Of a DNA stretch of 64,000 nucleotides, positions 1 to 64,000 are shown one piece after another. A program made the translations under genes and the position numbers. Source of the DNA: Rhodoplanes serenus (GTDB taxonomy: Bacteria; Pseudomonadota; Alphaproteobacteria; Rhizobiales; Xanthobacteraceae); contig WNKV01000003.1 in the NCBI GenBank assembly GCA_009720755.1, positions 1 through 64,000 on the forward strand. Direction: 5' to 3'. A model generated the notes under the pieces. That model worked only from the letters and a program-made list of their open reading frames with translations. It searched no databases and was not told the DNA's origin. Position 1 is the first letter of the stretch, and each line of letters opens with the position of its first letter.

Positions 1-246
1 GGCCGGCGTGGTGCCCCAGTCCTCGTGCAGCTTCATGGCGCAGGCGCCAGCCTCGATCATCTCGACCAGCGCGGCGGCCCCGCCCAGCCGCAATGGCGCC
101 GGGGCGCCGGCGGCCGACCCGCCGCCGGCCGAGCCGCCGGTCCTGTCCGGACCGCCGGTCGGCAGCGGAGCGCCGACCACCCAGTCCAACCCGGACGAAC
201 GCTGACGCCGGCGCCGAGACGATGGGCCGCCTGCCAGGCGGCCCAT
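1..246 (-). pseudogene. Urease alpha-subunit-like fragment lacking the usual N-terminal part, cut by window edge
   Basis: Read on the minus strand, the last 26 codons before the window edge give the urease alpha (UreC) active-site block, including AMKLHEDWGTTPA. The lysine in this block is the carbamylated nickel-bridging residue of the family and the histidine is a nickel ligand. In complete UreC about 200 residues precede this lysine, including an HxH metal motif. Here homology fades just before LVEMIEAGA, and upstream there is only a Gly/Ala/Pro-rich stretch open to an ATG at 246. No HxH motif is seen in any minus frame before the divergent LysE gene. It may be a 5'-truncated pseudogene or a rearranged copy; the rest lies outside the window. 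Urease identity is fairly sure, the truncation less so. Confidence 0.55.
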
Positions 247-333
247 CCGCTGCGCCGCTCCTGACCCGACCAGCCCGCGGCCGACCGACCGGGCCGCGAG
301 GTCCCGCGCCGCGCCGAACCGGAGCCGACCGGC

Positions 334-951
334 ATGCTCAATCCCGACCTGTTCGTCCCGTTCCTGGCGATGGTCCTGCTGCTGATCCTGACGCCGGGCC
401 CGGTGGTGACCCTGATGGTCTCGACCGGCGCCCGCGACGGCGCCCGCGCCGTGCTGGCCACCGCCCTCGGCACCGTGTTCGGCAACACGCTGCTGATCGG
501 CGGCGTGGCGATCGGCCTCGACGTGCTGCTGTCGCGGGCCGTCACCGCCTTCGAGGTGATCCGCTGGGTCGGCGCCGTCTACCTGATCTGGCTCGGCGTG
601 CAGGCGTGGCGGCGGGCCGGGCAGGCGGCGCCGCCGGAGCCCGCCCGCGGCAAGGTCCACCTCTCGCGCGGCTTCCTGGTGTCGGTGTCGAACCCCAAGA
701 CGGCCGCCTTCTTCACGGCGTTCCTGCCGCAGTTCGTCGACCCGGCGCTGCCGTCCGGCCCGCAGCTCGCCGTCATGGTGGCGGCCGCCGTCACGCTCGC
801 CGCCGTGCTGGATGCCGGGTGGGGCCTGATGGCCGGTCTCGGCCGCGGCTTCTTCCTGGCGCCGGCCCGGCGCGCGCTGCTCGACCGCATCTCGGGAACC
901 GTGCTGATCGGCGGCGGCCTGTGGCTCGCCTTGTCGCGGCGGGCCGCATGA
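334..951 (+). CDS. LysE/RhtB-family amino-acid exporter
   Basis: This 205-residue membrane protein has the hallmark of LysE/RhtB translocators near its N-terminus, LTPGPV followed by a small-residue helix. It has about six hydrophobic segments and the family's usual length of roughly 205 residues. Such proteins export amino acids or derivatives across the inner membrane; the substrate cannot be told from sequence. The start is the ATG whose product opens directly into the first membrane helix (MLNPDLFVPFLAMVLLLI). It stands alone between the urease-like fragment on the other strand and coaD, with 65 bases before coaD. Confidence 0.88.
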   Translation: MLNPDLFVPFLAMVLLLILTPGPVVTLMVSTGARDGARAVLATALGTVFGNTLLIGGVAIGLDVLLSRAVTAFEVIRWVGAVYLIWLGVQAWRRAGQAAPPEPARGKVHLSRGFLVSVSNPKTAAFFTAFLPQFVDPALPSGPQLAVMVAAAVTLAAVLDAGWGLMAGLGRGFFLAPARRALLDRISGTVLIGGGLWLALSRRAA

Positions 952-1016
952 CGGCGCGGCAGCCCGGCCCCATGGCCCGGCTTGCCGGCGCGACCCGGGC
1001 AGGCTAGACCCGCGCG

Positions 1017-1526
1017 ATGCTGCGAACCGCCCTCTATGCCGGCTCGTTCGACCCGGTCACCAACGGCCACCTCGACGTCGTCCGCCAGGCGGTGCGCCTG
1101 GCCGACCGGCTGGTGCTGGCCATCGGCATCCATCCCGGCAAGGTGCCGCTGTTCCCGGCCGAGGACCGCGCCGCCATGCTGGAGGAGACCTGCGGGCCGC
1201 TCGCCGCGGCGGCCGGCTGCACCATCTCCTGCATCACCTTCTCGGGCCTGGTGGTCGAGGCGGCCCGCGCCGAGGGTGCGGTGGCGCTGATCCGCGGCCT
1301 GCGCGACGGCACCGACTTCGATTACGAGATGCAGATGGCCGGCATGAACGGCACCATGGCGCCGACGGTGACGACCGTGTTCCTGCCGGCCTCGCCGCTG
1401 GTGCGCCCGATCACCGCCACACTGGTTCGACAGATTGCCGCGATGGGCGGGGACGTCTCCGCCTTCGTGCCGCCGGCCGTGGCCGAGCGGCTGCGGCGGC
1501 GTTTCGCCGCCAAGGCCCCCGGCTGA
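1017..1526 (+). CDS. coaD: Pantetheine-phosphate adenylyltransferase
   Basis: CoaD transfers AMP from ATP to 4'-phosphopantetheine, the fourth step of coenzyme A synthesis, in the cytoplasm. The 169-residue product opens with the nucleotidyltransferase signature [14 protein letters not shown], which holds the NGH catalytic motif. It also has [19 protein letters not shown], typical of CoaD substrate binding. The usual ISS(T/S)xxR element appears as ITATLVRQ followed by GGDVSAFVP, a mild variation. Length fits the family. It begins a same-strand run, coaD, two cyclophilins, queA, tgt, an arrangement common in Hyphomicrobiales. Confidence 0.95.
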
Positions 1527-1540
1527 CCCTGGACGCCGCC

Positions 1541-1581
1541 ATGACGAGACGCACCGACGAGACGCATCGACGAGACGCATC
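1541..1581 (+). repeat. Short tandem repeat, unit about 12 bases
   Basis: Three near-identical direct copies of GACGAGACGCA(C/T) sit in the gap between coaD and the exported cyclophilin. They lie after the coaD stop and 75 bases before the next start. No function is evident. Confidence 0.6.
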
Positions 1582-1654
1582 CCGTCGCCCTCCGTCGTGC
1601 GGCCGCCGCGGCAGCCTTCCCTGATCGGCTTCCCGCAACCCGCAAGGACCTTCC

Positions 1655-2218
1655 ATGATCCGCTTGTTCGCTGCGCTCGCCGTGCTCGCGTTCACGCTCG
1701 TCGGCGCCGAGGCGCAGCCGCTGCCCGCCGGGCTCGATCCGCAGAACACCGTCCTGATCGACACCAAGGACGGCCGCATCGTCATCAAGCTGCGCAACGA
1801 TCTGGCGCCGCAGCACGCCGAGCGCATCAAGCAGCTCGCCCGCGAGAAGTTCTACGACGGCGTGCCGTTCCACCGCGTCATCACCGGCTTCATGGCGCAG
1901 ACTGGCGACGGCCAGTTCGGCAACGGCACCGGCGGCTCCAAGTATCCGAACCTGCCGGCCGAGTTCTCCAGCGTGCCGTTCAAGCGCGGCATCGTCGGCA
2001 TGGCCCGCAAGGGCGGCGACAACAACTCGGCCAACAGCCAGTTCTTCATCATGCTGGCCGAGACGTCGAGCCTCAACGGCCAGTACACGGTGATCGGCGA
2101 GGTGGTGCGCGGCATGGATGTCGTCGACAAGATCAAGAAGGGCTCGGAGGTCGACAATGGTCGGGTGACCAATCCCGACAAGATCGTCCGCATGCAGGTC
2201 GCCGCCGACGCGCAGTAG
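1655..2218 (+). CDS. Exported cyclophilin-type peptidyl-prolyl isomerase
   Basis: This 187-residue cyclophilin catalyses cis-trans isomerisation of X-Pro bonds. It opens with a signal peptide ([20 protein letters not shown], probable cleavage after AEA), so it should act in the periplasm. The cyclophilin core includes FYDGVPFHRVITGFMAQTGD with the active-site arginine and phenylalanine, then NSANSQFFIML. The substrate-pocket loop is the compact bacterial type. It is directly followed by a signal-less paralogue, giving a periplasmic/cytoplasmic pair. PpiA-type is likely. Confidence 0.9.
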   Translation: MIRLFAALAVLAFTLVGAEAQPLPAGLDPQNTVLIDTKDGRIVIKLRNDLAPQHAERIKQLAREKFYDGVPFHRVITGFMAQTGDGQFGNGTGGSKYPNLPAEFSSVPFKRGIVGMARKGGDNNSANSQFFIMLAETSSLNGQYTVIGEVVRGMDVVDKIKKGSEVDNGRVTNPDKIVRMQVAADAQ

Positions 2219-2281
2219 CGCCGGCGCTCCGCCTTTCGCGAGCAACCCTTTTCGCGAGCAACCAGGGATATTCGAACCATC

Positions 2282-2752
2282 ATGACCGACGCGACCGAGA
2301 ACACGCTCCTGCTGGAGACCACCAAGGGCCTGGTGACGATCGAGATGCGGCCGGACCTCGCGCCCACTCACGTCGCCCGCATCAAGGAGCTGGTGCGCCA
2401 GGGCTTCTACGACGGCATCGTGTTCCACCGGGTGATCGAGGACTTCATGGCGCAGACCGGCTGCCCGCACGGCACCGGCACCGGCGGCTCGGGCCAGAAG
2501 CTGAAGGCCGAGTTCTCGCGCGAGAAGCACGTCCGCGGCACCGTCTCGATGGCGCGCGCCCAGAACCCGGACTCCGGCGACAGCCAGTTCTTCATCTGCT
2601 TCACCGAGGCGCCCTGGCTCGACGGCCAGTACACCGTGTGGGGCAAGGTGACGGACGGCATGGACAACGTCGACAAGATCGAGCGCGGTGAGCCGGTGAA
2701 GAACCCCGACAAGATCGTCAAGGCCCGCATGGCGGACGACGCCGCCGCGTGA
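2282..2752 (+). CDS. ppiB: Cytoplasmic cyclophilin-type peptidyl-prolyl isomerase
   Basis: A 156-residue cyclophilin without a signal peptide, so cytoplasmic. FYDGIVFHRVIEDFMAQTG carries the catalytic Arg/Phe, and DSGDSQFFICF and WLDGQYTVWGKV complete the pocket. It is similar along its length to the upstream exported cyclophilin, which suggests a local duplication with a change of compartment. It is 63 bases downstream of that gene and probably cotranscribed with it. Confidence 0.9.
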   Translation: MTDATENTLLLETTKGLVTIEMRPDLAPTHVARIKELVRQGFYDGIVFHRVIEDFMAQTGCPHGTGTGGSGQKLKAEFSREKHVRGTVSMARAQNPDSGDSQFFICFTEAPWLDGQYTVWGKVTDGMDNVDKIERGEPVKNPDKIVKARMADDAAA

Positions 2753-2761
2753 GCCGATCTG

Positions 2762-2880
2762 CCGTCACCTCTCGCCGCCTGCGGTGAGAGGCCGGATCGC
2801 GACGCGATCCGGGTGAGGGGACCTCGCCGCGAGCGCCTGCGTCAGGCGGCGCCCCCTCATCCCTCTCGCCGTGCCGCGGC
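2762..2880. repeat. Dispersed palindromic repeat (same family as the one inside uvrD)
   Basis: The gap between ppiB and queA holds an element with nested inverted repeats: CACCTCTCGCC...GGTGAGAGG, then GGATCGCGACGCGATCC, then GGGTGAGGGG. The same layout with a different central stem occurs at about 31004-31075 within uvrD, and related half-elements at 32150-32235. Families of this kind are scattered through many Hyphomicrobiales genomes. Confidence 0.65.
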
Positions 2881-2947
2881 GAGCCACCGTCTGGCCGCAT
2901 GTGCGGAGGCGGTGTAGGCGCGCCGCATCCGGCGCAGAGACGTCCTC

Positions 2948-4030
2948 ATGCGCACCGACCTGTTCGACTTCGATCTTCCCCAGGACCGGATCGCGCTGCG
3001 GCCCGTGAGCCCGCGCGATGCCGCACGGCTGCTCGTGGTGCGGCCGGGCGGCGCACCGGAGCTGGACGATCGCGTCGTGCGCGACCTGCCGACGCTGCTG
3101 CGGCCGGGCGACCAGCTCGTCGTCAACGACACCAAGGTGATCCCGGCCCAGCTCTCCGGCCGCCGGATCGGCCGCGGCGTCGAGGTGGCGATCGAGGCGA
3201 CCTTGATCGAGCGTCTCGACGGCTCGCGCTGGCGCGCTCTGGTGAAGGGCGCCAAGAAGCTCGCCGCCGGCGACACGGTGCGGTTCGGCGACGAGGGCAA
3301 AGTGTGCTTTCTCGGCCAGCTCGACGCCACCGTCGAGGACAAGGGCGAGGCCGGCGAGGTGACGCTGTCGTTCGCGTTCCACGGGCCGGTGCTCGATCAG
3401 GCGATCGCCGAGCGGGGCGCCATGCCGCTTCCGCCCTACATCGCCGGGCGCCGCCCGGCCGACGAGCAGGACCGCAGCGACTACCAGACGCTGTTCGCCC
3501 GTGAGGAGGGCGCCGTGGCGGCGCCTACCGCCGGCCTGCACTTCACCGACGATCTCCTGGCGCGGCTCGCCGCCGCCGGCGTCGGGCTCCACCGCGTCAC
3601 GTTGCATGTGGGGGCCGGGACCTTCCTGCCCGTCAAGGCGGAGGACACCGCCGCGCACCGCATGCACGCCGAGCGCGGCCAGGTGAGCGAGGCCACCGCG
3701 GCGGCGCTGAACGCGGCGCGGCGGGCGGGCGGCCGCATCGTCGCGGTCGGCTCCACCTCGATGCGGCTCCTGGAGAGCGCTGCCGAGGCGGACGGCACCA
3801 TCCGGCCGCTCGCCGGCGAGACCGCGATCTTCATCACGCCCGGCTATCGCTTCCGCGCCATCGACGTGATGATGACCAACTTTCACCTGCCGCGATCGAC
3901 CCTGTTCATGCTGGTGTCGGCGTTCTCGGGGCTCGACACCATGCGGCGCGCCTATGCGCACGCCGTCGCGACGGGTTATCGCTTCTACTCCTACGGCGAC
4001 GCGACGCTGCTGTTCCGCGAGACGACATGA
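2948..4030 (+). CDS. queA: S-adenosylmethionine:tRNA ribosyltransferase-isomerase
   Basis: QueA moves the ribosyl part of SAM onto 7-aminomethyl-deazaguanine in tRNA, making epoxyqueuosine. The 360-residue product begins [19 protein letters not shown] and contains the family blocks [42 protein letters not shown] and [19 protein letters not shown]. Length fits the family. Its TGA overlaps the ATG of tgt (ATGA at 4027-4030), so the two steps of queuosine tRNA modification are translationally coupled. Confidence 0.96.
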
Positions 4031-5151
4031 AATTCGACCTCCACGTCACCGACGGCACCGCCCGTCTCGGCACTCTCGACACGCCACACGGCCGCGTGCG
4101 CACGCCGGCCTTCATGCCGGTCGGCACCCAGGCCGCCATGAAGGGCGTGCACTGGCACGAGGTGCGCGAGGCCGGCGCCGACATCGTGCTGTCCAACACC
4201 TATCACCTGATGCTGCGGCCGAGCGCCGAGCGCATCGCGCGGCTAGGCGGCCTGCACGCCTTCATGGGCTGGCCGCATCCGATCCTCACCGACTCGGGCG
4301 GCTTTCAGGTCATGTCGCTCGCCAAGCTGCGCAAGGTGGCGGAGCACGGCGTCACCTTCCAGTCGCATGTCGACGGCGCCACGGTGGAGCTGACGCCCGA
4401 GCGGGCCGTGGAGATTCAGCGGCTGCTCGGCTCCGACATCGCCATGCAGCTCGACGAGTGCGTGGCGCTGCCGGCGCCGCCGGCCGAGATCGAGCGCGCC
4501 ATGCGGCTGTCGCTGCGCTGGGCCGAGCGCTGCAAGCGCGCCTTCGAGGAAGACCTGCCGAGCGGGCGCGCGCTGTTCGGCATCGTGCAGGGCGGCGACG
4601 TCCCCGATCTGCGCCGCGAGAGCGCGCGAGCGCTGGTCGACCTCGACTTCCAGGGCTACGCCATCGGCGGCCTCGCGGTCGGCGAGCCGCAGGCCACCAT
4701 GCTGGCGATGATCGAGGAGGTCGCGCCGCTGCTGCCGGCCGATCGGCCGCGCTATCTGATGGGCGTCGGCACGCCGGACGATCTCTTAAAGGGGGTGGCG
4801 CGCGGCATCGACATGTTCGACTGCGTGCTGCCGACCCGCAACGGCCGCCACGGCCTCGCCTACACGCGCTTCGGGCCGGTCAACCTGAAGAACGCCCGCC
4901 ACGCCGAAGACCCGCGGCCGCTCGATCCGGAGAGCCCGTGCCGGGTCGCCGCCACGGTGCCGCGCGCCTATCTCCACCACCTGATCCGGGTCGACGAGAT
5001 GCTCGGCGCCATGCTGCTGAGCATCGTCAACATCGCCTATTTTCAGACGCTGATGCAGGGCGTCCGCGCGGCGATCGCCGAGCGGCGTTTCGCCGACCAC
5101 GCCGCCGCGGTGACCGAGGACTGGAGCCGCGGCGACGTACCGGCGCTGTGA
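4027..5151 (+). CDS. tgt: tRNA-guanine transglycosylase
   Basis: Tgt exchanges guanine 34 of GUN anticodons for the queuosine precursor preQ1. The 374-residue protein shows [14 protein letters not shown], the base-pocket block [29 protein letters not shown], the GGLAVGE loop and [13 protein letters not shown], which has the catalytic Asp. The C-terminal zinc site of well-studied bacterial enzymes (CxCxxC followed by His) is not intact: the region reads [17 protein letters not shown] with one cysteine. It is coupled to queA by an ATGA overlap and ends the coaD-to-tgt run. Confidence 0.95.
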
Positions 5152-5157
5152 TGGTCG

Positions 5158-6471
5158 TCAGCCGGCGCGCACCGCCACACGGGCAGCTACCCGGACCGGC
5201 ACCGGCTCCGGCTTGGCGAAGGCGAACAGGCCGACATCGATGATGCCGAGCCGGAACCCGGTCTCGCAATAGGCGAGGTAGTACTCCCACAGCCGGCGGA
5301 AGCGATCGTCGAAGCCGAGCGGCGCGATCGCCGGCCAGGCGGCGAGGAAGCGTCGGCGCCACTCGGCGAGCGTGCGGGCATAGCTCTCGGCGAACGCCGT
5401 GTGGGTGACGAGCGCGAGGCCGGCCCGGCGAGCATGCTCCACCATCATGTCGCGGGTCGGCAGCATGCCGCCCGGGAACACGTAACGCTGGATGAAGTCC
5501 GGGTTGCGCCGGTAGCGGTCGAAGCGCGACGTCTCGATGGTGATGGCCTGGAGCACCGCGGTGCCGCCGGCGCGCAGCCGCGCCGCCAGCGTCTCGAAAT
5601 AGATCGGCCAGTACTTCTCGCCGACCGCCTCGATCATCTCGATGGAGACGATGCGGTCGAATGTGCCCTCGGTGTCGCGATAATCCTCGAGCCGCAGATC
5701 GCACGCCTCGGCGAGGCCGGCGGCGGCGACGCGCTCGCGGGCGAATGCGAGCTGCTCGGCCGACAGCGTCAGCCCGGTGACGCGGCAGCCCTCCCGGGCG
5801 AGACGCTCGGCGAGCGCGCCCCAGCCGCAGCCGATCTCCAGCACATGCTCGCCGCCGGTCACGCCGAGCGTCGCCACGATGTGGTCCAGCTTGATCTGCT
5901 GCGCCTCGTCGAGCGACTGGTCGTCTTCCGTGTAGATCGCCGACGAGTAGGTCATGCTGCGATCGAGCCAGGCGGCATAGAAGGCGTTGCCGAGATCGTA
6001 ATGGGCCGCGATGTTGCGGCGGCTGCCGCGCCTGGTGTTGGCGCGCACCGCGTGGCGGATGCGATCCAGCAGCCGCTCGGTGCGCAGGCCCGCATAGACG
6101 TCGGTCAGCCCGGCATCGTTCTCGGAGAACAGAGCGAGCAGCGCCGGCAGGTCGGGGGTCGACCAGTCGCCGTCCATGTAGGCTTCGGCGAAGCCGAGAT
6201 CGCCGCGCCACACCACCCGCCACAAGGTCCGCCAGCGGTGCAGCACCCAGGTGGCGGCGTGCCCCGGCCGGCGGCCGCGATGGGCGATGCGCACGCCGTT
6301 CGGCAGCTCGACCGTCAGGGTGCCGACATCGAGCCGGCGCAGCACCCGGGCGAGCAGGCGGTGGGTCAGCTTGCGCCGGCGCAGCACGGCGGCCGGCTCG
6401 GCGGCGGGTGCCGCCGGCGCATGGGAGGGCGCCTCGCAGGAGGACAAGTCGCAGGAGGACAGGTGAGTCAT
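5158..6471 (-). CDS. Cyclopropane-fatty-acyl-phospholipid synthase-like methyltransferase
   Basis: This 437-residue SAM-dependent enzyme is of the Cfa type, which adds a methylene or methyl group to unsaturated acyl chains in membrane phospholipids. The N-terminal lipid-binding part includes GDLGFAEAYMDGDW. The methyltransferase core has HYDLGNAFYAAWLD, YSSAIY, the SAM loop VLEIGCGWGALAE, and IVSIEMIEAVGEKYW with the active-site glutamate. FPGGMLPT and YYLAYCETGFR are also typical. The ATG at 6471 overlaps the stop of the DUF1365 gene (ATGA), so it is chosen over upstream alternatives. It is last in a three-gene unit behind a candidate ECF promoter. Confidence 0.9.
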   Translation of the reverse strand: MTHLSSCDLSSCEAPSHAPAAPAAEPAAVLRRRKLTHRLLARVLRRLDVGTLTVELPNGVRIAHRGRRPGHAATWVLHRWRTLWRVVWRGDLGFAEAYMDGDWSTPDLPALLALFSENDAGLTDVYAGLRTERLLDRIRHAVRANTRRGSRRNIAAHYDLGNAFYAAWLDRSMTYSSAIYTEDDQSLDEAQQIKLDHIVATLGVTGGEHVLEIGCGWGALAERLAREGCRVTGLTLSAEQLAFARERVAAAGLAEACDLRLEDYRDTEGTFDRIVSIEMIEAVGEKYWPIYFETLAARLRAGGTAVLQAITIETSRFDRYRRNPDFIQRYVFPGGMLPTRDMMVEHARRAGLALVTHTAFAESYARTLAEWRRRFLAAWPAIAPLGFDDRFRRLWEYYLAYCETGFRLGIIDVGLFAFAKPEPVPVRVAARVAVRAG

Positions 6472-7244
6472 GATCCGCTCCGCACGATGGTCACGGGGCG
6501 CGTCGGCGGGGCCGGGCGGGGCCGTAGCCCGATGCCCTTGCGCCACAGCTTCAACGCCTCCCAATGAATCGCCGCGATCACCTTGGCGGTGACCAGCGGG
6601 TGAAGCAGGAACGTCTTCAGCAGCGCGCCGTCGCCGAGCTCGCGGCGATGCCCGGTGAGCGCCGCGACGATCACCGGCTTGCCGGCCTTGTCGGCCCGGA
6701 TCGCCACGGCGACCGAGCGGCCCGGCGGTGCGATGCGGAACTCGTATCGCAGGTCCATATCCATGAACGGCGAGACGTAGAACAGCTTGTCACACGTCTG
6801 GCGAACGGCGCCACTGCGCTCCGGTTCCGCCGGAATCACGTAGGAGTGGCGCTCGCCGAACGTGTTGGTCACCTCGTGGACCACCGCCGCCAGCGTGCCG
6901 TCGGCGCGTCGGCAGAAGTAGACGCTCAGCGGGTTGAAGACGTAGCCCAGCACCCGGGGCATGCAGAGAATCTGCACCGATCCGCCGGTGATGTCGACGC
7001 CGGCCTCGGCCAGCATGCGGTCGATCTGGGCGCGCAGCGGCTCGTCGGTGCCGGCGCCATGGTCGGCATCGCGGAACGTGAACAGGTTGAAGCCGTCGCG
7101 CGAAAACAGGCGCAGCCGCGCCGCGAGGGCGTCGATCTCGGCGAGATCGAGCAGCAGCCAGAAGCAGCGGTAGCGCAACGCGTGTGACCGCGGCGCGAGG
7201 CGGCGATGAACCACGGCACCCGTGTAGATGGCCGAGACGGTCAT
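6468..7244 (-). CDS. DUF1365 family protein
   Basis: A 258-residue protein recognised as DUF1365 from AIYTGAVVHRRLAPRSHALRYRCFWLLLDL, GYVFNPLSVYFCRR, VVHEVTNTFGERHSY and KLFYVSPFMDMDLRYEFR. The family has no firmly known reaction but nearly always sits between an FAD-dependent amine-oxidase-like gene and a Cfa-like gene, as here. A role in fatty-acyl modification of membrane lipids is therefore inferred. The start at 7244 overlaps the stop of the upstream gene (ATGA), and the stop overlaps the start of the downstream gene (ATGA), so the three genes are tightly coupled. Confidence 0.88.
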   Translation of the reverse strand: MTVSAIYTGAVVHRRLAPRSHALRYRCFWLLLDLAEIDALAARLRLFSRDGFNLFTFRDADHGAGTDEPLRAQIDRMLAEAGVDITGGSVQILCMPRVLGYVFNPLSVYFCRRADGTLAAVVHEVTNTFGERHSYVIPAEPERSGAVRQTCDKLFYVSPFMDMDLRYEFRIAPPGRSVAVAIRADKAGKPVIVAALTGHRRELGDGALLKTFLLHPLVTAKVIAAIHWEALKLWRKGIGLRPRPAPPTRPVTIVRSGS

Positions 7245-8605
7245 GCCGGCAACGTCGGCTGCGGCACGCGCGGGCGCGCCGGATCGAGCGGGATGCGGCC
7301 GCTCTCGTTGGGCACCGACCACGGGCGGCGCACGCCGCCGATCGCCTCGGCGACCGCGAGCCCCGCCTGCAATCCGTCCTCGTGGAAGCCGGCGCCGAAA
7401 TGGGCGCCGCAGAACCAGGTGTTGCGCACGCCCTGGAGCGACCAGAGCTGGCGCTGCGCCGCGTGGGCGGCGAGATCGAACAGCGGATGCTCGTACATCT
7501 CGGTGTGGATCAGGCTGCCGGCGCGCGGCGGTCGCGGCGGATTCAGCGTCACGAACAGCGGTGTCTCGGCCGGCAGGTCTTGCAGCCGATTCATCCAGTA
7601 CGTGACGGTGACGCGGGGCCGATCATCGGGGCCGGTGCGGGTCCCGATCACGTTCCAGCTCGACCACGCGGCGCGCCGCTTGGGCATGAGCGTATCGTCG
7701 GCGTGGAGAACGGCGATATTGCGGCTGTACCGGAACGCGCCCAGCAAGGCGCGCTCGTCGAGGCTCGGATCGGCCAGCATGGCGAGCGCCTGATCGGCAT
7801 GCGTCGCCACCACGACGTGATCGAAGCGGTGCGCCTCGCCGGTCTGGTCGGTGACGACGACGCCGTTCGGCTCGCGGCGCAGGTGGGCGACGCCGCGGTC
7901 GAGCCGGATGCGATCGGCGAAGTCGCGCGTCAGGCGCTCCACATAGCTGGCGCTGCCGCCCGTCACGGTGCGCCACACCGGCCGGTCGCGCAGCTTCAGC
8001 AGGCCGTGGTTGTCGTGGAAGCGGATGAACGCGGCGGCCGGATAGTCCAGCATCTCGGAAGGCGCCGCCGACCAGATGGCGCCTGCCATCGGCAGCAGGT
8101 GGTCGTCGCGGAAGGCGCGCGAGTAGCCGTTGTGGCGCAGATAGTCGCCGAGCGTCACATGCGCCTCGTCGAGCCCGCCGAGATCGCGGGGCGCCGCACG
8201 GTAGAAGCGCAGCACGCCGGCGAGCATCGACCAGAAGCGCGGCCGCAGCAGGTTGCGCGGCTGCGCCAGCAGCGCCCCGAAGCTGCCGCCGCCGTATTCG
8301 AGGGCACCGTCGTCGAGCGACACCGACAGCGACATCTCGGTCGGCTGCGTCTGCACGCCGAGATGCGCGAACAGCGCCGTCAGGTTCGGATAGGTCTGCT
8401 CGTTGTAGACGATGAACCCGGTGTCGACCGGCACGCCGCCATGGGCCGGCGGGGTGCGCACCGTGTTGGAGTGGCCGCCGGCGCGGTCGGCCCGCTCGAA
8501 CACCGTCACGTCGTGGCGGCGCGCCAGCAGCCAGGCCGCCGACAGGCCCGATATGCCGGTGCCGATCACCGCGATCTTCAGGCGATCGCCGCCCGTCTCC
8601 TGCAT
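7241..8605 (-). CDS. FAD-dependent oxidoreductase, flavin amine-oxidase-like
   Basis: The 454-residue product begins with a Rossmann dinucleotide-binding motif, IAVIGTGISGLSAAWLLA, followed by the acid/Arg pair VFERADRAGGHSNTV. It ends with a second FAD block, WFCGAHFGAGFHEDGLQAGLAVAEAI. This type is often annotated as an NAD/FAD-binding protein linked to cyclopropane or cyclopropene fatty acid formation. In Rhodobacter, relatives beside DUF1365 and Cfa-like genes belong to the RpoE/ChrR singlet-oxygen regulon and are tied to modified fatty acids. A good Shine-Dalgarno (GGGGGGCGAGG) precedes the ATG at 8605. It heads the minus-strand unit and diverges from the sigma factor gene. Confidence 0.88.
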   Translation of the reverse strand: MQETGGDRLKIAVIGTGISGLSAAWLLARRHDVTVFERADRAGGHSNTVRTPPAHGGVPVDTGFIVYNEQTYPNLTALFAHLGVQTQPTEMSLSVSLDDGALEYGGGSFGALLAQPRNLLRPRFWSMLAGVLRFYRAAPRDLGGLDEAHVTLGDYLRHNGYSRAFRDDHLLPMAGAIWSAAPSEMLDYPAAAFIRFHDNHGLLKLRDRPVWRTVTGGSASYVERLTRDFADRIRLDRGVAHLRREPNGVVVTDQTGEAHRFDHVVVATHADQALAMLADPSLDERALLGAFRYSRNIAVLHADDTLMPKRRAAWSSWNVIGTRTGPDDRPRVTVTYWMNRLQDLPAETPLFVTLNPPRPPRAGSLIHTEMYEHPLFDLAAHAAQRQLWSLQGVRNTWFCGAHFGAGFHEDGLQAGLAVAEAIGGVRRPWSVPNESGRIPLDPARPRVPQPTLPA

Positions 8606-8660
8606 CCTCGCCCCCCTGCCGCTGTCGGACGGCGCTGTCGCCGGCCGTGCGGTCGAGGCG

Positions 8661-8689
8661 GTGTACGGCCGGACAATACCGTTAGATCA
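8661..8689 (-). promoter_or_regulatory. Candidate ECF-sigma (RpoE/ChrR-type) promoter for the FAD/DUF1365/cfa unit
   Basis: On the minus strand TGATCT (8689-8684) is followed by exactly 17 bases and GTACAC (8666-8661). TGATC(C/T) is the -35 element of singlet-oxygen ECF sigma factors. Spacing and the GTA start of the -10 match two other candidates in this window. The predicted leader is about 50 bases. Confidence 0.55.
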
Positions 8690-8728
8690 CCGCCGGTCCG
8701 CGGCGCCGGCTCACCGGCGGCGGGGGAC

Positions 8729-8757
8729 TGATCCAAGCCCGGCGGCGCGCCGTAGTG
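8729..8757 (+). promoter_or_regulatory. Candidate autoregulatory ECF-sigma promoter
   Basis: TGATCC (8729-8734), 17 bases, then GTAGTG (8752-8757), upstream of the sigma factor gene. It fits the usual autoregulation of ECF-sigma/anti-sigma operons and has the same geometry as the sites at 8661-8689 and 12720-12748. It implies a leader of roughly 120 bases to the ATG at 8883. Confidence 0.55.
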
Positions 8758-8882
8758 GGGGCATGCTTGTCCGGACCACCATACCCGTTAAGACTCCCTC
8801 CAGGGCTGCGCTCGCGGTCCTGCGGCAGCCGGGCGTGCTGCCGCGGGCACCGCCCGTGCGGCCGCGCCGGTCGGGGGAGGGG

Positions 8883-9455
8883 ATGGCGATCATCGAAAGG
8901 ACGTCGGACGGCGTGCAGGATTTCGATCGGCTGATCCAGGCCATCGCGACCCGCCAGGACCGCGCGGCGTTTGCGGCCCTGTTCGGGCATTATGCGCCAC
9001 GCGTGAAGGCGTTCCTGATGCGGTCCGGCACCGCCGCCGATCTGGCCGAGGAGCTGGCCCAGGAGACGCTGGTGACGGTGTGGCGGAAAGCCGCGCTGTT
9101 CGATCCGACCCGGGCCGGCGCCTCTGCCTGGATTTTCGCCATCGCCCGCAACCTGCGCATCGATGCGGCGCGGCGGCAGCGCCGCGAGGCCCTGCATGCC
9201 CAGGCCGAGGAGCCGGAGCCCGAGCCGGTGGCGGCGCCCGACCACGCCGTGGTGACGGCGGAGCGCGAGCAGCGGGTGCGCGCCGCGCTCGATCATCTGC
9301 CCGGCGAGCAGCGCCGGATCGTCGAACTGTCGTTCTTCGAGGGCCGGGCGCATGGCGACATCGCCGGCCTCCTCGACATTCCGCTCGGAACCGTCAAGTC
9401 GCGGCTGCGTCTTGCCATGAACCGCATGCGGACTCTGCTGGGTGACCTGACATGA
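8883..9455 (+). CDS. ECF-type RNA polymerase sigma factor of the RpoE/ChrR group
   Basis: A 190-residue sigma factor. Region 2 spans about residues 20-85 (AAFAALFGHYAPRVKAFLMRSG ... LAQETLVTVWRKAALFD ... ASAWIFAIARNLRIDAARR). Region 4 (LPGEQRRIVELSFFEG ... IPLGTVKSRLRLAMNRMR) carries the DNA-binding helix-turn-helix. The downstream gene, overlapping by ATGA (9452-9455), is a ChrR-type anti-sigma, so this should be a singlet-oxygen-type ECF sigma. The ATG at 8883 is chosen because it begins just before region 2 and follows GGGGGAGGGG; the frame is open further upstream but that part overlaps the candidate promoter. Confidence 0.92.
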   Translation: MAIIERTSDGVQDFDRLIQAIATRQDRAAFAALFGHYAPRVKAFLMRSGTAADLAEELAQETLVTVWRKAALFDPTRAGASAWIFAIARNLRIDAARRQRREALHAQAEEPEPEPVAAPDHAVVTAEREQRVRAALDHLPGEQRRIVELSFFEGRAHGDIAGLLDIPLGTVKSRLRLAMNRMRTLLGDLT

Positions 9456-10150
9456 CCTTGTCCCACCATCCGAGCGACGCGACGCTCGCCGCCTTCGCGG
9501 CCGGCACGCTGGACGAAGGCCGCATGCTGGTGGTGGCGGCGCATCTCGCCGCCTGCCCGAGCTGCCGGCGTGCCGTCCGCCTGCTGGAGCTGACCGGCGG
9601 CGTGCTGCTCGACGACGTCGCCCCCGCCGAGATCGCGGCCGGCGGTCTCGACCGCGTGCTCGCCCGTCTCGACGCACCAGAGGCCGTGCCGGCATCGGCG
9701 CCTGTCCGGCGGCAGCCGGTGGACACGGCGGAGCGTCCTGCCGACGGCGGTGCCGCGGCCGACATCCGCGGCCTGCTGCCCGCCCATGCGCGGCTCCTCG
9801 CCGGCTACGAGCTCGGCCCGTGGCGCTGGGTCGGTCCGGGCGTCTGGTGGCGCCAGGTCGACGCACCGACGCTGCCGGGCGGGCGGGTGTTCCTGCTCAA
9901 GGCGGCGGCCGGCACCACGCTGCCCGACCACACCCACACCGGCACCGAGCTGACCTGCGTGCTCACCGGGGCGTTCCGCCACGAGCACGGCCGCTTCGGC
10001 CCGGGCGATGTCGACGAGGCCGACGACGAGGTCGATCACTCGCCGGTGGTGGAGCCGGGCGTCGAGTGCGTGTGCCTCGTCGCCATGCAGGGACGGCTGC
10101 GGCTCAACGGGCTTATCGGCCGGGTGCTCCAGCCCTTCGTGCGTCTCTAG
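9452..10150 (+). CDS. chrR: ChrR-type zinc anti-sigma factor with C-terminal cupin domain
   Basis: This 232-residue protein should hold the ECF sigma inactive until singlet oxygen or a related stress appears. The N-terminal anti-sigma domain has its zinc ligands at His6, His31, Cys35 and Cys38, the same numbering as in Rhodobacter sphaeroides ChrR. The C-terminal cupin has a second metal set, His160, His162, Glu166 and His196, with the same internal spacing as the Rhodobacter cupin ligands (HTHTGTE, then a His 30 residues later). In Rhodobacter the cupin is needed for singlet-oxygen release of the sigma factor. It is coupled to the sigma gene by ATGA. Confidence 0.93.
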   Translation: MTLSHHPSDATLAAFAAGTLDEGRMLVVAAHLAACPSCRRAVRLLELTGGVLLDDVAPAEIAAGGLDRVLARLDAPEAVPASAPVRRQPVDTAERPADGGAAADIRGLLPAHARLLAGYELGPWRWVGPGVWWRQVDAPTLPGGRVFLLKAAAGTTLPDHTHTGTELTCVLTGAFRHEHGRFGPGDVDEADDEVDHSPVVEPGVECVCLVAMQGRLRLNGLIGRVLQPFVRL

Positions 10151-10165
10151 GGCGGAGCGGCGGCC

Positions 10166-11008
10166 ATGCTGGTGCTCTCGCTCGTCGTCGCGCTGCTGGT
10201 CGCGGCGGTGGCGTTCTCCATGGTGATGTCGATCGCCACCGTGGTGGAGCGCCGCACCGGCAATGCCGGCTGGGTCGATACGTTCTGGACCTTCGGGCTC
10301 GGCCTCGTCGGTGCCGGCGCGGCGCTGGCGCCGCTCGGCGCGGCACCGAGCGGCCGCCAGCTCCTGGTGGCGGTGCTGGTCGCCGCGTGGTCGCTGCGGC
10401 TCGGCAGCCACATCGCGGCGCGTGCGCGGGCGAGCCACGACGATCCGCGCTACGCGGCGCTGCGCCAGCAGTGGGGCCGCGACGCGCCGCGCCGGATGGC
10501 GCTGTTCCTCCAGATCCAGGTGCTGGTCAGCCTGCCGATGATCGCGGCGGCGATTCTCGCGGCTCACAATCCGTCGCCCGGCCTCGGCCCGCAGGATCTC
10601 CTCGGCGCCCTTCTGGTGGTCGCCGGCATCGCCGGCGAGGCGGTGGCGGATCGCCAGCTCCGCGCCTTCCGGGCGGCCGGCGCCGGCGTCGGCACCGGCA
10701 GGGGCCGCATCTGCGACGACGGCCTGTGGGGCTGGTCGCGCCATCCCAACTACTTCTTCGAGTGGCTGACCTGGGTCGGCGTCGCGGTGATCGCCCTCGA
10801 TGTCTCCGGCGGCTACTGGATCGGCTGGCTCGCCGTCCTCGGCCCCGCCTGCATGTACTGGCTCCTCGTCCACGTCTCCGGCATTCCGCCGCTGGAGGAG
10901 CACATGCTGGCCCGCCACGGCGCCGCCTTCCGGGCCCATCAGGCGCGCACCAGCGCGTTCTTTCCGCGTCCGCCCCGTCCCGCCCCCGTCACGGAAGAGA
11001 CCCGATGA
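10166..11008 (+). CDS. DUF1295 family membrane protein (steroid 5-alpha-reductase-like fold)
   Basis: A 280-residue multi-helix membrane protein with the DUF1295 signature GLWGWSRHPNYFFEWLTWVG in its C-terminal half, WVDTFWTFG near the N-terminus and GIPPLEEHMLARHG near the end. The family resembles isoprenylcysteine methyltransferases and steroid reductases, which act on lipids in the membrane and bind a nucleotide cofactor. The gene is 15 bases after chrR and overlaps the following methyltransferase start by ATGA. Context suggests a role in fatty-acyl or lipid modification under the ECF sigma factor; the reaction is unknown. Confidence 0.88.
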   Translation: MLVLSLVVALLVAAVAFSMVMSIATVVERRTGNAGWVDTFWTFGLGLVGAGAALAPLGAAPSGRQLLVAVLVAAWSLRLGSHIAARARASHDDPRYAALRQQWGRDAPRRMALFLQIQVLVSLPMIAAAILAAHNPSPGLGPQDLLGALLVVAGIAGEAVADRQLRAFRAAGAGVGTGRGRICDDGLWGWSRHPNYFFEWLTWVGVAVIALDVSGGYWIGWLAVLGPACMYWLLVHVSGIPPLEEHMLARHGAAFRAHQARTSAFFPRPPRPAPVTEETR

Positions 11009-12036
11009 GCCTGATCGCCGCCGCCATCGGAGGCGCCGAGCGCCTGCCGATTCCCGATCTCGTCACCCGCACCGGCATCGCCATGCTGGTCGGCAAGACG
11101 CGCCAGCGCCTCCGCGACACCGATCCGGAGATCGACCGCCGCTTCGCCGCCGCCATGGCGGAGCACCCGATCGCGCTCCACACCGGCGAGGCTAACGCCC
11201 AGCACTACGAGGTGCCGGCGGCGTTCTTCGATCTGGTTCTGGGACCGCGGCGAAAATACTCGTGCGGCCTGTATCCGGGGGGCGGCGAGACGCTGGCCGA
11301 GGCGGAGGAGCTGGCGCTCGCCGCGACGGTGGAGAACGCCGGGCTCGCCGACGGCCAGTCGATCCTGGAGCTCGGCTGCGGCTGGGGCTCGCTGTCGCTG
11401 TTCATGGCCGAGCGGTTTCCGGGGGCCCGCATCACCGCGGTGTCGAACTCGCGTTCGCAGCGCGCCTTCATCGAGGCGCAGGCGGCGGCGTGCGGGCTGC
11501 GCAACCTGACGGTGATCACCGCCGACATGAACGCCTTCGTGCCGGCCGCGCGGTTCGACCGCGTGGTGTCGGTGGAGATGTTCGAGCACATGGCCAACTG
11601 GCGGGCGCTGCTCGGCCGCGTGCGCGGCTGGCTCGCCCCGGACGGCCGGCTGTTCCTGCACGTCTTCAGCCACCGCGCCGCGCCGTATCGGTTCGATCAT
11701 CGCGACCCCGCCGACTGGATCGCCCGCCACTTCTTCACCGGCGGCATCATGCCGAGCCACGGGCTGGTGCGGTCGTTCGACGATCTCTTTTCGGTCGAGC
11801 AGGAGTGGCGGTGGAACGGCGTCCACTACGCCCGCACGGCCGAGGACTGGCTCGCCAATTTCGACCGCAACCGCGACCGCATCGACCCGATCCTGGCCGA
11901 GGTCTACGGCGCCGACGCCGCCCTGTGGGCGCGCCGCTGGCGGCTGTTCTTCCTGGCGACCGCCGGCCTGTTCGGCCACGCCGCCGGCGAGGAGTGGGGC
12001 GTCAGCCATTATCGCCTGGCGCCGACGGCCGGCTGA
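11005..12036 (+). CDS. Second Cfa-like SAM-dependent fatty-acyl methyltransferase
   Basis: 343 residues with the Cfa/Mycolic-acid methyltransferase core: HYEVPAAFFDLVLGPRRKYSCGLY, SAM loop ILELGCGWGSLSLF, ITAVSNSRSQRAFI, VVSVEMFEHMANW, and FFTGGIMPSH. It lacks the long N-terminal lipid-binding part of the 5158-6471 enzyme and is clearly divergent from it, so the island encodes two different methyltransferases. In purple bacteria, ChrR-regulated methyltransferases of this kind make 11-methyl and methylated furan fatty acids (UfaM, FufM); which one this is cannot be said. It is last of the sigma-led operon and is followed by a strong terminator. Confidence 0.88.
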   Translation: MSLIAAAIGGAERLPIPDLVTRTGIAMLVGKTRQRLRDTDPEIDRRFAAAMAEHPIALHTGEANAQHYEVPAAFFDLVLGPRRKYSCGLYPGGGETLAEAEELALAATVENAGLADGQSILELGCGWGSLSLFMAERFPGARITAVSNSRSQRAFIEAQAAACGLRNLTVITADMNAFVPAARFDRVVSVEMFEHMANWRALLGRVRGWLAPDGRLFLHVFSHRAAPYRFDHRDPADWIARHFFTGGIMPSHGLVRSFDDLFSVEQEWRWNGVHYARTAEDWLANFDRNRDRIDPILAEVYGADAALWARRWRLFFLATAGLFGHAAGEEWGVSHYRLAPTAG

Positions 12037-12074
12037 ACGGGCGAGCCTGCGTCCGCCGACAGGCGATCCAACAG

Positions 12075-12104
12075 AAAGGCCACGACCGCGCGGTCGTGGC
12101 CTTT
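12075..12104 (+). terminator. Perfect 30-base palindrome, terminator of the sigma/chrR operon
   Basis: AAAGGCCACGACCGC is followed at once by its exact reverse complement, ending CCTTT. It lies 38 bases after the second methyltransferase stop. Being fully symmetrical it could act on both strands, but the DUF2177 gene on the other strand ends 170 bases further on. Confidence 0.8.
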
Positions 12105-12273
12105 CGTCTGATGACGCTGATCGAGGATGGAGAGTTCGACCCGGCCGGGACGACGTCCCGAGAGGGTCACGGCCCCGGCCTCGTCCCGCCTGCAGCGGCG
12201 TACAGCGACGAAGCCAGGGCCGTGAACACGGCCGGGATGGCTGATCCGGCCGTGTAGCGATGAGGAAGTCGGT

Positions 12274-12687
12274 TCAGGCCGCGATCGTTCCGCGCACCGC
12301 GTTGGCGGCGAGATAACCGCAGGCCGCCGCGATGCCCGACAGAAGGCCGCCCCACACGATGTCGGCGACGGTGAGTTGCAGCGTCCAGTTGCGCAGCGTC
12401 GCGTAGTTGGTGAGGTCGTAGGTGGCGTAGGCGAGCGCCCCGAACAGCGCGCCCAGCGCGATCGCCGGAACGAGGCCGCCGCCGCGCAGCGCCGGCACGA
12501 TGGCGAACACCACGAGGCCGATCGGGAAGAGCAGGTAGAACACCACGGCGGGCATCATGCGCGGCGCCTCCAGCAGAATGTCGCCGAGGGTCGGTCGGTA
12601 GAGCAGGCCGCTCATGGTGTAGAGCCACACGGCATCGATGATCACGAAGGACACCAGAGCGGCGGCATAGGAGGCGACGTAGGGCAC
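12274..12687 (-). CDS. DUF2177 family membrane protein
   Basis: A 137-residue protein with four hydrophobic helices, recognised as DUF2177 from [33 protein letters not shown] and [23 protein letters not shown]. The function is unknown. DUF2177 genes recur beside ECF-sigma/ChrR loci. Here it is convergent with the methyltransferase operon and has its own upstream copy of the same promoter pattern, so it is probably part of the regulon. The ATG at 12687 lies about 26 bases after the predicted transcription start. Confidence 0.87.
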
Positions 12688-12719
12688 GAGACGATCCTGT
12701 CGAACGGGGTTGTCTCGCT

Positions 12720-12748
12720 TAATACGCCGATACCGGCCGGGTGGATCA
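12720..12748 (-). promoter_or_regulatory. Candidate ECF-sigma promoter for DUF2177
   Basis: On the minus strand TGATCC (12748-12743), 17 bases, GTATTA (12725-12720), placed for a short leader to the ATG at 12687. It is the third site with the same -35, spacing and GTA start of the -10 as those at 8661-8689 and 8729-8757. Confidence 0.6.
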
Positions 12749-12916
12749 CCGGCGCCGCCCCGTGACGTCCGGACGCAGCTTCGCGCCAGCAGCGGGGCCG
12801 CGGCGCCGGCGTGCCACGGGTTCGCCAGCGTCTCGACCGGCGTCGGCCGCGACGGTCCTATGATCCGGCGACGGCTTTCCGTCGTATCCGCTCCGCTCTA
12901 TACGAGAGGAGACGAC

Positions 12917-13549
12917 ATGACCCCGGCCGTGCAGGTGATCGACACCATGGCGAAGCGGAAGAAGGACGCCGGACGTCCGCGAATCGAGCGGCCGTCGCGC
13001 GCCGAGGTGGAGGCGGCGTTCCGCACCATCCTGCGCTGGACCGGCGACGATCCCGATCGCGAGGGATTGCTGGAGACGCCGGCGCGGGCGGCGCGCGCCT
13101 ACGAGGAGTTCTTCCGCGGCTACGACGAGGACCCGGCCGCCATCCTGCGCAAGACCTTCGAGGAGACCGGCGGCTACGACGAGATGGTGGTGCTGCGCGG
13201 CGTGCGCTTCGAGAGCCACTGCGAGCACCACATCGTGCCGATCATCGGCCGCGCCTGGGTCGCCTATGTGCCGAACGGCCGCGTGGTCGGCATCTCGAAG
13301 CTGGCGCGGCTCGTCGAGGTCTATGCCAAGCGGCTTCAGATCCAGGAGAAGATGACGGCTCAGATCGCCGACACCATCCAGGAGGTGCTGGAGCCGCAGG
13401 GCGTCGCCGTGGTGATCAAGGCGCAGCACCACTGCATGACGACGCGCGGCGTCCACAAGCACGACACCGACATGGTGACCAGCCGGATGACCGGCGTGTT
13501 CCGCGACAACACCGCGACGCGCCAGGAATTCCTCTCGCTGATCGACTGA
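12917..13549 (+). CDS. folE: GTP cyclohydrolase I
   Basis: FolE turns GTP into dihydroneopterin triphosphate, the entry step to tetrahydrofolate and also to queuosine precursors. The 210-residue product has the zinc and active-site blocks [21 protein letters not shown] and [20 protein letters not shown], with [20 protein letters not shown] between them. The ATG at 12917 follows a good Shine-Dalgarno (GAGAGGAG); the frame is open upstream without homology. A terminator follows. Other folate genes in the window, thyA and folA, are distant. Confidence 0.95.
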
Positions 13550-13583
13550 TCCACCTCCGAGATCGCGTCCGAGGCGCGCAACG

Positions 13584-13617
13584 AAAAGGCGCGGGACCAG
13601 CGGGTCCCGCGCCTTTT
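13584..13617 (+). terminator. Bidirectional terminator between folE and the DUF2934 gene
   Basis: AAAAGGCGCGGGACC, loop AGCG, then GGTCCCGCGCCTTTTT: a long stem with A-run and T-run flanks. It sits between convergent genes and should serve both. Confidence 0.88.
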
Positions 13618-13647
13618 TCAGATCGTTCTCGGCTCCGCCGTGCTGCG

Positions 13648-14109
13648 TCAGCGGGCGGCGCGCAGGCGCGGCTTCGTGGCCGACTTCGCGGCCGGCTTGG
13701 TGGCGAGCGTGGCGGCCGGCTTGGCGGCGGCCGGAACGGCGGGCTGGCCCGGCAGCGGCACGATGGAGGTGGCCTCCACCAGCGGGGTGGCGTCGGCGCC
13801 GGTGCGCTTGGCGGCGGCCGCCTTGGCCTTGGCGACGAGACGCGCCGCCTTCTTGGGGGCCTTCTTGGCGACCGGCTCCTCGGCCGGCGCGGTCGTCACG
13901 GTGGGCGCGGCCGGCGCCGCCGGCACGGTCGTGGTGCTCACCGACGTTGTGCTCACCGACGTCGTGCTCACCGAGGCTGTCGCGGTTTCGGCGAGGATCT
14001 CGCGCTCCGCCTGAAGCCAGAACTGCTCGTCGCGGCCGTCGGGGCGGCCGCTGCCGTTCCAGATATGGTAGGCGCGCTCGCGAATGCGCTCCTGGAGTGT
14101 CTGAGACAT
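13648..14109 (-). CDS. DUF2934 protein with Ala/Lys-rich histone-H1-like tail
   Basis: 153 residues. The N-terminal 40 residues form a DUF2934 domain (IRERAYHIWNGSGRPDGRDEQFWLQAE). A linker holds three copies of SVSTT, matched by tandem repeats in the DNA at about 13938-13972. The tail from about residue 75 is almost only Ala, Lys, Pro, Thr and Val, with KKAPKKAARLVAKAKAAAAK, like histone H1-type bacterial proteins. DUF2934 is common in Hyphomicrobiales and has no known function; a nucleic-acid-binding role for the basic tail is inference. Confidence 0.8.
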   Translation of the reverse strand: MSQTLQERIRERAYHIWNGSGRPDGRDEQFWLQAEREILAETATASVSTTSVSTTSVSTTTVPAAPAAPTVTTAPAEEPVAKKAPKKAARLVAKAKAAAAKRTGADATPLVEATSIVPLPGQPAVPAAAKPAATLATKPAAKSATKPRLRAAR

Positions 14110-14279
14110 CTACAACCTCCTGTCCCTCTTTCGAGCAGATGAATGACGCGCTCAGGGTTAATGGGAGGTAAAGACACGTCCAACGCGAATACGCGCCCTC
14201 GATCGAGGTATCAGGAAGCTGTCGCAAAGTGTTCGCGGCGACGCGCGACCATCTCACGTCGCCGTTGCTGGCGCTTCTC

Positions 14280-14567
14280 TCACAACCATCGGCGCTCGGC
14301 GCTCGGATCGGGGATGCGACGCGCCACCACGAGACGGTTCCACACGAACAGCACCAGCACGGCGCCGAGCGTCGCGCCGATGAAGCCGGCGCTTTGGTCC
14401 ATGCGGTACCAGCCGATCGTCTGGCCGATCCAGGTGGCGACGAACGCCCCGGCGATACCGAGCAGCGTGGTCAGAATGAAGCCGGCCGGCTTGTTGGGGC
14501 CGGGCGACAGAAGCCGCGCCAGAATGCCGGCCACGAAGCCGATCAGGATGATCCACAAGACGCTCAT
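14280..14567 (-). CDS. GlsB/YeaQ/YmgE-type small stress membrane protein
   Basis: 95 residues with three hydrophobic helices and the family pattern [19 protein letters not shown] ... [21 protein letters not shown] ... [20 protein letters not shown]. It is known as a transglycosylase-associated or stress-response membrane protein, but its biochemical role is unsettled. The ATG at 14567 opens directly into the first helix. It follows the DUF2934 gene's strand and is separated from it by 170 bases with no clear feature. Confidence 0.85.
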
Positions 14568-14733
14568 GCGATGCCTCCGCGGCGCCGCCGCCATCGGCGG
14601 CGCTCCAGCCGCAGCAGCAGCGGCCTGCGGTAAAAACGCGGTCTCGTCACGGCTGTTCCGTGCAGCCGTTCCGGCGGCGCCGGTCGACGTGGCGGCTTGC
14701 CGACACGATGCGACATCCGGAACACGACGCCGC

Positions 14734-14749
14734 TGTCGTGAATCCCACA
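14734..14749 (+). promoter_or_regulatory. Candidate NifA upstream activator site
   Basis: TGT (14734-14736), ten bases, ACA (14747-14749) matches the NifA binding consensus TGT-N10-ACA. It lies about 75 bases upstream of the -24 element of the sigma54-type promoter at 14823, a normal distance for NifA action. Confidence 0.55.
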
Positions 14750-14822
14750 CGACGTCCTGACGCCGCGCGCCGGCGTGCCCGCCGGGCGCGGCCGAACAGG
14801 GTTCGGCATGGCGATCTGCGGA

Positions 14823-14838
14823 TGGCACGCCGATTGCG
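14823..14838 (+). promoter_or_regulatory. Sigma54 (RpoN) promoter for the ferredoxin gene
   Basis: TGGCACGCCGATTGCG fits the -24/-12 consensus TGGCAC-N5-TTGC with the invariant GG and GC at the right spacing. The predicted start near 14849 leaves a leader of about 43 bases to the ATG at 14892. With the NifA-type site upstream it points to nitrogen-fixation control. Confidence 0.7.
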
Positions 14839-14891
14839 AGGGGTGGGCGGTCGACACTGTCGTCGAAACCCATCCCGTCTGCGAGACACCC

Positions 14892-15239
14892 ATGGCCGAC
14901 GTCACCTTCACCTCGCCCGCGATGCCCAAGGACGTGACCGTCTACGCGGTCGCCGGCGATACCCGCACGCTCCTGTCCGTCGCCAAGGAGCACAAGGTCC
15001 CGATCCACTTCGAATGCGAGAACGGCGAGTGCGGCTCCTGCGCCTGCGAGGTGTCGGCCCTGTCCGACAAGGCGCCGCTCGCCGTGCATCTGACCGAGAA
15101 GGAGAAGACGGTGCTCCGCCTCGCCGGCAAGATCACGCCCGACCAGGTGCGCGCCGCCGAGGTCAGCGACCTGCCGCCGCCCTACCGGCTCGCCTGCCAG
15201 TTCATCGTCCGCGACGAGGACATCGTGGTGAAGTTCTGA
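14892..15239 (+). CDS. 2Fe-2S ferredoxin, probably nitrogen-fixation-linked
   Basis: A 115-residue plant-type [2Fe-2S] ferredoxin. Cluster ligands are CENGECGSC (C-x4-C-x2-C) at about residues 42-50 and a fourth Cys in RLACQF near the C-terminus. It resembles the FdxD-type ferredoxins of diazotrophic alphaproteobacteria ([20 protein letters not shown] opening), which are expressed with nif genes. The sigma54 promoter and NifA-type site support an electron-transfer role in nitrogen fixation, but no nif gene is in the window. The start at 14892 gives the family N-terminus; upstream in-frame codons belong to the promoter. Confidence 0.88.
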
Positions 15240-15389
15240 CGCTGTTTGCGGGTTATCGGTGCGCCGTCGTTCCGGGCCGCCGCTGGGCGGCGCGGCGCCG
15301 GATGTCCGCAGTGCCGGATGTCCGTGGCGCTCCGGCTGCCGCTCGCCGGGAAAATGCTCTACGGTCGCGCCTCGTTTCGGAGGCGTCGC

Positions 15390-15641
15390 ATGTACTATTT
15401 CAAGGGTCGCGGATTTCTCTGGCACGACACCAAAGGGCCGGTCCTGTGGTGGCCGCCCAACTGGTTCTGGTTCGCGGTGTTCGAGTTCAAGCGCTGGCGG
15501 GCCGAGCGCGCTGCCGAGCGTGCCGGCCCGGGTGCCGGCGATGCGGTGGGCGCACCGTCCGCCGGGGCCGGCACGTCGTCCGTCACGGCATCGCCCGCGG
15601 CTCCCGCGGGCGGCGAGACCGGCAAGTCGGGCGGCGCTTGA
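15390..15641 (+). CDS. Small Trp-rich hypothetical protein
   Basis: 83 residues, not recognised. The N-terminal half is aromatic ([19 protein letters not shown] then [20 protein letters not shown]), possibly membrane-associated. The C-terminal half is low-complexity Ala/Gly/Ser/Pro. A Shine-Dalgarno (GGAGGCG) precedes the ATG. Its TGA overlaps the next gene's ATG by one base (TGATG), which supports real translation and coupling. Confidence 0.6.
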
Positions 15642-16237
15642 TGGCGTTGGAGAAGGGCGCCGCGGCCCGGCTGGCACGGCTCCAGGCCGGCACCACGGCC
15701 GAGCAGGCGCTCTCGCTCTTCGATGCCCTGCCGGCTCCGACGGTGGCCGACATGATCGGCCGCTGGCGCGGCGCCGGCCTGCCGACAGGGCATCCCTTGG
15801 ACGGGCTGCTGGAGGCGCTCGGCTGGCACGGCAAGGCGTTCGTCGACGCCGAGACGGTGCATCCGCTGCTGTTCGCCCGGCCCGGCGCGCCGCCGGTGGC
15901 GCTCGACCCGGCGCGGCTGCCGGTCGGCCTCCTGGTGCGCTGGCCCGGGCTCACCGGCGCGGCGGTGCTGCGCACGCCGGCGGTTGCCGCGATGTTCCGG
16001 GCCGCGTGGCCGCTGCTCCGCACCCGCCGCCCGGCGGCGCGGCTGCGGTGCCTCGCCTGGCGGGGCCGCGTCGGCGCCGCGATGATCTACGACCGGCAGC
16101 CGATCTGCGACGTGTTCCGCACCGTCGATGCCGACACCCGGCTCGGCCTGATGGATCTGCGCGGCTTGCCGGCGCCGTTCTTCTTCGTGCTGCGCCGCGA
16201 GCCCGACGCCGTGTCGCGCGGCTCTCAGCCCTTGTAG
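15641..16237 (+). CDS. GXWXG/DUF4334 family protein
   Basis: 198 residues. The N-terminal GXWXG motif is seen in [20 protein letters not shown], followed by [19 protein letters not shown]. The C-terminal DUF4334 part includes [27 protein letters not shown] and LGLMDLRG. The family occurs widely in Actinobacteria and Proteobacteria without known function. It is coupled to the upstream small gene by TGATG and overlaps the convergent EamA gene by 13 bases at its 3' end. Confidence 0.82.
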
Positions 16238-16767
16238 GCGACCAGGAGGGCGCCGGCCGCGATCAGGCCGACCCCGAGCCAGTTCAACCCCGACAGCCGC
16301 TCGCCCAGCACCACGACGCCGAGCACCGCCACCAGCACGACGCTGAGCTTGTCGAGCGGCGCCACCCGGGCGACGTCGCCGAGATCGAGGGCGCGGAAGT
16401 AGCACAGCCACGAGGCGCCGGTGGCGAGTCCCGACAGGCCGAGGAACAGCCAGGCGCGGCCCGGGATGCTCGCCGGCGGCTGCCACTGGCCGGTGACCAC
16501 GAGCAGCACCGCGAGCACCCCGGCGACCACCAGGGTGCGCACGAAGGTGGCGACGTCGGGCGCCACCGCCGTGACGCCGACCTTGGCCAGCACCGCCGTC
16601 AGCGCCGCGAACAGCGCCGACAGCAGCGCCCACACCACCCAGGACGAGAACGGCCACGACGAGAGGAGCGGACGCACGGCGCTCTCCGGCTTTATTTTTT
16701 CGACGGTCAGGCTTGTAGCCGAATTCGGCTCCGCGCCAAACTCGCGGGCCGCGACCGAGTCCGCCAT
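16225..16767 (-). CDS. EamA-type transporter, single-domain
   Basis: 180 residues with about five membrane helices forming one EamA (drug/metabolite transporter) domain: [23 protein letters not shown], then [40 protein letters not shown] and [19 protein letters not shown]. Single-domain members are about 140 residues, so the first 35 residues are likely an extension or the real start is an internal codon. Substrate unknown. Its tail overlaps the convergent GXWXG gene. Confidence 0.82.
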
Positions 16768-16869
16768 GGCGGCGGACGGCGTGGCGCCGCGCGCCGGCGG
16801 AGCGTCGCTCGGAATCGCCCGAGTGAATCCGCAGGGGCGCGCGGTTCACCTCCGAAGGAGCCGACCCCC

Positions 16870-17265
16870 GTGCAGATCGATCGTCTCGCCGACCGTTTCG
16901 CCCCGCTGGTCCTCAGTCTCGTGCGGATCATGACGGCGCTGCTTCTGCTTCAGCATCCGCTGTCGAAGTTCTTCGGCTGGCCGGTGGCCATGCAGCGGCC
17001 CGGCCTGTTCTCGCTGTACTGGATCGCCGGTGCCATCGAGATCGTGTTCGGGGCGCTGCTGCTCGCCGGCTTCTACACCCGGCTCACCGCCTTCATCCTG
17101 TCGGGCGAGCTCGCCTTCGCGTACTTCATCGGGCACGCGCCGCGCGGCTTCTTCCCGCTCGGCAACAACGGCGAGGCGGCGGTGCTGTTCTGCTTCATCT
17201 TCCTGTACTTCGCCTGCGCGGGCGGTGGCCCGCTCAGCGTCGACGCGGTGTGGCGGAAGCGGTGA
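16870..17265 (+). CDS. DoxX family membrane protein
   Basis: 131 residues, four hydrophobic helices, with DoxX features VRIMTALLLLQHPLSKFFGWP, GAIEIVFGALLLAGFYTRLTAF and ELAFAYFIGHAPRGFFPLGNNGEAAVLFCFIFL. DoxX proteins are linked to thiol/redox or quinone chemistry at the membrane, but the role here is open. The start is GTG at 16870, preceded by AAGGAG at a good distance. Confidence 0.87.
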   Translation: MQIDRLADRFAPLVLSLVRIMTALLLLQHPLSKFFGWPVAMQRPGLFSLYWIAGAIEIVFGALLLAGFYTRLTAFILSGELAFAYFIGHAPRGFFPLGNNGEAAVLFCFIFLYFACAGGGPLSVDAVWRKR

Positions 17266-17298
17266 GCGCGCCGGCGGACGGCGCCGTCCGCCACGAAA

Positions 17299-17327
17299 AA
17301 GGCCGGTCGCCTGGGGCGACCGGCCTT
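17299..17327 (-). terminator. Terminator of rpsD
   Basis: GGCCGGTCGCC (17301-17311) pairs with GGCGACCGGCC (17315-17325). Read on the minus strand the stem is followed by TTTTT, so it mainly ends rpsD transcription, 30 bases past its stop. It may also serve the DoxX gene. Confidence 0.85.
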
Positions 17328-17356
17328 CCGTGTTCCGGAATGTCGCGCCGGAGCGA

Positions 17357-17974
17357 TTAGCGCGAGTAGTACTCGACCACCAGGTTCGGCTCCATCTGCA
17401 CCGCGTAGGGCACGTCGCCCAGCGTCGGGACGCGGACGAACTTGGCCGTCATCTTGCCGTGGTCGGCCTCGATGTACTCGGGCACGTCGCGCTCGGCGAG
17501 CTGCGTCGCCTCGAGCACTACGGCGAGCTGCTTCGACTTGTCCTTCACCTCGATCACGTCGCCGACCTTGCAGCGATAGCTCGGGATGTTGACGCGGCGG
17601 CCGTTCACCTTGATGTGGCCGTGATTGATGAGCTGGCGGGACGCGAACGGGGTCGCCGCGAACTTGGCGCGGAACACGACGGCATCGAGCCGGCGCTCCA
17701 GGAGGCCGATCAGGTTGGCGCCCGAGTCGCCCTTCATCCGGATCGCCTCGTCGTAGAGGCCGTGGAACTGCTTCTCGGAGATGTTGCCGTAGTAGCCCTT
17801 GAGCTTCTGCTTGGCGCGGAGCTGCACGCCGTAGTCGGAGAGCTTGCCCTTGCGGCGCTGGCCGTGCTGGCCGGGGCCGTACTCGCGGCGATTCACGGGG
17901 CTCTTCGGGCGGCCCCAGATGTTCTGGCCCATACGGCGATCGATCTTGTACTTCGCCTCGATGCGCTTGGTCAT
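17357..17974 (-). CDS. rpsD: 30S ribosomal protein S4
   Basis: 205 residues, the usual S4 length. [21 protein letters not shown] and the S4 RNA-binding domain [15 protein letters not shown] ... [22 protein letters not shown] are clear. S4 is a primary 16S rRNA binder that nucleates 30S assembly. It has its own strong promoter and a leader of about 170 bases, and is followed by a terminator, so it is a single-gene unit outside the ribosomal protein clusters. Confidence 0.97.
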
Positions 17975-18160
17975 CGCGTCCTCGTCGGCGGGGTAGCGCC
18001 CGCCTTGTTGCTGAAAGTCCCGCCGTCGACGGGACCGGGAGGATCGCGCCCTCCTGTGCTCCAGCCACCGGCTGGAACCGACAGGCCGACCACCTTGCGC
18101 AGGCGTCGGCCACGGGTCGCGAAACGCCGCGCGGGCCGTTGCGGCCCGCGTGACGGGGAG

Positions 18161-18190
18161 GTTTTTAGGAGGTTCCGCCAAAATGTCAAA
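18161..18190 (-). promoter_or_regulatory. Sigma70-type promoter of rpsD
   Basis: On the minus strand TTGACA (18189-18184) is followed by 16 bases and TAAAAA (18167-18162). It lies between murI and rpsD and is close to the housekeeping consensus, as expected for a ribosomal protein gene. The leader beyond it contains a stem CGCGGGCC/GGCCCGCG at 18130-18150, which could have a regulatory role. Confidence 0.65.
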
Positions 18191-18210
18191 CCGGGCGGCC
18201 GGCGCGGCGC

Positions 18211-19113
18211 CTACTTGGCGGCGCAGGTCAGCACCTCGGGGCCGGTGCGCCGGTGCCCCGCCGGCAGCCGCAGCCCGAAACGGGCGACCGCTCGCCGCAG
18301 GGCGGGGGAGGGCGCGCGGCCGGAGGTGAAGACGAGGTCGTCCACCCCGGCGTGGCGGGCGAGCCCGGCGGCCGGTGGCCGGCCGGCGCCGGCGCGGGCC
18401 AGGAGGTCGACCACCCGGCGGGCGATCGCCGGCGCCGGATCGACCCAGTCGACCGGCCACGGGCTCGCCGCCTCCAGGCGGTCGCGCAGCAGCGGATAAT
18501 GGGTGCAGGCCAGCACCACCGTGTCGGTCCGGTGGTCGCCGTCGGCGACGAAGCAGGGGGCGATCTCGCGGGCGATCGCCGCCTGCTCCACCGGCTCGTC
18601 GCGCAGCGCCGCCTCGGCGATGGTGGCCAGATGGGCGGAGCCGACCAGCGTCACGGCGCAGCCCTGGCCGAAGTCGCGGATGAGGGCGCGGGTGTACTCG
18701 CGCTTCACGGTCGCCTCGGTGCCGAGCACCGAGACCAGCCGGCTCCGCGATGCCGTGCAGGCCGGCTTGATGGCCGGCACGGTGCCGACGAACGGCACGC
18801 CGTAGGCGGCACGCAGATGCGGCAGCACCAGGGTCGAGGCGGTGTTGCAGGCGATGACCACGAGGTCGGGCCGGTGAGTGGCGAGGAGCTCGCCCATCAG
18901 CGGCACCAGGCGCGCCGTCAGCGCCGCCTCGCCGTGGCGGCCATAGGGGAAGAAGGCGTCGTCGGCGGCGTAGACGTAGCGGGCGTCCGGGCGCGCCGCG
19001 ACCACCTCGCGCAGCACCGTGAGGCCGCCGAGCCCCGAGTCGAACACCAGGATGCGGGGGGCCGCCGGCGCGGCCACGCAGGATTCGTCCATGTCTCGCG
19101 ATGTGTATCGCAA
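18211..19113 (-). CDS. murI: Glutamate racemase
   Basis: MurI makes D-glutamate for peptidoglycan. The 300-residue product contains [16 protein letters not shown], both catalytic cysteines in [17 protein letters not shown] and [16 protein letters not shown], and GTVPAIKPA. The annotated ATG is at 19113; an internal ATG seven codons later (MDESCVAAP) is equally possible. It is separated from rpsD by a promoter region and is probably transcribed alone. Confidence 0.95.
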
Positions 19114-19149
19114 TCCGCCGCGGCAGGACAGACGGGCGTCGCAGGCGGA

Positions 19150-19458
19150 TCATGCCTCTGGTCCGAAGGCCCCACCGAGGTTGCGGCCGGCGTAGAGGAT
19201 GCGCAGCACGATCACGTCGCCGCCACGGACGGTGAACGCGATCGAGACCCGGCGCTCGAAGCCGACGATCCTCAGCCCTGGGCGGACATCGTCGCGGGCG
19301 GTGCCTCGTTGCGGAAACGGCAGTAGACCGTGGCAGGCGCGCTCGATCCGACCCACATAGGCGCGGGCACGCTCCTCGCCGGCCCTCGCCGCGATCCAGG
19401 CGAAGAGCCGGTCCAGGTCGGCTTGCGCAGCTTCGGTAAAGAAGAGCTGCGCCGCCAT
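19150..19458 (-). CDS. parE: ParE/RelE-family toxin of a type II toxin-antitoxin pair
   Basis: 102 residues with the ParE fold pattern: [38 protein letters not shown], then [43 protein letters not shown]. ParE-type toxins poison DNA gyrase, but related RelE toxins cut mRNA, so the target is not certain. It starts 8 bases after the antitoxin stop, in the usual antitoxin-toxin order. Confidence 0.88.
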
Positions 19459-19466
19459 GGCTGAGG

Positions 19467-19739
19467 CTAGCCGCGATTGCTGCGATGGCGCGCTTCGAGG
19501 CCCCCGAACACCTCCGATGCCGGGATCAGCGGCTCCTGGCCGCTCGCCACCCGGTCGAAGGCCGGAGCAACATCGTCCGCGATCCACCGCTCGACGACGG
19601 CATCGCGCAGTTGGAGAGCCCGCAACCCGTCGCGGACGACCTCGCTTTCGTCCGCATAGGCTCCCGAGGCCACCCGGTCACGGACCATGCGCATCAGCTC
19701 GTCCGACAGGGTCACGGTCAGGGACTGCTTGGCGGCCAT
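19467..19739 (-). CDS. parD: ParD-family ribbon-helix-helix antitoxin
   Basis: 90 residues. The N-terminal ribbon-helix-helix ([39 protein letters not shown]) would bind operator DNA, and the C-terminal part should wrap the toxin. It is the first gene of the pair and should autoregulate it. A perfect palindrome ACCCGCCGGCGGGT at 19830-19843, about 90 bases upstream, is a possible but unproven operator. Confidence 0.88.
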
Positions 19740-19871
19740 AATCGTCTCCCGTCAGTCGGCAAGCGCGGTCCCCCGAGTCCCTTCACAGAAATAGACCGCC
19801 CTCTGGTCCACTTCAACGCGAAGGCGAGTACCCGCCGGCGGGTTCCCGCGACCGTGGAGAGGGGCGAGCGC

Positions 19872-21182
<1,311 letters not shown>

Positions 21183-21289
21183 CGTGGTGCTCGTGCGGAG
21201 GGGGCTGGTGTGGTGGGGATGCCGGGCGTCTAGCAGATCCCCCCCGCCGCGGCCATGAATGATTCGGAGAGCCGCCCGGTCGACCGGGC

Positions 21290-21525
21290 TTTATACCGAT
21301 GATCGCCGATGCTGCCTCGTCATGCCGGCCTTGTACCGGACGACTTTAAGCCGAGCAGCGACAAAGACGCGGATGGCCGGCACCGGCCGGGCGCCGCGAA
21401 CCCGGAACCCAGAACGCAGCGAAACACATCATCCCGCGGTAGACTCCAAGCTCTCGGCTGGATTCCGGGGTCGGCGCCGCACGCCGCCCCGGGATGACCA
21501 CCGAATTGATCAGCCGGATCTCGTG
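21290..21525. repeat. Mosaic of dispersed repeats between purB and the small RHH gene
   Basis: This gene-free stretch carries modules that recur at 24562-24690, 48073-48235, 49730-49800 and 57572-57850. They include CGTCATGCCGGCCTTGTACC, CCGAGCAGCGACAAAGACG, CGCGAACCCGGAACCCAG, CTCTCGGCTGGATTCCGG, and CGAATTGATCAGCCGGATC. These are half-palindromic intergenic repeats of the Hyphomicrobiales type, not genes. Confidence 0.65.
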
Positions 21526-21756
21526 TCAGAGACTGCCGTTCGTCTCGCCGGTGCTGGCGATGACGCCGAATTCCTGCGACTTGGTCTGCCCGTCGGCCTC
21601 CAGGAAGCCTTCACTCGCCAGACCGCGCCGCAGCAGCTCGCGGACAGCTGCTGCACGACTCGGCATGCGCCGGGAGAAGCGCCAGTCGTCCAGAGCCTTC
21701 AGCTCCGCCGGCGACAGCATGATCTGAAGCCGCTCGGGGCGGGAGAGATCCGCCAT
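21526..21756 (-). CDS. Small ribbon-helix-helix-like protein
   Basis: 76 residues, not assigned to a named family. LSRPERLQIMLSPAELKALD and DWRFSRRMPSRAAAVRELLRRGLA read as a ribbon-helix-helix: a beta strand with alternating residues followed by two helices. Similar short proteins are widespread in Rhodopseudomonas/Bradyrhizobium relatives. The start at 21756 (MADLSRP) is preferred over the upstream ATG because it fits these relatives. Its 3' end lies at the edge of a repeat cluster, and the last residues may be repeat-derived. Confidence 0.6.
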   Translation of the reverse strand: MADLSRPERLQIMLSPAELKALDDWRFSRRMPSRAAAVRELLRRGLASEGFLEADGQTKSQEFGVIASTGETNGSL

Positions 21757-22052
21757 TGCTTGCCTCGCGGTGAGCCGCACACTTTACCGGAGTGAGGTTA
21801 GGCCGATTATCGAAATGCGTCAATGACGCCGATTGAGCAATAAGCAATAATTGATGCTTATACTCATTCGACGCTTCTTTTGTTTACCTCCCACAGTAAA
21901 TCCACGTCTCATTGTGTCGCCAGTGATGAGTGTAGGTTTAAAGCATATAGATTGTATTTCATTGCCATTGGGTCATTTATATATCGGGACCGTGAAGAGA
22001 TTTACGTTGTAGGTTGTAAAAATATTCGACTATACTTGGTCGAGGTGGTGCC
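21757..22052. other. Unusually AT-rich intergenic region
   Basis: About 300 bases with GC far below the rest of the window, including TTTATATATCGGG, TTGATGCTTATACTCATTC and GGTTTAAAGCATATAG. No ORF is supported. It precedes the kinase-like gene and probably holds its control region; foreign origin is possible. Confidence 0.55.
22007..22036 (+). promoter_or_regulatory. Candidate sigma70-type promoter of the kinase-like gene
   Basis: TTGTAG (22007-22012), 18 bases, TATACT (22031-22036), then the ATG at 22053. The TATACT overlaps an inverted repeat TCGAC-N8-GTCGA, which may be an operator. The start codon would be only about 10 bases from the transcription start. Confidence 0.35.
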
Positions 22053-22718
22053 ATGAACACGCTCGACAGCGATCTCGACGATCACGCCGACCCCGTCGTC
22101 GACAATTCCCAGCGCGCCGTCGTCCGGCGCTTGGCGCACGGTCTGCTCGAGGTTCACGCGGGCTCCTTCGAGCCATCGGAACGGCCGCCTTCGTCCGAAG
22201 TCGCCGCGATGCTGATGGCCGAGGTCGTGATGGGCATCGAGACGATGCTCAGCCTGCACCGGCGGATCGTGCCCTCGACGTCGCTGGACCGGATTGATTT
22301 CGGTGCGGTCCTGCTCGAGCTGTGCGAGCAGATCGTCGGACGCATGGCGCGCGCGCGCCGCTTCGATATCCGCGTCGATATCGCGCCGCGCTGCCTGCTT
22401 CCGGTGGTCGATGTGGCGAGGCTGTCGCTGATCGCCACCGAGCTGATCATCAACGCCATCGAGCACGCCCATCCGGCCGGGATACCTGGCGTCCTGGAGA
22501 TCGGCAGCCACGTCGATCCGGTCGGGACTCTGACGCTCACGGTCAGCGACGACGGCATCGGGCTGCCGGCCGAGTTCGACCCGCGCCGGGACGGCGGGCT
22601 GGGGCTGATCCTGATCCGCTCCCTGGGGCGTCGGCTCGGCGCCACGATTTCCTATGAGAGTATCGGCCTCGGCCTTCAGGTGACCGTGACGATGCCGGTC
22701 CGCCTGCGTCCCCAATAA
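22053..22718 (+). CDS. Histidine-kinase-like ATPase without a clear phospho-acceptor histidine
   Basis: 221 residues. The C-terminal HATPase_c domain is intact: N-box ATELIINAIEHAHP, G1 box VSDDGIGLP, G2 box GGLGLILIRSLGRRLGA. The region before it (about residues 75-105, SLHRRI ... IDFGAVLLELCEQIV) matches HisKA_2-type kinases. At the place of the usual H-box, HHRVKNNLQ, it reads VRRLAHGLLEV (about residues 23-33), so the phosphorylated His seems lost, although His28 lies nearby. No sensor domain is present. It precedes two LuxR-type regulators and may act with them. Confidence 0.75.
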   Translation: MNTLDSDLDDHADPVVDNSQRAVVRRLAHGLLEVHAGSFEPSERPPSSEVAAMLMAEVVMGIETMLSLHRRIVPSTSLDRIDFGAVLLELCEQIVGRMARARRFDIRVDIAPRCLLPVVDVARLSLIATELIINAIEHAHPAGIPGVLEIGSHVDPVGTLTLTVSDDGIGLPAEFDPRRDGGLGLILIRSLGRRLGATISYESIGLGLQVTVTMPVRLRPQ

Positions 22719-22803
22719 GTCTGCGTCTCGGACGAGTGGAGCAGGTCGTCGGCGACCCGGCCAGCCGCCGCCGACTAGACCCGGCGACTAGGTGTTTGCA
22801 CGG

Positions 22804-22836
22804 TTGACACTCTTGACTGTCAAGAATACCTTACAT
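22804..22836 (+). promoter_or_regulatory. Promoter/operator of first LuxR-type gene
   Basis: TTGAC (22804-22808), ten bases, GTCAA (22819-22823): a 20-base inverted repeat. An inner palindrome CTTGACTGTCAAG covers 22812-22824. TTGACA doubles as a -35, with TACCTT after 17 bases. TTAC begins 27 bases after the repeat start, as at the paralogous gene (23697). Confidence 0.6.
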
Positions 22837-22901
22837 ACCAGATCGTGCGGCCAGTCTCCGGCCGAGCCTTCCGCTGCACATCCGGTATCCGCTCCATGGC
22901 C

Positions 22902-23663
22902 ATGCCGACGGGTCCGTTCGAGACGCTGACCTCGGCTCCGCTCCAGGTCGCGGTCCTCGATTCCGATGGGACCATCCGCGACATCAACGGCGCTTGGCGT
23001 GCCTTCGTGGCCGCCATGGACATCGATCCGCTTCAGGCCGGGATCGGGGCACGGTTCCTCGCCTGCTGCGCGCCCGACCAGGCGAGCGGGCTCGCCGACG
23101 TCATCGCCGGCCGCTGCGACGTGTTCACCTCGGTGTGCCGCTGCGAGGGGCGGGCGGCCTCCGGCTGCTGGATGCTGATGCTGGCGGTTCCGCGCTCCGC
23201 GGCACCGCCACGGCGCATCGCGGTGATCCGGTTCGATCTCTCCGCCGTGCTGCCGTTCGACCCGGGTAATGCGGCGCTGCGCGCCGCCCATCATCCCGAG
23301 GTGCTGGCCGCCGACACCACCGACGCGATCGTGCGGGCCGTCGAGCAGGCGCTCGCGCGTCTCGCCGGCCCGCGGGCGAGCGGGCTGTCCGCCGACGCTG
23401 CCGCCGCGGTGCCGCGCGGGATCGCCGCCACGGTGGTGCCGGCGTCGCTGCCCCGGCGTCAGCGCCAGGTGCTGGCACTGCTGGGCGAGGGGATGAGCAA
23501 CGCCCAGATCGCCGACACGCTGGGCATCTCCATGAACACCGCCAAGCTGCATGTCTCGGCGGTTCTGCGCCGGCTCGGGCTCGACAACCGTATGCAGGCG
23601 GTGGCGCTCGGCGCCCGCCTGCATGGTGAGCGCGCGCTGGTGCCGGCCCTCGGGGCCGAGTAG
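22902..23663 (+). CDS. LuxR-type transcriptional regulator with PAS-like N-terminal domain (copy 1)
   Basis: 253 residues. The C-terminal LuxR/FixJ-type helix-turn-helix is clear: RRQRQVLALLGEGMSNAQIADTLG then ISMNTAKLHVSAVLRRLGLD. The N-terminal half (VAVLDSDGTIRDINGAWRAF ...) resembles a PAS-type sensor with several cysteines (CC, CRC) that could bind a cofactor. There is no receiver domain, so it is not a classical response regulator. The ATG at 22902 is chosen because MPTxxxFETL is shared with the downstream paralogue. It has its own operator-like repeat. Confidence 0.8.
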   Translation: MPTGPFETLTSAPLQVAVLDSDGTIRDINGAWRAFVAAMDIDPLQAGIGARFLACCAPDQASGLADVIAGRCDVFTSVCRCEGRAASGCWMLMLAVPRSAAPPRRIAVIRFDLSAVLPFDPGNAALRAAHHPEVLAADTTDAIVRAVEQALARLAGPRASGLSADAAAAVPRGIAATVVPASLPRRQRQVLALLGEGMSNAQIADTLGISMNTAKLHVSAVLRRLGLDNRMQAVALGARLHGERALVPALGAE

Positions 23664-23696
23664 ACCAGCCGCGCGCTGCGCGACTGATCGTTTTGA

Positions 23697-23729
23697 TTGA
23701 CAACCGATCCCGTCAAACTCACTTTACGA
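23697..23729 (+). promoter_or_regulatory. Promoter/operator of second LuxR-type gene
   Basis: TTGAC (23697-23701), ten bases, GTCAA (23712-23716), with TTAC again starting 27 bases after the repeat start (23724). Geometry is the same as at 22804-22836 although the spacer bases differ. This favours the start of the next gene at 23775 over an upstream TTG, which lies inside this site. Confidence 0.6.
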
Positions 23730-23774
23730 TCTGTGACGGGACTGCTCGACGACACCTCCCGGGTGCGATCAGCC

Positions 23775-24560
23775 ATGCCGACCGCTCTGGCCCGCTTCGA
23801 GACGCTGCGCGCCCTGGCGACGAACGTCACGGTGCTCGATCCGGACGGCACCATCGTCGACACCGATGCGACGTGGCGCGACCCCAACCCGGCCAATGGC
23901 GCGACGCTGCCGGACGGCGGCCGCGGCCTCAACTACCTGTCCCTGTGTCCGGCCGATCGCGCCCGCCAGATCGAGGCGTTGATCGAGGGGCATTGCGATC
24001 TCGTCACCTGCGTGTATCCGTGCCGCTCGTCGCGCGATACCCGCTGGATTCTGCTGGTCGCCGCGCCGACGGCGGATGTCCGCCCGCGGGGTGCCACGCT
24101 TCTGCATCTCGATCTGTCCGAGCTGCTGCCGGCCGATCTCGGCCGCACGGGGCTTCGCATTCGCCATGCGCCGGAGCCGCTCTCCGGGGCGGCGCTCGAT
24201 GCCATCGTGCACACCATCGAGGACACCATCGCGCGCTCGATCGAGGGCGCCCGGACCCATGCGGCGGCTCCCGAGGGAACTCCGGCCTCCGCCGCCGGCG
24301 CCGCACGGCCGTCCGAGCGTGGCGCCGAAGCGGCCACGCCGTCCGAGCCGCTGTCGATCGTCGATCAGCTCCCCAAGCGCCAGCGCCAGGTCTTCGCCCT
24401 GCTGGGCGAGGGACGCAGCAACGGCGAGATCGCCGAGGCGCTCGGCATCTCGGCCAACACCGCCAAGCTGCACGTCGCCGCGGTGCTGCGCCGGCTCGGG
24501 CTCGACAACCGCATGCAGGCGGTCGCGCTCGCCGCCCGGGTGGCGGGCGAGGCGGGCTGA
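23775..24560 (+). CDS. LuxR-type transcriptional regulator with PAS-like N-terminal domain (copy 2)
   Basis: 261 residues, a paralogue of the preceding gene. The HTH (KRQRQVFALLGEGRSNGEIAEALG, then ISANTAKLHVAAVLRRLGLDNRMQAVAL) is nearly identical between the two, while the N-terminal sensor part (VTVLDPDGTIVDTDATWRDP ...) has diverged and has a longer Ala/Pro-rich linker at about residues 160-195. Same DNA target, different input is the natural reading. Both genes carry the TTGAC-N10-GTCAA element, so cross-regulation is likely. Confidence 0.8.
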   Translation: MPTALARFETLRALATNVTVLDPDGTIVDTDATWRDPNPANGATLPDGGRGLNYLSLCPADRARQIEALIEGHCDLVTCVYPCRSSRDTRWILLVAAPTADVRPRGATLLHLDLSELLPADLGRTGLRIRHAPEPLSGAALDAIVHTIEDTIARSIEGARTHAAAPEGTPASAAGAARPSERGAEAATPSEPLSIVDQLPKRQRQVFALLGEGRSNGEIAEALGISANTAKLHVAAVLRRLGLDNRMQAVALAARVAGEAG

Positions 24561-24561
24561 T

Positions 24562-24700
24562 TCGAGATCCGGCTGATCAGTTCGGTGGTCGTTCCGGAAG
24601 CCGCGAAGGCGGCTATCCGGAACCCAGCCGAGAGTTCCGAGTTTGCCGCCGGCGGATCGGTTCGCCCTGCGGCGGGCTTTGGTGGCCTTGCGTGGCTCGG
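24562..24700. repeat. Dispersed repeat module between the LuxR gene and rpe
   Basis: GAGATCCGGCTGATCAGTTC, GGTCGTTCCGGAAGCCGCG and GGCTATCCGGAACCCAGCCG closely match the elements at 48073-48235 and 57572-57850. No gene is seen in this gap. Confidence 0.65.
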
Positions 24701-24701
24701 C

Positions 24702-25391
24702 TCAGGCGATCTCGCCGCGGGCCGCCGCCGCGGCCGTCCGGATCGCCGCGATGTTGTCGCGATAGGCTTGCGGCGTCCGCCCCTTGAACACCGCCGAGCC
24801 GGCCACCAGCACGTTGGCGCCCGCCGCCGCCACGGCGCCGGCATTCTCGGGCGTCACCCCGCCATCCACCTCGATGTCGATCGGCCGATCGCCGGCGAGC
24901 GCCCGTAGCCGCCGGATCTTCTCCAGCGCGGCCGGGATGAACGCCTGTCCGCCGAAGCCCGGATTGACCGACATCACGAGGATCAGGTCGACGTCGTCGA
25001 TCAGGTGCTCGACCGTGCTCTCCGGCGTGCCGGGATTGAGCGTGACGCCGGCCCGTTTGCCGAGCCGGCGGATCTCCTGGAGCGAGCGGTGGACATGCGG
25101 CCCGGCCTCCACATGCACGGTGATCACGTCGGCGCCCGCCGCCGCGAAGGCGGCCAGATAGGGATCGCAGGGCGCGATCATCAGGTGCACGTCGAACGGC
25201 TTGCCGGTGTGCGGCCGCAGCGCCTTCACCACGTCCGGCCCGATGGTGATGTTGGGGACGAAGTGACCGTCCATCACGTCGACATGAATCCAGTCGGCGC
25301 CGGCGGCGTCGACCGCGCGGATCTCCTCCCCCAGGCGGGCGAAGTCGGCCGACAGGATGGAGGGAGCGATCTTGAGGGGCAGAGGGGTCAT
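24702..25391 (-). CDS. rpe: Ribulose-phosphate 3-epimerase
   Basis: Rpe interconverts ribulose-5-phosphate and xylulose-5-phosphate in the pentose phosphate and Calvin cycles. The 229-residue TIM-barrel protein shows [36 protein letters not shown], the metal histidines in [19 protein letters not shown] and [11 protein letters not shown]. The ATG at 25391 gives the family N-terminus. It stands alone, so a link to a cbb operon is not indicated. Confidence 0.96.
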
Positions 25392-25633
25392 GGCTGGACG
25401 GTCCGGGACGAGGTGCCGGCCGAGAGGCCGGGACCGATGCGCCGGTGTGCCGCAGATCGCCGGGCGGCTCAAGGCTCGGGCGACCCGAGAGGCGGCAGGA
25501 TTTTCCCGCGCCGCGCCCGGAGCGGCAGGGACTGCCGGTCCACGGTGATGACGGTCATTGATACGAAAAGAGAAAATCGGCGGCACGCGACTTGCAGATC
25601 GGTCGGCGGGACCTCTTGTGGACGAGCCACGCC

Positions 25634-26200
25634 ATGATGCTTCTCGCCGCTGGTGCGGCCCTCACGGCCGTCGATCTCCTGTCGTCGCTGAAGGACGTGG
25701 TGTCCTCGGGCGGCAAGCCGGCGGGCGCGCCGGCCGCGACGGGCTTCGGGGTGCCCGATGCCGCCGCGACGTCCGGCCCCGCCGCACCCTCCGCCACCGC
25801 GGCGCCGGGCGCCAATCCGGTGTCGCCCGACACCATGCGGGCGATGCTCGCTCTCCAGGCCCGCGGCAATGCCACCGGGGCGCTGTCGAGCCAACTGTTC
25901 TCGCGGCTCGATCGGGACGGCAACGGCCGCATCGGCAAGTCGGAGTTCGACGACGTGGTGGCGGGGCTGGGGGGCCAGTCGGCCGACCGCCGCGCCCTGT
26001 TCGACGCGCTCGACGGTGACGGCGACGGCTCGGTCAGCGGCAGCGAGTTCGGCGTCGCGCTCCAGGGTCCCGGCCTGCCGATGACCGACAAGGTCCGGGC
26101 CAATGCCGGCACCCGTGAGCTGTTCCAACGCCTGCTTCAGCAGCAGACCGACATGCTGGCCAATGCGGCGCCCGGTCTGGGCATTGCCCGCACGGTCTGA
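25634..26200 (+). CDS. EF-hand calcium-binding protein
   Basis: 188 residues. Two EF-hand loops are clear: [13 protein letters not shown] and [13 protein letters not shown], with acidic residues at loop positions 1, 3, 5 and 12. A hydrophobic N-terminus ([16 protein letters not shown]) may be a signal or anchor, followed by an Ala/Pro-rich linker of about 45 residues. The role is unknown; exported EF-hand proteins of this type are common in Hyphomicrobiales. The start is uncertain: the frame is open further upstream to a TTG at 25592. It diverges from rpe. Confidence 0.75.
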
Positions 26201-26254
26201 TCTCGGGTCCGAATGATCGGCGCGGCGGGGTTCATCCGCCGCCGTGAGGCCGCC

Positions 26255-26896
26255 TCACCAGCCCCAGCGATAAGGCGCGTAGCCGCCCGGATAGGGGCGC
26301 GGCGCATACGGCTGGGCCGGCTGATAGGGCTGATAGTAGGTCCCTCCATAAGCCCCGTAGGGATTGACCTGCCGGTACGACACAACCGGCTCGTCGTCGA
26401 CCGGCGCCATCTCGCGCGGCGCCCGCGCGGGGCCGGCGGGTGCCGCGCCGGTGACCACGATGCGGGTGCTGCCGGTGCCGTGCTGCTTGACCAGCGAGAA
26501 CAGGGTGGCGGCGTTGGACGGGTGCAGCCGCACGCAGCCGTGCGAGGCCGGGCCGCCGAGCCGCGCGATCTCGTAGGAGCCGTGGATCGCATAGCCTCCA
26601 TGGAAGAAGATCGAATAGGGCATCGGCGAGTTGTAGTACTTGCGCGAGAAGTAGGAGCGATGCATCCGGGTCGGCGAAAACGTGCCGTTCGGGGTGCTGT
26701 AGCCGGCGCGGCCGGTGGACACCGGCCAGGAATAGCGCGGCGCGCCGTCGACCACCACGGTCATGCGCTGGCTCGACTTGTCGATCCTGACCAGCAGGGC
26801 CGCCTCGGCGGCGTCGAGCGGGGCGGCGGCGAGCGGAACGGCGACGAACGCCGCGGCGAGAAGCGCCGGGCGGACCTGCACGCGGGATCGGGTCAT
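26255..26896 (-). CDS. L,D-transpeptidase (YkuD family)
   Basis: 213 residues with a signal peptide (about residues 1-30, ending ...LAAAPLDAAEA). The YkuD catalytic motif is complete: IFFHGGYAIHGSYEIARLGGP then ASHGCVRLHPSNA, with the catalytic Cys and His. Such enzymes make 3-3 peptidoglycan crosslinks or attach proteins to the wall in the periplasm. The tail is Pro/Tyr/Gly-rich (NPYGAYGGTYYQPYQPAQPY), probably unstructured. Confidence 0.93.
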   Translation of the reverse strand: MTRSRVQVRPALLAAAFVAVPLAAAPLDAAEAALLVRIDKSSQRMTVVVDGAPRYSWPVSTGRAGYSTPNGTFSPTRMHRSYFSRKYYNSPMPYSIFFHGGYAIHGSYEIARLGGPASHGCVRLHPSNAATLFSLVKQHGTGSTRIVVTGAAPAGPARAPREMAPVDDEPVVSYRQVNPYGAYGGTYYQPYQPAQPYAPRPYPGGYAPYRWGW

Positions 26897-27027
26897 GGGC
26901 TCACTCGGAACACGGGGCCGACGCGGTCGGATGCGCGACTCAACGTCGATCGCCCGCTTCGGTTCCGGCCCCCTGTCGCGATGGTGAACGCGCTGCGGTG
27001 CCCCTCCGCATCGGCAGCGCGCCGCCT

Positions 27028-27131
27028 TAGAGCGGTATCCGATCCAACTGGATCGGCCCCGCTCTAGAAGTCCTTATTTGATCGCATTTTCGACGGCGAA
27101 CCGGGTCCCACTTCGCCGGAAAATGCTCTAG
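27028..27131. repeat. Dispersed repeat, type B, copy 1
   Basis: Begins TAGAGCGGTATCCGATCCAA, has CTGGATCGGCCCCGCTCTAG, then CGACGGCGAACCGGGTCCCA and CTTCGCCGGAAAATGCTCTAG. Copies lie at 45189-45265 and 49553-49656. This copy reaches into the end of the protease gene and supplies its TAG stop codon. Confidence 0.8.
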
Positions 27132-28378
27132 TCGCAGGTGATGCGGACCGTGAAGGTCTTGGCGAGCTCCGCGGCGGCTTCCGGCGGGATCTCGCGGGTG
27201 GTCGACGCCTCGGCCGGCACGACGCCGTTGGCGGCCAGGAAGTTCAGCGCGATCGCCGCCTTGATGGCGAAGTTGACGTTCTGGGCGATGTCGCGGGTCG
27301 CCGCCGCGACGCCGAGGGCGTTGAGCTTGGAGACGATCACGCCGATCACGTTGCCGTACTTGTCGATCAGCGGGCCGCCGCTGTTGCCGGGCTGCACGGG
27401 CGCCGAGATCTGCACCATGCGGGTGTCGTCGCCGAGACCCGCCAGGGCGGTGACGCTGCCGATGGTGAAGTTGCCCGACGACGACAGGATCTCGGACAGC
27501 GGGAAGCCGAACACCGACACCGGCTCGCCCAGCCGCGGCTGCGCCCGGAAGCCCGGCACCACAACGGGCACCGCCGTGGTCTTCAGCAGGGCGAGGTCGT
27601 TGATCTTGTCGCGGGCCACGATGTCGGCGGCCGCCGACTTCTGGCCGACGGCTGCGATCTTCACTCGGCGGCAGCCCTCGACGACGTGCTGATTGGTCAG
27701 CACATGGCCGTCCTTGGAGACGAAGAAGCCGGTGCCCGACTTGCTGCCGCCGTCCTCGGCCTCCTGGCGCCCGCGGCCGCTGCGCTCCGGCGTCGTGCCG
27801 CCCTTGGCGGCGGCCTCCAGGAAGCTCTTCTGGCAGGTGATGATGGCGCCGAGCGCGGCGCGCGAGCCGTCGAGCGAGAGCTGGGCGATGACGGCGCGGT
27901 TCAGCACCACCTTGATGCCGGCCGAGTCGGCGAACTCGCCGAGGAACTCGGCCTTCAGATCGGTCGTGAAGATGCCCTTCTCGGTGCCGCGGTCGAAGCC
28001 GTAGAAACGACCGTTCCAGATGGTGCGCCGGGTCTCGATGCGCAGGTCGTAGCCGCTCTTGACCTGGATCGACCGCCACTTCGGGTTGGTGAAGGCGATG
28101 TAGGGGCTGCTCTCGTCGCCGAAGCCGATCCACACGGTGGTCTCGTCCCGGTAGGTCGCCGCCGCCACGCAGCCGCCGACGCTGCTGCTGAACCCGACCT
28201 GCCAGCCGCGCACGGTGCCGAACAGCTTCTCGATGGCGAGCCCGCCCTCGGCGGCGGCCGGCCGGGTCGTCGCGATCGCCATCGCCGTCAGCAGCAGGAG
28301 CGCCGTGAGGACGCTCCGGCGAGCGCCACCGAGGAGCGCCGCAAGGATGTTGCGATGAACGACGCTGCGAGGACCCAT
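27128..28378 (-). CDS. Exported trypsin-like serine protease
   Basis: 416 residues with a signal peptide (about residues 15-43, ending RPAAAEGG). The C-terminal half is a trypsin-like domain: GTGFFVSKDGHVLTNQHVVEGC with His231, INDLALLK with the Asp, and QPGNSGGPLIDKYGNVIGV with Ser333. The N-terminal 180 residues (WIGFGDESSPYIAFTN, FYGFDRGTEKG) are a separate domain I do not recognise. No PDZ domain follows, unlike DegP. The stop codon is TAG within a dispersed repeat, so the C-terminus may have been set by repeat insertion. Confidence 0.85.
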   Translation of the reverse strand: MGPRSVVHRNILAALLGGARRSVLTALLLLTAMAIATTRPAAAEGGLAIEKLFGTVRGWQVGFSSSVGGCVAAATYRDETTVWIGFGDESSPYIAFTNPKWRSIQVKSGYDLRIETRRTIWNGRFYGFDRGTEKGIFTTDLKAEFLGEFADSAGIKVVLNRAVIAQLSLDGSRAALGAIITCQKSFLEAAAKGGTTPERSGRGRQEAEDGGSKSGTGFFVSKDGHVLTNQHVVEGCRRVKIAAVGQKSAAADIVARDKINDLALLKTTAVPVVVPGFRAQPRLGEPVSVFGFPLSEILSSSGNFTIGSVTALAGLGDDTRMVQISAPVQPGNSGGPLIDKYGNVIGVIVSKLNALGVAAATRDIAQNVNFAIKAAIALNFLAANGVVPAEASTTREIPPEAAAELAKTFTVRITCD

Positions 28379-28421
28379 GGTCGACCTCCGACGATCGGGC
28401 GACGCGGTTGTGGGGGGCGGC

Positions 28422-28772
28422 TCAGTTGCCGGCGACCGGCGTGGTGGAGGCGGGCGCGACCCCGGAGAACGGATCGGAGACCGGCCGGACCCCGTTGTTC
28501 TTCTGGGTCGCCATGCCGGTCCTGGCGCGCTGCGGCCGGGCCGCGGCGCGGCGGGCGCGCGGTTGCCCGGCGTAGCCCGGCTGCGCCCGGGCGATGCCTT
28601 GCGAGATGATGGCACCCGCGACGGCGCCGACCACCGCGCCCGCCAAGAAGCCACGATGCTGCGCCGCCGCCGGCGGCGGGGCCGCGATCGAGGCCAGCGC
28701 CAGAGCCGCCGCGAACAGGACGACACCGGGGCGCGGAACGGGCAGGAGGGCAGGCATGGCAGGGCCTTTCAT
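28422..28772 (-). CDS. Small exported glycine-zipper protein
   Basis: 116 residues. It has a signal peptide ending APPPAAAQ and then a glycine-zipper helix, GFLAGAVVGAVAGAIISQGIA, followed by an Arg/Ala/Pro-rich tail. Glycine zippers occur in small outer-membrane or periplasmic proteins. The start may be 28772 or the ATG at 28757. It lies 43 bases upstream of the protease gene on the same strand, so they may be cotranscribed. Function unknown. Confidence 0.65.
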   Translation of the reverse strand: MKGPAMPALLPVPRPGVVLFAAALALASIAAPPPAAAQHRGFLAGAVVGAVAGAIISQGIARAQPGYAGQPRARRAAARPQRARTGMATQKNNGVRPVSDPFSGVAPASTTPVAGN

Positions 28773-29230
28773 GTCACGAACAAATGTGGCCGGCGGCACG
28801 GCGCCGCCGGCTGAAAATCGAGATGGCAGAGGGGAGAGAGACGACGGCAAGCCGCGCCGGCTGAGCTGCGCCGGGCAAGCCGCGCCGAGGAGACTGAAAA
28901 TGGCCTCGCTCGGTCCGCGCCGACACCGACACTGCACTGATGCGACGCTGCACTGATGCGACGCTGCACATGACATCTCGACTCGGACTAGTCGAGTCGA
29001 CCCCACCCACTGACTAGTACGACGATACAGAAACGGGAAGGTCGGTCAATTCGCAGGCCTGCGGTGCCCCTTCGCCGGGGCTGAGACGTGCCGCTGCTGC
29101 GCTTCGGCAACAAAGGGACGCAAGTCTCTGACAATGCGGTGGATGTCTCGGCTCTACCGCGACGGCGAGAAGCACGTAGAGAGGCTGCGAAGCCCTGGGC
29201 GAGGCGCGGGTCGCGGCAGCGCTTCCCGCC
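28773..29230. other. Gene-free region with short repeats
   Basis: No supported gene. It contains two perfect tandem copies of TGCACTGATGCGACGC (28933-28964) and an inverted repeat TCGACTCG (28978-28985) with CGAGTCGA (28993-29000) around ACTAGT. A second ACTAGT follows near 29012. CTAG is rare in this DNA, so these may be binding sites for the glycine-zipper/protease unit. Confidence 0.5.
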
Positions 29231-31978
29231 TCACGCCTTCTTCACGAAGCTGTCGACCACCTTCTTCTCGCCGGCCTTGTCGAACTGGATGGTGAGCTTG
29301 TTGCCGTCGACGACGCGGATGCGGCCATAGCCGAACTTCTGGTGGAAGATGCGGTCGCCGACCGAAAAGGCCGAAGGATCGCCGGTCGAGCGGGCGACCA
29401 GCTCGCCCTCGATGGTGAGCGGACCGCGGCGGGCGGCGCCGCCCGGCGACGAGGGCGCGACCAGCGGAGCGAGGGGCGTGCCGCCGCGCGGGCCGCCGGA
29501 GCGGGTGTCCGCCCGCCCGGGGCTTCCCCACGAGGTCCGATCGCGGCCGTCGCCGGCGCGTCGGTCGGCGCCTCCGGCCGCGTCGCGCATGCGGCCCTCG
29601 GGCTCCCAGTCCTGGGAATACTCGCTCTGGTCCTCGTCGAAGCCGCCGCGGCGGCGCTGAGCCCGCCGCCAGCCCGGGGTGCCGTAGCCCGATCCGAATG
29701 CCGCGGTGGTGTCGAAGCGGCCCCCGTAGGCGTGGCCGTAGCCCGACAGGCCGCCACCGAAGCCTCCCTTGGCCTCCTCCACGTGAACGTGCTCCTCCGG
29801 CAGCTCGTCGAGGAAGCGCGACGGCAGGCTCGACGTCCACGAGCCGTGGATGCGGCGGTTGGACACGAACGAGATGCGGGCGAGCTTGCGGGCGCGCGTC
29901 AGCCCGACATGGGCGAGACGGCGCTCCTCCTCCAGCCCGGCGCGGCCGTTCTCGTCGAGCGAGCGCTGGTGCGGCAAGAGCCCTTCCTCCCAGCCGGGCA
30001 GGAACACGGTGTCGAACTCCAGCCCCTTGGCGGCGTGCAGCGTCATGATCGACACCGCCTCGTTGTCGTCGCCGCGGTCGGTGTCCATCACCAGCGCGAC
30101 ATGCTCCAGGAAGCCCTGGAGGTTCTCGAACTCCTCCATGGAGCGCACCAGCTCCTTGAGGTTCTCCAGCCGGCCGGCGGCGTCGGCCGAGCGATCCTTC
30201 TGCCACATCTCGGTGTAGCCGGACTCGTCCAGCACGATCTCGGCCAGCTCGGTGTGGGGCAGGGTGTCGCGCTGGGCGCGCCAGCGGTCGAAGGCGGCGA
30301 CGACGTCGCGCAGCGCGGCACGCGGCTTCGGCTTGAGCGCGTCGGTCGCCGCCATCAGCCGCGCCGCCTCGGAGAGCGGCACGCCGCGGGCGCGGGCGAG
30401 GTCGTGCAGCGCCTGGAGGGTCGCGTCGCCGAGGCCGCGCTTGGGCACGTTGACGATGCGCTCGAAGGCGAGGTCGTCGGCCGGCTGGGCGACCAGGCGC
30501 AGATACGCTATGGCGTCGCGGATCTCGGCGCGCTCGTAGAAGCGCGGGCCGCCGATCACCCGGTACGGCAGGCCGAGGGTGACGAAGCGATCCTCGAACT
30601 CGCGCATCTGGAACGAGGCGCGCACCAGGATCGCGACCTCGTCGAGCCGCTGGCCGCGGCGCTGGAGCTGCTCGATCTCCTCGCCGACCGCGCGCGCCTC
30701 CTCCTCGGAGTCCCAGGCCGACGACACCACCACCTTGTCGCCTTCGGCGCCCTCGGAGCGCAGCGTCTTGCCGAGCCGGCCCTCGTTGTGGGCGATCAGG
30801 TGCGAGGCGGCGCCGAGGATGTGGGCGGTGGAGCGGTAGTTGCGCTCCAGCCGGATCACCGTGGCGCCGGGGAAGTCGTGGTCGAAGCGCAGGATGTTGT
30901 CCACCTCGGCGCCGCGCCAGCCGTAGATCGACTGGTCGTCGTCGCCGACGCAGCAGATGTTCTTCTGCTCGAGGCCGGACGTCGTTCTCGACCGTGCCAC
31001 GGGCGCCGTTTCACCTCGCCCCTGCGGGGAGAGGTCGGCATCCGAGCGTCGCTCGGATGCCGGGTGAGGGGGAACCGGGGTCCGCAATGAGGAGGGTGGC
31101 TCGCCCTCACCGGCCGCGCTCGACTGTTCCGCCGGCACGGCGGCCGGCGTGAGCGCCGTGCCTTGGCTCGACCGCTGCGCCAACAGCCGCAGCCATAGGT
31201 ACTGGGCGACGTTGGTGTCCTGGTACTCGTCGACCAGGATGTACTTGAACCGCGTCTGGTACTGCCGCAGCACCTCCGGGTGCTCGCGGAACAGCCGGAT
31301 GGTCTCCAAGAGAAGGTCGCCGAAATCGGCGGCATTCAGGGTCTTCAGCCGCGCCTGATAGGCGGCGTAGAGGTCGCGGCCGCGGCCGTTGGCGAAGGCG
31401 GCGCCTTCGCCGGCCGAGACCTGGTCGGGGGTCAGGCCGCGGTTCTTCCAGTGGTCGATCTGGTTGGCGAGCAGGCGCGCCGGCCACCGCTTCTCGTCGA
31501 TGTTCTCGGCCGCGATGAGCTGCTTGAGCAGGCGGATCTGGTCGTCGGTGTCGAGGATCGTGAAGGCCGGCTTGAGCCCCACCAGCTCGGCGTGCCGGCG
31601 CAGGATCTTGGCGCCGATGGAGTGGAAGGTGCCGAGCCACGGCATGCCTTCCACCACCTCGCCCACCATCGACCCGATGCGGGTCTTCATCTCGCGCGCC
31701 GCCTTGTTGGTGAAGGTGACGGCGAGGATCTCCCCGGCGCGGGCGCGGCCGAGGCTGAGGATGTGGGCGATGCGGGTGGTCAGCACCCGGGTCTTGCCGG
31801 TGCCGGCGCCGGCCAGCACCAGCACCGGGCCGTCGAGGGTCTCGACCGCCAGCCGCTGCTCGGGGTTGAGCCCGTCGAGATAGGGCGCCCGATGGGCGCC
31901 GCGGGCGCGGGCCGCGATGCCGCCGGGCGTGGGCGGCGGCGGGGCGGGGGCGACGGGATGCTTGGAGAGATCGGCCAT
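29231..31978 (-). CDS. uvrD: UvrD/PcrA-type DNA helicase with in-frame repeat insertion
   Basis: UvrD unwinds DNA 3'-5' in nucleotide excision and mismatch repair. The 915-residue protein has Walker A LAGAGTGKTRVL, ILAVTFTNKAAREMK, the DEXX motif VDEYQDTN, GDDDQSIYGWRGAE, RLERNYRS, MTLHAAKGLEFDTVFLPG and VGLTRARK. Typical members are 720-800 residues. The excess comes from a low-complexity C-terminal part and about 55 residues (277-330) between VDEYQDTN and GDDDQSIYG, containing PPHPASERRSDADLSPQGRG, encoded by a palindromic repeat. The reading frame stays open through it. A LexA-like site lies upstream. Confidence 0.95.
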   Translation of the reverse strand: MADLSKHPVAPAPPPPTPGGIAARARGAHRAPYLDGLNPEQRLAVETLDGPVLVLAGAGTGKTRVLTTRIAHILSLGRARAGEILAVTFTNKAAREMKTRIGSMVGEVVEGMPWLGTFHSIGAKILRRHAELVGLKPAFTILDTDDQIRLLKQLIAAENIDEKRWPARLLANQIDHWKNRGLTPDQVSAGEGAAFANGRGRDLYAAYQARLKTLNAADFGDLLLETIRLFREHPEVLRQYQTRFKYILVDEYQDTNVAQYLWLRLLAQRSSQGTALTPAAVPAEQSSAAGEGEPPSSLRTPVPPHPASERRSDADLSPQGRGETAPVARSRTTSGLEQKNICCVGDDDQSIYGWRGAEVDNILRFDHDFPGATVIRLERNYRSTAHILGAASHLIAHNEGRLGKTLRSEGAEGDKVVVSSAWDSEEEARAVGEEIEQLQRRGQRLDEVAILVRASFQMREFEDRFVTLGLPYRVIGGPRFYERAEIRDAIAYLRLVAQPADDLAFERIVNVPKRGLGDATLQALHDLARARGVPLSEAARLMAATDALKPKPRAALRDVVAAFDRWRAQRDTLPHTELAEIVLDESGYTEMWQKDRSADAAGRLENLKELVRSMEEFENLQGFLEHVALVMDTDRGDDNEAVSIMTLHAAKGLEFDTVFLPGWEEGLLPHQRSLDENGRAGLEEERRLAHVGLTRARKLARISFVSNRRIHGSWTSSLPSRFLDELPEEHVHVEEAKGGFGGGLSGYGHAYGGRFDTTAAFGSGYGTPGWRRAQRRRGGFDEDQSEYSQDWEPEGRMRDAAGGADRRAGDGRDRTSWGSPGRADTRSGGPRGGTPLAPLVAPSSPGGAARRGPLTIEGELVARSTGDPSAFSVGDRIFHQKFGYGRIRVVDGNKLTIQFDKAGEKKVVDSFVKKA
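31004..31090. repeat. Palindromic repeat element inside uvrD
   Basis: CACCTCGCCCCTGCGGGGAGAGG leads into the 12-base stem CGGCATCCGAGC, loop GTC, GCTCGGATGCCG (31036-31062), then GGTGAGGGGGAA. The same architecture occurs between ppiB and queA (2762-2880). Here it is translated in frame as part of UvrD. Confidence 0.75.
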
Positions 31979-32042
31979 TCCGGTTCCAGATCGCCGGTCT
32001 TTTCGGGGCCGGCCGGGATCGCGGGCGCGCGGACGGGCCCGT

Positions 32043-32057
32043 ATTCACGAATCGTTC
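32043..32057 (-). promoter_or_regulatory. Candidate LexA (SOS) box upstream of uvrD
   Basis: On the minus strand GAAC-N7-GAAT; the alphaproteobacterial LexA box is GAAC-N7-GAAC or GTTC-N7-GTTC, so one base differs. It lies 65 bases upstream of the uvrD ATG at 31978. uvrD is an SOS gene in many bacteria. Confidence 0.3.
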
Positions 32058-32149
32058 GTCCTAAAGATGGCACCCGCGCCGGCGCAAGGGGAGGGGCGTG
32101 GACTGCATGTGGATGGCGGCGGGTGAGGAGCGTCGCGTGGATACGGAGG

Positions 32150-32235
32150 CGCCCCCTCGTCCGGCTCGCTCCCGCGCGGTGAGCCACCTTCTCCCCACAC
32201 GCGGGGAGAAGGGAAAAGGGAGCGCAGGCGTCCTG
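32150..32235. repeat. Half-palindromic repeat between uvrD and the thioesterase
   Basis: GCGCCCCCTCGTCCGGCTCG, CGCGGTGAGCCACCTTCTCC and CCACACGCGGGGAGAAGGG belong to the same repeat family as 2762-2880. No gene is seen in this gap. Confidence 0.5.
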
Positions 32236-32241
32236 GCGGGG

Positions 32242-32760
32242 CTAAGCCCGATGCGGCATGGCGATGCGGCGGCCGGCGGCCTCGGGCCGCGGCAGGCGGG
32301 AATGCGCCGCCTTCATCTCGGCCAGACGGGTCGCGATGGGGGGCGGGGTCGGCGCGGTACGTCCCGCCTCCATGTCGACATGCAAAGCCATCACCTCCAG
32401 GGTGGCGGCCATGAAGCCGTGCTCGGCATGGAAGAGCTGCTGGAAGTAATGCAGCCGCTTGGCGTCGTGGTCGAGGAGCTGGACGGTTGCGCGCACCGCG
32501 TCGCCGGCCTTCAGCTCCCGCAGGTAGCGCAGATGGGTCTCGGCCGTGTAATACGAATGCCGCTTGAGCGCGACGTAGTCGAGGCCGGCGCCGATCAGCG
32601 CCAGCACCTCGTCGGCCGCGCGATCGAACAGGACGTTGTAGTAGGCCATGTTGAGATGGCCATTGTAGTCGATCCATTCCGTCTCGACCCGCATCACGGA
32701 CGAGACGAACGGTGCGAAAAACACCGGCTTGAGGTCGGAATGGTCGATCATCAGATTCAT
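32242..32760 (-). CDS. Hotdog-fold acyl-CoA thioesterase
   Basis: 172 residues with the 4-hydroxybenzoyl-CoA-thioesterase-like pattern: VETEWIDYNGHLNMAYYNVLFDRAADEVL (the Asp-Tyr-Asn-Gly-His motif), then YTAETHLRYLRELKAGDAV and LHYFQQLFHAEHGFMAATLEVMALHVDM. Members hydrolyse acyl-CoAs such as betainyl- or short-chain hydroxyacyl-CoA; the substrate is not known here. The ATG at 32760 is chosen; another eight codons upstream (32784) is possible. It diverges from the FAD-linked oxidase. Confidence 0.85.
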   Translation of the reverse strand: MNLMIDHSDLKPVFFAPFVSSVMRVETEWIDYNGHLNMAYYNVLFDRAADEVLALIGAGLDYVALKRHSYYTAETHLRYLRELKAGDAVRATVQLLDHDAKRLHYFQQLFHAEHGFMAATLEVMALHVDMEAGRTAPTPPPIATRLAEMKAAHSRLPRPEAAGRRIAMPHRA

Positions 32761-32847
32761 GGAACCAGTATGCCAGCGTTTCATGGCGAAGTCGCGAACA
32801 AGATCGCCTGTCCGGACGCTGCGGCGCAACCCGAAACGAGCCTCCCG

Positions 32848-34293
32848 ATGACCCTCTCGACCCTCGCCGGCGCGGCCGGCCTCGCCGTCGCGCCGCCGCC
32901 GCCGCGCCCCGCTCGCGAGGCCGTGGCGGCCGTTCTGACAGCGCTGCGGGACACGTTCGGCGAGTTGGTCACCACCGCGGCGGCGACCCGCGAGCAGCAC
33001 GCCAACTCGGCGAGCTGGATCGCCGCCCAGCCGCCCGACGCCGTGGTGTTTCCGCAATGCACCGCTGATGTTCAAAAGATCGTGCGCATTTGCGCCGCGC
33101 ACCGTGTGCCGATCGTGCCGTTCGGCACCGGCACCTCGCTCGAAGGCCAGATCAATGCGCCCTTCGGCGGCGTCTCGGTCGACACCCGCGACATGAACCG
33201 GGTGCTCGCCGTCCATGCCGACGATCTCGACGTGGTGGTCGAGCCCGGCGTCACCCGCAAGCAGCTCAACGAGCATCTGCGCGACCAGGGCCTGTTCTTC
33301 CCGCTCGATCCCGGTGCCGACGCGGCGCTCGGCGGCATGGCGGCGACGCGCTGCTCGGGCACCAACGCGGTGCGCTACGGCACCATGAAGGACGTGACGC
33401 TGGCCCTGAAGGCCGTGCTGGCCAATGGCGAGCTGATGACGACGGCGCGCCGCGCCAAGAAGTCGTCGGCCGGCTACGACCTGACGCGGCTGTTCGTCGG
33501 CTCGGAGGGCACGCTGGGCATCATCACCGAGCTGACGCTCAAGCTGCACGGCATCCCGGAGGCGATCGCCGGCGGGGTCTGCCCATTCCCCACCGTCGAG
33601 GCGGCCTGCAAGGCGGTGATCGCCACCATCCAGATCGGCATCCCGGTGGCCCGCATCGAGCTGATGGACGCCTTGCAGGTGAAAGCCGTGAACGCCTATT
33701 CGCGCCTCGCGCTGCCGGAGACGCCGGTGCTGTTCGTCGAGTTCCACGGCAGCCCGGCGAGCGTCGCCGAGCAGTCGGAGCATTTCGGCGAGATCGCCGC
33801 CGAGCACGGCGGCGGCCCGTTCGACTGGGCGACCCTGCCGGAGGAGCGCAGCCGGCTGTGGCAGGCGCGGCACGATGCCTACTGGGCCGCCAACGCGCTG
33901 CGCCGCGGCGCCAAGGCGATCGCCTCGGATGTCTGCGTGCCGATCTCGCGGCTCGCCGAATGCGTGACCGCGACCCAGGCCGATATCGCCGCGAGCGGCC
34001 TGGTGGCGCCGATCGTCGGCCATGTCGGCGACGGCAACTTCCATCTCGCCCTGATGGTCGACACCGAGGACCGCGACGAGGTGGTGCGGGCCGAGGCGCT
34101 CCTGGAGCGGATGGTCGAGCGGGCGCTGGCCATGGACGGCACCTGCACGGGCGAGCACGGCATCGGCCAGGGCAAGATGAAGTACCTGAAGGCCGAACTC
34201 GGCGCCCCGGCGCTCGCCGTGATGGCGGCCGTCAAGGCGGCGCTCGACCCCGCCGGTATCATGAACCCCGGCAAGATCGTCGCCGTCGGCTGA
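32848..34293 (+). CDS. FAD-linked D-lactate dehydrogenase-type oxidase
   Basis: 481 residues of the vanillyl-alcohol-oxidase/GlcD flavoprotein family. The FAD domain has VVFPQCTADVQKIVRIC, PFGTGTSLEGQINAP, DVVVEPGVTRKQLNEHL, FPLDPGADAALGGMAATRCSG and LFVGSEGTLGIITELTLKL. The C-terminal cap has the substrate/metal motif IVGHVGDGNFHLALMVD and GEHGIGQGKMKYL. It should oxidise D-lactate or another D-2-hydroxy acid and pass electrons to cytochrome c or the quinone pool. A distant relative lies at 62596-63993. Confidence 0.9.
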   Translation: MTLSTLAGAAGLAVAPPPPRPAREAVAAVLTALRDTFGELVTTAAATREQHANSASWIAAQPPDAVVFPQCTADVQKIVRICAAHRVPIVPFGTGTSLEGQINAPFGGVSVDTRDMNRVLAVHADDLDVVVEPGVTRKQLNEHLRDQGLFFPLDPGADAALGGMAATRCSGTNAVRYGTMKDVTLALKAVLANGELMTTARRAKKSSAGYDLTRLFVGSEGTLGIITELTLKLHGIPEAIAGGVCPFPTVEAACKAVIATIQIGIPVARIELMDALQVKAVNAYSRLALPETPVLFVEFHGSPASVAEQSEHFGEIAAEHGGGPFDWATLPEERSRLWQARHDAYWAANALRRGAKAIASDVCVPISRLAECVTATQADIAASGLVAPIVGHVGDGNFHLALMVDTEDRDEVVRAEALLERMVERALAMDGTCTGEHGIGQGKMKYLKAELGAPALAVMAAVKAALDPAGIMNPGKIVAVG

Positions 34294-34437
34294 GCCCGGA
34301 TCGCTTGCGGCAAAACGTCGGCAAAGACATATAATCGCCGCCGATTCTCGCGACAGTTGGCGTTCACGGGGGAACCCTCGACTTGGCGCCCGTCGGTGTG
34401 TCGGAGCGACACGCCGGTGGGGCTCGCGACCTCGACG

Positions 34438-37400
34438 ATGCGCGCCGAGAACAGTCGGGCAGGGGCGTTTCGCGCATCGTCCGTCCGGAGCGTGCTGGTG
34501 CAGACCACCCTTCTCGGCCTCGCCTTGGCGATGATCCTGGCGCTGCTCGCGGCGCTGGTCGGGCCGCATTTCGTCGACTGGGACGGCTGGCGCGAGACCT
34601 TCGAGACGGAGGCGAGCCGTGCCGTCGGGGCGCCGGTGTCGATCGGCGGGCCGATCGCGGTGCGCGTGCTGCCGACCCCCTCGCTCGATCTCGGCGGTGT
34701 CTCGGTCACGGCGGGCGGCACCCGCGTGAGCGCCCGCGCCCTGCGGGTGGAGCTGGCGCTGGCGCCGCTGATGCGGGGCGAGTGGCGGGTCGCCGAGCTG
34801 TCGCTCGATGCGCCGCAGCTCGCCCTCGCTCTCGATCCGGGCGGCCGCCTGGCGGCCCCGTCGCTGCCGGCCGGCTTCGATCCCGAGCGCTTGTCCATCG
34901 ACCGGCTGGTGATCGAGCACGGCCGCGCCGTGCTGGCCGATCCGGCGAGCGGCGGCAGCCTCACCCTCGACAACCTCACCTTCAAGGGCGACCTGCGCTC
35001 CCTCGCCGGGCCGCTGCGGGGCGAGGGCGCCTTCGTGACCGGCGGCACCCTGTACGGCGTGCGCCTGGCGACCGGCCGGCCCGGCCCCGACGGGGCCGTG
35101 CGCCTGCGTTTCGGGCTCGACCCCCTCGACCGGCCGCTGACCGTCGAGGCCGACGGGGTGCTGCGGCTCGACACGCCCGGCCCGCGCTGGGAGGGCGGCG
35201 TGACGCTCGCGCGGCCGGCGGCGGCGAGCCGCGGCGTCCGCGCTGGTGCCGGGCCGTCCGGGCCGCATGAGTTAGACTTGCGCGAACTGGATCTGCGTGA
35301 GCCTTGGCGCCTCACCGGGCGGCTCAATGCCACCCCGGCGCGGCTGTCGCTCACCCAGGGCGAGCTTCAGTACGGTCCGGAGGAGCGCGCCCTGCGCCTC
35401 GCCGGCACCGCCGACCTGGTGCTCGGCCGCTTCCCGCGGCTCGACCTCGCCGTCTCGGGCCGCCAGCTCGATCTCGACCGCGTGATCCCGGGCACCGCGA
35501 CGCCGCCCGCGGCGGCCGCCGGCCCGGCCGGTGGGGCGCGGCCGCTGGTCGTGGTGCCCGAGGCGATGCGGCGCCTTCTGGTCACACTGCGGCCGCCGCT
35601 GCCGACGACGGCACGGCTCGACATCGAAGCGCTCACGGCGGCCGGCAGCACCCTCCAGGGGCTGCGGGGCACGGTGGCGACGACGCCCGACGGCGGCCTC
35701 CGCCTCACCGACATCGAGGCGCGCCTGCCGGGCCTGACCCAGGTCCGTCTCGGCGGCACCCTGGCGGCGGGGGCCGATCTTGCCTTCACGGGCCCGGTGA
35801 CGATCGAGTCGTCCGACCCGTGGGGCCTCGCCGCCTGGATCGAGGGGGGCCGCGCCGATCCGGCCCGTCCCGCCGTGGGGCCGCTGCGGGCCAGCGGCGA
35901 GGTGACGGCCGACCGCGACCGCGTCGCCATCGAGCGGCTCGCCGCCACGGTGGACCGCAAGTCGATCGAAGGGCGCGTCGCCTACACCCGGCCGGCGGAC
36001 GGCCGTCCGGCCCGGATCGACGCCGCCCTGACGGCGGCCGAGATCGATCTCGAAGGCACCGCGGCGCTGCTGCGCGGCGTCCTCGGCGGCAGCCTCGCCG
36101 ACTGGCCGCGCGAGGCCGGCCTGTCGCTGTCGGCCGGCAAGGCCGCGTGGGGCGCCATCGAGGCGAGCCGCGTCGACGCCCGGCTCGGCTTCGACGCCGG
36201 CGGCCTGACGGTGGAGCGGCTGACGGTCGGCGATCTCCGCGGCGCCACCCTGGAGGCGTCCGGCCGCATCGACACCACCGCGCTCGCCCCGGCCGGCAGC
36301 GCCCTCCAGGGCGTGGCGCCGCGCGGCGCCGTCACCCTGCTGGTCAAGGCACCGCGGGCCGACATGCTGGTGGCGCTGGCCACCGAGATCGCGCCGCGCT
36401 CCGCCGACGAGCTGCGCCGCACCGTCACCGGGCTCGGCCCGACCGAGCTGCGCGCCAAGCTGGAGGTGGAGCCGACCATCGATCCGGTCGCCGATCCGGC
36501 CGCCCCGTCCGCGACGCGGGCGCAGGCGCGGCTGGCGCTCGACGGCCGCGTCGGCGCCATGCGGCTCGCCGCCACCGTGACCGCCACCGGCGATCCGGCG
36601 GCCCCCGCCGCCGCGCGGCTGCGCTTCGACGGCACCGTGGAGGCCAAGGAGGGCGCGGCGCTCGCCGCCCTCACCGGGCTCGACCGGCTCGCCGCCATCG
36701 ACCGCAGGCCCGCCACCTTGACGCTGACCGGCGGTGGCCGGCTCGACGGCGACATCGACGCCAAGCTGGAGATCGCCGCCGGCGGCCTCCAGGTGTCGGC
36801 CACCGGCACCGGCCGCCGCGGCGGCGACCGCACCGCGGGGCGCGCCGACCTCTCGCTCACCGCCGCCGACCTGCGGGTTCTCGCACTTCCCGGTGCGCCG
36901 CCGCTGCCGGCGACGCTGCGCACCCGGTTGAGCCTCGACGACACTACAGTGCGCCTCGACGATCTCGCCGGCCGGGTCGCGGGCGCCACCGTCACCGGCC
37001 ATCTCGGCCTGACGCGGGCGGCGCCGCGCACCGTGTCGGGCCGCATCGAGGCGTCCGAGGTGGACGCGGCACCGCTCGTCGCGCTGCTCTCCGGTGCCGC
37101 GGCGCGACGGCCGCCGCCCACCGCCGGGCGCGAGGGATCGGCGCGTGAGGGATCGGCGTGGTCGAGCGAGCCGTTCGGCCGGCCCGCCTTCGCGGATCTG
37201 CACGGGCGGGTCGAGATCGCGGCGGCCCGCGCGACGCTGTGGCCCGGCCTGGTCGCCCGCGACGTGGAGACCGTGCTGCGGCTCGACGGCACCTCGCTCG
37301 CCGTCGAGGGCCTGGGCGGCACGCTCGCGGGCGGTGCGCTGTCGGCGGACGCGACCCTGAGGACGGTGCCGACCGGGCTCGCCGCGCAGGCTCGCCTCGC

Positions 37401-38415
37401 CCTCGTCGACGCCGATCTGGCGCTGCTTCTGCCCGGCACCGGCAAGGCGCCGCCGGCCGAGGGACGGGTGTCGCTGTCGTCGGAGATCGAGGGGGCGGGG
37501 CTCAGCCCCGCCGCGCTGGTCGGAGCGCTCGCCGGCAGCGGGGCGGTGCGGGTCGAGCGGGCGCAGGTCGCCGGGATCGACCCCAAGGCGATCGACGCCG
37601 GCATCCGGGCGGTGGAGCGCGGCCTCCCCCTGGAGCGGCTGGCCGGCTATGTGGGCTCGGCCCTGGAGGCGGGGCGGCTCGCGGTGCCGAGCGCCGCCGG
37701 AGCGCTCGCCATCGTGGACGGACGGGTTCGGCTCGGCCCCATGGAGGCGACGGTCGATGGCGCCGCGGTGGCGCTGACCGCCGGGCTCGATCTCGGCGCG
37801 GACGCGCTCGACGCCCGCGTGACGCTGACGGCGCCCCCCCGCGACGACGGCCCCGGCGGCCGCCGGCCGGAGCTGGGCGTGGCGCTGCGCGGGCCGCCCT
37901 CGGCGCCCAAGCGCACCGTCGACACGACCGCCCTGGTGACCTGGGTGACGCTGCGCAGTGTCGAGCAGGAGGCCAAGCGGGTCGAGGCCGCCGAGAAGGA
38001 AGCGAAGCGGCGCGAGGCTGCGGCCGCCGAACGAGCCGCCGCGGCCGCGGCGGAGCGGGCGGCCGAGCGGCTTCGGCTGGAGCAGGAGCGGCAGGCGCGC
38101 GAGCAGGTCGCCCGGGAGCAGAGGGAGCAGGCCACACGCGAGCAGGCGGCCCGGGAGCGGGCGGCCCGCGAGGCGGCGGCGCGGCCCACCGTCGATCCCG
38201 CGGTCACCGGAACAGCGGAGCCGTCGGCGCCGGCCTTGCCGCCCGCCATCGAGGTGCGACCCGGCCCCGTGGTGCGATCACCCCCGGCGACGCGCCCCGC
38301 CGGAGCCGCCGCGCCAGCTCCGCCCGGTCAGTCTCGCGAGGCGCAACCGCCACAGCAGCCGTCCTCGGTGCCGTCGCCGGTCCGCTCGCTGCTCCAGATG
38401 TTCAATCTGCAATAG
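34438..38415 (+). CDS. Very large AsmA-family inner-membrane protein
   Basis: 1325 residues. A single N-terminal membrane helix (LVQTTLLGLALAMILALLAALVG) is followed by the AsmA hallmark FVDWDGWRETFETEASRAVGAPVSIGGPI, then a long beta-rich periplasmic part with repeated LxLxG/VxG strands. The AsmA C-terminal domain is near residues 1020-1160 (SSEIEGAGLSPAALVGALAGSG ... GIDPKAIDAGIRAVERG). It ends in an Ala/Glu/Arg-rich coiled coil (about 1180-1250) and a Pro/Ala-rich tail. AsmA-like proteins are thought to move phospholipids between membranes. The ATG at 34438 is the best start; the frame is open upstream. Confidence 0.88.
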   Translation: MRAENSRAGAFRASSVRSVLVQTTLLGLALAMILALLAALVGPHFVDWDGWRETFETEASRAVGAPVSIGGPIAVRVLPTPSLDLGGVSVTAGGTRVSARALRVELALAPLMRGEWRVAELSLDAPQLALALDPGGRLAAPSLPAGFDPERLSIDRLVIEHGRAVLADPASGGSLTLDNLTFKGDLRSLAGPLRGEGAFVTGGTLYGVRLATGRPGPDGAVRLRFGLDPLDRPLTVEADGVLRLDTPGPRWEGGVTLARPAAASRGVRAGAGPSGPHELDLRELDLREPWRLTGRLNATPARLSLTQGELQYGPEERALRLAGTADLVLGRFPRLDLAVSGRQLDLDRVIPGTATPPAAAAGPAGGARPLVVVPEAMRRLLVTLRPPLPTTARLDIEALTAAGSTLQGLRGTVATTPDGGLRLTDIEARLPGLTQVRLGGTLAAGADLAFTGPVTIESSDPWGLAAWIEGGRADPARPAVGPLRASGEVTADRDRVAIERLAATVDRKSIEGRVAYTRPADGRPARIDAALTAAEIDLEGTAALLRGVLGGSLADWPREAGLSLSAGKAAWGAIEASRVDARLGFDAGGLTVERLTVGDLRGATLEASGRIDTTALAPAGSALQGVAPRGAVTLLVKAPRADMLVALATEIAPRSADELRRTVTGLGPTELRAKLEVEPTIDPVADPAAPSATRAQARLALDGRVGAMRLAATVTATGDPAAPAAARLRFDGTVEAKEGAALAALTGLDRLAAIDRRPATLTLTGGGRLDGDIDAKLEIAAGGLQVSATGTGRRGGDRTAGRADLSLTAADLRVLALPGAPPLPATLRTRLSLDDTTVRLDDLAGRVAGATVTGHLGLTRAAPRTVSGRIEASEVDAAPLVALLSGAAARRPPPTAGREGSAREGSAWSSEPFGRPAFADLHGRVEIAAARATLWPGLVARDVETVLRLDGTSLAVEGLGGTLAGGALSADATLRTVPTGLAAQARLALVDADLALLLPGTGKAPPAEGRVSLSSEIEGAGLSPAALVGALAGSGAVRVERAQVAGIDPKAIDAGIRAVERGLPLERLAGYVGSALEAGRLAVPSAAGALAIVDGRVRLGPMEATVDGAAVALTAGLDLGADALDARVTLTAPPRDDGPGGRRPELGVALRGPPSAPKRTVDTTALVTWVTLRSVEQEAKRVEAAEKEAKRREAAAAERAAAAAAERAAERLRLEQERQAREQVAREQREQATREQAARERAAREAAARPTVDPAVTGTAEPSAPALPPAIEVRPGPVVRSPPATRPAGAAAPAPPGQSREAQPPQQPSSVPSPVRSLLQMFNLQ

Positions 38416-38416
38416 G

Positions 38417-38465
38417 GTGATGCGAGATCCGGCCGATCCATTCGGCGGTCATTCCGCGGATCGGA
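38417..38465. repeat. Partial dispersed repeat after the AsmA gene
   Basis: TGATGCGAGATCCGGCCGAT and CATTCGGCGGTCATTCCGCG match the start of the element at 48073-48235; the rest is missing. The remainder of the gap up to 38578 shows nothing I recognise. Confidence 0.5.
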
Positions 38466-38578
38466 GCCTGGTCGGATTGGTGCCGGAGCGAGTGCGCCGT
38501 CGGCAGTCGGGCATGCGTCAGTCGGTCGCGGCGCCGCGCGCGGCGGCGCCGCCCGATTGGTCGTGCGTTCGAACCCGC

Positions 38579-38866
38579 TCAGCTCGCCCGCAGGGCCGAT
38601 TGGGGCGACCGTTCCGTCGCCTCCGGGCCGGACGAGGACGAGGCCGGAGCGCCGCCGGTGCGATAGTGCTCCAGCACGAACAGCCGGATCGCCGACGACA
38701 GGTTGCCGTGCCGGCGCTCGGAATCGATGGTCGACACGAGATCCGACAGGGTGACGTGGCGCGCCGCCGCGATTTCCTTGAGCGCTTTCCAGAACGCATC
38801 TTCGAGGCTGACGCTCGTCTTGTGTCCGGCGATCACGATCGAGCGTTTCACGACTGGGGACTTCAT
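38579..38866 (-). CDS. Ribbon-helix-helix protein (RHH_4 type)
   Basis: 95 residues. VVKRSIVIAGHKTSVSLEDAFWKALKEIAAARHVTLSDLVSTID is the RHH_4 pattern (strand, helix, helix) seen in small alphaproteobacterial DNA-binding proteins. Its ATG overlaps the stop of DUF4169 (38863-38866, ATGA). The order fumC, DUF4169, RHH is conserved in Hyphomicrobiales, but the regulatory target is unknown. Confidence 0.88.
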   Translation of the reverse strand: MKSPVVKRSIVIAGHKTSVSLEDAFWKALKEIAAARHVTLSDLVSTIDSERRHGNLSSAIRLFVLEHYRTGGAPASSSSGPEATERSPQSALRAS

Positions 38867-39051
38867 TCACCCTCTCCCGTCTCGAGCCGATGCTGGTCGA
38901 GTGCGCGCTCCGACAGCTCTTTCCGGGCCGCGATCAGCGTTCGTTCCGCCTTCGGCGTCCCATGAAGAACACGGTTGTGGGCCGCGCGTTCCGCGGCGGC
39001 ATCACGTTCCGCGCGTTTTCGGGCCCTTCGCAGGTTGACGATTTCGGCCAT
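38863..39051 (-). CDS. DUF4169 family small protein
   Basis: 62 residues: MAEIVNLRRARKRAERDAAA ... ANNRV-like core reading AERAAHNRVLHGTPKAER, then LDQHRLE. This is the DUF4169 pattern, a short, highly charged helical protein. It lies between fumC and the ribbon-helix-helix gene and is coupled to the latter. Function unknown. Confidence 0.88.
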   Translation of the reverse strand: MAEIVNLRRARKRAERDAAAERAAHNRVLHGTPKAERTLIAARKELSERALDQHRLETGEGE

Positions 39052-39247
39052 GACGGTCTCCTTCGGGGGTAAGTCGGCCGATCGGGACGGGGAGCGCTGG
39101 ATTCGGCGTCCAGGCTCGGCGCCAAGCCCGGCGCCAGATCCGGGTGCCCGGTCCGGCGTCGGCCGATCGGCAGGAGAGACGGCGCGCCGCGCGAGAGACT
39201 CGCGATGGTGCCACCGTCCGTACTGGGCTCAGGAAATGCCGGATTAG

Positions 39248-40639
<1,392 letters not shown>

Positions 40640-40720
40640 GTCTGGGTCCTTCGGCCGGGGCCTCGGCCCCGGGCCTCGCGCGGGCCGTGCCGGACCAGGG
40701 GGTCCGGGACGGCGGCGCAG

Positions 40721-41320
40721 CTATTTCTTCCGGAAGCGGTCGAGCCGGACGACCTCGCCACCGCCGGCCGGCTTGTCGGGCGGCGGCTCGCTCTCGGCGG
40801 TCGGATTGGCCGGGATCGGCAGCGGCTCGGCGGCGGGCGGCGGGCGGTCGTGAACCGCCGCCGGACGCGCCGGGGCACCCGGCTTGCCGGGACCGTTGCC
40901 GATGCTCTTGGGGGCGGGCGTCGCGGCTGCGGCATCGTCCGCCGGTGCATCGCCGACCAGATCCGACTGCACGGCGAATTCGAGACCGAACTGCACCGAG
41001 GGATCGAAGAAGCCCTTGATGGCCTCGTAGGGCACCACCAGCCGCTCGGGGATGCCGTTGAACGACAGGCCGACCTCGAAGCCCTCGTCGGTGACGGTCA
41101 GGTCCCAGAACTGATGCTGGAGCACGATCGTCATCTCGGCCGGGTACTGGGCCAGCAGGCGCGGCGACAGCTTCACGCCCGGGGCGCGCGTGTCGAAGTT
41201 GATGAAGAAGTGGTGGTCGCCCGGCAGACCCTTGGCGGCCGCGTCGGCCAGCACGGTCCGTACCACGCCCCGCAACGCGGTCTGGGTGAGGATGTCGTAG
41301 CGGATGTAGTCGGTCGGCAT
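40721..41320 (-). CDS. sspB: ClpXP adaptor SspB (alphaproteobacterial type)
   Basis: SspB binds ssrA-tagged proteins and hands them to ClpXP. The 199-residue protein has the alpha-type core, IRYDILTQTALRGVVRTVL, HHFFINFDTRAPGV, PAEMTIVLQHQFWDLTV, FEVGLSFNGIPERLVVPYEAI. A Pro/Ala-rich linker follows, and the short end, GGEVVRLDRFRKK, is the ClpX-binding peptide. ATG 41320 gives the family start (MPTDYIRYD). It is downstream of the tmRNA gene, so tag and adaptor genes are adjacent on one strand. Confidence 0.93.
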   Translation of the reverse strand: MPTDYIRYDILTQTALRGVVRTVLADAAAKGLPGDHHFFINFDTRAPGVKLSPRLLAQYPAEMTIVLQHQFWDLTVTDEGFEVGLSFNGIPERLVVPYEAIKGFFDPSVQFGLEFAVQSDLVGDAPADDAAAATPAPKSIGNGPGKPGAPARPAAVHDRPPPAAEPLPIPANPTAESEPPPDKPAGGGEVVRLDRFRKK

Positions 41321-41635
41321 GGGAGCCTCGGAACGGCGCACGATTCGACCGCGATCGTAGGCGCTACCCGATGCGAACACCACCCCGCGTCGCCATTCGG
41401 GCTACGCCCAGCTCGGCGGCTCTTCCGTTGCACAACGCGCGTTGCACGACGCGACGATGGCCGCGCTCATACGAGCCGGCGCTCGCACCAGTCGACGCTC
41501 GGACCAGCCGGGCGCTCGCAACGCGCGCGAGCCGGCGCTCGATTCCAACGCCGCGGCGGCATCGGCACACGATGGCCGGCCGTCTAACCTCAGTCAGACA
41601 ACCGGGCAGGGCATCGCCGCTGCGCGGTCCCGAAA
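41321..41635. other. Gene-free stretch between sspB and tmRNA with short inverted repeats
   Basis: No supported gene. CGAGC-CGGC-GCTCG occurs twice (41472-41485 and 41528-41541) and GACGCTCG/GGCGCTCG variants lie between. The part nearest sspB should hold its promoter, but none is clear. Confidence 0.5.
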
Positions 41636-41975
41636 ACGAGTGGAGGCTTCTGTTGCCAGGTGCCTCCGAACCCCGCCTGCCGGTGCTACCCGTCAGGACT
41701 TGAGAGTCGGTTTTTCAAACCGCTTACGCGGCCTGAGCAACCGGAGCATAGTTGTCGTTGGCAACTATTGCAGTGGCCCGATAACGGCGGAACCATGCCG
41801 GGCAAAAGCGCGTCCTTTACGCCCTCGTCGATCCTATTTCGCCCCCGCCGGAGCCCAGCCGCGAGACGCTGACGCGTCATGTCTGGGCTCGGGTGGAGGC
41901 GCCGGGTACCGCCCCCGGGTCCGAAAGGTTTATTACGACGGCCATTTATCGCCATAGCCGGCAAGCCGGCAGGGC
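41636..41975 (-). ncRNA. ssrA: Two-piece (circularly permuted) tmRNA
   Basis: The tag frame at 41762-41724 (minus) reads ANDNYAPVAQAA followed by TAA, a typical alphaproteobacterial ssrA tag. The gene is permuted. The acceptor piece comes first (about 41975-41892) with T-arm CCGGG-GGCGGTA-CCCGG and the 3' end CGCCTCCACC. An intervening segment (stem GAGCCCAG/CTGGGCTC) follows, and then the coding piece from about 41846, starting GGGGGCGAAATAGGATCGAC, whose GGGGGCG pairs with CGCCTCC to form the acceptor stem. A final stem GGAGGC/GCCTCC closes near 41640. Outer ends are approximate. It rescues stalled ribosomes. Confidence 0.93.
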
Positions 41976-42874
41976 CAATATAGGAGCAACCCACGCGTCG
42001 CGGAAGGGGCTGCCGGTGTCGCGGCGGAAGCGTCGGTCACCGGCGCGTCCGGTTCGCGTGCCGCGCCCCGGGCGGTTCTGCCGCGCGCCCGCGCATGGGG
42101 TGGAGCCCGCGCCTTCGATCGTCACGCATCTTGGAGGCCGCACCCTGCGTATCGCGCGGGCGGAGCCGGTGCATTACCCGTGGGCCGGCTCGGCGTCGTC
42201 CCGTCGGCGTTTCCAAGCGGGCTCCGAGGCATTCCAGCATCGCGGGCTCCACCAGAGATGGCATCCCTCACGGCGCATGATCGATTGATCTCGCCTAACG
42301 ATACGAGCCGGCGATCTCGTCGGCGATCGCCGTGGAAATCCGAATCGAATGCTCCGCGCGCGCGTCGTCTTCTCACAGGCGGGCAGACGATCGACGCCGC
42401 GACGGCGACGCATGTCCTCACATCGACGAGTGCGCGGTCCGAGGATGCGACGCGCAGTTGCGCCTCGTCGCGCCACCGTCCCGCGGCCGAACGTGATCAT
42501 TCGCGTGCTGCATTGCCGAAGAGCGTGCATGCGGGGTCGCCTGCCCAGCCATGCGGCCGACGCGCTCGCCGGGCTCTCCGCCACTCTGTCGCAGGCGTAG
42601 CCGGTTGCGACGGCGTTGCCCGCGGAGGTATCGGAAGCCGCTCTGCCAGTGGAGTGCGGCGCACACGGGAGCGCCGTTTCAACGACCCTGACAGGCGAGC
42701 GTGGTCCAGCATCGTCGGTCGCGCGCTCGGCGCTCGCGTAGCAGCAATTCACAAAGCAGCCATCGTGTGCTTCCTGCGCGCTGCGACCTTATGGTAGGGA
42801 GAACGTCGAAATTCCGGTCTTCGGCTCACGTCCGTGAGTGTCGGTCTTCAGCAGGACAAGGGAGGGGGATGTTA
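41976..42874. other. About 0.9 kb without a supported gene
   Basis: Several overlapping frames are open but none reads like a protein family, none has a convincing start, and codon use looks random. The DNA is rich in CGATCG-, GCGCG- and TCGC-type words. It may be decayed coding sequence or hold small RNAs. Its right end must carry the promoter for tctBA. Confidence 0.45.
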
Positions 42875-43555
42875 ATGTCCGAGGGCGTACAGGCGTCGCA
42901 GGGCGCTCCCCAAGGCCGACGCACGGTCATGTCCGTGTTGGCGCCGACGATCATCGGCTTGCTCTCGATCGCGGGCTATTTCCGGGTCTCGCCGCCCGGC
43001 TCGACCATCGCCAACGTCCTGCTGGCCGCCGGCATCGCCCTCCTGGTTTTCGCGGCCGCGCTCGTGGCGTTGCGGTGGCCGGTGCGCGACCCGCGCGACT
43101 ACTATGGCGGTCTCGTGCTGTTCGGCCTCGCACTGTTCATGCTGTGGGCCGGAAGCGATCTGCCCGGCATGCGGGGCTTTGCATTCGGTCCCGGCACCGG
43201 ACCTCGAATCTTCGCGTCCGTGCTGGCCGCCCTCAGCCTGATCGTGATGATCGTCGGCATGTTCTCCCAGGGGCCCGGGCTCGAACGCTACGCCTGGCGC
43301 GGGCCGCTGTTCATCACGCTCGGCACCCTTCTGTTCGCCGTCACGATCCGTCAGTTCGGGTTGATCATCGCGAGCTATCTCAGCATCGTCACCGTGTCGC
43401 TGGGCAGCACCGAGATGCGCTGGGTCGAGACGCTGATCTGGGCGGCGGTGCTGACCGCGTTCTGCGTGCTCGTCTTCCCCATTGCGCTCAGCCTGCCGCT
43501 ACAGCTCTGGCCGTCGCCGACGCTGTCGTTCTCGACCTTCCTGAACTTCCGCTGA
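42875..43555 (+). CDS. tctB: Tripartite tricarboxylate transporter, small membrane subunit
   Basis: 226 residues with four to five membrane helices: VLAPTIIGLLSIAGYFRV, NVLLAAGIALLVFAAALVAL, YYGGLVLFGLALFMLWAGSD, IFASVLAALSLIVMIVGM and a C-terminal pair. TctB pairs with TctA in the TTT family, which takes up citrate-like or other carboxylates by a binding-protein-dependent secondary mechanism. It is longer than the usual 150 residues. ATG 42875 sits at the right distance from GGAGGGGG; ATG 42869 is too close. tctA follows after 37 bases. Confidence 0.85.
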   Translation: MSEGVQASQGAPQGRRTVMSVLAPTIIGLLSIAGYFRVSPPGSTIANVLLAAGIALLVFAAALVALRWPVRDPRDYYGGLVLFGLALFMLWAGSDLPGMRGFAFGPGTGPRIFASVLAALSLIVMIVGMFSQGPGLERYAWRGPLFITLGTLLFAVTIRQFGLIIASYLSIVTVSLGSTEMRWVETLIWAAVLTAFCVLVFPIALSLPLQLWPSPTLSFSTFLNFR

Positions 43556-43592
43556 GAGCGCGCGCGCTCCCTCGACCGAGAGTATCCCAGTC

Positions 43593-45098
43593 ATGACGGA
43601 TCTGCTCGCGAATCTCGCACTCGGCTTCGGCGTGGCGTTCTCGCCCGCGAATCTCGGCTTCTGCATGCTCGGCACGCTGGTCGGCACGCTGATCGGCGTG
43701 CTGCCCGGTGTCGGCCCTCTCGCCACCATCGCGATGCTGCTGCCGATCACCTTCGGGTTGCCGCCGGTCGGCGCCCTGATCATGCTGGCCGGCATCTACT
43801 ACGGCTCGCAGTATGGCGGCTCGACCACCTCGATCCTGGTCAACATCCCGGGCGAGGCGGCCTCGGTGGTGACCACGCTCGACGGCCACCAGATGGCCCT
43901 CCAGGGCCGCGCCGGCCCGGCGCTCGCCATCGCGGCGATCGGCTCGTTCTTCGCCGGCTGCGTCGCCACCGTGCTGGTGGCGGCGCTCGGCGCGCCGCTC
44001 ACCTCGGTGGCGCTGCTGTTCGGCCCGGCCGAGTACTTCTCGCTGATGGTGCTCGGCCTGATCTTCGCGGTGGTGCTCGCCAAGGGCTCCGTCGTCAAGG
44101 CGCTGGCCATGATCCTGCTCGGCCTGATGCTGTCGATGATCGGATCGGACATCGAAACAGGCCAGTCGCGCATGTCGTTCGACATCCCCGAGATGGCGGA
44201 CGGCATCGGCTTTGTCACCGTCGCCATGGGTGTGTTCGGCTTCGCCGAGATCATGCGCAACCTGGAGCACACCTCGTCGCGCGACGTCGTCAAGGCCAAG
44301 CTCACCGGCCTGATGCCGACCTGGGCCGACCTCAAGGCGTGCGCCCCGGCGATCGGCCGCGGCACGCTGCTCGGCTCCATCCTCGGCATCCTGCCGGGCG
44401 GCGGCGCCGTCATCGCGGCCTTCGCGGCCTACACGTTCGAGAAGAAGGTGGCCAAGGACCCGTCGCGCTTCGGGCGCGGCGCCATCGAGGGCGTGGCGGC
44501 GCCGGAGAGCGCCAACAACGCGGCGGCGCAGACCTCGTTCATCCCGCTGCTCACCCTCGGCATCCCGCCGAACGCCGTGATGGCCCTGATGGTCGGTGCC
44601 ATGACGATCCACGGCATCGTCCCCGGCCCGCAGGTGATGACCAAGCAGCCCGAGCTGTTCTGGGGCATGATCGCCTCGATGTGGCTCGGCAACGCCATGC
44701 TGGTCGTCATCAACCTGCCGCTGGTCGGCCTGTGGGTGCGACTCCTGCGGGTGCCGTACCGGCTGCTCTACCCGGCCATCATGATCTTCTGCTGCATCGG
44801 CGTGTACTCGATCAACAACTCGCCGTTCGACGTGCTGATCACGGCGGCCTTCGGCCTGGTCGGCTACTGGCTCGCCAAGCACGACTTCGAGCCGGCCCCC
44901 ATGCTGCTCGGCTTCGTGCTCGGCCCGCTGATGGAGGAGAACCTCCGCCGTGCCATGCTGATCGCCCGCGGCGATCCGACCACCTTCCTGACCCGGCCGA
45001 TCTCGGCCGGTCTGCTCGCCCTGGCGACCCTGCTCCTGGTCATCGCTCTCTTGCCGATGATCCGCAGCAAACGCGAGCAGGTGTTCGTCGAGGAGTGA
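43593..45098 (+). CDS. tctA: Tripartite tricarboxylate transporter, large permease
   Basis: 501 residues, about 12 membrane helices, with the TctA signature blocks GTLIGVLPGVGPLATIAMLLP, YYGSQYGGSTTSILVNIPGE, GILPGGGAVIAAFAAYTFEK, and VAAPESANNAAAQTSFIPLLTLGIP. It is the ion-coupled channel of the transporter and works with TctB and the binding protein encoded downstream at 45576. A terminator follows, so tctC is probably a separate transcript. Confidence 0.96.
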   Translation: MTDLLANLALGFGVAFSPANLGFCMLGTLVGTLIGVLPGVGPLATIAMLLPITFGLPPVGALIMLAGIYYGSQYGGSTTSILVNIPGEAASVVTTLDGHQMALQGRAGPALAIAAIGSFFAGCVATVLVAALGAPLTSVALLFGPAEYFSLMVLGLIFAVVLAKGSVVKALAMILLGLMLSMIGSDIETGQSRMSFDIPEMADGIGFVTVAMGVFGFAEIMRNLEHTSSRDVVKAKLTGLMPTWADLKACAPAIGRGTLLGSILGILPGGGAVIAAFAAYTFEKKVAKDPSRFGRGAIEGVAAPESANNAAAQTSFIPLLTLGIPPNAVMALMVGAMTIHGIVPGPQVMTKQPELFWGMIASMWLGNAMLVVINLPLVGLWVRLLRVPYRLLYPAIMIFCCIGVYSINNSPFDVLITAAFGLVGYWLAKHDFEPAPMLLGFVLGPLMEENLRRAMLIARGDPTTFLTRPISAGLLALATLLLVIALLPMIRSKREQVFVEE

Positions 45099-45126
45099 CG
45101 TCGCCGGATCGATCCGGATCGCATCG

Positions 45127-45156
45127 AAGCGCCGCGGCTCGCCGCGGCGCTTTTTT
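45127..45156 (+). terminator. Terminator after tctA
   Basis: AAGCGCCGCGG, loop CTCG, CCGCGGCGCTT, then TTTT: an 11-base stem with T-run, 28 bases after the stop. Confidence 0.9.
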
Positions 45157-45188
45157 CGTAGTCGAGGCGATCCGGGTCCACTGGCACC

Positions 45189-45265
45189 TAGAGCGGTATC
45201 CAATCCACCTGGATCGGCCCCGCTCGACGGCGAACCGGGTCCCACTTCTCCGGACGATGCTCTAG
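45189..45265. repeat. Dispersed repeat, type B, copy 2
   Basis: TAGAGCGGTATCCAATCCAC, CTGGATCGGCCCCGCTC, then CGACGGCGAACCGGGTCCCA and CGGACGATGCTCTAG. Compared with the copy at 27028 it lacks about 27 internal bases. Confidence 0.8.
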
Positions 45266-45575
45266 CCGCAGGTCGCCGTCACCGCGAGGAGGTATCAAGG
45301 TGGTGCCGAAACGCCACCGCCGGGGGCTGGCGTCTGCCCGCGGAACGCGACAAGGGAGCGGGTTTCTCCGTCCTGCGACAGCCTGCCGCATGGGCTGCGG
45401 CGCCTACGAGTCTCTACCTAGAGAACCCAGACGGCTGTCACGGCCGCATCATTTCCCGACCGCACTGCATCTCGCGCCTTGCCCCGCATCGCCGCACGCT
45501 CTGGCGGTCGATGCTACCTTGCTCTCGAATTCGTTGCTACGCTTCGTCCAGAGGAACGCAACAAGGAGTCAATCA
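45266..45575. other. Upstream region of tctC
   Basis: No gene is supported. It should carry the tctC promoter; I see no strong -35/-10 pair. A short inverted repeat TCTCTACCTAGAGA lies at about 45413-45426. AAGGAG at 45562-45567 is the tctC ribosome site. Confidence 0.4.
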
Positions 45576-46568
45576 ATGTCCGTTCGTACCCGGATCACGA
45601 CCCTGCTCGCGGCGGGCTGCCTGCTCGCGGTGGCCGGCCCGGCCGTCGCGCAAGCCCCCAATGGCTACCCGGTCCGCCCCATCACCATGATCGTGCCGTT
45701 CGCGGCGGGCGGGCCGACCGACGTCGTGGCCCGCATCGTCGGCGATCACATGTCGAAGACGCTCGGCCAGCAGATCATCGTCGAGAACGTGGTCGGCGCC
45801 GGCGGCACCACCGGGGCGACGCGGGCGAAGCGCGCCGCCAACGACGGCTACACCATCGTGATGGGCCACATGGGCACCCACGCGGCGGCCGTGCCGCTCT
45901 ATCCGAACCTCGCCTATGATCCGGCGGCCGACTTCGAGCCGGTCGGCCTGGCGGCCGGCACGCCGATCCTGATCCTGGCCAAGAAGGACTATCCGGCCAA
46001 GGACCTGTCCGCGTTCACCGCGCATGTGAAGCAGAACGCCGGAACGCTCAACATGGCGCATGCTGGCGTCGGCTCGGTGTCCTACACCACCTGCCTGCTG
46101 CTCAACTCGATCCTCGACGTGAAGCCGACCGCAGTTCCTTACAATGGCACCGGACCGGCCATGAACGCGCTGGTCGGCGGCCAAGTCGACTACATGTGCG
46201 ACCAGATCGTCAACGTCGTGTCGCAGGTGCAGGGCGGCTCCATCAAGGCGTACGCGATCGCCACCGCCAACCGCAACCCGGCGCTGCCGGACGTGCCGAC
46301 CACCAAGGAAGCCGGCCTGCCGGAGTACTCGGTGTCGGCCTGGAACGCCGTGTTCGCCCCCAAGGGCACGCCGCAGCCGATCGTCGACAAGCTCACCGCC
46401 GCGCTCGACAAGGCGCTGGACGACGAGACCACCCGCAAGCGTCTCCTCGATCTCGGCAGCGATCTGCCGGAGGGTGATCGCCGCGGCCAGAAGGCGCTCG
46501 CCGCCCTCGTGAAGAGCGAGGTCGAGCGCTGGAGCAAGGTGATCAAGACGGCCGGCCCGGGCAACTGA
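45576..46568 (+). CDS. tctC: Tripartite tricarboxylate transporter substrate-binding protein
   Basis: 330 residues. A signal peptide (about residues 1-26, ending GPAVAQA) is followed by the TctC/Bug fold: YPVRPITMIVPFAAGGPTDVVARIV, VENVVGAGGTTGATRAKRAANDGYT, VPYNGTGPAMNALVGGQVDYMCDQ, and GLPEYSVSAWNAVFAPKGTPQPIV. It captures the substrate in the periplasm for TctBA. The ligand cannot be named; the Asp in PTDVV is the usual carboxylate-selecting site. Confidence 0.94.
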   Translation: MSVRTRITTLLAAGCLLAVAGPAVAQAPNGYPVRPITMIVPFAAGGPTDVVARIVGDHMSKTLGQQIIVENVVGAGGTTGATRAKRAANDGYTIVMGHMGTHAAAVPLYPNLAYDPAADFEPVGLAAGTPILILAKKDYPAKDLSAFTAHVKQNAGTLNMAHAGVGSVSYTTCLLLNSILDVKPTAVPYNGTGPAMNALVGGQVDYMCDQIVNVVSQVQGGSIKAYAIATANRNPALPDVPTTKEAGLPEYSVSAWNAVFAPKGTPQPIVDKLTAALDKALDDETTRKRLLDLGSDLPEGDRRGQKALAALVKSEVERWSKVIKTAGPGN

Positions 46569-46604
46569 GCTGGTCGCGAGCGGTTCGACCCTGACGTCGT
46601 GCGG

Positions 46605-46631
46605 AAGGCCGGCCCCCAAAGGGCCGGCCTT
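46605..46631 (+). terminator. Terminator after tctC
   Basis: AAGGCCGGCCC, loop CCAAA, GGGCCGGCCTT, 37 bases after the stop. Part of it (CCGGCCTTCAGCGTTG) is directly repeated just downstream, reaching the end of the next gene on the other strand. Confidence 0.75.
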
Positions 46632-46646
46632 CAGCGTTGCCGGCCT

Positions 46647-47027
46647 TCAGCGTTGCCAGAGCAGGTACGACAGCAGCCACAGCCCGTCGATCGGCGTCGC
46701 CGCCCCGATCAGCAGCATGAACAGCAGGCTCGCCACCAGATAGGCGAGCCACCACGGCCGGTAGGGCGTCCGCAGGCCGGCGACGGCGAGCACGAGGTTG
46801 CCGGCGAAGATCGTGTAGCCCAGCACGGCGTCGACATCTTCCGGCAGGCGGCCGGCGACCCGCAGCTCGACGAGGACGATCGACAGGACGCCGAGCGCCG
46901 CCGCGAGGACAACCGACAGCCGATACTGTGGGGCCCGGTCCACCGGCGGACGTTCCGTCGGCGTGCGTTCCATTGGCGTGCGTCCCGTCGGTGAGCGGCC
47001 GGTCGGTGCGGGTCCCGTCGCTCGCAT
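46647..47027 (-). CDS. Hypothetical membrane protein with repetitive N-terminus
   Basis: 126 residues. The first 35 are a degenerate repeat, PTGRSPTGRTPMERTPTERP, mirrored by near-repeats in the DNA (46950-47015). Then follow three hydrophobic helices: YRLSVVLAAALGVLSIVLVEL, DAVLGYTIFAGNLVLAVAGL and WLAYLVASLLFMLLIGAATP. I do not recognise the family. The start at 47027 is provisional. Confidence 0.6.
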   Translation of the reverse strand: MRATGPAPTGRSPTGRTPMERTPTERPPVDRAPQYRLSVVLAAALGVLSIVLVELRVAGRLPEDVDAVLGYTIFAGNLVLAVAGLRTPYRPWWLAYLVASLLFMLLIGAATPIDGLWLLSYLLWQR

Positions 47028-47257
47028 GATGTGGGTCCTCCGCTGCACGGGCGCCTCGGTCGGCTGCACCCCGCGGCGACGGGCTCGTGCTGGTTGGAGC
47101 AGCCGCGGTCTCGCCCCATCCTTATCCGGTTCGCGGTTGCGGCGCGCGGGCCGCAACGTCATCCACAGCCGTAGTTTCGCGGATGGAAGGCCGGCGCTAC
47201 TGTGCGGGCTCTCCGAGTCGCCGGCCACTGGCCGCGGCGCATGGACCAACCTCGAGC

Positions 47258-48052
47258 ATGCGGCAATATCTCGATCTCCTCGACAGAATCCTCGCCGAGG
47301 GCGTGGAGAAGCGCGACCGCACCGGCACCGGCACCTTGTCGGTGTTCGGTCATCAGATGCGCTTCGATCTCGCCGCCGGCTTCCCGCTGGTCACCACCAA
47401 GAAGCTGCATCTGAAGTCGATCGTCCACGAACTGTTGTGGTTCCTGGCCGGCGACACCAATGTGGCGTACCTGAACCGGCACGGCGTCAGCATCTGGGAC
47501 GAGTGGGCCGATCCGAACGGCGACCTCGGCCCGGTCTACGGCGCGCAATGGCGCTCGTGGCCGGCGCCCGACGGCGGCACCATCGACCAGATCGTCCAGG
47601 CGCTCGACCTGATCCGCCGCGATCCCGAGTCCCGCCGCATCGTCGTCACCGCCTGGAACCCGGCCGATCTGCCGAAAATGGCGCTCGCCCCCTGCCACTG
47701 CCTGTTCCAGTTCTATGTCGCGGACGGCCGGCTGTCCTGCCAGCTCTACCAGCGCTCCGCCGACGTGTTCCTCGGCGTGCCGTTCAACATCGCCTCCTAT
47801 GCGCTGCTCACCTGCATGGTGGCGCAGGTGACCGGGCTGAAGCCGGGCCACTTCGTCCACACCTTCGGGGATGCTCACCTCTACCTGAACCACCTGGAGC
47901 AGGCCCGGCTCCAGCTCTCGCGCACGCCGCGGCCGCTGCCGCGACTGCGGCTCGATCCGGCGGTGACCGATCTGTTCGCCTTCCGGTTCGAGCACATCGC
48001 GGTCGAGGGCTACGACCCCCACCCGGCCATCAAGGCCCCCATCGCGGTGTGA
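47258..48052 (+). CDS. thyA: Thymidylate synthase
   Basis: ThyA methylates dUMP to dTMP with methylene-tetrahydrofolate. The 264-residue protein has exactly the Escherichia coli length and shows [30 protein letters not shown], the catalytic Cys in [32 protein letters not shown], and [12 protein letters not shown] 47258 gives MRQYLDLLD. The partner folA lies 4.4 kb downstream rather than adjacent. Confidence 0.97.
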
Positions 48053-48072
48053 CGGCCGCGGCGGCGAGGCTC

Positions 48073-48235
48073 TCATACGAGATCCGGCCGATCAATTCGG
48101 CGGTCATTCCGGAAGCCGCGAAGCGGCTATCCGGGATCCAGCCGAGAGTTCGAAGTTCGTCGCTGGATTCCGGGTTCGCGGCTTTGCCGCGCCCCGGAAT
48201 GACGGCGAACTGATCACCCGGAATCACGATCAGTC
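48073..48235. repeat. Dispersed repeat, type A
   Basis: CGAGATCCGGCCGATCAATT, CATTCCGGAAGCCGCGAAGC, GGCTATCCGGGATCCAGCCG, GATTCCGGGTTCGCGG and GCCCCGGAATGACGGCGAAC. It lies between thyA and the convergent acyltransferase and resembles 24562-24700 and 57572-57850. Confidence 0.75.
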
Positions 48236-49420
48236 CACATAGGATGGCGGCGGTGCGTTGCGCGGGCCGAAACGGTCCTTCAGGCGCAGCAGCGGCGCCT
48301 CGATCACGTGATACGAGATCACGGCGGTGCCGACCACCACGGCGAGTGCCATCCCGACCTGGGCGAGCGATGCGCCACTGGTGGCCATCTGGTAGGGCGC
48401 CAGCCCGAGCAGGAACAGCAGCAGATAGTGATAGAGATAGAGGCCGTAGGAGATGCGGCCGACATAGCGCAGCGGCGCCGTCGCCAGCACCGCCCGTGCG
48501 GCCCGCGCCAGCCGGTCGCCCGCCGTCACCAGCAGCGACACGGCCCCGGCGCTGATCAGCGCGTAGCCGAGCAGCGCAATGGTCCAGTACCAGCCCCCCG
48601 GCGAGATGAGCCCGACCGCCCGCGCCGTGTGGTCGAGCCCGAGCAGGAAGACGCCGCCGAGCAGCATCGCGTAAGGCTGCCAGGCCGGCATCGGGGCTGC
48701 GGTGATCTCGCGATAGGCAAGGGCGGCCCCGAGCGACAGCGACATCATCCGCGTCGCGCTCGCCATGTAGATCAGGTTGCCGGCGATGGCGCTCTCGACC
48801 GTGAGGGCGATCAGGAGTGCGGCGGCCATCGCGGCGGCCGGGATCACGATCCCGCACATTCGGCGGCCGAGCCCGATCGGCACCAGCATCACCAGCGCGG
48901 GCCAGACCAGGTAGAACTGCTCCTCCACGGCCAGTGACCAGGCGTGCTCCATGGCGTTCGGGATCGGGTGGAACGGGTGATAGTAGTTGAACGTGTAGGT
49001 CAGCAGGCTCGCCAGAGCCGATCCGTCGAACGGGAAGGTGAGGGCATAGACCGCCACACAGAGGTAGTAGATCGGGAAGATGCGCAAAGCGCGACGGATG
49101 TAGAAGACGCGCAGCGACACCGTCCCGGTCCGCTCGCGCTCGTCGAGCAGGATGCGGGTGATCAGGAAGCCGCTGAGCACGAAGAAGAGGTCGACCCCGA
49201 GATAGCCGGCCCGCATGGTCTGGCCCAGGGACCAGACCGCCTTGCCCAGCGCCGAGTCGGCGACGAACGGGAAGTGGACCCAGAACACCAGCAGGACCGC
49301 GATGGCGCGCAGCCCGTCGAGCGCCGGCAGGTGGGCGAGGGGACGCCGCGGGGGCGACGGGCAGGGAGCCGGCGCTGTCTCGAACCGGGACACCGGGGGA
49401 CTTGCGACACGGATGGTCAT
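48230..49420 (-). CDS. Acyltransferase 3 family membrane protein (OafA/YrhL type)
   Basis: 396 residues, about ten membrane helices. HLPALDGLRAIAVLLVFWVHF contains the conserved Arg/His region; GYLGVDLFFVLSGFLITRILL, RRALRIFPIYYLCV and HAWSLAVEEQFYLVWPALV are hallmarks. Such proteins acetylate or acylate surface sugars, O-antigen or exopolysaccharide. The substrate is unknown. Start uncertain: ATG 49420 (MTIRVASPP) or ATG 49438 upstream. Its stop lies in a dispersed repeat. Confidence 0.88.
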   Translation of the reverse strand: MTIRVASPPVSRFETAPAPCPSPPRRPLAHLPALDGLRAIAVLLVFWVHFPFVADSALGKAVWSLGQTMRAGYLGVDLFFVLSGFLITRILLDERERTGTVSLRVFYIRRALRIFPIYYLCVAVYALTFPFDGSALASLLTYTFNYYHPFHPIPNAMEHAWSLAVEEQFYLVWPALVMLVPIGLGRRMCGIVIPAAAMAAALLIALTVESAIAGNLIYMASATRMMSLSLGAALAYREITAAPMPAWQPYAMLLGGVFLLGLDHTARAVGLISPGGWYWTIALLGYALISAGAVSLLVTAGDRLARAARAVLATAPLRYVGRISYGLYLYHYLLLFLLGLAPYQMATSGASLAQVGMALAVVVGTAVISYHVIEAPLLRLKDRFGPRNAPPPSYVD

Positions 49421-49552
49421 GCCGTCGACGCGCTCCATCGGGGCCCGATGCGCCCGGGCTGCCCCGGAACGGGGCATTGCCTTGTCGTGACGGCTTAGCA
49501 TGCAAAGCACGCACCACCACCGATACCGCCCGGGTCACCGGGCCTGCGAGCT

Positions 49553-49656
49553 GGAGCGGAATTCGATCCAACTGGATCGGGGTCCGCTCCGGAAGTGCTT
49601 GCCTGAACGCCTTTTCGACGGCGAACCGGCCTCCACTTCGCCGGACGATGCTGTAG
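49553..49656. repeat. Dispersed repeat, type B, copy 3
   Basis: GGAGCGGAATTCGATCCAAC, TGGATCGGGGTCCGCTCC, then TTTTCGACGGCGAACCGG and CACTTCGCCGGACGATGCTG. It is more diverged than the copies at 27028 and 45189. A fragment of the type A family (GTTCCGGGGCGCGACGAAGC, CGCGAACCCGG) follows at 49735-49790. No gene lies in 49421-49819. Confidence 0.7.
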
Positions 49657-49819
49657 GCGGGCCGCCCACTCCGCCTGATACGACATCGGCGCGCTCGCCT
49701 GGATGACTTTTCCGCGACTGGTTCTGCTTCCAGGTGATCAGCCACCGTCGTTCCGGGGCGCGACGAAGCCGCGAACCCGGCCATGCCGCCGCTTCGCCCG
49801 GGAGCGATGCCGCCGGCCG

Positions 49820-52348
49820 TCAGCGCGTCGGCACAGGGATGACGGCCAGGACGACGACGATCGTCAGCACGATCCCGATCACCCGCAGCAGCGCCAGGAC
49901 GTGATCGATGCGGGCGCGTTCGGCGTTGTCGACCGGGCGCACCAGCAGCGTGCGACGCCGCAGGCGGGCCTGCCCCGGACGCCCGGAAGGGTCCCGGTCG
50001 GGGTGTTGGGCGGGGTGTTGGGTGGGGTCCTGGTCCTGGCTCGCCGCCGTGGCCGTTGCGGCAGCACCGGGGGTGGCGGAGCCCGAACCCGCCGGCCCCG
50101 CGGTCCGGTAAAACCGTGCGATGGCATGGTGCTCGTCGCGAATCCCGAGAAACGGGATGAGGTGATCGAGCAGGAACAGCGGACCGACTGGCCGCAGGCC
50201 GAGCGGGCCCTCCCTGTCTGGCGCGCCGGCCGGAACGAAGCCGACCACGCCGAAGCCGAAGCGCAGCAGCAGCCAGAACCCCGCCAGCGTGCCGAGTGCC
50301 CACCACACCACCTTGCTGGGCCGCAGCCCGTGGTCGGCGAGCCCCCACAGGATCACGCCGAAGCCGATGCCGACGAGGTCCGACAGGCCGGTCGCCTCGC
50401 TGCCCGAGCCCGACGGCAGGCCGGCGACCAGGGGGAGCGTGCCGACCGAGCCGGTCGTCCCGATCCAGCCGGCCGGCTCCGCCGCCGCCACGGCCGGCCC
50501 CGCCGGCCTAGCCGGTCCCGCCGGCACGGCCAAGGCGGGCAGGCTCGGGCAATAGGCGGTCGCCGGCGGCAGCCAGCGGACCACCCGCTCGCACAGCGCG
50601 AGCGTCCGCCGGCGGATGTGCAGCGCCGCCGCGTCGACGCCGGCGGCCTCGAATGCCTCGGCGAAAGCCAGGAACGGCTGCGCCGACGGCGCCGTGTTCT
50701 TGCCGAGCCAGTGCAGCACGGCCTCGATGCGGGGCTGCGTGGCGGCCCTGCCGATCCGGCCGCCATGGTCGACGCCGCAGCCTGGCGGCGCCTGGTGGAC
50801 GCGGGCGAAGCGCAGCCCCTCCAGGTAGGTCACATAGGGCTTGTCGTGGTCGGCGAAGTTGTAGATCGCGGCGCCCGCCGTGAGCCCCACGGCCTCCAGC
50901 CGGTGCAGGGCCGCGACGCGGGCGAACTCGGGGTGTGGGGCCCGCAGCGCCGCGACGGCAGACTGGCGACCGCCCCAGAGATCGATCACCAGATCGCCGC
51001 CGATCCGCGTGCCGTCCAGGGCCAGTACGGTGGCCGGGTGGCCGGGTTCGGGAAGCTCGTCGTGACCGGCGCTCGCCCAGGCGAAACCGGCGAGGCAGAA
51101 CGCCGACCGCACCTCGCTGTCCAGCACCGAGAATGCGAGGTGGGGGCTCATCGGGATGCCGGCCAGGCCGCCGCTTCGCTCGGGAGCGATGTCGCCGGCC
51201 TCCTCACCCCCCGGGCAGCCGCGCAGGCCGGTGCCGGTCTCGGGCGGCCATTCCGGATGGGCGATCCGCCGCCGCTCCGCCTCGACCTCGGCCGCGATAT
51301 CGGCGCTTCGGAACAGCGTCTGCGTGTGGCTCGCCGGTCGGCCGGCCACGGCGCGTCGCCACCAGGCGTAGCGCACCGCCCCGGCCCCGACCCCCACCGC
51401 GACGATCCGGCCAAAGCCGGCGTTGCGGGCGCTCACCGCGCCGATCGTGCTGCCGTCGACCCGATAGGTGCAGCGCGCCTCGCTGTCGTCGAGCGAGAGG
51501 GTGCCGTCGATCCGGCTCGCCTGCACGCTCAGGCGGGTGAAGGCGGAGTGCGCCAGGCTCAGGTCGCCCGCCACCGCGAGCCGCACCAGATCGGCGTCGA
51601 GCAGCACGACCGCGGCCTTCTGCTGCCAGGAGCCGGCGACCTGGGTGTCGTGCACGCGCAGCCGCCGCACGAAGCTTCCGCCCGCCCGGACCGAGCCCTC
51701 GATGCGCGCGTGCGCGAGCCGCACGGTGTCGAACACGACGACGTGCTCGAGGCCGAGATCTCCGGCGAGGCGGAGGTTGCGGGCATCGACAGGCCCCTCG
51801 AACACCGAGCGGTCGAGCACCAGCGTGGCCGGCAGGTCGAGGTCGGCGAGATCGAGGCCGTCGCAGAACAGGGCGCCGACGATGCGGATGCCGCTCGACG
51901 TCGTTCCGACGTCCCGCGCCAGGCGTTTGACGGCATCGCGGCCGAGCCGGCGGGGATCGGCATCGGCGTCGTGGCCGGTGGCGCAGATTTTGTCCCAGTC
52001 GCGTTCGCCGAGCGGCATGCCGGCCTTCTCGGCGATGGCGGCCCCGGTGCGTTGCGGCACGCAGGTCGGGGCCGGCGCCATCACGACCTCGTCGCCCGCC
52101 GCCAGGCAGGCCGCCATCATGGCGAATTTCGCCTTGACGCTCCGCTCCGCGTCGCCATCCTGCGGCGTCGCCACCGCGGCCGGCACCGGCGCGGCCGGCA
52201 CCGGCGCGGCCGACACCGACGCGGCCACCATACTCCCGGCGGCCATCCATCCGACCGCCATCAGCGCGACGGCGAGCCGTCCGCCCGAACCATAGCCCCG
52301 CCGCCGCACCGATGAGCCCTCACCGCCGCCGTCACCGAGGAGCATCAT
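49820..52348 (-). CDS. Large orphan membrane protein with beta-helix-like repeats
   Basis: 842 residues, no certain family. There is an N-terminal signal/anchor (LAVALMAVGWMAAGSMVAASVSAA). Residues about 100-320 form imperfect repeats, each giving short beta strands around a DL.L or A.I.GS pattern (LDRSVFEGPVDARNLRLAGD, HARIEGSVRAGGSFVRRLRV, ASRIDGTLSLDDSEA), as in pentapeptide-like or bactofilin-like helices; another lies near VLALDGTRIGGDLVIDL. The C-terminus has a hydrophobic pair (about 650-710) and a last helix (820-838). Some databases label such proteins membrane-associated oxidoreductases; no cofactor motif is visible. It diverges from folA. Confidence 0.7.
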   Translation of the reverse strand: MMLLGDGGGEGSSVRRRGYGSGGRLAVALMAVGWMAAGSMVAASVSAAPVPAAPVPAAVATPQDGDAERSVKAKFAMMAACLAAGDEVVMAPAPTCVPQRTGAAIAEKAGMPLGERDWDKICATGHDADADPRRLGRDAVKRLARDVGTTSSGIRIVGALFCDGLDLADLDLPATLVLDRSVFEGPVDARNLRLAGDLGLEHVVVFDTVRLAHARIEGSVRAGGSFVRRLRVHDTQVAGSWQQKAAVVLLDADLVRLAVAGDLSLAHSAFTRLSVQASRIDGTLSLDDSEARCTYRVDGSTIGAVSARNAGFGRIVAVGVGAGAVRYAWWRRAVAGRPASHTQTLFRSADIAAEVEAERRRIAHPEWPPETGTGLRGCPGGEEAGDIAPERSGGLAGIPMSPHLAFSVLDSEVRSAFCLAGFAWASAGHDELPEPGHPATVLALDGTRIGGDLVIDLWGGRQSAVAALRAPHPEFARVAALHRLEAVGLTAGAAIYNFADHDKPYVTYLEGLRFARVHQAPPGCGVDHGGRIGRAATQPRIEAVLHWLGKNTAPSAQPFLAFAEAFEAAGVDAAALHIRRRTLALCERVVRWLPPATAYCPSLPALAVPAGPARPAGPAVAAAEPAGWIGTTGSVGTLPLVAGLPSGSGSEATGLSDLVGIGFGVILWGLADHGLRPSKVVWWALGTLAGFWLLLRFGFGVVGFVPAGAPDREGPLGLRPVGPLFLLDHLIPFLGIRDEHHAIARFYRTAGPAGSGSATPGAAATATAASQDQDPTQHPAQHPDRDPSGRPGQARLRRRTLLVRPVDNAERARIDHVLALLRVIGIVLTIVVVLAVIPVPTR

Positions 52349-52405
52349 GATCACAGCATGCCCGACGCGCAACCTTGGCGTGTCATATTGGATTAATGGC
52401 GCGTA

Positions 52406-52981
52406 ATGAGGGCGGAGCGGCCTACCTCCCTGGCGCGGCCACACCTGGTGGTGGTCGCCGCGGTCGCCGACAACGGCGTCATCGGCCGCGACGGTACCTT
52501 GCCGTGGCGGCTGCGCTCCGACCTGCGCCACTTCCGTGCGCTCACCCTGGGCCATCCGGTGGTGATGGGCCGCAAGACCTTCGCGTCGATCGGCCGGCCT
52601 CTGCCCGGCCGCACCACCGTGGTGGTGACGCGCGATCGCGGCTTCGTGGCACCCGGCGTGGTGGCGGTCCCGGATCTCGGGGCGGCGCTCGCGGTGGCGG
52701 CTGCGGATGCGCGGCGGCGCGGCGTCGACGCCGTCATGCTGGCGGGCGGCGGCATGCTCTATGCCGAGGCGATGGCGTTCGCCGACCGTCTGGTGATCAC
52801 CCGGGTGCATGCCGCACCGGCCGGCGATGTCGGCTTTCCGCCGATCGATCCGGCGGTGTGGCGGGAGGTCGAGCGCGTGCCCGGTACACCCGGCCCCGAC
52901 GACGACGCTCCGTTCACCATCTGCCGATACGAGCGGGCCGACACCGCCGCTGCGTCCGACCGACGCGGCGGGGTGCGTTGA
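52406..52981 (+). CDS. folA: Dihydrofolate reductase
   Basis: FolA regenerates tetrahydrofolate after thymidylate synthesis. The 191-residue product shows LVVVAAVADNGVIGRDGTLPWRLRSDLRHF, GHPVVMGRKTFASIGRPLPGRTTVVVT, and AGGGMLYAEAMAFADRLVITRV. The active-site acidic residue is the Asp of LRSDLRHF. The N-terminal 11 residues precede the conserved core, so the real start could be slightly later. It lies 57 bases from the divergent orphan gene. Confidence 0.94.
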   Translation: MRAERPTSLARPHLVVVAAVADNGVIGRDGTLPWRLRSDLRHFRALTLGHPVVMGRKTFASIGRPLPGRTTVVVTRDRGFVAPGVVAVPDLGAALAVAAADARRRGVDAVMLAGGGMLYAEAMAFADRLVITRVHAAPAGDVGFPPIDPAVWREVERVPGTPGPDDDAPFTICRYERADTAAASDRRGGVR

Positions 52982-53150
52982 AACGGGGGTTGGTTTCCTA
53001 TAACCGAAGGCACATCTTAGCGAAACGCCCCAGCCGGGCACCCCCGGAGGGGGTGGCGGGCCGGCGGTGAACCCCGGGGACCGAAGCCGCGCAGGCGATG
53101 CGGCGGGCGCTCGTCCCGGGTGGATTGATCGGACAGAAAGGCAGCACCGA

Positions 53151-54314
53151 ATGCCGTGGAGCAATCAGGGCGGCGGCCCATGGGGGACGGGTCCGAAGGG
53201 ACCGTGGGGATCGGGTCCACAATCGACCGGACCGACGCCTCCCGATCTCGAAGAGCTCTTGCGCCGCAGCCAGGACAGGCTTCGCCGCGTGCTGCCGGGC
53301 GGCAGCCTCGGCGGCAAGGGGATTGCCGTTTTGGTGGCGGTCGCGATTGCCTTGTGGGGACTGTCCGGCTTCTATCGGGTCGAGCCCGACGAACTCGGCG
53401 TGGTGCTGCGTTTCGGCAAGTACACCCGCGACGCCACGCCCGGCCTGAACTATCACCTGCCTTACCCGATCGAGACCGTGCTGACCCCCAAGGTCACGCG
53501 CGTCAACCGTATCGACATCGGCATGCGCCTGGTCGAGGACCTGCGCCGCGGCACCACCAGCACCACCATGCGGGACGTGCCGGAGGAGAGCCTGATGCTC
53601 ACCGGCGACGAGAACATCGTCGACGTCGACTTCTCGGTGTTCTGGGTGATCAAGCCGGCGGGCGGCGCCAGCCAGTATCTGTTCAACATCCAGAATCCCG
53701 AGGGCACCGTGAAGGCGGTGGCGGAGAGCGCCATGCGCGAGGTGGTCGGCCGCTCCGACGTGCAGCCGATCCTCACCGGCGCCCGGCAGACCATCGAGAC
53801 CGCCGTGCACGACCTGATGCAGAAGACGCTCGACACCTACGGCGCTGGCATCCAGATCACCCAGGTGCAGATGCAGAAGGTCGATCCGCCGAGCCAGGTC
53901 ATCGACTCGTTCCGCGACGTGCAGGCGGCGCGCGCCGACCTCGAACGGGCCCAGAACGAGGCGCAGACCTACGCCAACCGCGTGGTGCCGGAGGCGCGCG
54001 GTCGCGCCGCCCAGATCACCCAGGCGGCCGAAGCGTATCGCGAGCAGACGGTGGCCGAGGCGCGCGGCCAGGCGGGCCGCTTCAGCAAGATTTACGAGGA
54101 GTATCGCAAGGCGCCGGAGATCACCCGCGAGCGTCTCTATCTGGAGACGATGGAGCGGCTGTTCGGCGGCACCGACAAGATCATCCTCGATCCGGCCGGC
54201 GCCGCCGGCACGGCGGGCGGCATCGTGCCCTATCTCAATCTCGATGAGCTCGGCCGTCGCCATGCCCAGCCGCAGGCGCCGCAGTCGCGCGCCCAGACCG
54301 GAGTCTCCCGATGA
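53151..54314 (+). CDS. hflK: FtsH modulator HflK
   Basis: 387 residues. The Gly/Pro-rich start (MPWSNQGGGPWGTGPKGPWG) and one membrane helix (GIAVLVAVAIALWGLSGFY, about residues 60-80) precede the SPFH/band-7 domain (VEPDELGVVLRFGKYTRDATPGLNYHLPYPIE ... QITQVQMQKVDPPSQVIDSF). With HflC it forms a large periplasm-facing cage around the FtsH protease. Its stop overlaps the hflC start by ATGA. Confidence 0.96.
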   Translation: MPWSNQGGGPWGTGPKGPWGSGPQSTGPTPPDLEELLRRSQDRLRRVLPGGSLGGKGIAVLVAVAIALWGLSGFYRVEPDELGVVLRFGKYTRDATPGLNYHLPYPIETVLTPKVTRVNRIDIGMRLVEDLRRGTTSTTMRDVPEESLMLTGDENIVDVDFSVFWVIKPAGGASQYLFNIQNPEGTVKAVAESAMREVVGRSDVQPILTGARQTIETAVHDLMQKTLDTYGAGIQITQVQMQKVDPPSQVIDSFRDVQAARADLERAQNEAQTYANRVVPEARGRAAQITQAAEAYREQTVAEARGQAGRFSKIYEEYRKAPEITRERLYLETMERLFGGTDKIILDPAGAAGTAGGIVPYLNLDELGRRHAQPQAPQSRAQTGVSR

Positions 54315-55234
54315 AGACCGGCATCGCTGGCGGCGTCGCCGCCGTCGTCGTCCTGCTCCTGGCCGTGCTGGGCTACGCCTCAATCTTCACCGTCTACCAG
54401 ACCCAGCAGGCCCTGGTGGTCCGCCTCGGCGATCCGCGCCGGATCGTCACCCAGCCGGGACTGCACTTCAAGGTGCCGCTGATCGACAATGTCATCTATG
54501 TCGACAAACGCATCCTCGACCTGGAGAACCCGGCCCAGGAGGTGATCGCCTCCGACTCCAAGCGGCTCGTGGTCGATGCCTTCGCGCGCTACAAGGTCGT
54601 CGATCCGCTGCGCTTCTATCAGACGGTCGGCTCGGTCGACGGCGCCAACTCGCGCCTCGCCACCCTGCTGAACTCGGCGCTGCGCCGGGTGCTCGGCGAA
54701 TCGACGCTGACCAACGTGGTGCGTGACGAGCGCACCCAGATGATGGCACGGGTGCGTGAGCAGCTCGATCGCGAGGCGCACGCCTTCGGCATCAACGTGG
54801 TCGATGTCCGCATCCGTCGCGCCGACCTGCCGGAGCAGAACAGCCAGGCCGTCTACCAGCGCATGCAGACCGAGCGCCAGCGCGAGGCGGCCGAGTTCCG
54901 CGCCCAGGGCAGCCAGCGCGGCCAGGAGATCCGCGCCCGCGCCGACCGCGAGGTGACGGTGCTGGTGGCGGAGGCGACCTCCAAGGCCGAGCAGACCCGC
55001 GGTGAGGGCGACGCCGAGCGTAACCGCATCTTCGCGGAAGCCTTCGGCAAGGACCCCGACTTCTTCACCTTCTATCGCTCGATGCAGGCCTACGAGGCCG
55101 GCATGAAGCCGAGCGACACGCGCTTCCTGCTGCGGCCGGATTCGGAGTTCTTCCGGTACTTCGCTAATCCGAGCGGCCGTCCCCCGGCCCAGGCGGCGGC
55201 CCCGGCGGCACCGGCTCCCGCGACGGCCCGCTGA
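54311..55234 (+). CDS. hflC: FtsH modulator HflC
   Basis: 307 residues. An N-terminal helix (VAAVVVLLLAVLGYASIFTV) precedes the SPFH domain (YQTQQALVVRLGDPRRIVTQPGLHFKVPLIDNV ... VRIRRADLPEQNSQAVYQRMQTERQREA). It has the family coiled coil and an Ala/Pro-rich tail. It is coupled to hflK; the pair is followed by DUF2065 and degP, the standard alphaproteobacterial membrane-quality-control cluster. Confidence 0.96.
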   Translation: MKTGIAGGVAAVVVLLLAVLGYASIFTVYQTQQALVVRLGDPRRIVTQPGLHFKVPLIDNVIYVDKRILDLENPAQEVIASDSKRLVVDAFARYKVVDPLRFYQTVGSVDGANSRLATLLNSALRRVLGESTLTNVVRDERTQMMARVREQLDREAHAFGINVVDVRIRRADLPEQNSQAVYQRMQTERQREAAEFRAQGSQRGQEIRARADREVTVLVAEATSKAEQTRGEGDAERNRIFAEAFGKDPDFFTFYRSMQAYEAGMKPSDTRFLLRPDSEFFRYFANPSGRPPAQAAAPAAPAPATAR

Positions 55235-55245
55235 AGCGGCGGGCA

Positions 55246-55288
55246 CACCCCCCGAGCGCGCGCCCCGAGAGGGCGCGCCGAGGGGGTG
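55246..55288 (+). other. Long hairpin after hflC
   Basis: CACCCCC (55246-55252) pairs with GGGGGTG (55282-55288), and inside them GCGCGCCC with GGGCGCGC around CGAGA. There is no T-run, so it could be a weak terminator or an mRNA-stabilising structure between hflKC and DUF2065. Confidence 0.5.
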
Positions 55289-55434
55289 ATCAGCTCCGAC
55301 ACCGCGGCGCTCGGGCGCCGCGGTGGAACCGCGGGTCGACGGGGAGGCGGGCGGCTGCTACGGACTGAGGTCGGCGCACGGTCTGTAGGGACGGGCCGAT
55401 TCGTCCCGAGTCGTCGAGCCCGACCCGGGGTCCG

Positions 55435-55503
55435 TGGCACTCGACTTTGGCATTCAATTCCTGGCACTCGACGACTGGCACCCGACTACTGGCACTCGAC
55501 TCC
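55435..55503 (+). repeat. Five near-tandem 14-base repeats upstream of DUF2065
   Basis: TGGCACTCGACT-type units start at 55435, 55448, 55462, 55476 and 55490 (units 3-5: TGGCACTCGACGAC, TGGCACCCGACTAC, TGGCACTCGACTCC). They end 30 bases before the DUF2065 start. The rest of the 298-base gap shows only the hflC hairpin. Confidence 0.7.
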
Positions 55504-55532
55504 TGATCCGTCCGGCCCGCAGGGCTTCTTCG

Positions 55533-55724
55533 ATGTCCGTGTTCCTCGTCGCGCTCGGCCTCGTGCTGGTGATCGAAGGGCTGGTGTTCGCCGCCTTCCC
55601 GGCGGCGTCCCGGCGTGCCGCCATGGTGATCCTGGAAACGCCCGAGCCGACGCTGCGCACCGTCGGGGTGATCGGTGCGGCCCTCGGGGTCGGCTTGATC
55701 TGGCTGCTCCGTCTATTATCTTGA
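55533..55724 (+). CDS. DUF2065 small membrane protein
   Basis: 63 residues with two hydrophobic helices: VFLVALGLVLVIEGLVFAAFP and RTVGVIGAALGVGLIWLLRLL. DUF2065 genes nearly always sit between hflC and degP/htrA, as here. The role is not established; association with the HflKC-FtsH complex is inferred from context. ATG 55533 gives the family start. Confidence 0.88.
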   Translation: MSVFLVALGLVLVIEGLVFAAFPAASRRAAMVILETPEPTLRTVGVIGAALGVGLIWLLRLLS

Positions 55725-55889
55725 ACGGCGACCGGCTCGGTCGGGACGACCACGGCGGAGCCGCCATTCCGCCCCAATCGGTTCGTAATCGCGCTTTCGG
55801 CTCTCGACGCCTGTCCCCGTGCAGCCGGCGCGCCCCGTCACGCCCGCTGTCCTGTGCCCTGTTCGTCCTCCGCAGGAGATCGCCAGCTC

Positions 55890-57413
55890 ATGGCCGGCCT
55901 TTCGTTCGAACGCATTCTCCGGGTTCCCCGCCCTCTCGTGGCGGCTGCGCTCGCGACGGCCCTTCTGGCCGCCCCGCCGGCCGTCGGGGACGGCCGCGCC
56001 GCCTCGCGCGGTCCCGACGCCATCGCCGACATCACCGAGAGGGTGATGGATGCGGTCGTCAACATCTCGACCTCGCAGACCGTCGAGGCGCACGGCAACG
56101 CGGTGCCCAACCTGCCGCCCGGCGCGCCCTTCGAGGAGTTCTTCGAGGAGTTCTTCAAGAACCGCCGCGGCCAGCAGGGCCAGCAAGGTCAGCAGGGCGA
56201 GCAGTCGCCGCGCGAGCGCGCCCCGCGGCGGGTCTCCTCGCTCGGCTCCGGCTTCGTCATCGATCCGTCCGGCATCGTCGTCACCAACAACCACGTCATC
56301 TCGGACGCCGACGAGGTGACGGTAATCTTCAACGACGGCTCCCGCCTCAAGGCGGAGGTGATCGGCCGCGACCAGAAGATCGACCTGGCGCTCCTGCGGG
56401 TGAAGTCCGACAAGCCGCTCAAGGCGGTGACGTTCGGCGACTCCGACAAGCTGCGGATCGGCGAGTGGGTGGTGGCGATCGGCAATCCCTACAGCCTGGG
56501 CGGCACCGTCACGGCCGGCATCGTCTCGGCCCGCAACCGCGACATCAACTCCGGCCCGTACGACAACTACATCCAGACCGACGCCGCCATCAATCGCGGC
56601 AACTCGGGCGGCCCGCTGTTCAATCTCGACGGCGAGGTGGTCGGCATCAACACGGCGATCTACTCGCCGTCCGGCGGCTCGATCGGCATTGGCTTCGCGG
56701 TGCCGTCCAAGACCGCGGTGCCGATCATCGACCAGCTCCGCCAGTTCGGCGAGACCCGCCGCGGCTGGCTCGGCGTGCGCATCCAGCAGATCACCGACGA
56801 CATCGCCGAGAACCTGAACATCAAGCCGGCGCGCGGCGCACTGGTCGCCGGCGTCGACGAGAAGGGGCCGGCCAAGCCCGCCGGCATCGAGCCCGGCGAC
56901 GTGATCGTCCGGTTCGACGGCAAGGACGTGAAGGAGATGCGCGACCTGCCGCGCATCGTCGCCGACACGCCGGTCGGCAAGGACGTCGAGGTGGTGATCC
57001 TCCGCAAGGGCAAGGAGGAGAACAAGACCGTCAAGCTCGGCCGGCTCGAGGACGGCGAGAAGCAGGCGGCGGTGAGCCCGCGCCGTGGTGGCGCCCCGGA
57101 GGACAAGTCGGCGGTTCAGCAGACCCTCGGCCTCAACCTCGCCAACCTCTCGGACGATCTGCGCAAGCGCTACAAGATCAAGGACACCGTCAAGGGCGTG
57201 GTGATCACCGGCGTCGACTCGAAGTCGGCCGCGGCCGAGAAGCGGCTCAATGCCGGCGACGTCATCGTCGAGGTGTCGCAGGAGCCGGTGGCGAGCGCGA
57301 GCGATGTGCAGAAGCGCGTCGATCAGCTCAAGAAGGAGAACCGCAAGTCGGCGCTCCTGCTGGTCTCCAGCGCCGACGGCGATCTGCGCTTCGTGGCGCT
57401 GTCACTTCAGTAG
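55890..57413 (+). CDS. degP: DegP/Do-family periplasmic serine protease
   Basis: 507 residues, an ATP-independent protease and chaperone for misfolded periplasmic proteins. A signal peptide (about residues 1-35, ending LAAPPAVGDG) precedes a Gln-rich loop (GQQGQQGQQGEQ) and the trypsin-like domain with His135 (NNHVISDADE), Asp165 (IDLALLRVK) and Ser239 (RGNSGGPLF). Two PDZ domains follow (about 290-385 and 400-500; RGWLGVRIQQIT opens the first). ATG 55890 follows CAGGAGA and gives a proper signal peptide. It closes the hflK-hflC-DUF2065-degP cluster. Confidence 0.96.
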   Translation: MAGLSFERILRVPRPLVAAALATALLAAPPAVGDGRAASRGPDAIADITERVMDAVVNISTSQTVEAHGNAVPNLPPGAPFEEFFEEFFKNRRGQQGQQGQQGEQSPRERAPRRVSSLGSGFVIDPSGIVVTNNHVISDADEVTVIFNDGSRLKAEVIGRDQKIDLALLRVKSDKPLKAVTFGDSDKLRIGEWVVAIGNPYSLGGTVTAGIVSARNRDINSGPYDNYIQTDAAINRGNSGGPLFNLDGEVVGINTAIYSPSGGSIGIGFAVPSKTAVPIIDQLRQFGETRRGWLGVRIQQITDDIAENLNIKPARGALVAGVDEKGPAKPAGIEPGDVIVRFDGKDVKEMRDLPRIVADTPVGKDVEVVILRKGKEENKTVKLGRLEDGEKQAAVSPRRGGAPEDKSAVQQTLGLNLANLSDDLRKRYKIKDTVKGVVITGVDSKSAAAEKRLNAGDVIVEVSQEPVASASDVQKRVDQLKKENRKSALLLVSSADGDLRFVALSLQ

Positions 57414-57446
57414 CGGGGTCGCAACTCGCAGCATCGAGATGTTTCG

Positions 57447-57470
57447 ACGGCCGGGGCTCGCCCCGGCCGT
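57447..57470 (+). terminator. Probable terminator after degP
   Basis: ACGGCCGGGG, loop CTCG, CCCCGGCCGT, 33 bases past the stop. The following TCTGCATT is only weakly T-rich. Confidence 0.6.
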
Positions 57471-57571
57471 TCTGCATTCGGAGGGCGGAGAGCCGTCGCG
57501 TTGTCCGGCAACGGGGAAGCCGGTTGTCCGTTGGAAGCGCGACGAAATAACAGCGATTGCCGCTGATTCTG

Positions 57572-57850
57572 ACTCGTCATGCCCGGCCTTGTGCCGGGCA
57601 TCCACGTCTTTAGGCCGAGCAGCAACAAAGACGTGGATGGCCGGGACAAGCCCGGCCATGACCGAGGATGCAGTCCGAGAGTGCTGCCGTTGGCATCAGT
57701 TTGCCGTCGTTCCGGGGCGCGGGCGAAGCCGCGAACCCGGAACCCAGCGAAACACGTCATCCGCGGCAAACTTTTGACTCTCGGCTGGATTCCGGACAGC
57801 CGCTTCGCGGCTTCCGGAATGACCCCCGAGTGGATCAGCCGGATCACGAA
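57572..57850. repeat. Double dispersed repeat, type A, after degP
   Basis: First module: CGTCATGCCCGGCCTTGTGC, CGGGCATCCACGTCTTTAGG, and its inverted partner AAAGACGTGGATGGCCGGG. Second module: CCGTCGTTCCGGGGCGCGGG, CGCGAACCCGGAACCCAGCG, CTCTCGGCTGGATTCCGGAC, TGGATCAGCCGGATCAC. It lies between convergent degP and the YhfZ-like gene. Shared parts also occur at 21290-21525. Confidence 0.75.
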
Positions 57851-58864
57851 TCAGACCGTCCAGGTCGGGTCGAGCAGCTCCGGGCTGTCGTCCGGAAGCG
57901 AGGTGAGGCGGGTCTGCGCCTCGGCGACCCGATCGAGATCGAGGCGGTCCAGCACAGCCCGCAGCTCGGGCCGGCGCTCGGACATGATCAGCACGGCCGC
58001 CGACGAGCGGGCGAGCAGCGCGAGAGCGGCGGGGCGCTCCAGCGGCCGCTGGTGAAGACCGGCGAGTCGCGGCGGAATCAGCGTCTGCATGGCGTGCCAG
58101 ACGCCGGCATCGACGCGCCCTTCGAGGATCGCCACCGGCACTCTCGGAAAGCTGACCTCCACATAGGTGAAGCCGTCGTCGAGCGGGAACTCGCATTCGG
58201 TCAGGCGGGCCTGGTCCCACGAGGCGGGATCGATGGCGACGCGCAGCGGCTGCCCGGGCGTGACCGGGTCCGCGGCCCGCCGCAGGACCAGCATGGTGTC
58301 GCGCGCGTAATAGCTGTGCTCGGCGAGGCGGCGGGTCGGCCGAGCCGGGCCGCTCGTCGCCACCACCGCGTCGTGGAAGCCCGACGACACGGCAGTGATG
58401 TCGGCGTCGCCGGCATCGAGGCATCGGATGCGCTCGGCGGCTCCGGCACTGTGGTGGATGCGGGACGGCACGCCGAGCCGAGTGAACTCGCTGGACAGGA
58501 CGCCGAGCAGGGCGCGCACCTCGAACGGACCACGCGGAGGAAGCAGCACGCGGACCGGGTCGATGTCGGCGATGTGCCAGAGCCGTTCGATCCGCATGTC
58601 GGCGATGTGGCGTCCCAGATGCCCACGCGAGGTGAGCACCAGGGCGCCGGTGCCGGTCAGAAGCTCGATGGCCCGCTGCACCGTGCCGGCGCCGACCTGA
58701 AAGCGGTTCTGGTAGTGCGAGCCGATCGGCAGGCGGGCGCCGACACCCGCCGCCAGCGCATCGACCGCCATCGCGTGAATCACGTCGCTCGTGGCGCGTT
58801 GCAGCTCCGCGGTCGCGAGACGAAGCGGCAAGACACGCTGCGGTACGGGGCTGCTTCCTTCCAT
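57851..58864 (-). CDS. YhfZ-like regulator: GntR-type helix-turn-helix plus ligand-binding domain
   Basis: 337 residues. The N-terminal 90 residues hold a winged-helix pattern (GVGARLPIGSHYQNRFQVGAGTVQRAIELLTGTGALVLTSRGHLGRHI) as in YhfZ and GntR regulators. The rest resembles a periplasmic-binding-protein-like sensor of the YhfZ type (EFTRLGVPSRIHHSAGAAER ... FPLDDGFTYVEVSF ... AGVWHAMQTLIPPRL). It is the last gene on the strand of the acid-sugar operon and probably regulates it. A perfect palindrome lies just upstream at 58906-58920. Confidence 0.78.
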   Translation of the reverse strand: MEGSSPVPQRVLPLRLATAELQRATSDVIHAMAVDALAAGVGARLPIGSHYQNRFQVGAGTVQRAIELLTGTGALVLTSRGHLGRHIADMRIERLWHIADIDPVRVLLPPRGPFEVRALLGVLSSEFTRLGVPSRIHHSAGAAERIRCLDAGDADITAVSSGFHDAVVATSGPARPTRRLAEHSYYARDTMLVLRRAADPVTPGQPLRVAIDPASWDQARLTECEFPLDDGFTYVEVSFPRVPVAILEGRVDAGVWHAMQTLIPPRLAGLHQRPLERPAALALLARSSAAVLIMSERRPELRAVLDRLDLDRVAEAQTRLTSLPDDSPELLDPTWTV

Positions 58865-58905
58865 GACCTCAGAGTATCAGACGTCGTCGGGCCGGCGAAG
58901 CCACC

Positions 58906-58920
58906 GGAACGTCACGTTCC
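58906..58920. promoter_or_regulatory. Candidate operator of the YhfZ-like regulator
   Basis: GGAACGTCACGTTCC is a perfect palindrome around a central C. It lies in the 161-base gap between the PdxA-like gene and the regulator, 42 bases before the regulator's ATG. Confidence 0.4.
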
Positions 58921-59025
58921 GCTGGTTCGGCCGCGGTCGCCGGCCGGCGCTCCGGGCTGCTGCGGCCGTCATCCGCCCGGACCGTCGCGACGGCGCGAAC
59001 CGGGCGGCGACGTCGGCCGAGGCGA

Positions 59026-60012
59026 TCAGGAGTTCGCCTCGGCGCTCTCGGCAGCGCGGAGAAGGGTGCGGACCATGTTCTCCGGGCTGGCGATGCCCTT
59101 GCCGGCGATGTCGAACGCGGTGCCGTGGTCGACCGAGAAGCGCAGGAAGGGCAGGCCGAGGGTGGTGCTGACGGTGCCGTGGAAATCCAGCGTCTTGCAG
59201 ATCGCCGCCGCCATGTCGTGGTAGAGCCCGAGAACCACGTCCCAGCGGCCCTGGCGGGCCTGGGAGAACACCGAGTCGGCCGGGATCGGCCCGTGGACGT
59301 CGATGCCGCGGCGGCGCGCCTCGGCGACTGCCGGTGCCAGGATCTCGTCGTCTTCGGTTCCGAACAAGCCGCCTTCGCCACAATGGGGATTGAGGCCCTG
59401 CACGGCGATCTTCGGCGCCCTCAGGCCGATCATCGGAGCAACCGACATGAAGCGCTCCAGTGTCGTCACCACGAGGTCCTGATCGATGCGGGCGATGGCG
59501 TCGCGCAGCGAGAGGTGGCGGGTCAGGTAGAGCACCCGCAGGTCGGCGACCGTGAACAGGGTCAGCGACCACGGTGCGCCGGTCATCTCGGCCAGCATCT
59601 CGGTGTGGCCGGTGTGGCCGAGCCCGGCGAGCTGCATGGCGACCTTGTTGATCGGGGCGGTGACCAGAGACGCGATGGCGCCGGAGCGGGCGAGGGCGAC
59701 GCCTTCCGCGATGTACGCATAGGCGGCGCGTCCACCTTCGGCGGAGGCGACCCCGAAGGCGAGGTCGGCCGGCACGCCCGGCACGTCGCGGACCCGGATG
59801 GCGTCCGGCGGCGCGGCTGCGTCGGTTTCGTCGGCGAGAGTCACGGAGAGGCCGAGGGCGGCGATCGTGTGGTCGAGATTGGCGCGGCTGCCGATCACCA
59901 GCGGGGTGCAGCGGGCGCGGACCTCGGGATGCGCGGCGGCCGCCAGCACGATCTCCGGGCCGATGCCGGACGGATCGCCGACCGTGATGCCGATCACCGG
60001 GAGCTCAGTCAT
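59026..60012 (-). CDS. PdxA2-type 4-phospho-acid dehydrogenase
   Basis: 328 residues of the PdxA fold: VIGITVGDPSGIGPEIVL, LVTAPINKVAMQ, the metal histidines in GHTGHTEMLAE, VQGLNPHCGEGGLFG and GLYHDMAAAI, and SVDHGTAFDIAGKG. Classical PdxA acts in pyridoxal phosphate synthesis. Next to a DUF1537 kinase, PdxA2 proteins instead oxidise D-threonate- or D-erythronate-4-phosphate and decarboxylate the product to dihydroxyacetone phosphate. The YHDM variant in place of YHDQ fits PdxA2. Its start overlaps the kinase stop by 8 bases (60005-60012). Confidence 0.88.
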   Translation of the reverse strand: MTELPVIGITVGDPSGIGPEIVLAAAAHPEVRARCTPLVIGSRANLDHTIAALGLSVTLADETDAAAPPDAIRVRDVPGVPADLAFGVASAEGGRAAYAYIAEGVALARSGAIASLVTAPINKVAMQLAGLGHTGHTEMLAEMTGAPWSLTLFTVADLRVLYLTRHLSLRDAIARIDQDLVVTTLERFMSVAPMIGLRAPKIAVQGLNPHCGEGGLFGTEDDEILAPAVAEARRRGIDVHGPIPADSVFSQARQGRWDVVLGLYHDMAAAICKTLDFHGTVSTTLGLPFLRFSVDHGTAFDIAGKGIASPENMVRTLLRAAESAEANS

Positions 60013-61225
60013 GTGTCGTCCTTTCGGGGATTGAGGCGGGAGTGGACGCGGCGCCGTCCAGGGCGTGGAACAGGCCCGCGATCTGGAACAGGCGGTTCGC
60101 GCCACCCTGTGATCCGGACTGGATGACGGCCCGCAGGCCGTCGTGGTCGCCGCCCTCGAAGCGGACGAGCGGTGTCGCCGGCCAGGGCTGGGCCAGCACG
60201 TCGAGACGGCGCGGTGCGAGCATTCGGAACAGATGGGAGGCGAGCTCCCCGCCCATCAGGGTGAGGCCGACCGGCCGCATCGCCTCGAGAATCCCGGTCA
60301 CCATCACGGCCATGTCATGGGCATGACGTTCGTCGACCACGTCGGGCGTGAAACCCGGCATCGTGGTCGCGATGGCGACGTCGCGGCCGTCGTCGAGAGC
60401 GGCGAGCGCCCGCGCGCGCACGGCGTCGTGGTCCGGGCCGAGGGCCAGGAGGGTCTTGTCGGGGTCCTGGGCAAAGGCGGCGAGCTGGGCGGTGGTGGCT
60501 GGACGATAACTGCTCGCCGCGATCAGGACGCCACGGCGCCGCCGGGGGCGGGTGGCGGCCACCCAGGCGCCGAGCAGCCCGAAGCTGCCGATCAGGCCGG
60601 CCCGCAGACCTTGCCGATGAGCCGCCGCGACCGCCGATGCGACGAGGTCGAGGTCGCCCTCGGTCACGCCGTCGGTCGACAGCGAGCGGCCGGCGCGGAG
60701 CGCCGTCGTCAGCCGCTCCGGGAAGTCGGGCGCCCGCACCTGGAGCAGGTCGGCATGCACGCCCGCCACCAGGGTGGCAGGCGTGACCCGGCACTGGTCG
60801 GTCCCGCCATCGCACACCGCGAGGGCGCGGTCGCGAACGTACTGGATGCCGCCCTGGGTGGTGATGTCGAAGGCCGGGGCCGCCACTGCGGCGACCACGG
60901 GTCCGTCCAGGGACGCGGTCCAGGCCGCGATCTCGGCCGCCACCGGACCGCGGAGGAGACTGTCCACGCGCTTGTAGAAGACCGGCTGGCCGGCGGCGAA
61001 GCGGTCCTGGAGGGCCGCCATCGTGATGGTGATCCGGTCGGCGGCGGTGCGGTCGTCGACGAGCCGGGTGGCGGTGTCGACGACGAGCACGTCCGCATCG
61101 GTCCGATCGGGCAGGTCCTCCCATCGAACCACCTGGGCTCTCAATCCGAACCCGGCAGTCTCGGCAGCCGCCGCGACCGCCCCGGTGAGATCATCGCTGA
61201 GAGCAACGATCGGATGGCGGGTCAC
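60005..61225 (-). CDS. Four-carbon acid sugar kinase (DUF1537 family)
   Basis: 406 residues. The N-terminal sugar-binding domain starts PIVALSDDLTGAVAAAAETAGF and has FYKRVDSLLRGPVAAEIAAW. The C-terminal nucleotide-binding domain has VGLTLMGGELASHLF (GG-E-A loop). Characterised relatives (DtnK, DenK/OtnK) phosphorylate D-threonate or D-erythronate at C4. It is coupled to the MHS transporter gene by ATGA (61222-61225) and to the PdxA2-like gene by an 8-base overlap. Confidence 0.9.
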   Translation of the reverse strand: MTRHPIVALSDDLTGAVAAAAETAGFGLRAQVVRWEDLPDRTDADVLVVDTATRLVDDRTAADRITITMAALQDRFAAGQPVFYKRVDSLLRGPVAAEIAAWTASLDGPVVAAVAAPAFDITTQGGIQYVRDRALAVCDGGTDQCRVTPATLVAGVHADLLQVRAPDFPERLTTALRAGRSLSTDGVTEGDLDLVASAVAAAHRQGLRAGLIGSFGLLGAWVAATRPRRRRGVLIAASSYRPATTAQLAAFAQDPDKTLLALGPDHDAVRARALAALDDGRDVAIATTMPGFTPDVVDERHAHDMAVMVTGILEAMRPVGLTLMGGELASHLFRMLAPRRLDVLAQPWPATPLVRFEGGDHDGLRAVIQSGSQGGANRLFQIAGLFHALDGAASTPASIPERTTHD

Positions 61226-62562
61226 GTCGAAGAGACCTCGTCATGGTCGCGCCGCTTCTCACGATACATCAGCAGGGCCACCGTGGTGATGACGCACATC
61301 GCGATGACGTACAGTGAAATCGGCCAGGATTGACCGGGAAATGCCGCGAGCAGGGCGGTAGCGATGAACGGAGCGAGCCCGCCGGCGACGATCGCGGTGG
61401 TCTCCCGCGCCAGCGCGATGCCGGTGAAGCGGAAGCGCGGGTCGAACAGGTCGGTCAGCAATGGTCCCTGCGAGGCGAACATCGCCTGGTAGAACACCGA
61501 GAGCATGAGCACGAGGGCCAGCGCGATCAAGGTCGGATCGAGCGTGTCGATGATGCCGAAGAACGGGAACGTGAACAGGCCGATGCCGACCGAGCCGATC
61601 ATGTAGACCGCCTTGCGGCCGATCCTGTCGCTGGCCCAGCCCCACAGCGGAATGGTGAGCAGCGACACCGTGGTGGCGATCAGCACGCCGTTGAGTCCGG
61701 CGCTGCGGGAGAGGCCGTGCTGGACCAGATAAGTGAGAATCCAGGCCTGGAAGATGTAGGCGGTGGAGTTCTCCGCCATGCGGATGCCGAAGGCGATGAA
61801 GAACGGCTTCCTGGCGTGGGTGAACAGCTCGGTGATCGGCGCCTTGACGATCTCCTTCTTCTTTTGCAGCGCGAGGAACACCGGGCTTTCGCTGACCCGC
61901 AGCCGGATCGCCAGCGCCGCCCCTATCAGCAGGATGCTGAGCAGGAAGGGAACACGCCAGCCCCACGACTCGAACTCGGCGGCAGACAGGAGCGAGCCGG
62001 TCACCGCGAACGCGGCGGTCGCCAGCATGATGCCGAGCGACACGCCGAGCGCCGGCAGTGCCGCATAGATGCCGCGGCGCCCGGGAGGGGCGAACTCCGC
62101 CGACATCACCACGGACGCGCCGTACTCGGCACCGGCCGCGAGCCCCTGCACGACGCGACACAGCGTGAGCAGGATCGGGGCCGCGAGGCCGATCGAGAGG
62201 AACGAGGGCAGGAAGCCGATAGCTGTCGTGCTGACGCCCATCATCAGCAAGGTGATGACCAGCACCTTCTTGCGGCCGACGCGATCGCCGTAGCGGCCAA
62301 ACACGATGCCGCCGACCGGACGGGCCAGGAAGCCGACGAAGTACGACCCGAAGGCCGCGAGGGTTCCGGCCAGCGGGTCGAAGGAGGGGAAGAAGATCTT
62401 GTTGAAGATGAGCGCGGCGGCCTGGGCGTACAGGTAGAAATCGTACCACTCCAGAGCGGAGCCGAAGACCGCCGAGGCCAGGACCTTCATGCGCTCCCGC
62501 CGCGGCGCGACGTCCGCGGCAGATTCGGAATGGGGCAGTGCAGACGCCGTCGATGCCGACAT
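61222..62562 (-). CDS. MHS-family proton/metabolite symporter
   Basis: 446 residues, 12 membrane helices, major facilitator of the metabolite:H+ symporter type: GSALEWYDFYLYAQAAALIFNKIFFPS at the first helix, FGRYGDRVGRKKVLVITLLMMG (the loop 2-3 signature), and WGWRVPFLLSILLI. MHS members take up carboxylic acids such as citrate, shikimate or ketoglutarate. Given its operon it probably imports the acid substrate of the kinase. Confidence 0.92.
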   Translation of the reverse strand: MSASTASALPHSESAADVAPRRERMKVLASAVFGSALEWYDFYLYAQAAALIFNKIFFPSFDPLAGTLAAFGSYFVGFLARPVGGIVFGRYGDRVGRKKVLVITLLMMGVSTTAIGFLPSFLSIGLAAPILLTLCRVVQGLAAGAEYGASVVMSAEFAPPGRRGIYAALPALGVSLGIMLATAAFAVTGSLLSAAEFESWGWRVPFLLSILLIGAALAIRLRVSESPVFLALQKKKEIVKAPITELFTHARKPFFIAFGIRMAENSTAYIFQAWILTYLVQHGLSRSAGLNGVLIATTVSLLTIPLWGWASDRIGRKAVYMIGSVGIGLFTFPFFGIIDTLDPTLIALALVLMLSVFYQAMFASQGPLLTDLFDPRFRFTGIALARETTAIVAGGLAPFIATALLAAFPGQSWPISLYVIAMCVITTVALLMYREKRRDHDEVSST

Positions 62563-62595
62563 GATCGCCTCCTGTGGCTCGTGACAGACGAATCC

Positions 62596-63993
62596 TCACA
62601 CGTCGAACAGCTTTCCCGGATTGAGGAGGCCCTTCGGATCGAGCACCGACTTGATCTGGCGCGCGAGCCTGGTGGCCCCGGCATTCTGGGCCGCCAGATA
62701 GGGCTTGCGGGCGAGCCCGATGCCGTGGTGATGCGACAGCTCGCCGTGTGCCCCGATGGTGGCGTCCATGGCGGCGGCCCAGATCGCGCGGATGCGCTCG
62801 GCCGCGGCCTCGTCGGTGTCGGCATGGCCGAGCAGGATGACGTAGAGCGAGGTGCCCTGCGGGTAGATGTGAGAGAAATGACCGAGCACCTCGTCGGCGA
62901 GCGGCGCGAGCGCGGTGGTCATCGCGGTGTAGAGCTCGCCGACGGTCGACCAGTCACCGGCGACCTCGATGGTCTCGGCATAGCCCCCGGTCGCGTCCAG
63001 GTAGCGCTCGACGGTCGAGAAATCGAAGCGACGGCCCAGCCAGGTCTCGACGGGCTCGCTGCCGATCGAAGCGCCGCCATTGGCGACGATCATCCGCCGC
63101 GCACAGGCGTGCTCCGCCTCCGCCACCTCGCGCAGTCCCTCGTGGCCGACGAACAGGACGGGTGAGCCGATGTCCTTGTTGCGGGTGGCGTAGCGTGCCT
63201 CCGAGGCGTCGTAGAGGCGGACCAGGAACGGACGCAGGCCGGACTGGCTGATCTGTCGGATCGCTGCGAGACCCTTCTCGATCGAGGGGATGCGGAACGC
63301 TTCCACCAGGCGATGCTCAGACTTTGGAAAGACCTTGAGCGTCACCTCGGTGACGACGCCGAGCGTGCCCTCGGAGCCGATGAAGAGCTGCCGGAAATCG
63401 GGGCCTGCGGCGGCGCGCGGATGCGCCCGGAGGTCGAGCACCTCGCCGTCGGCCCGCACCAGCCGGAAGCCGACCAGCAGGTCCTCGATGCCGCCGTAGC
63501 GCGACGAGAACTGTCCGGTCGCCATGGTGGCGACCCAGCCACCGACCGACGAGCGGTCCAGCGACTGCGGCGAGTGGCCGAGGGTGAAGCCGCTGCGCTC
63601 GAGCTGGCCCTCCAGGGTCAGGCCGAGCACGCCGGCCGGCACGGTGACGGTGTGATTGACGAGATCGAGGGCGGGCTCGCCGACCAGCTTGCTCAGATCG
63701 AGCATCACGCCGCCGCGGGTCGGCAGCCCCGCGCCGGTCACCGACGAGCCGAGGCCCCACGGGGTGAGCGGGATGCCGGCCGCATCGGCGGCTTGCGCGA
63801 CCGCCACGACGTCGGCCTCGGAGCGGGCGAACACCACGGCCTCCGGAAGGTGGGGATGTCGCCCGAGCCGACGCAGCTTGGCCGAGAGCGGCCACCAGTC
63901 GTGGCTGTAGGTGGTGAGGCGGTCAGGGTCCGAGATGACCTGATCGGCCGCCAGCGCGGATTGGATGGACTCAAGGAACCGGATGATCGCCAC
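62596..63993 (-). CDS. FAD-linked 2-hydroxy-acid oxidase/dehydrogenase
   Basis: 465 residues to the window edge. FAD-domain motifs: AVVFARSEADVVAVAQAADAAGIPLTPWGLGSSVTGAGLP, RGGVMLDLSKL, TVTVPAGVLGLTLEGQL, HSPQSLDRSSVGGWVATMATGQ and LFIGSEGTLGVVTEVTLKV. The C-terminal cap ends SHHHGIGLARKPYL ... LDPKGLLNPGKLFDV. The H-HHGIG form is typical of alkyldihydroxyacetonephosphate-synthase-like and related hydroxy-acid oxidases. The start is a GTG at 63993, but the gene could begin beyond the window. It is the first visible gene of the acid-sugar operon, 33 bases before the transporter gene. Confidence 0.87.
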   Translation of the reverse strand: MAIIRFLESIQSALAADQVISDPDRLTTYSHDWWPLSAKLRRLGRHPHLPEAVVFARSEADVVAVAQAADAAGIPLTPWGLGSSVTGAGLPTRGGVMLDLSKLVGEPALDLVNHTVTVPAGVLGLTLEGQLERSGFTLGHSPQSLDRSSVGGWVATMATGQFSSRYGGIEDLLVGFRLVRADGEVLDLRAHPRAAAGPDFRQLFIGSEGTLGVVTEVTLKVFPKSEHRLVEAFRIPSIEKGLAAIRQISQSGLRPFLVRLYDASEARYATRNKDIGSPVLFVGHEGLREVAEAEHACARRMIVANGGASIGSEPVETWLGRRFDFSTVERYLDATGGYAETIEVAGDWSTVGELYTAMTTALAPLADEVLGHFSHIYPQGTSLYVILLGHADTDEAAAERIRAIWAAAMDATIGAHGELSHHHGIGLARKPYLAAQNAGATRLARQIKSVLDPKGLLNPGKLFDV

Positions 63994-64000
63994 GGGGATG

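Follow-up and report, generated by a model that had tools for sequence, protein, structure and literature searches.

In the window, by which we mean the whole 64,000-nucleotide stretch of Rhodoplanes serenus DNA analyzed, the gene for an ECF sigma factor is followed by one for a ChrR-type anti-sigma factor, which raises the question of which genes this pair controls and to what signal. A sequence-only reading had proposed that an ECF-sigma/ChrR regulon, self-contained and comprising at least eight genes, lies here and is served by three promoters. The nine genes considered here are the following:

5158..6471, minus strand: UfaM/Cfa-type fatty-acyl methyltransferase (CMAS, E 4e-85)
6468..7244, minus strand: UfaO-type protein (DUF1365; PF07103, E 9e-82)
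7241..8605, minus strand: UfaD-type flavin amine oxidase of the R. sphaeroides RSP1091 type (PF01593)
8883..9455, plus strand: ECF sigma factor, RpoE (ECF11) type (Pfam Sigma70_r2/r4_2)
9452..10150, plus strand: ChrR anti-sigma factor with zinc anti-sigma and cupin-like domains (TIGR02451, Cupin_7)
10166..11008, plus strand: DUF1295 membrane protein, steroid-reductase-like (PF06966, E 4e-57; PF02544, E 2e-5)
11005..12036, plus strand: SAM methyltransferase, coclaurine-N-methyltransferase/FufM type (CMAS domain)
12274..12687, minus strand: DUF2177 membrane protein, GTG start (PF09945, E 8e-41)
12917..13549, plus strand: second GTP cyclohydrolase I, a folE paralogue (TIGR00063, 227.6 bits, cutoff 181.6)

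The best match of the sigma factor in the Protein Data Bank (PDB) was R. sphaeroides RpoE (2q1z_A, E 2e-42), with SigK second (E 1.5e-20). ChrR aligned to the R. sphaeroides ChrR structures 2z2s and 2q1z (2z2s_B, E 2e-39) and passed the cutoff of the subfamily model TIGR02451 (200 bits, cutoff 124.5), while its 211.9 bits against the equivalog model NF051881 fell below the cutoff of 300. The zinc ligands H6/H31/C35/C38 and the cupin set H160/H162/E166/H196 previously claimed for this protein were all present. Judging from their sequences, the sigma factor and the adjacent ChrR are a pair of the RpoE-ChrR (ECF11) type.

Matched at the family level, the three genes of the left unit encode the UfaD-UfaO-UfaM pathway for furan fatty acids, with predicted enzyme activities. 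UfaD is the R. sphaeroides protein RSP1091, whose counterpart in P. syringae carries the annotation flavin amine oxidase; DUF1365 is contained in UfaO (for the genetics of the furan pathway, see PMC7380195). CFA synthases topped the PDB matches of the UfaM/Cfa-type protein. The methyltransferase of the sigma operon, which shares 28% identity with this UfaM-type protein, had coclaurine N-methyltransferase as its best PDB match (6gkv, E 1e-57), with the top CFA synthase at E 5e-22. It was likened by description, rather than by direct alignment, to RPA0924, whose published identity to UfaM is 26%, and is a candidate for the second furan methylation. A PDB sequence search with the DUF1295 protein returned zero matches at E 0.1. 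Another folE copy (G000:C1:29809) is 51% identical to the one at this locus.

Each of the three promoters proposed earlier was present with the exact pattern TGATCY-N17-GTA, although the ranges given for them included 3 bases past the GTA, and the count missed a fourth site, upstream of folE. Similarly, the GTA and its 17-base spacing are there, but as CGTA was read at all four sites the element is properly TGATCY-N16-CGTA, with a spacer of 16. The element matches the published ECF11/ChrR consensus TGATCC-N16-CGTA, derived from ChIP-seq (PMC5507510); the -35 element before ufaD in R. serenus reads TGATCT, compared with the published TGATCC. TGATCC/CGTA elements with mapped transcription starts have also been described for Shewanella RpoE2 (PMC4336711). 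The four sites are:

8664..8689, minus strand: ufaD-ufaO-ufaM promoter (-35 TGATCT at 8684-8689, -10 CGTA at 8664-8667)
8729..8754, plus strand: sigma operon promoter (sigma-chrR-DUF1295-methyltransferase), divergent to the ufaD promoter
12723..12748, minus strand: DUF2177 promoter, exact pattern
12861..12886, plus strand: folE promoter, exact pattern, upstream of the second folE

The distance from CGTA to the start codon was 58 bases for ufaD, 128 for the sigma gene, 35 for DUF2177 and 30 for folE. These four sites compare with 0.18 ± 0.41 expected in the 64-kb window, and four or more appeared in 0 of 100 shuffles. Sites with one mismatch are also found in the window at 23224 (+) and 60110 (+).

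A scan of the whole genome with TGATCY-N17-GTA, as the sequence-only reading had suggested, gave 22 sites, 18 of them with CGTA. Spacers of 13 and 19 bases, which share the frame offset, served as controls and replaced a reversed-pattern control (0 matches) that was dropped because the reversed word contains CTAG. The tetranucleotide CTAG is probably rare in such genomes. Against the 18 CGTA sites, the control spacers N19 and N13 gave 2 and 6 in the same genome; the full set of other spacer lengths, 6 to 30, averaged 8.4, and measured against this the excess was smaller, about twofold (Poisson P = 0.003). Summed over four ChrR-bearing Rhodoplanes, 72 N16 sites were counted versus 22 and 27 for the control spacers, whereas the 29 genomes scored as lacking ChrR gave 273 versus 284 and 269. 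In many ChrR-bearing genomes outside Rhodoplanes, the sites were not in excess over the genome as a whole (overall Mann-Whitney P 0.02), and the ChrR-less Rhodoplanes G003 had 6 N16 sites versus 2 and 1. For 10 of the 22 R. serenus sites, no cross-genome match above a score cut of 80 was obtained.

Conservation was then followed across 60 genomes, 31 of which were classed as ChrR-bearing (E 1e-15 or less), the weak matches in G007 and G055 being scored as ChrR-less. Promoter tallies drew on 20 loci (L053-L072), the higher-scoring ChrR places in 19 of the 33 genomes with a match; G044 was skipped, L073-L075, on the same contigs as L053-L055, were counted once, and L076 was left out. All four promoters of the locus were exact in the four ChrR-bearing Rhodoplanes examined, with element identities of 95–100% and spacers that had diverged to 42–62% identity. 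The element identity is partly built in, because sites were found by exact pattern, yet each was still present in all four species. Other genera also carry the promoters before sigma, ufaD and DUF2177. Among 19 ChrR loci measured, the sigma promoter was exact in 14, carried one mismatch in 3 and was absent from 2. The ufaD site occurred at every ChrR locus where ufaD was found (17/17; 15 exact, 2 with one mismatch). A wider survey covered 28 ufaD loci for which 300 upstream bases were available (2 more were dropped because their upstream sequence was too short): the 24 from ChrR-bearing genomes comprised 16 exact sites, 3 with one mismatch and 5 without the motif, which was found in none of the 4 from ChrR-less genomes. 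ChrR and UfaD also co-occur: 27 genomes have both, 4 and 4 only one, and 25 neither (Fisher P 1e-8). The comparative evidence thus supports well the regulon of at least eight genes proposed earlier; counting folE brings it to nine genes with four promoters.

The term "self-contained" was not borne out, because conserved exact sites occur elsewhere in the genome, before bchO and before the gene for a MASE7-type membrane protein, and because a hydrolase gene, whose homologue belongs to the sigma operon in relatives, has an exact site of its own (L009, one of the 10 sites unmatched across genomes). The suf operon is possibly a further target with a conserved site. BchO passed the cutoff of the TIGR03056 equivalog model (315.6 bits, cutoff 172.55), and its gene is flanked by an fbp-like gene on one side and crtI/crtB-like genes on the other, neighbors that were named by eye. 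An exact site precedes bchO in 4/4 ChrR-bearing Rhodoplanes, and the motif was not found upstream of bchO in G003. This predicted promoter ties the regulon to the photosynthesis gene cluster. Of the two ChrR-less Rhodoplanes, G003 carries the argument, since little can be read from G005 at 58% completeness. Several other shared sites were set aside as weak: L012/L106 (surrounding DNA 94% alike), L008/L094 (99.9% identical), L004/L084/L125 (motif within a predicted peptidase gene), L011/L081 (alignment offsets that do not correspond), L088/L102 (absent from the R. serenus genome) and the ubiG site L077/L107/L116, whose identical spacers and absence from this genome suggest that it may be conserved for some other reason.

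Taken together, we put at roughly 90% the probability that this locus represents, in Rhodoplanes, the singlet-oxygen regulon of the RpoE-ChrR (ECF11) type, with signal and mechanism transferred from R. sphaeroides. By analogy with that species, ChrR would keep the sigma factor inactive until organic peroxides, or singlet oxygen arising from light and oxygen, caused its loss; the freed sigma factor would then transcribe ufaD-ufaO-ufaM, DUF2177, the second folE and the operon that encodes it. From vaccenate in the membrane, UfaM, UfaD and UfaO would make a furan fatty acid, which would react with singlet oxygen and take part in ChrR turnover; the second methylation may be the work of the FufM-type enzyme. 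The regulon would extend past the locus, most clearly to bchO.

That the sites merely reflect the many TGATC-like words of a GC-rich genome is a scarcely credible explanation: the spacer controls do predict some 4 to 8 exact sites genome-wide, but four lie here within 4.2 kb, every one preceding a gene, and they keep their places across genera while the spacers drift, a footprint that already contradicts chance. It is also improbable that the pair controls just the classical core, namely the sigma operon plus the ufa unit, with the DUF2177 and folE sites due to chance or another regulator. In favor of such a restricted regulon, 3 of 16 DUF2177 loci lack a motif of their own (10 are exact and 3 have one mismatch), and the folE promoter is exact in only 6 of 17 ChrR-bearing loci examined. 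In all three exceptions, however, DUF2177 lies downstream of folE or chrR on the same strand, and both sites are exact in 4/4 ChrR-bearing Rhodoplanes despite diverged spacers. Moreover, the folE orthologue of G003 (82% identical) has no upstream match with two or fewer mismatches, the exact motif occurs at 0 of 13 folE loci of ChrR-less genomes, and a Chlamydomonas DUF2177 gene is induced by singlet oxygen (PMC4067076, Table 5).

That the system mainly senses something else in nature (organic peroxides, metals or envelope damage), with singlet oxygen incidental, appears unlikely but deserves more weight; it overlaps the singlet-oxygen explanation and differs from it in the signal alone. Tert-butyl hydroperoxide also triggers the R. 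sphaeroides sigma-E (PMC6852236), such systems are present in non-phototrophs, and a Stenotrophomonas system is reported to act in superoxide tolerance (PMC11832516). Against this stand the bch/crt-like gene cluster of the R. serenus genome (named by eye), the link to the photosynthesis cluster through the bchO promoter, and the need for furan-lipid genes in the R. sphaeroides response to singlet oxygen. Rhodoplanes is, besides, a phototrophic genus.

We compared the proposed singlet-oxygen regulon with known systems. It shares with R. sphaeroides the homologous sigma factor and ChrR, the zinc ligands, the promoter before the sigma gene itself, the ufaD/ufaO/ufaM-type genes and a GTP cyclohydrolase gene among the targets, which in that species is folE2 (RSP_1852; PMC7074977). 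It differs in that ufaD-ufaO-ufaM form one unit adjoining sigma-chrR, the sigma operon also holds DUF1295 and the FufM-type methyltransferase, and DUF2177, the second folE and the conserved bchO site are added. The P. syringae PSPTO_1043/1042 and Shewanella RpoE2-ChrR systems have the same promoter consensus and spacing and also cfa-type targets, as well as a flavin amine oxidase target in P. syringae, but the nine genes annotated at this locus lack their photolyase and short-chain dehydrogenase members. All four enzyme families are present in Rhodopseudomonas palustris (RPA2569-2571 and fufM, RPA0924), as they are at this locus if the FufM-type candidate is counted; its fufM, by locus numbers, lies apart from the ufa genes, whereas the FufM-type gene here is the last of the sigma-chrR operon.

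In the SAK1-dependent singlet-oxygen response of Chlamydomonas, CFA1, CFA2 (also labeled coclaurine N-methyltransferase) and genes for DUF1365, DUF2177 and DUF1295 are strongly induced (PMC4067076). By published annotation only, two CFA-type methyltransferases, DUF1365, DUF1295 and DUF2177 are thus common to that response and this locus, although an ECF/ChrR regulator is not reported there. With somewhat less than even confidence, we suggest that the locus holds almost all of a membrane-defense module against singlet oxygen common to purple bacteria and green algae, in which UfaM, UfaD, UfaO, the FufM-type enzyme, DUF1295 and DUF2177 would act jointly on membrane lipids, the same sigma factor driving bchO in Rhodoplanes. 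The switch is of a known kind; among its predicted targets are a pigment gene and members of two functionally uncharacterized families. The locus brings a compact ECF11 regulon and the furan-fatty-acid pathway together at a single site, and regulation is predicted for DUF1295 and DUF2177, whose overlap with the strongest Chlamydomonas singlet-oxygen genes suggests where to seek their function. A direct sigma-ChrR promoter is also predicted inside the photosynthesis gene cluster; if this is true, an oxygen alarm would be wired directly to pigment metabolism in Rhodoplanes.

A motif scan of the window confirmed the positions of the three promoters placed by the sequence-only reading before the ufaD-ufaO-ufaM-type unit (8664-8689, minus strand), the divergent sigma-chrR-DUF1295-methyltransferase operon (8729-8754, plus) and DUF2177 (12723-12748, minus), and revealed a fourth exact element at 12861-12886 (plus), with the ATG of folE 30 bases further on. 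By chance, 0.18 exact matches would be expected in the 64 kb, against these four observed. The form originally proposed for the sites, TGATCY-N17-GTA, can be sharpened: as CGTA ends all four, the element is TGATCY-N16-CGTA. The same element, TGATCC-N16-CGTA, is the ChIP-seq consensus reported for PSPTO_1043, an ECF11-type sigma factor of Pseudomonas syringae (PMC5507510), and the Shewanella RpoE2 promoters described in PMC4336711, two of them with mapped starts, agree with it. The divergent ufaD and sigma promoters lie back to back (8689-8729), 39 bases apart; in several relatives only a few bases separate their -35 elements.

The nearest PDB chain to the window sigma protein was R. sphaeroides RpoE (2q1z_A, E 2e-42), and the ChrR protein matched 2z2s_B, the partner of that RpoE. 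A residue check found all eight zinc-binding positions predicted earlier for ChrR. Conservation of the promoters was then measured in 20 ChrR loci (L053-L072) from 19 genomes of the order, the higher-scoring among 33 genomes with a ChrR match. The element, exact or with one mismatch, preceded ufaD at 17/17 measurable loci, sigma at 17/19 and DUF2177 at 13/16; at the three remaining DUF2177 loci, folE or chrR precedes the gene in the same orientation. One genome, G017, has two ChrR loci, and the copy at L065, with its own sigma gene, lacks the motif before sigma. Each of the four locus promoters was present in all four ChrR+ Rhodoplanes (ChrR match at E <= 1e-15) despite changed DNA between the elements. 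At these orthologous promoters the 16-base spacers were 42-62% identical and the ten specified bases 95-100%, the latter partly built in because sites were located with the exact pattern; the 20 bases 3' of CGTA were also well conserved (sigma 80%, folE 72%).

As a control, exact elements were counted in 60 related genomes for the true spacer and for two false spacers matched to it in frame. The window genome (5.5 Mb, the window being part of contig C33) gave 18 against 2 and 6. Totals were 72 against 22 and 27 for the four ChrR+ Rhodoplanes, 372 against 286 and 261 for all 31 ChrR+ genomes, and 273 against 284 and 269 for the 29 ChrR- genomes. Rhodoplanes therefore shows a clear excess and other genomes a weak one. 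Compared with the mean for the remaining spacer lengths between 6 and 30 (8.4), the 18 sites of the window genome were still high, but less so (P 0.003). ChrR and UfaD co-occurred in the 60 genomes (both in 27, one alone in 4 and 4, neither in 25; P 1e-8). Among 30 ufaD loci, 2 had too little upstream DNA; in the 28 counted, the element (at most one mismatch) preceded ufaD in 19/24 from ChrR+ genomes versus 0/4 from ChrR- genomes.

The best test of the link between element and ChrR is G003, a 99% complete Rhodoplanes genome without a ChrR match (E 0.001) or UfaD match (E 1e-60), with 6 true-spacer sites against 2 and 1. Both folE and bchO are preceded by the exact element in all four ChrR+ Rhodoplanes; the G003 folE (82% identical) and bchO (70%) had none at up to two mismatches in the 300 bases scanned. 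Across 30 folE loci from the 60 genomes, the exact element was found before 6/17 in ChrR+ versus 0/13 in ChrR- genomes.

The earlier claim of a self-contained regulon was not borne out. The original pattern occurs 22 times in the whole window genome, and some sites beyond the locus recur in other ChrR+ Rhodoplanes (G001, G002 and G004).

Sites of the element outside the locus in the window genome
C11, 127818-127843, minus strand: exact TGATCC-N16-CGTA, 58 bases upstream of bchO (L006/L210)
C33, 332210-332235, plus strand: upstream of a MASE7-type membrane protein gene, in 3/4 species, with G001 and G004 (L019)
C33, 67312-67337, plus strand: 22 bases upstream of an IscS-type gene, in 2/4 species, with G002 (L018/L215)
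C13, 11279-11304, minus strand: exact element just upstream of a hydrolase homologue, 51-55% identical (L009)

The bchO site, which falls within the photosynthesis gene cluster, is present in 4/4 ChrR+ Rhodoplanes with diverged spacers. BchO was identified by TIGR03056 (315.6 bits), and its gene is flanked by fbp-like and crtI/crtB-like genes, with bchD- and bchI-like genes nearby (neighbours named by eye); a 171-residue open frame separates it from crtI. None of 15 other BchO-like loci, which include same-genus second copies and seven loci from six ChrR+ genomes outside the genus, carried an exact or one-mismatch element, so the bchO promoter is a genus-level feature. The IscS-type gene is the first of an apparent suf operon (neighbours likewise named by eye). 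A weak case is the motif before a small His-rich protein gene, in 2/4 ChrR+ Rhodoplanes. The motif also lies upstream of the rhodoquinone methyltransferase gene rquA in 2/4 (G001 and G004; L086, L121), and upstream of a 39-residue open frame for an apparent membrane peptide in G001, G002 and G004 (L093, L098, L120), a site not among the exact sites of the window genome. Four relatives (G021, G026, G035, G050) have an alpha/beta hydrolase gene between chrR and DUF1295, where the window genome has none; if the C13 homologue is the same gene, it has moved out of the operon and either retained its promoter or acquired one.

By family search, the three proteins of the left unit are a flavin amine oxidase (the UfaD family), a DUF1365 protein (UfaO) and a Cfa-type methyltransferase (UfaM); in R. 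sphaeroides and R. palustris, UfaD, UfaO and UfaM produce a furan fatty acid (PMC7380195). For the last sigma-operon protein, the top structural match among PDB sequences was coclaurine N-methyltransferase (E 1e-57, versus 5e-22 for Cfa), and its identity as a second Cfa was rejected; for the UfaM-type protein the preference was reversed. An Arabidopsis protein resembling FufM belongs to the coclaurine N-methyltransferase branch. Its identity with FufM is 38% (PMC10940516). This likeness and the coclaurine N-methyltransferase match lead us to read the last gene of the Rhodoplanes sigma operon as FufM-type, a predicted activity.

A parallel is found in Chlamydomonas, where Table 5 of PMC4067076 gives genes requiring SAK1 for singlet-oxygen induction, 37 of them within the top tenth according to the authors. 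Its first 25 rows by induction include CFA1, CFA2 and DUF1365, DUF2177 and DUF1295 proteins, the same families as at the Rhodoplanes locus. CFA2 is also named coclaurine N-methyltransferase in that paper, the name of the branch to which the Rhodoplanes FufM-type protein is assigned. A later review describes CFA induction as common to both systems and a furan-type modification as being sought in the alga (PMC8491031). Our literature search, with subscription journals mostly outside it, found no link of DUF1295 or DUF2177 to ChrR or furan lipids.

In R. sphaeroides, as reviewed in PMC6852236, sigma is bound by ChrR, ChrR is lost after singlet oxygen or organic peroxide, and free sigma transcribes its own operon and defence genes; singlet oxygen destroys furan fatty acids, whose synthesis genes are required for ChrR turnover. 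The anatomy of the Rhodoplanes locus fits this scheme. By analogy, ChrR would hold sigma and be lost upon singlet oxygen or organic peroxide, and released sigma would transcribe the sigma operon and defence genes; furan fatty acids would be consumed by singlet oxygen, their synthesis genes serving ChrR turnover. The GTP cyclohydrolase gene folE2 belongs to the RpoE regulon of R. sphaeroides, and its induction has been observed both in that species and in R. capsulatus (PMC7074977). A supply of pterin or folate thus appears to be a recurrent need. For bchO, a role in bacteriochlorophyll handling during stress is our guess. The ECF-sigma/ChrR regulon of Rhodoplanes is thus of the kind first proposed, with its sites confirmed and its set extended by the folE promoter and by conserved sites outside the locus: a known type of system whose set of targets is richer and wider.
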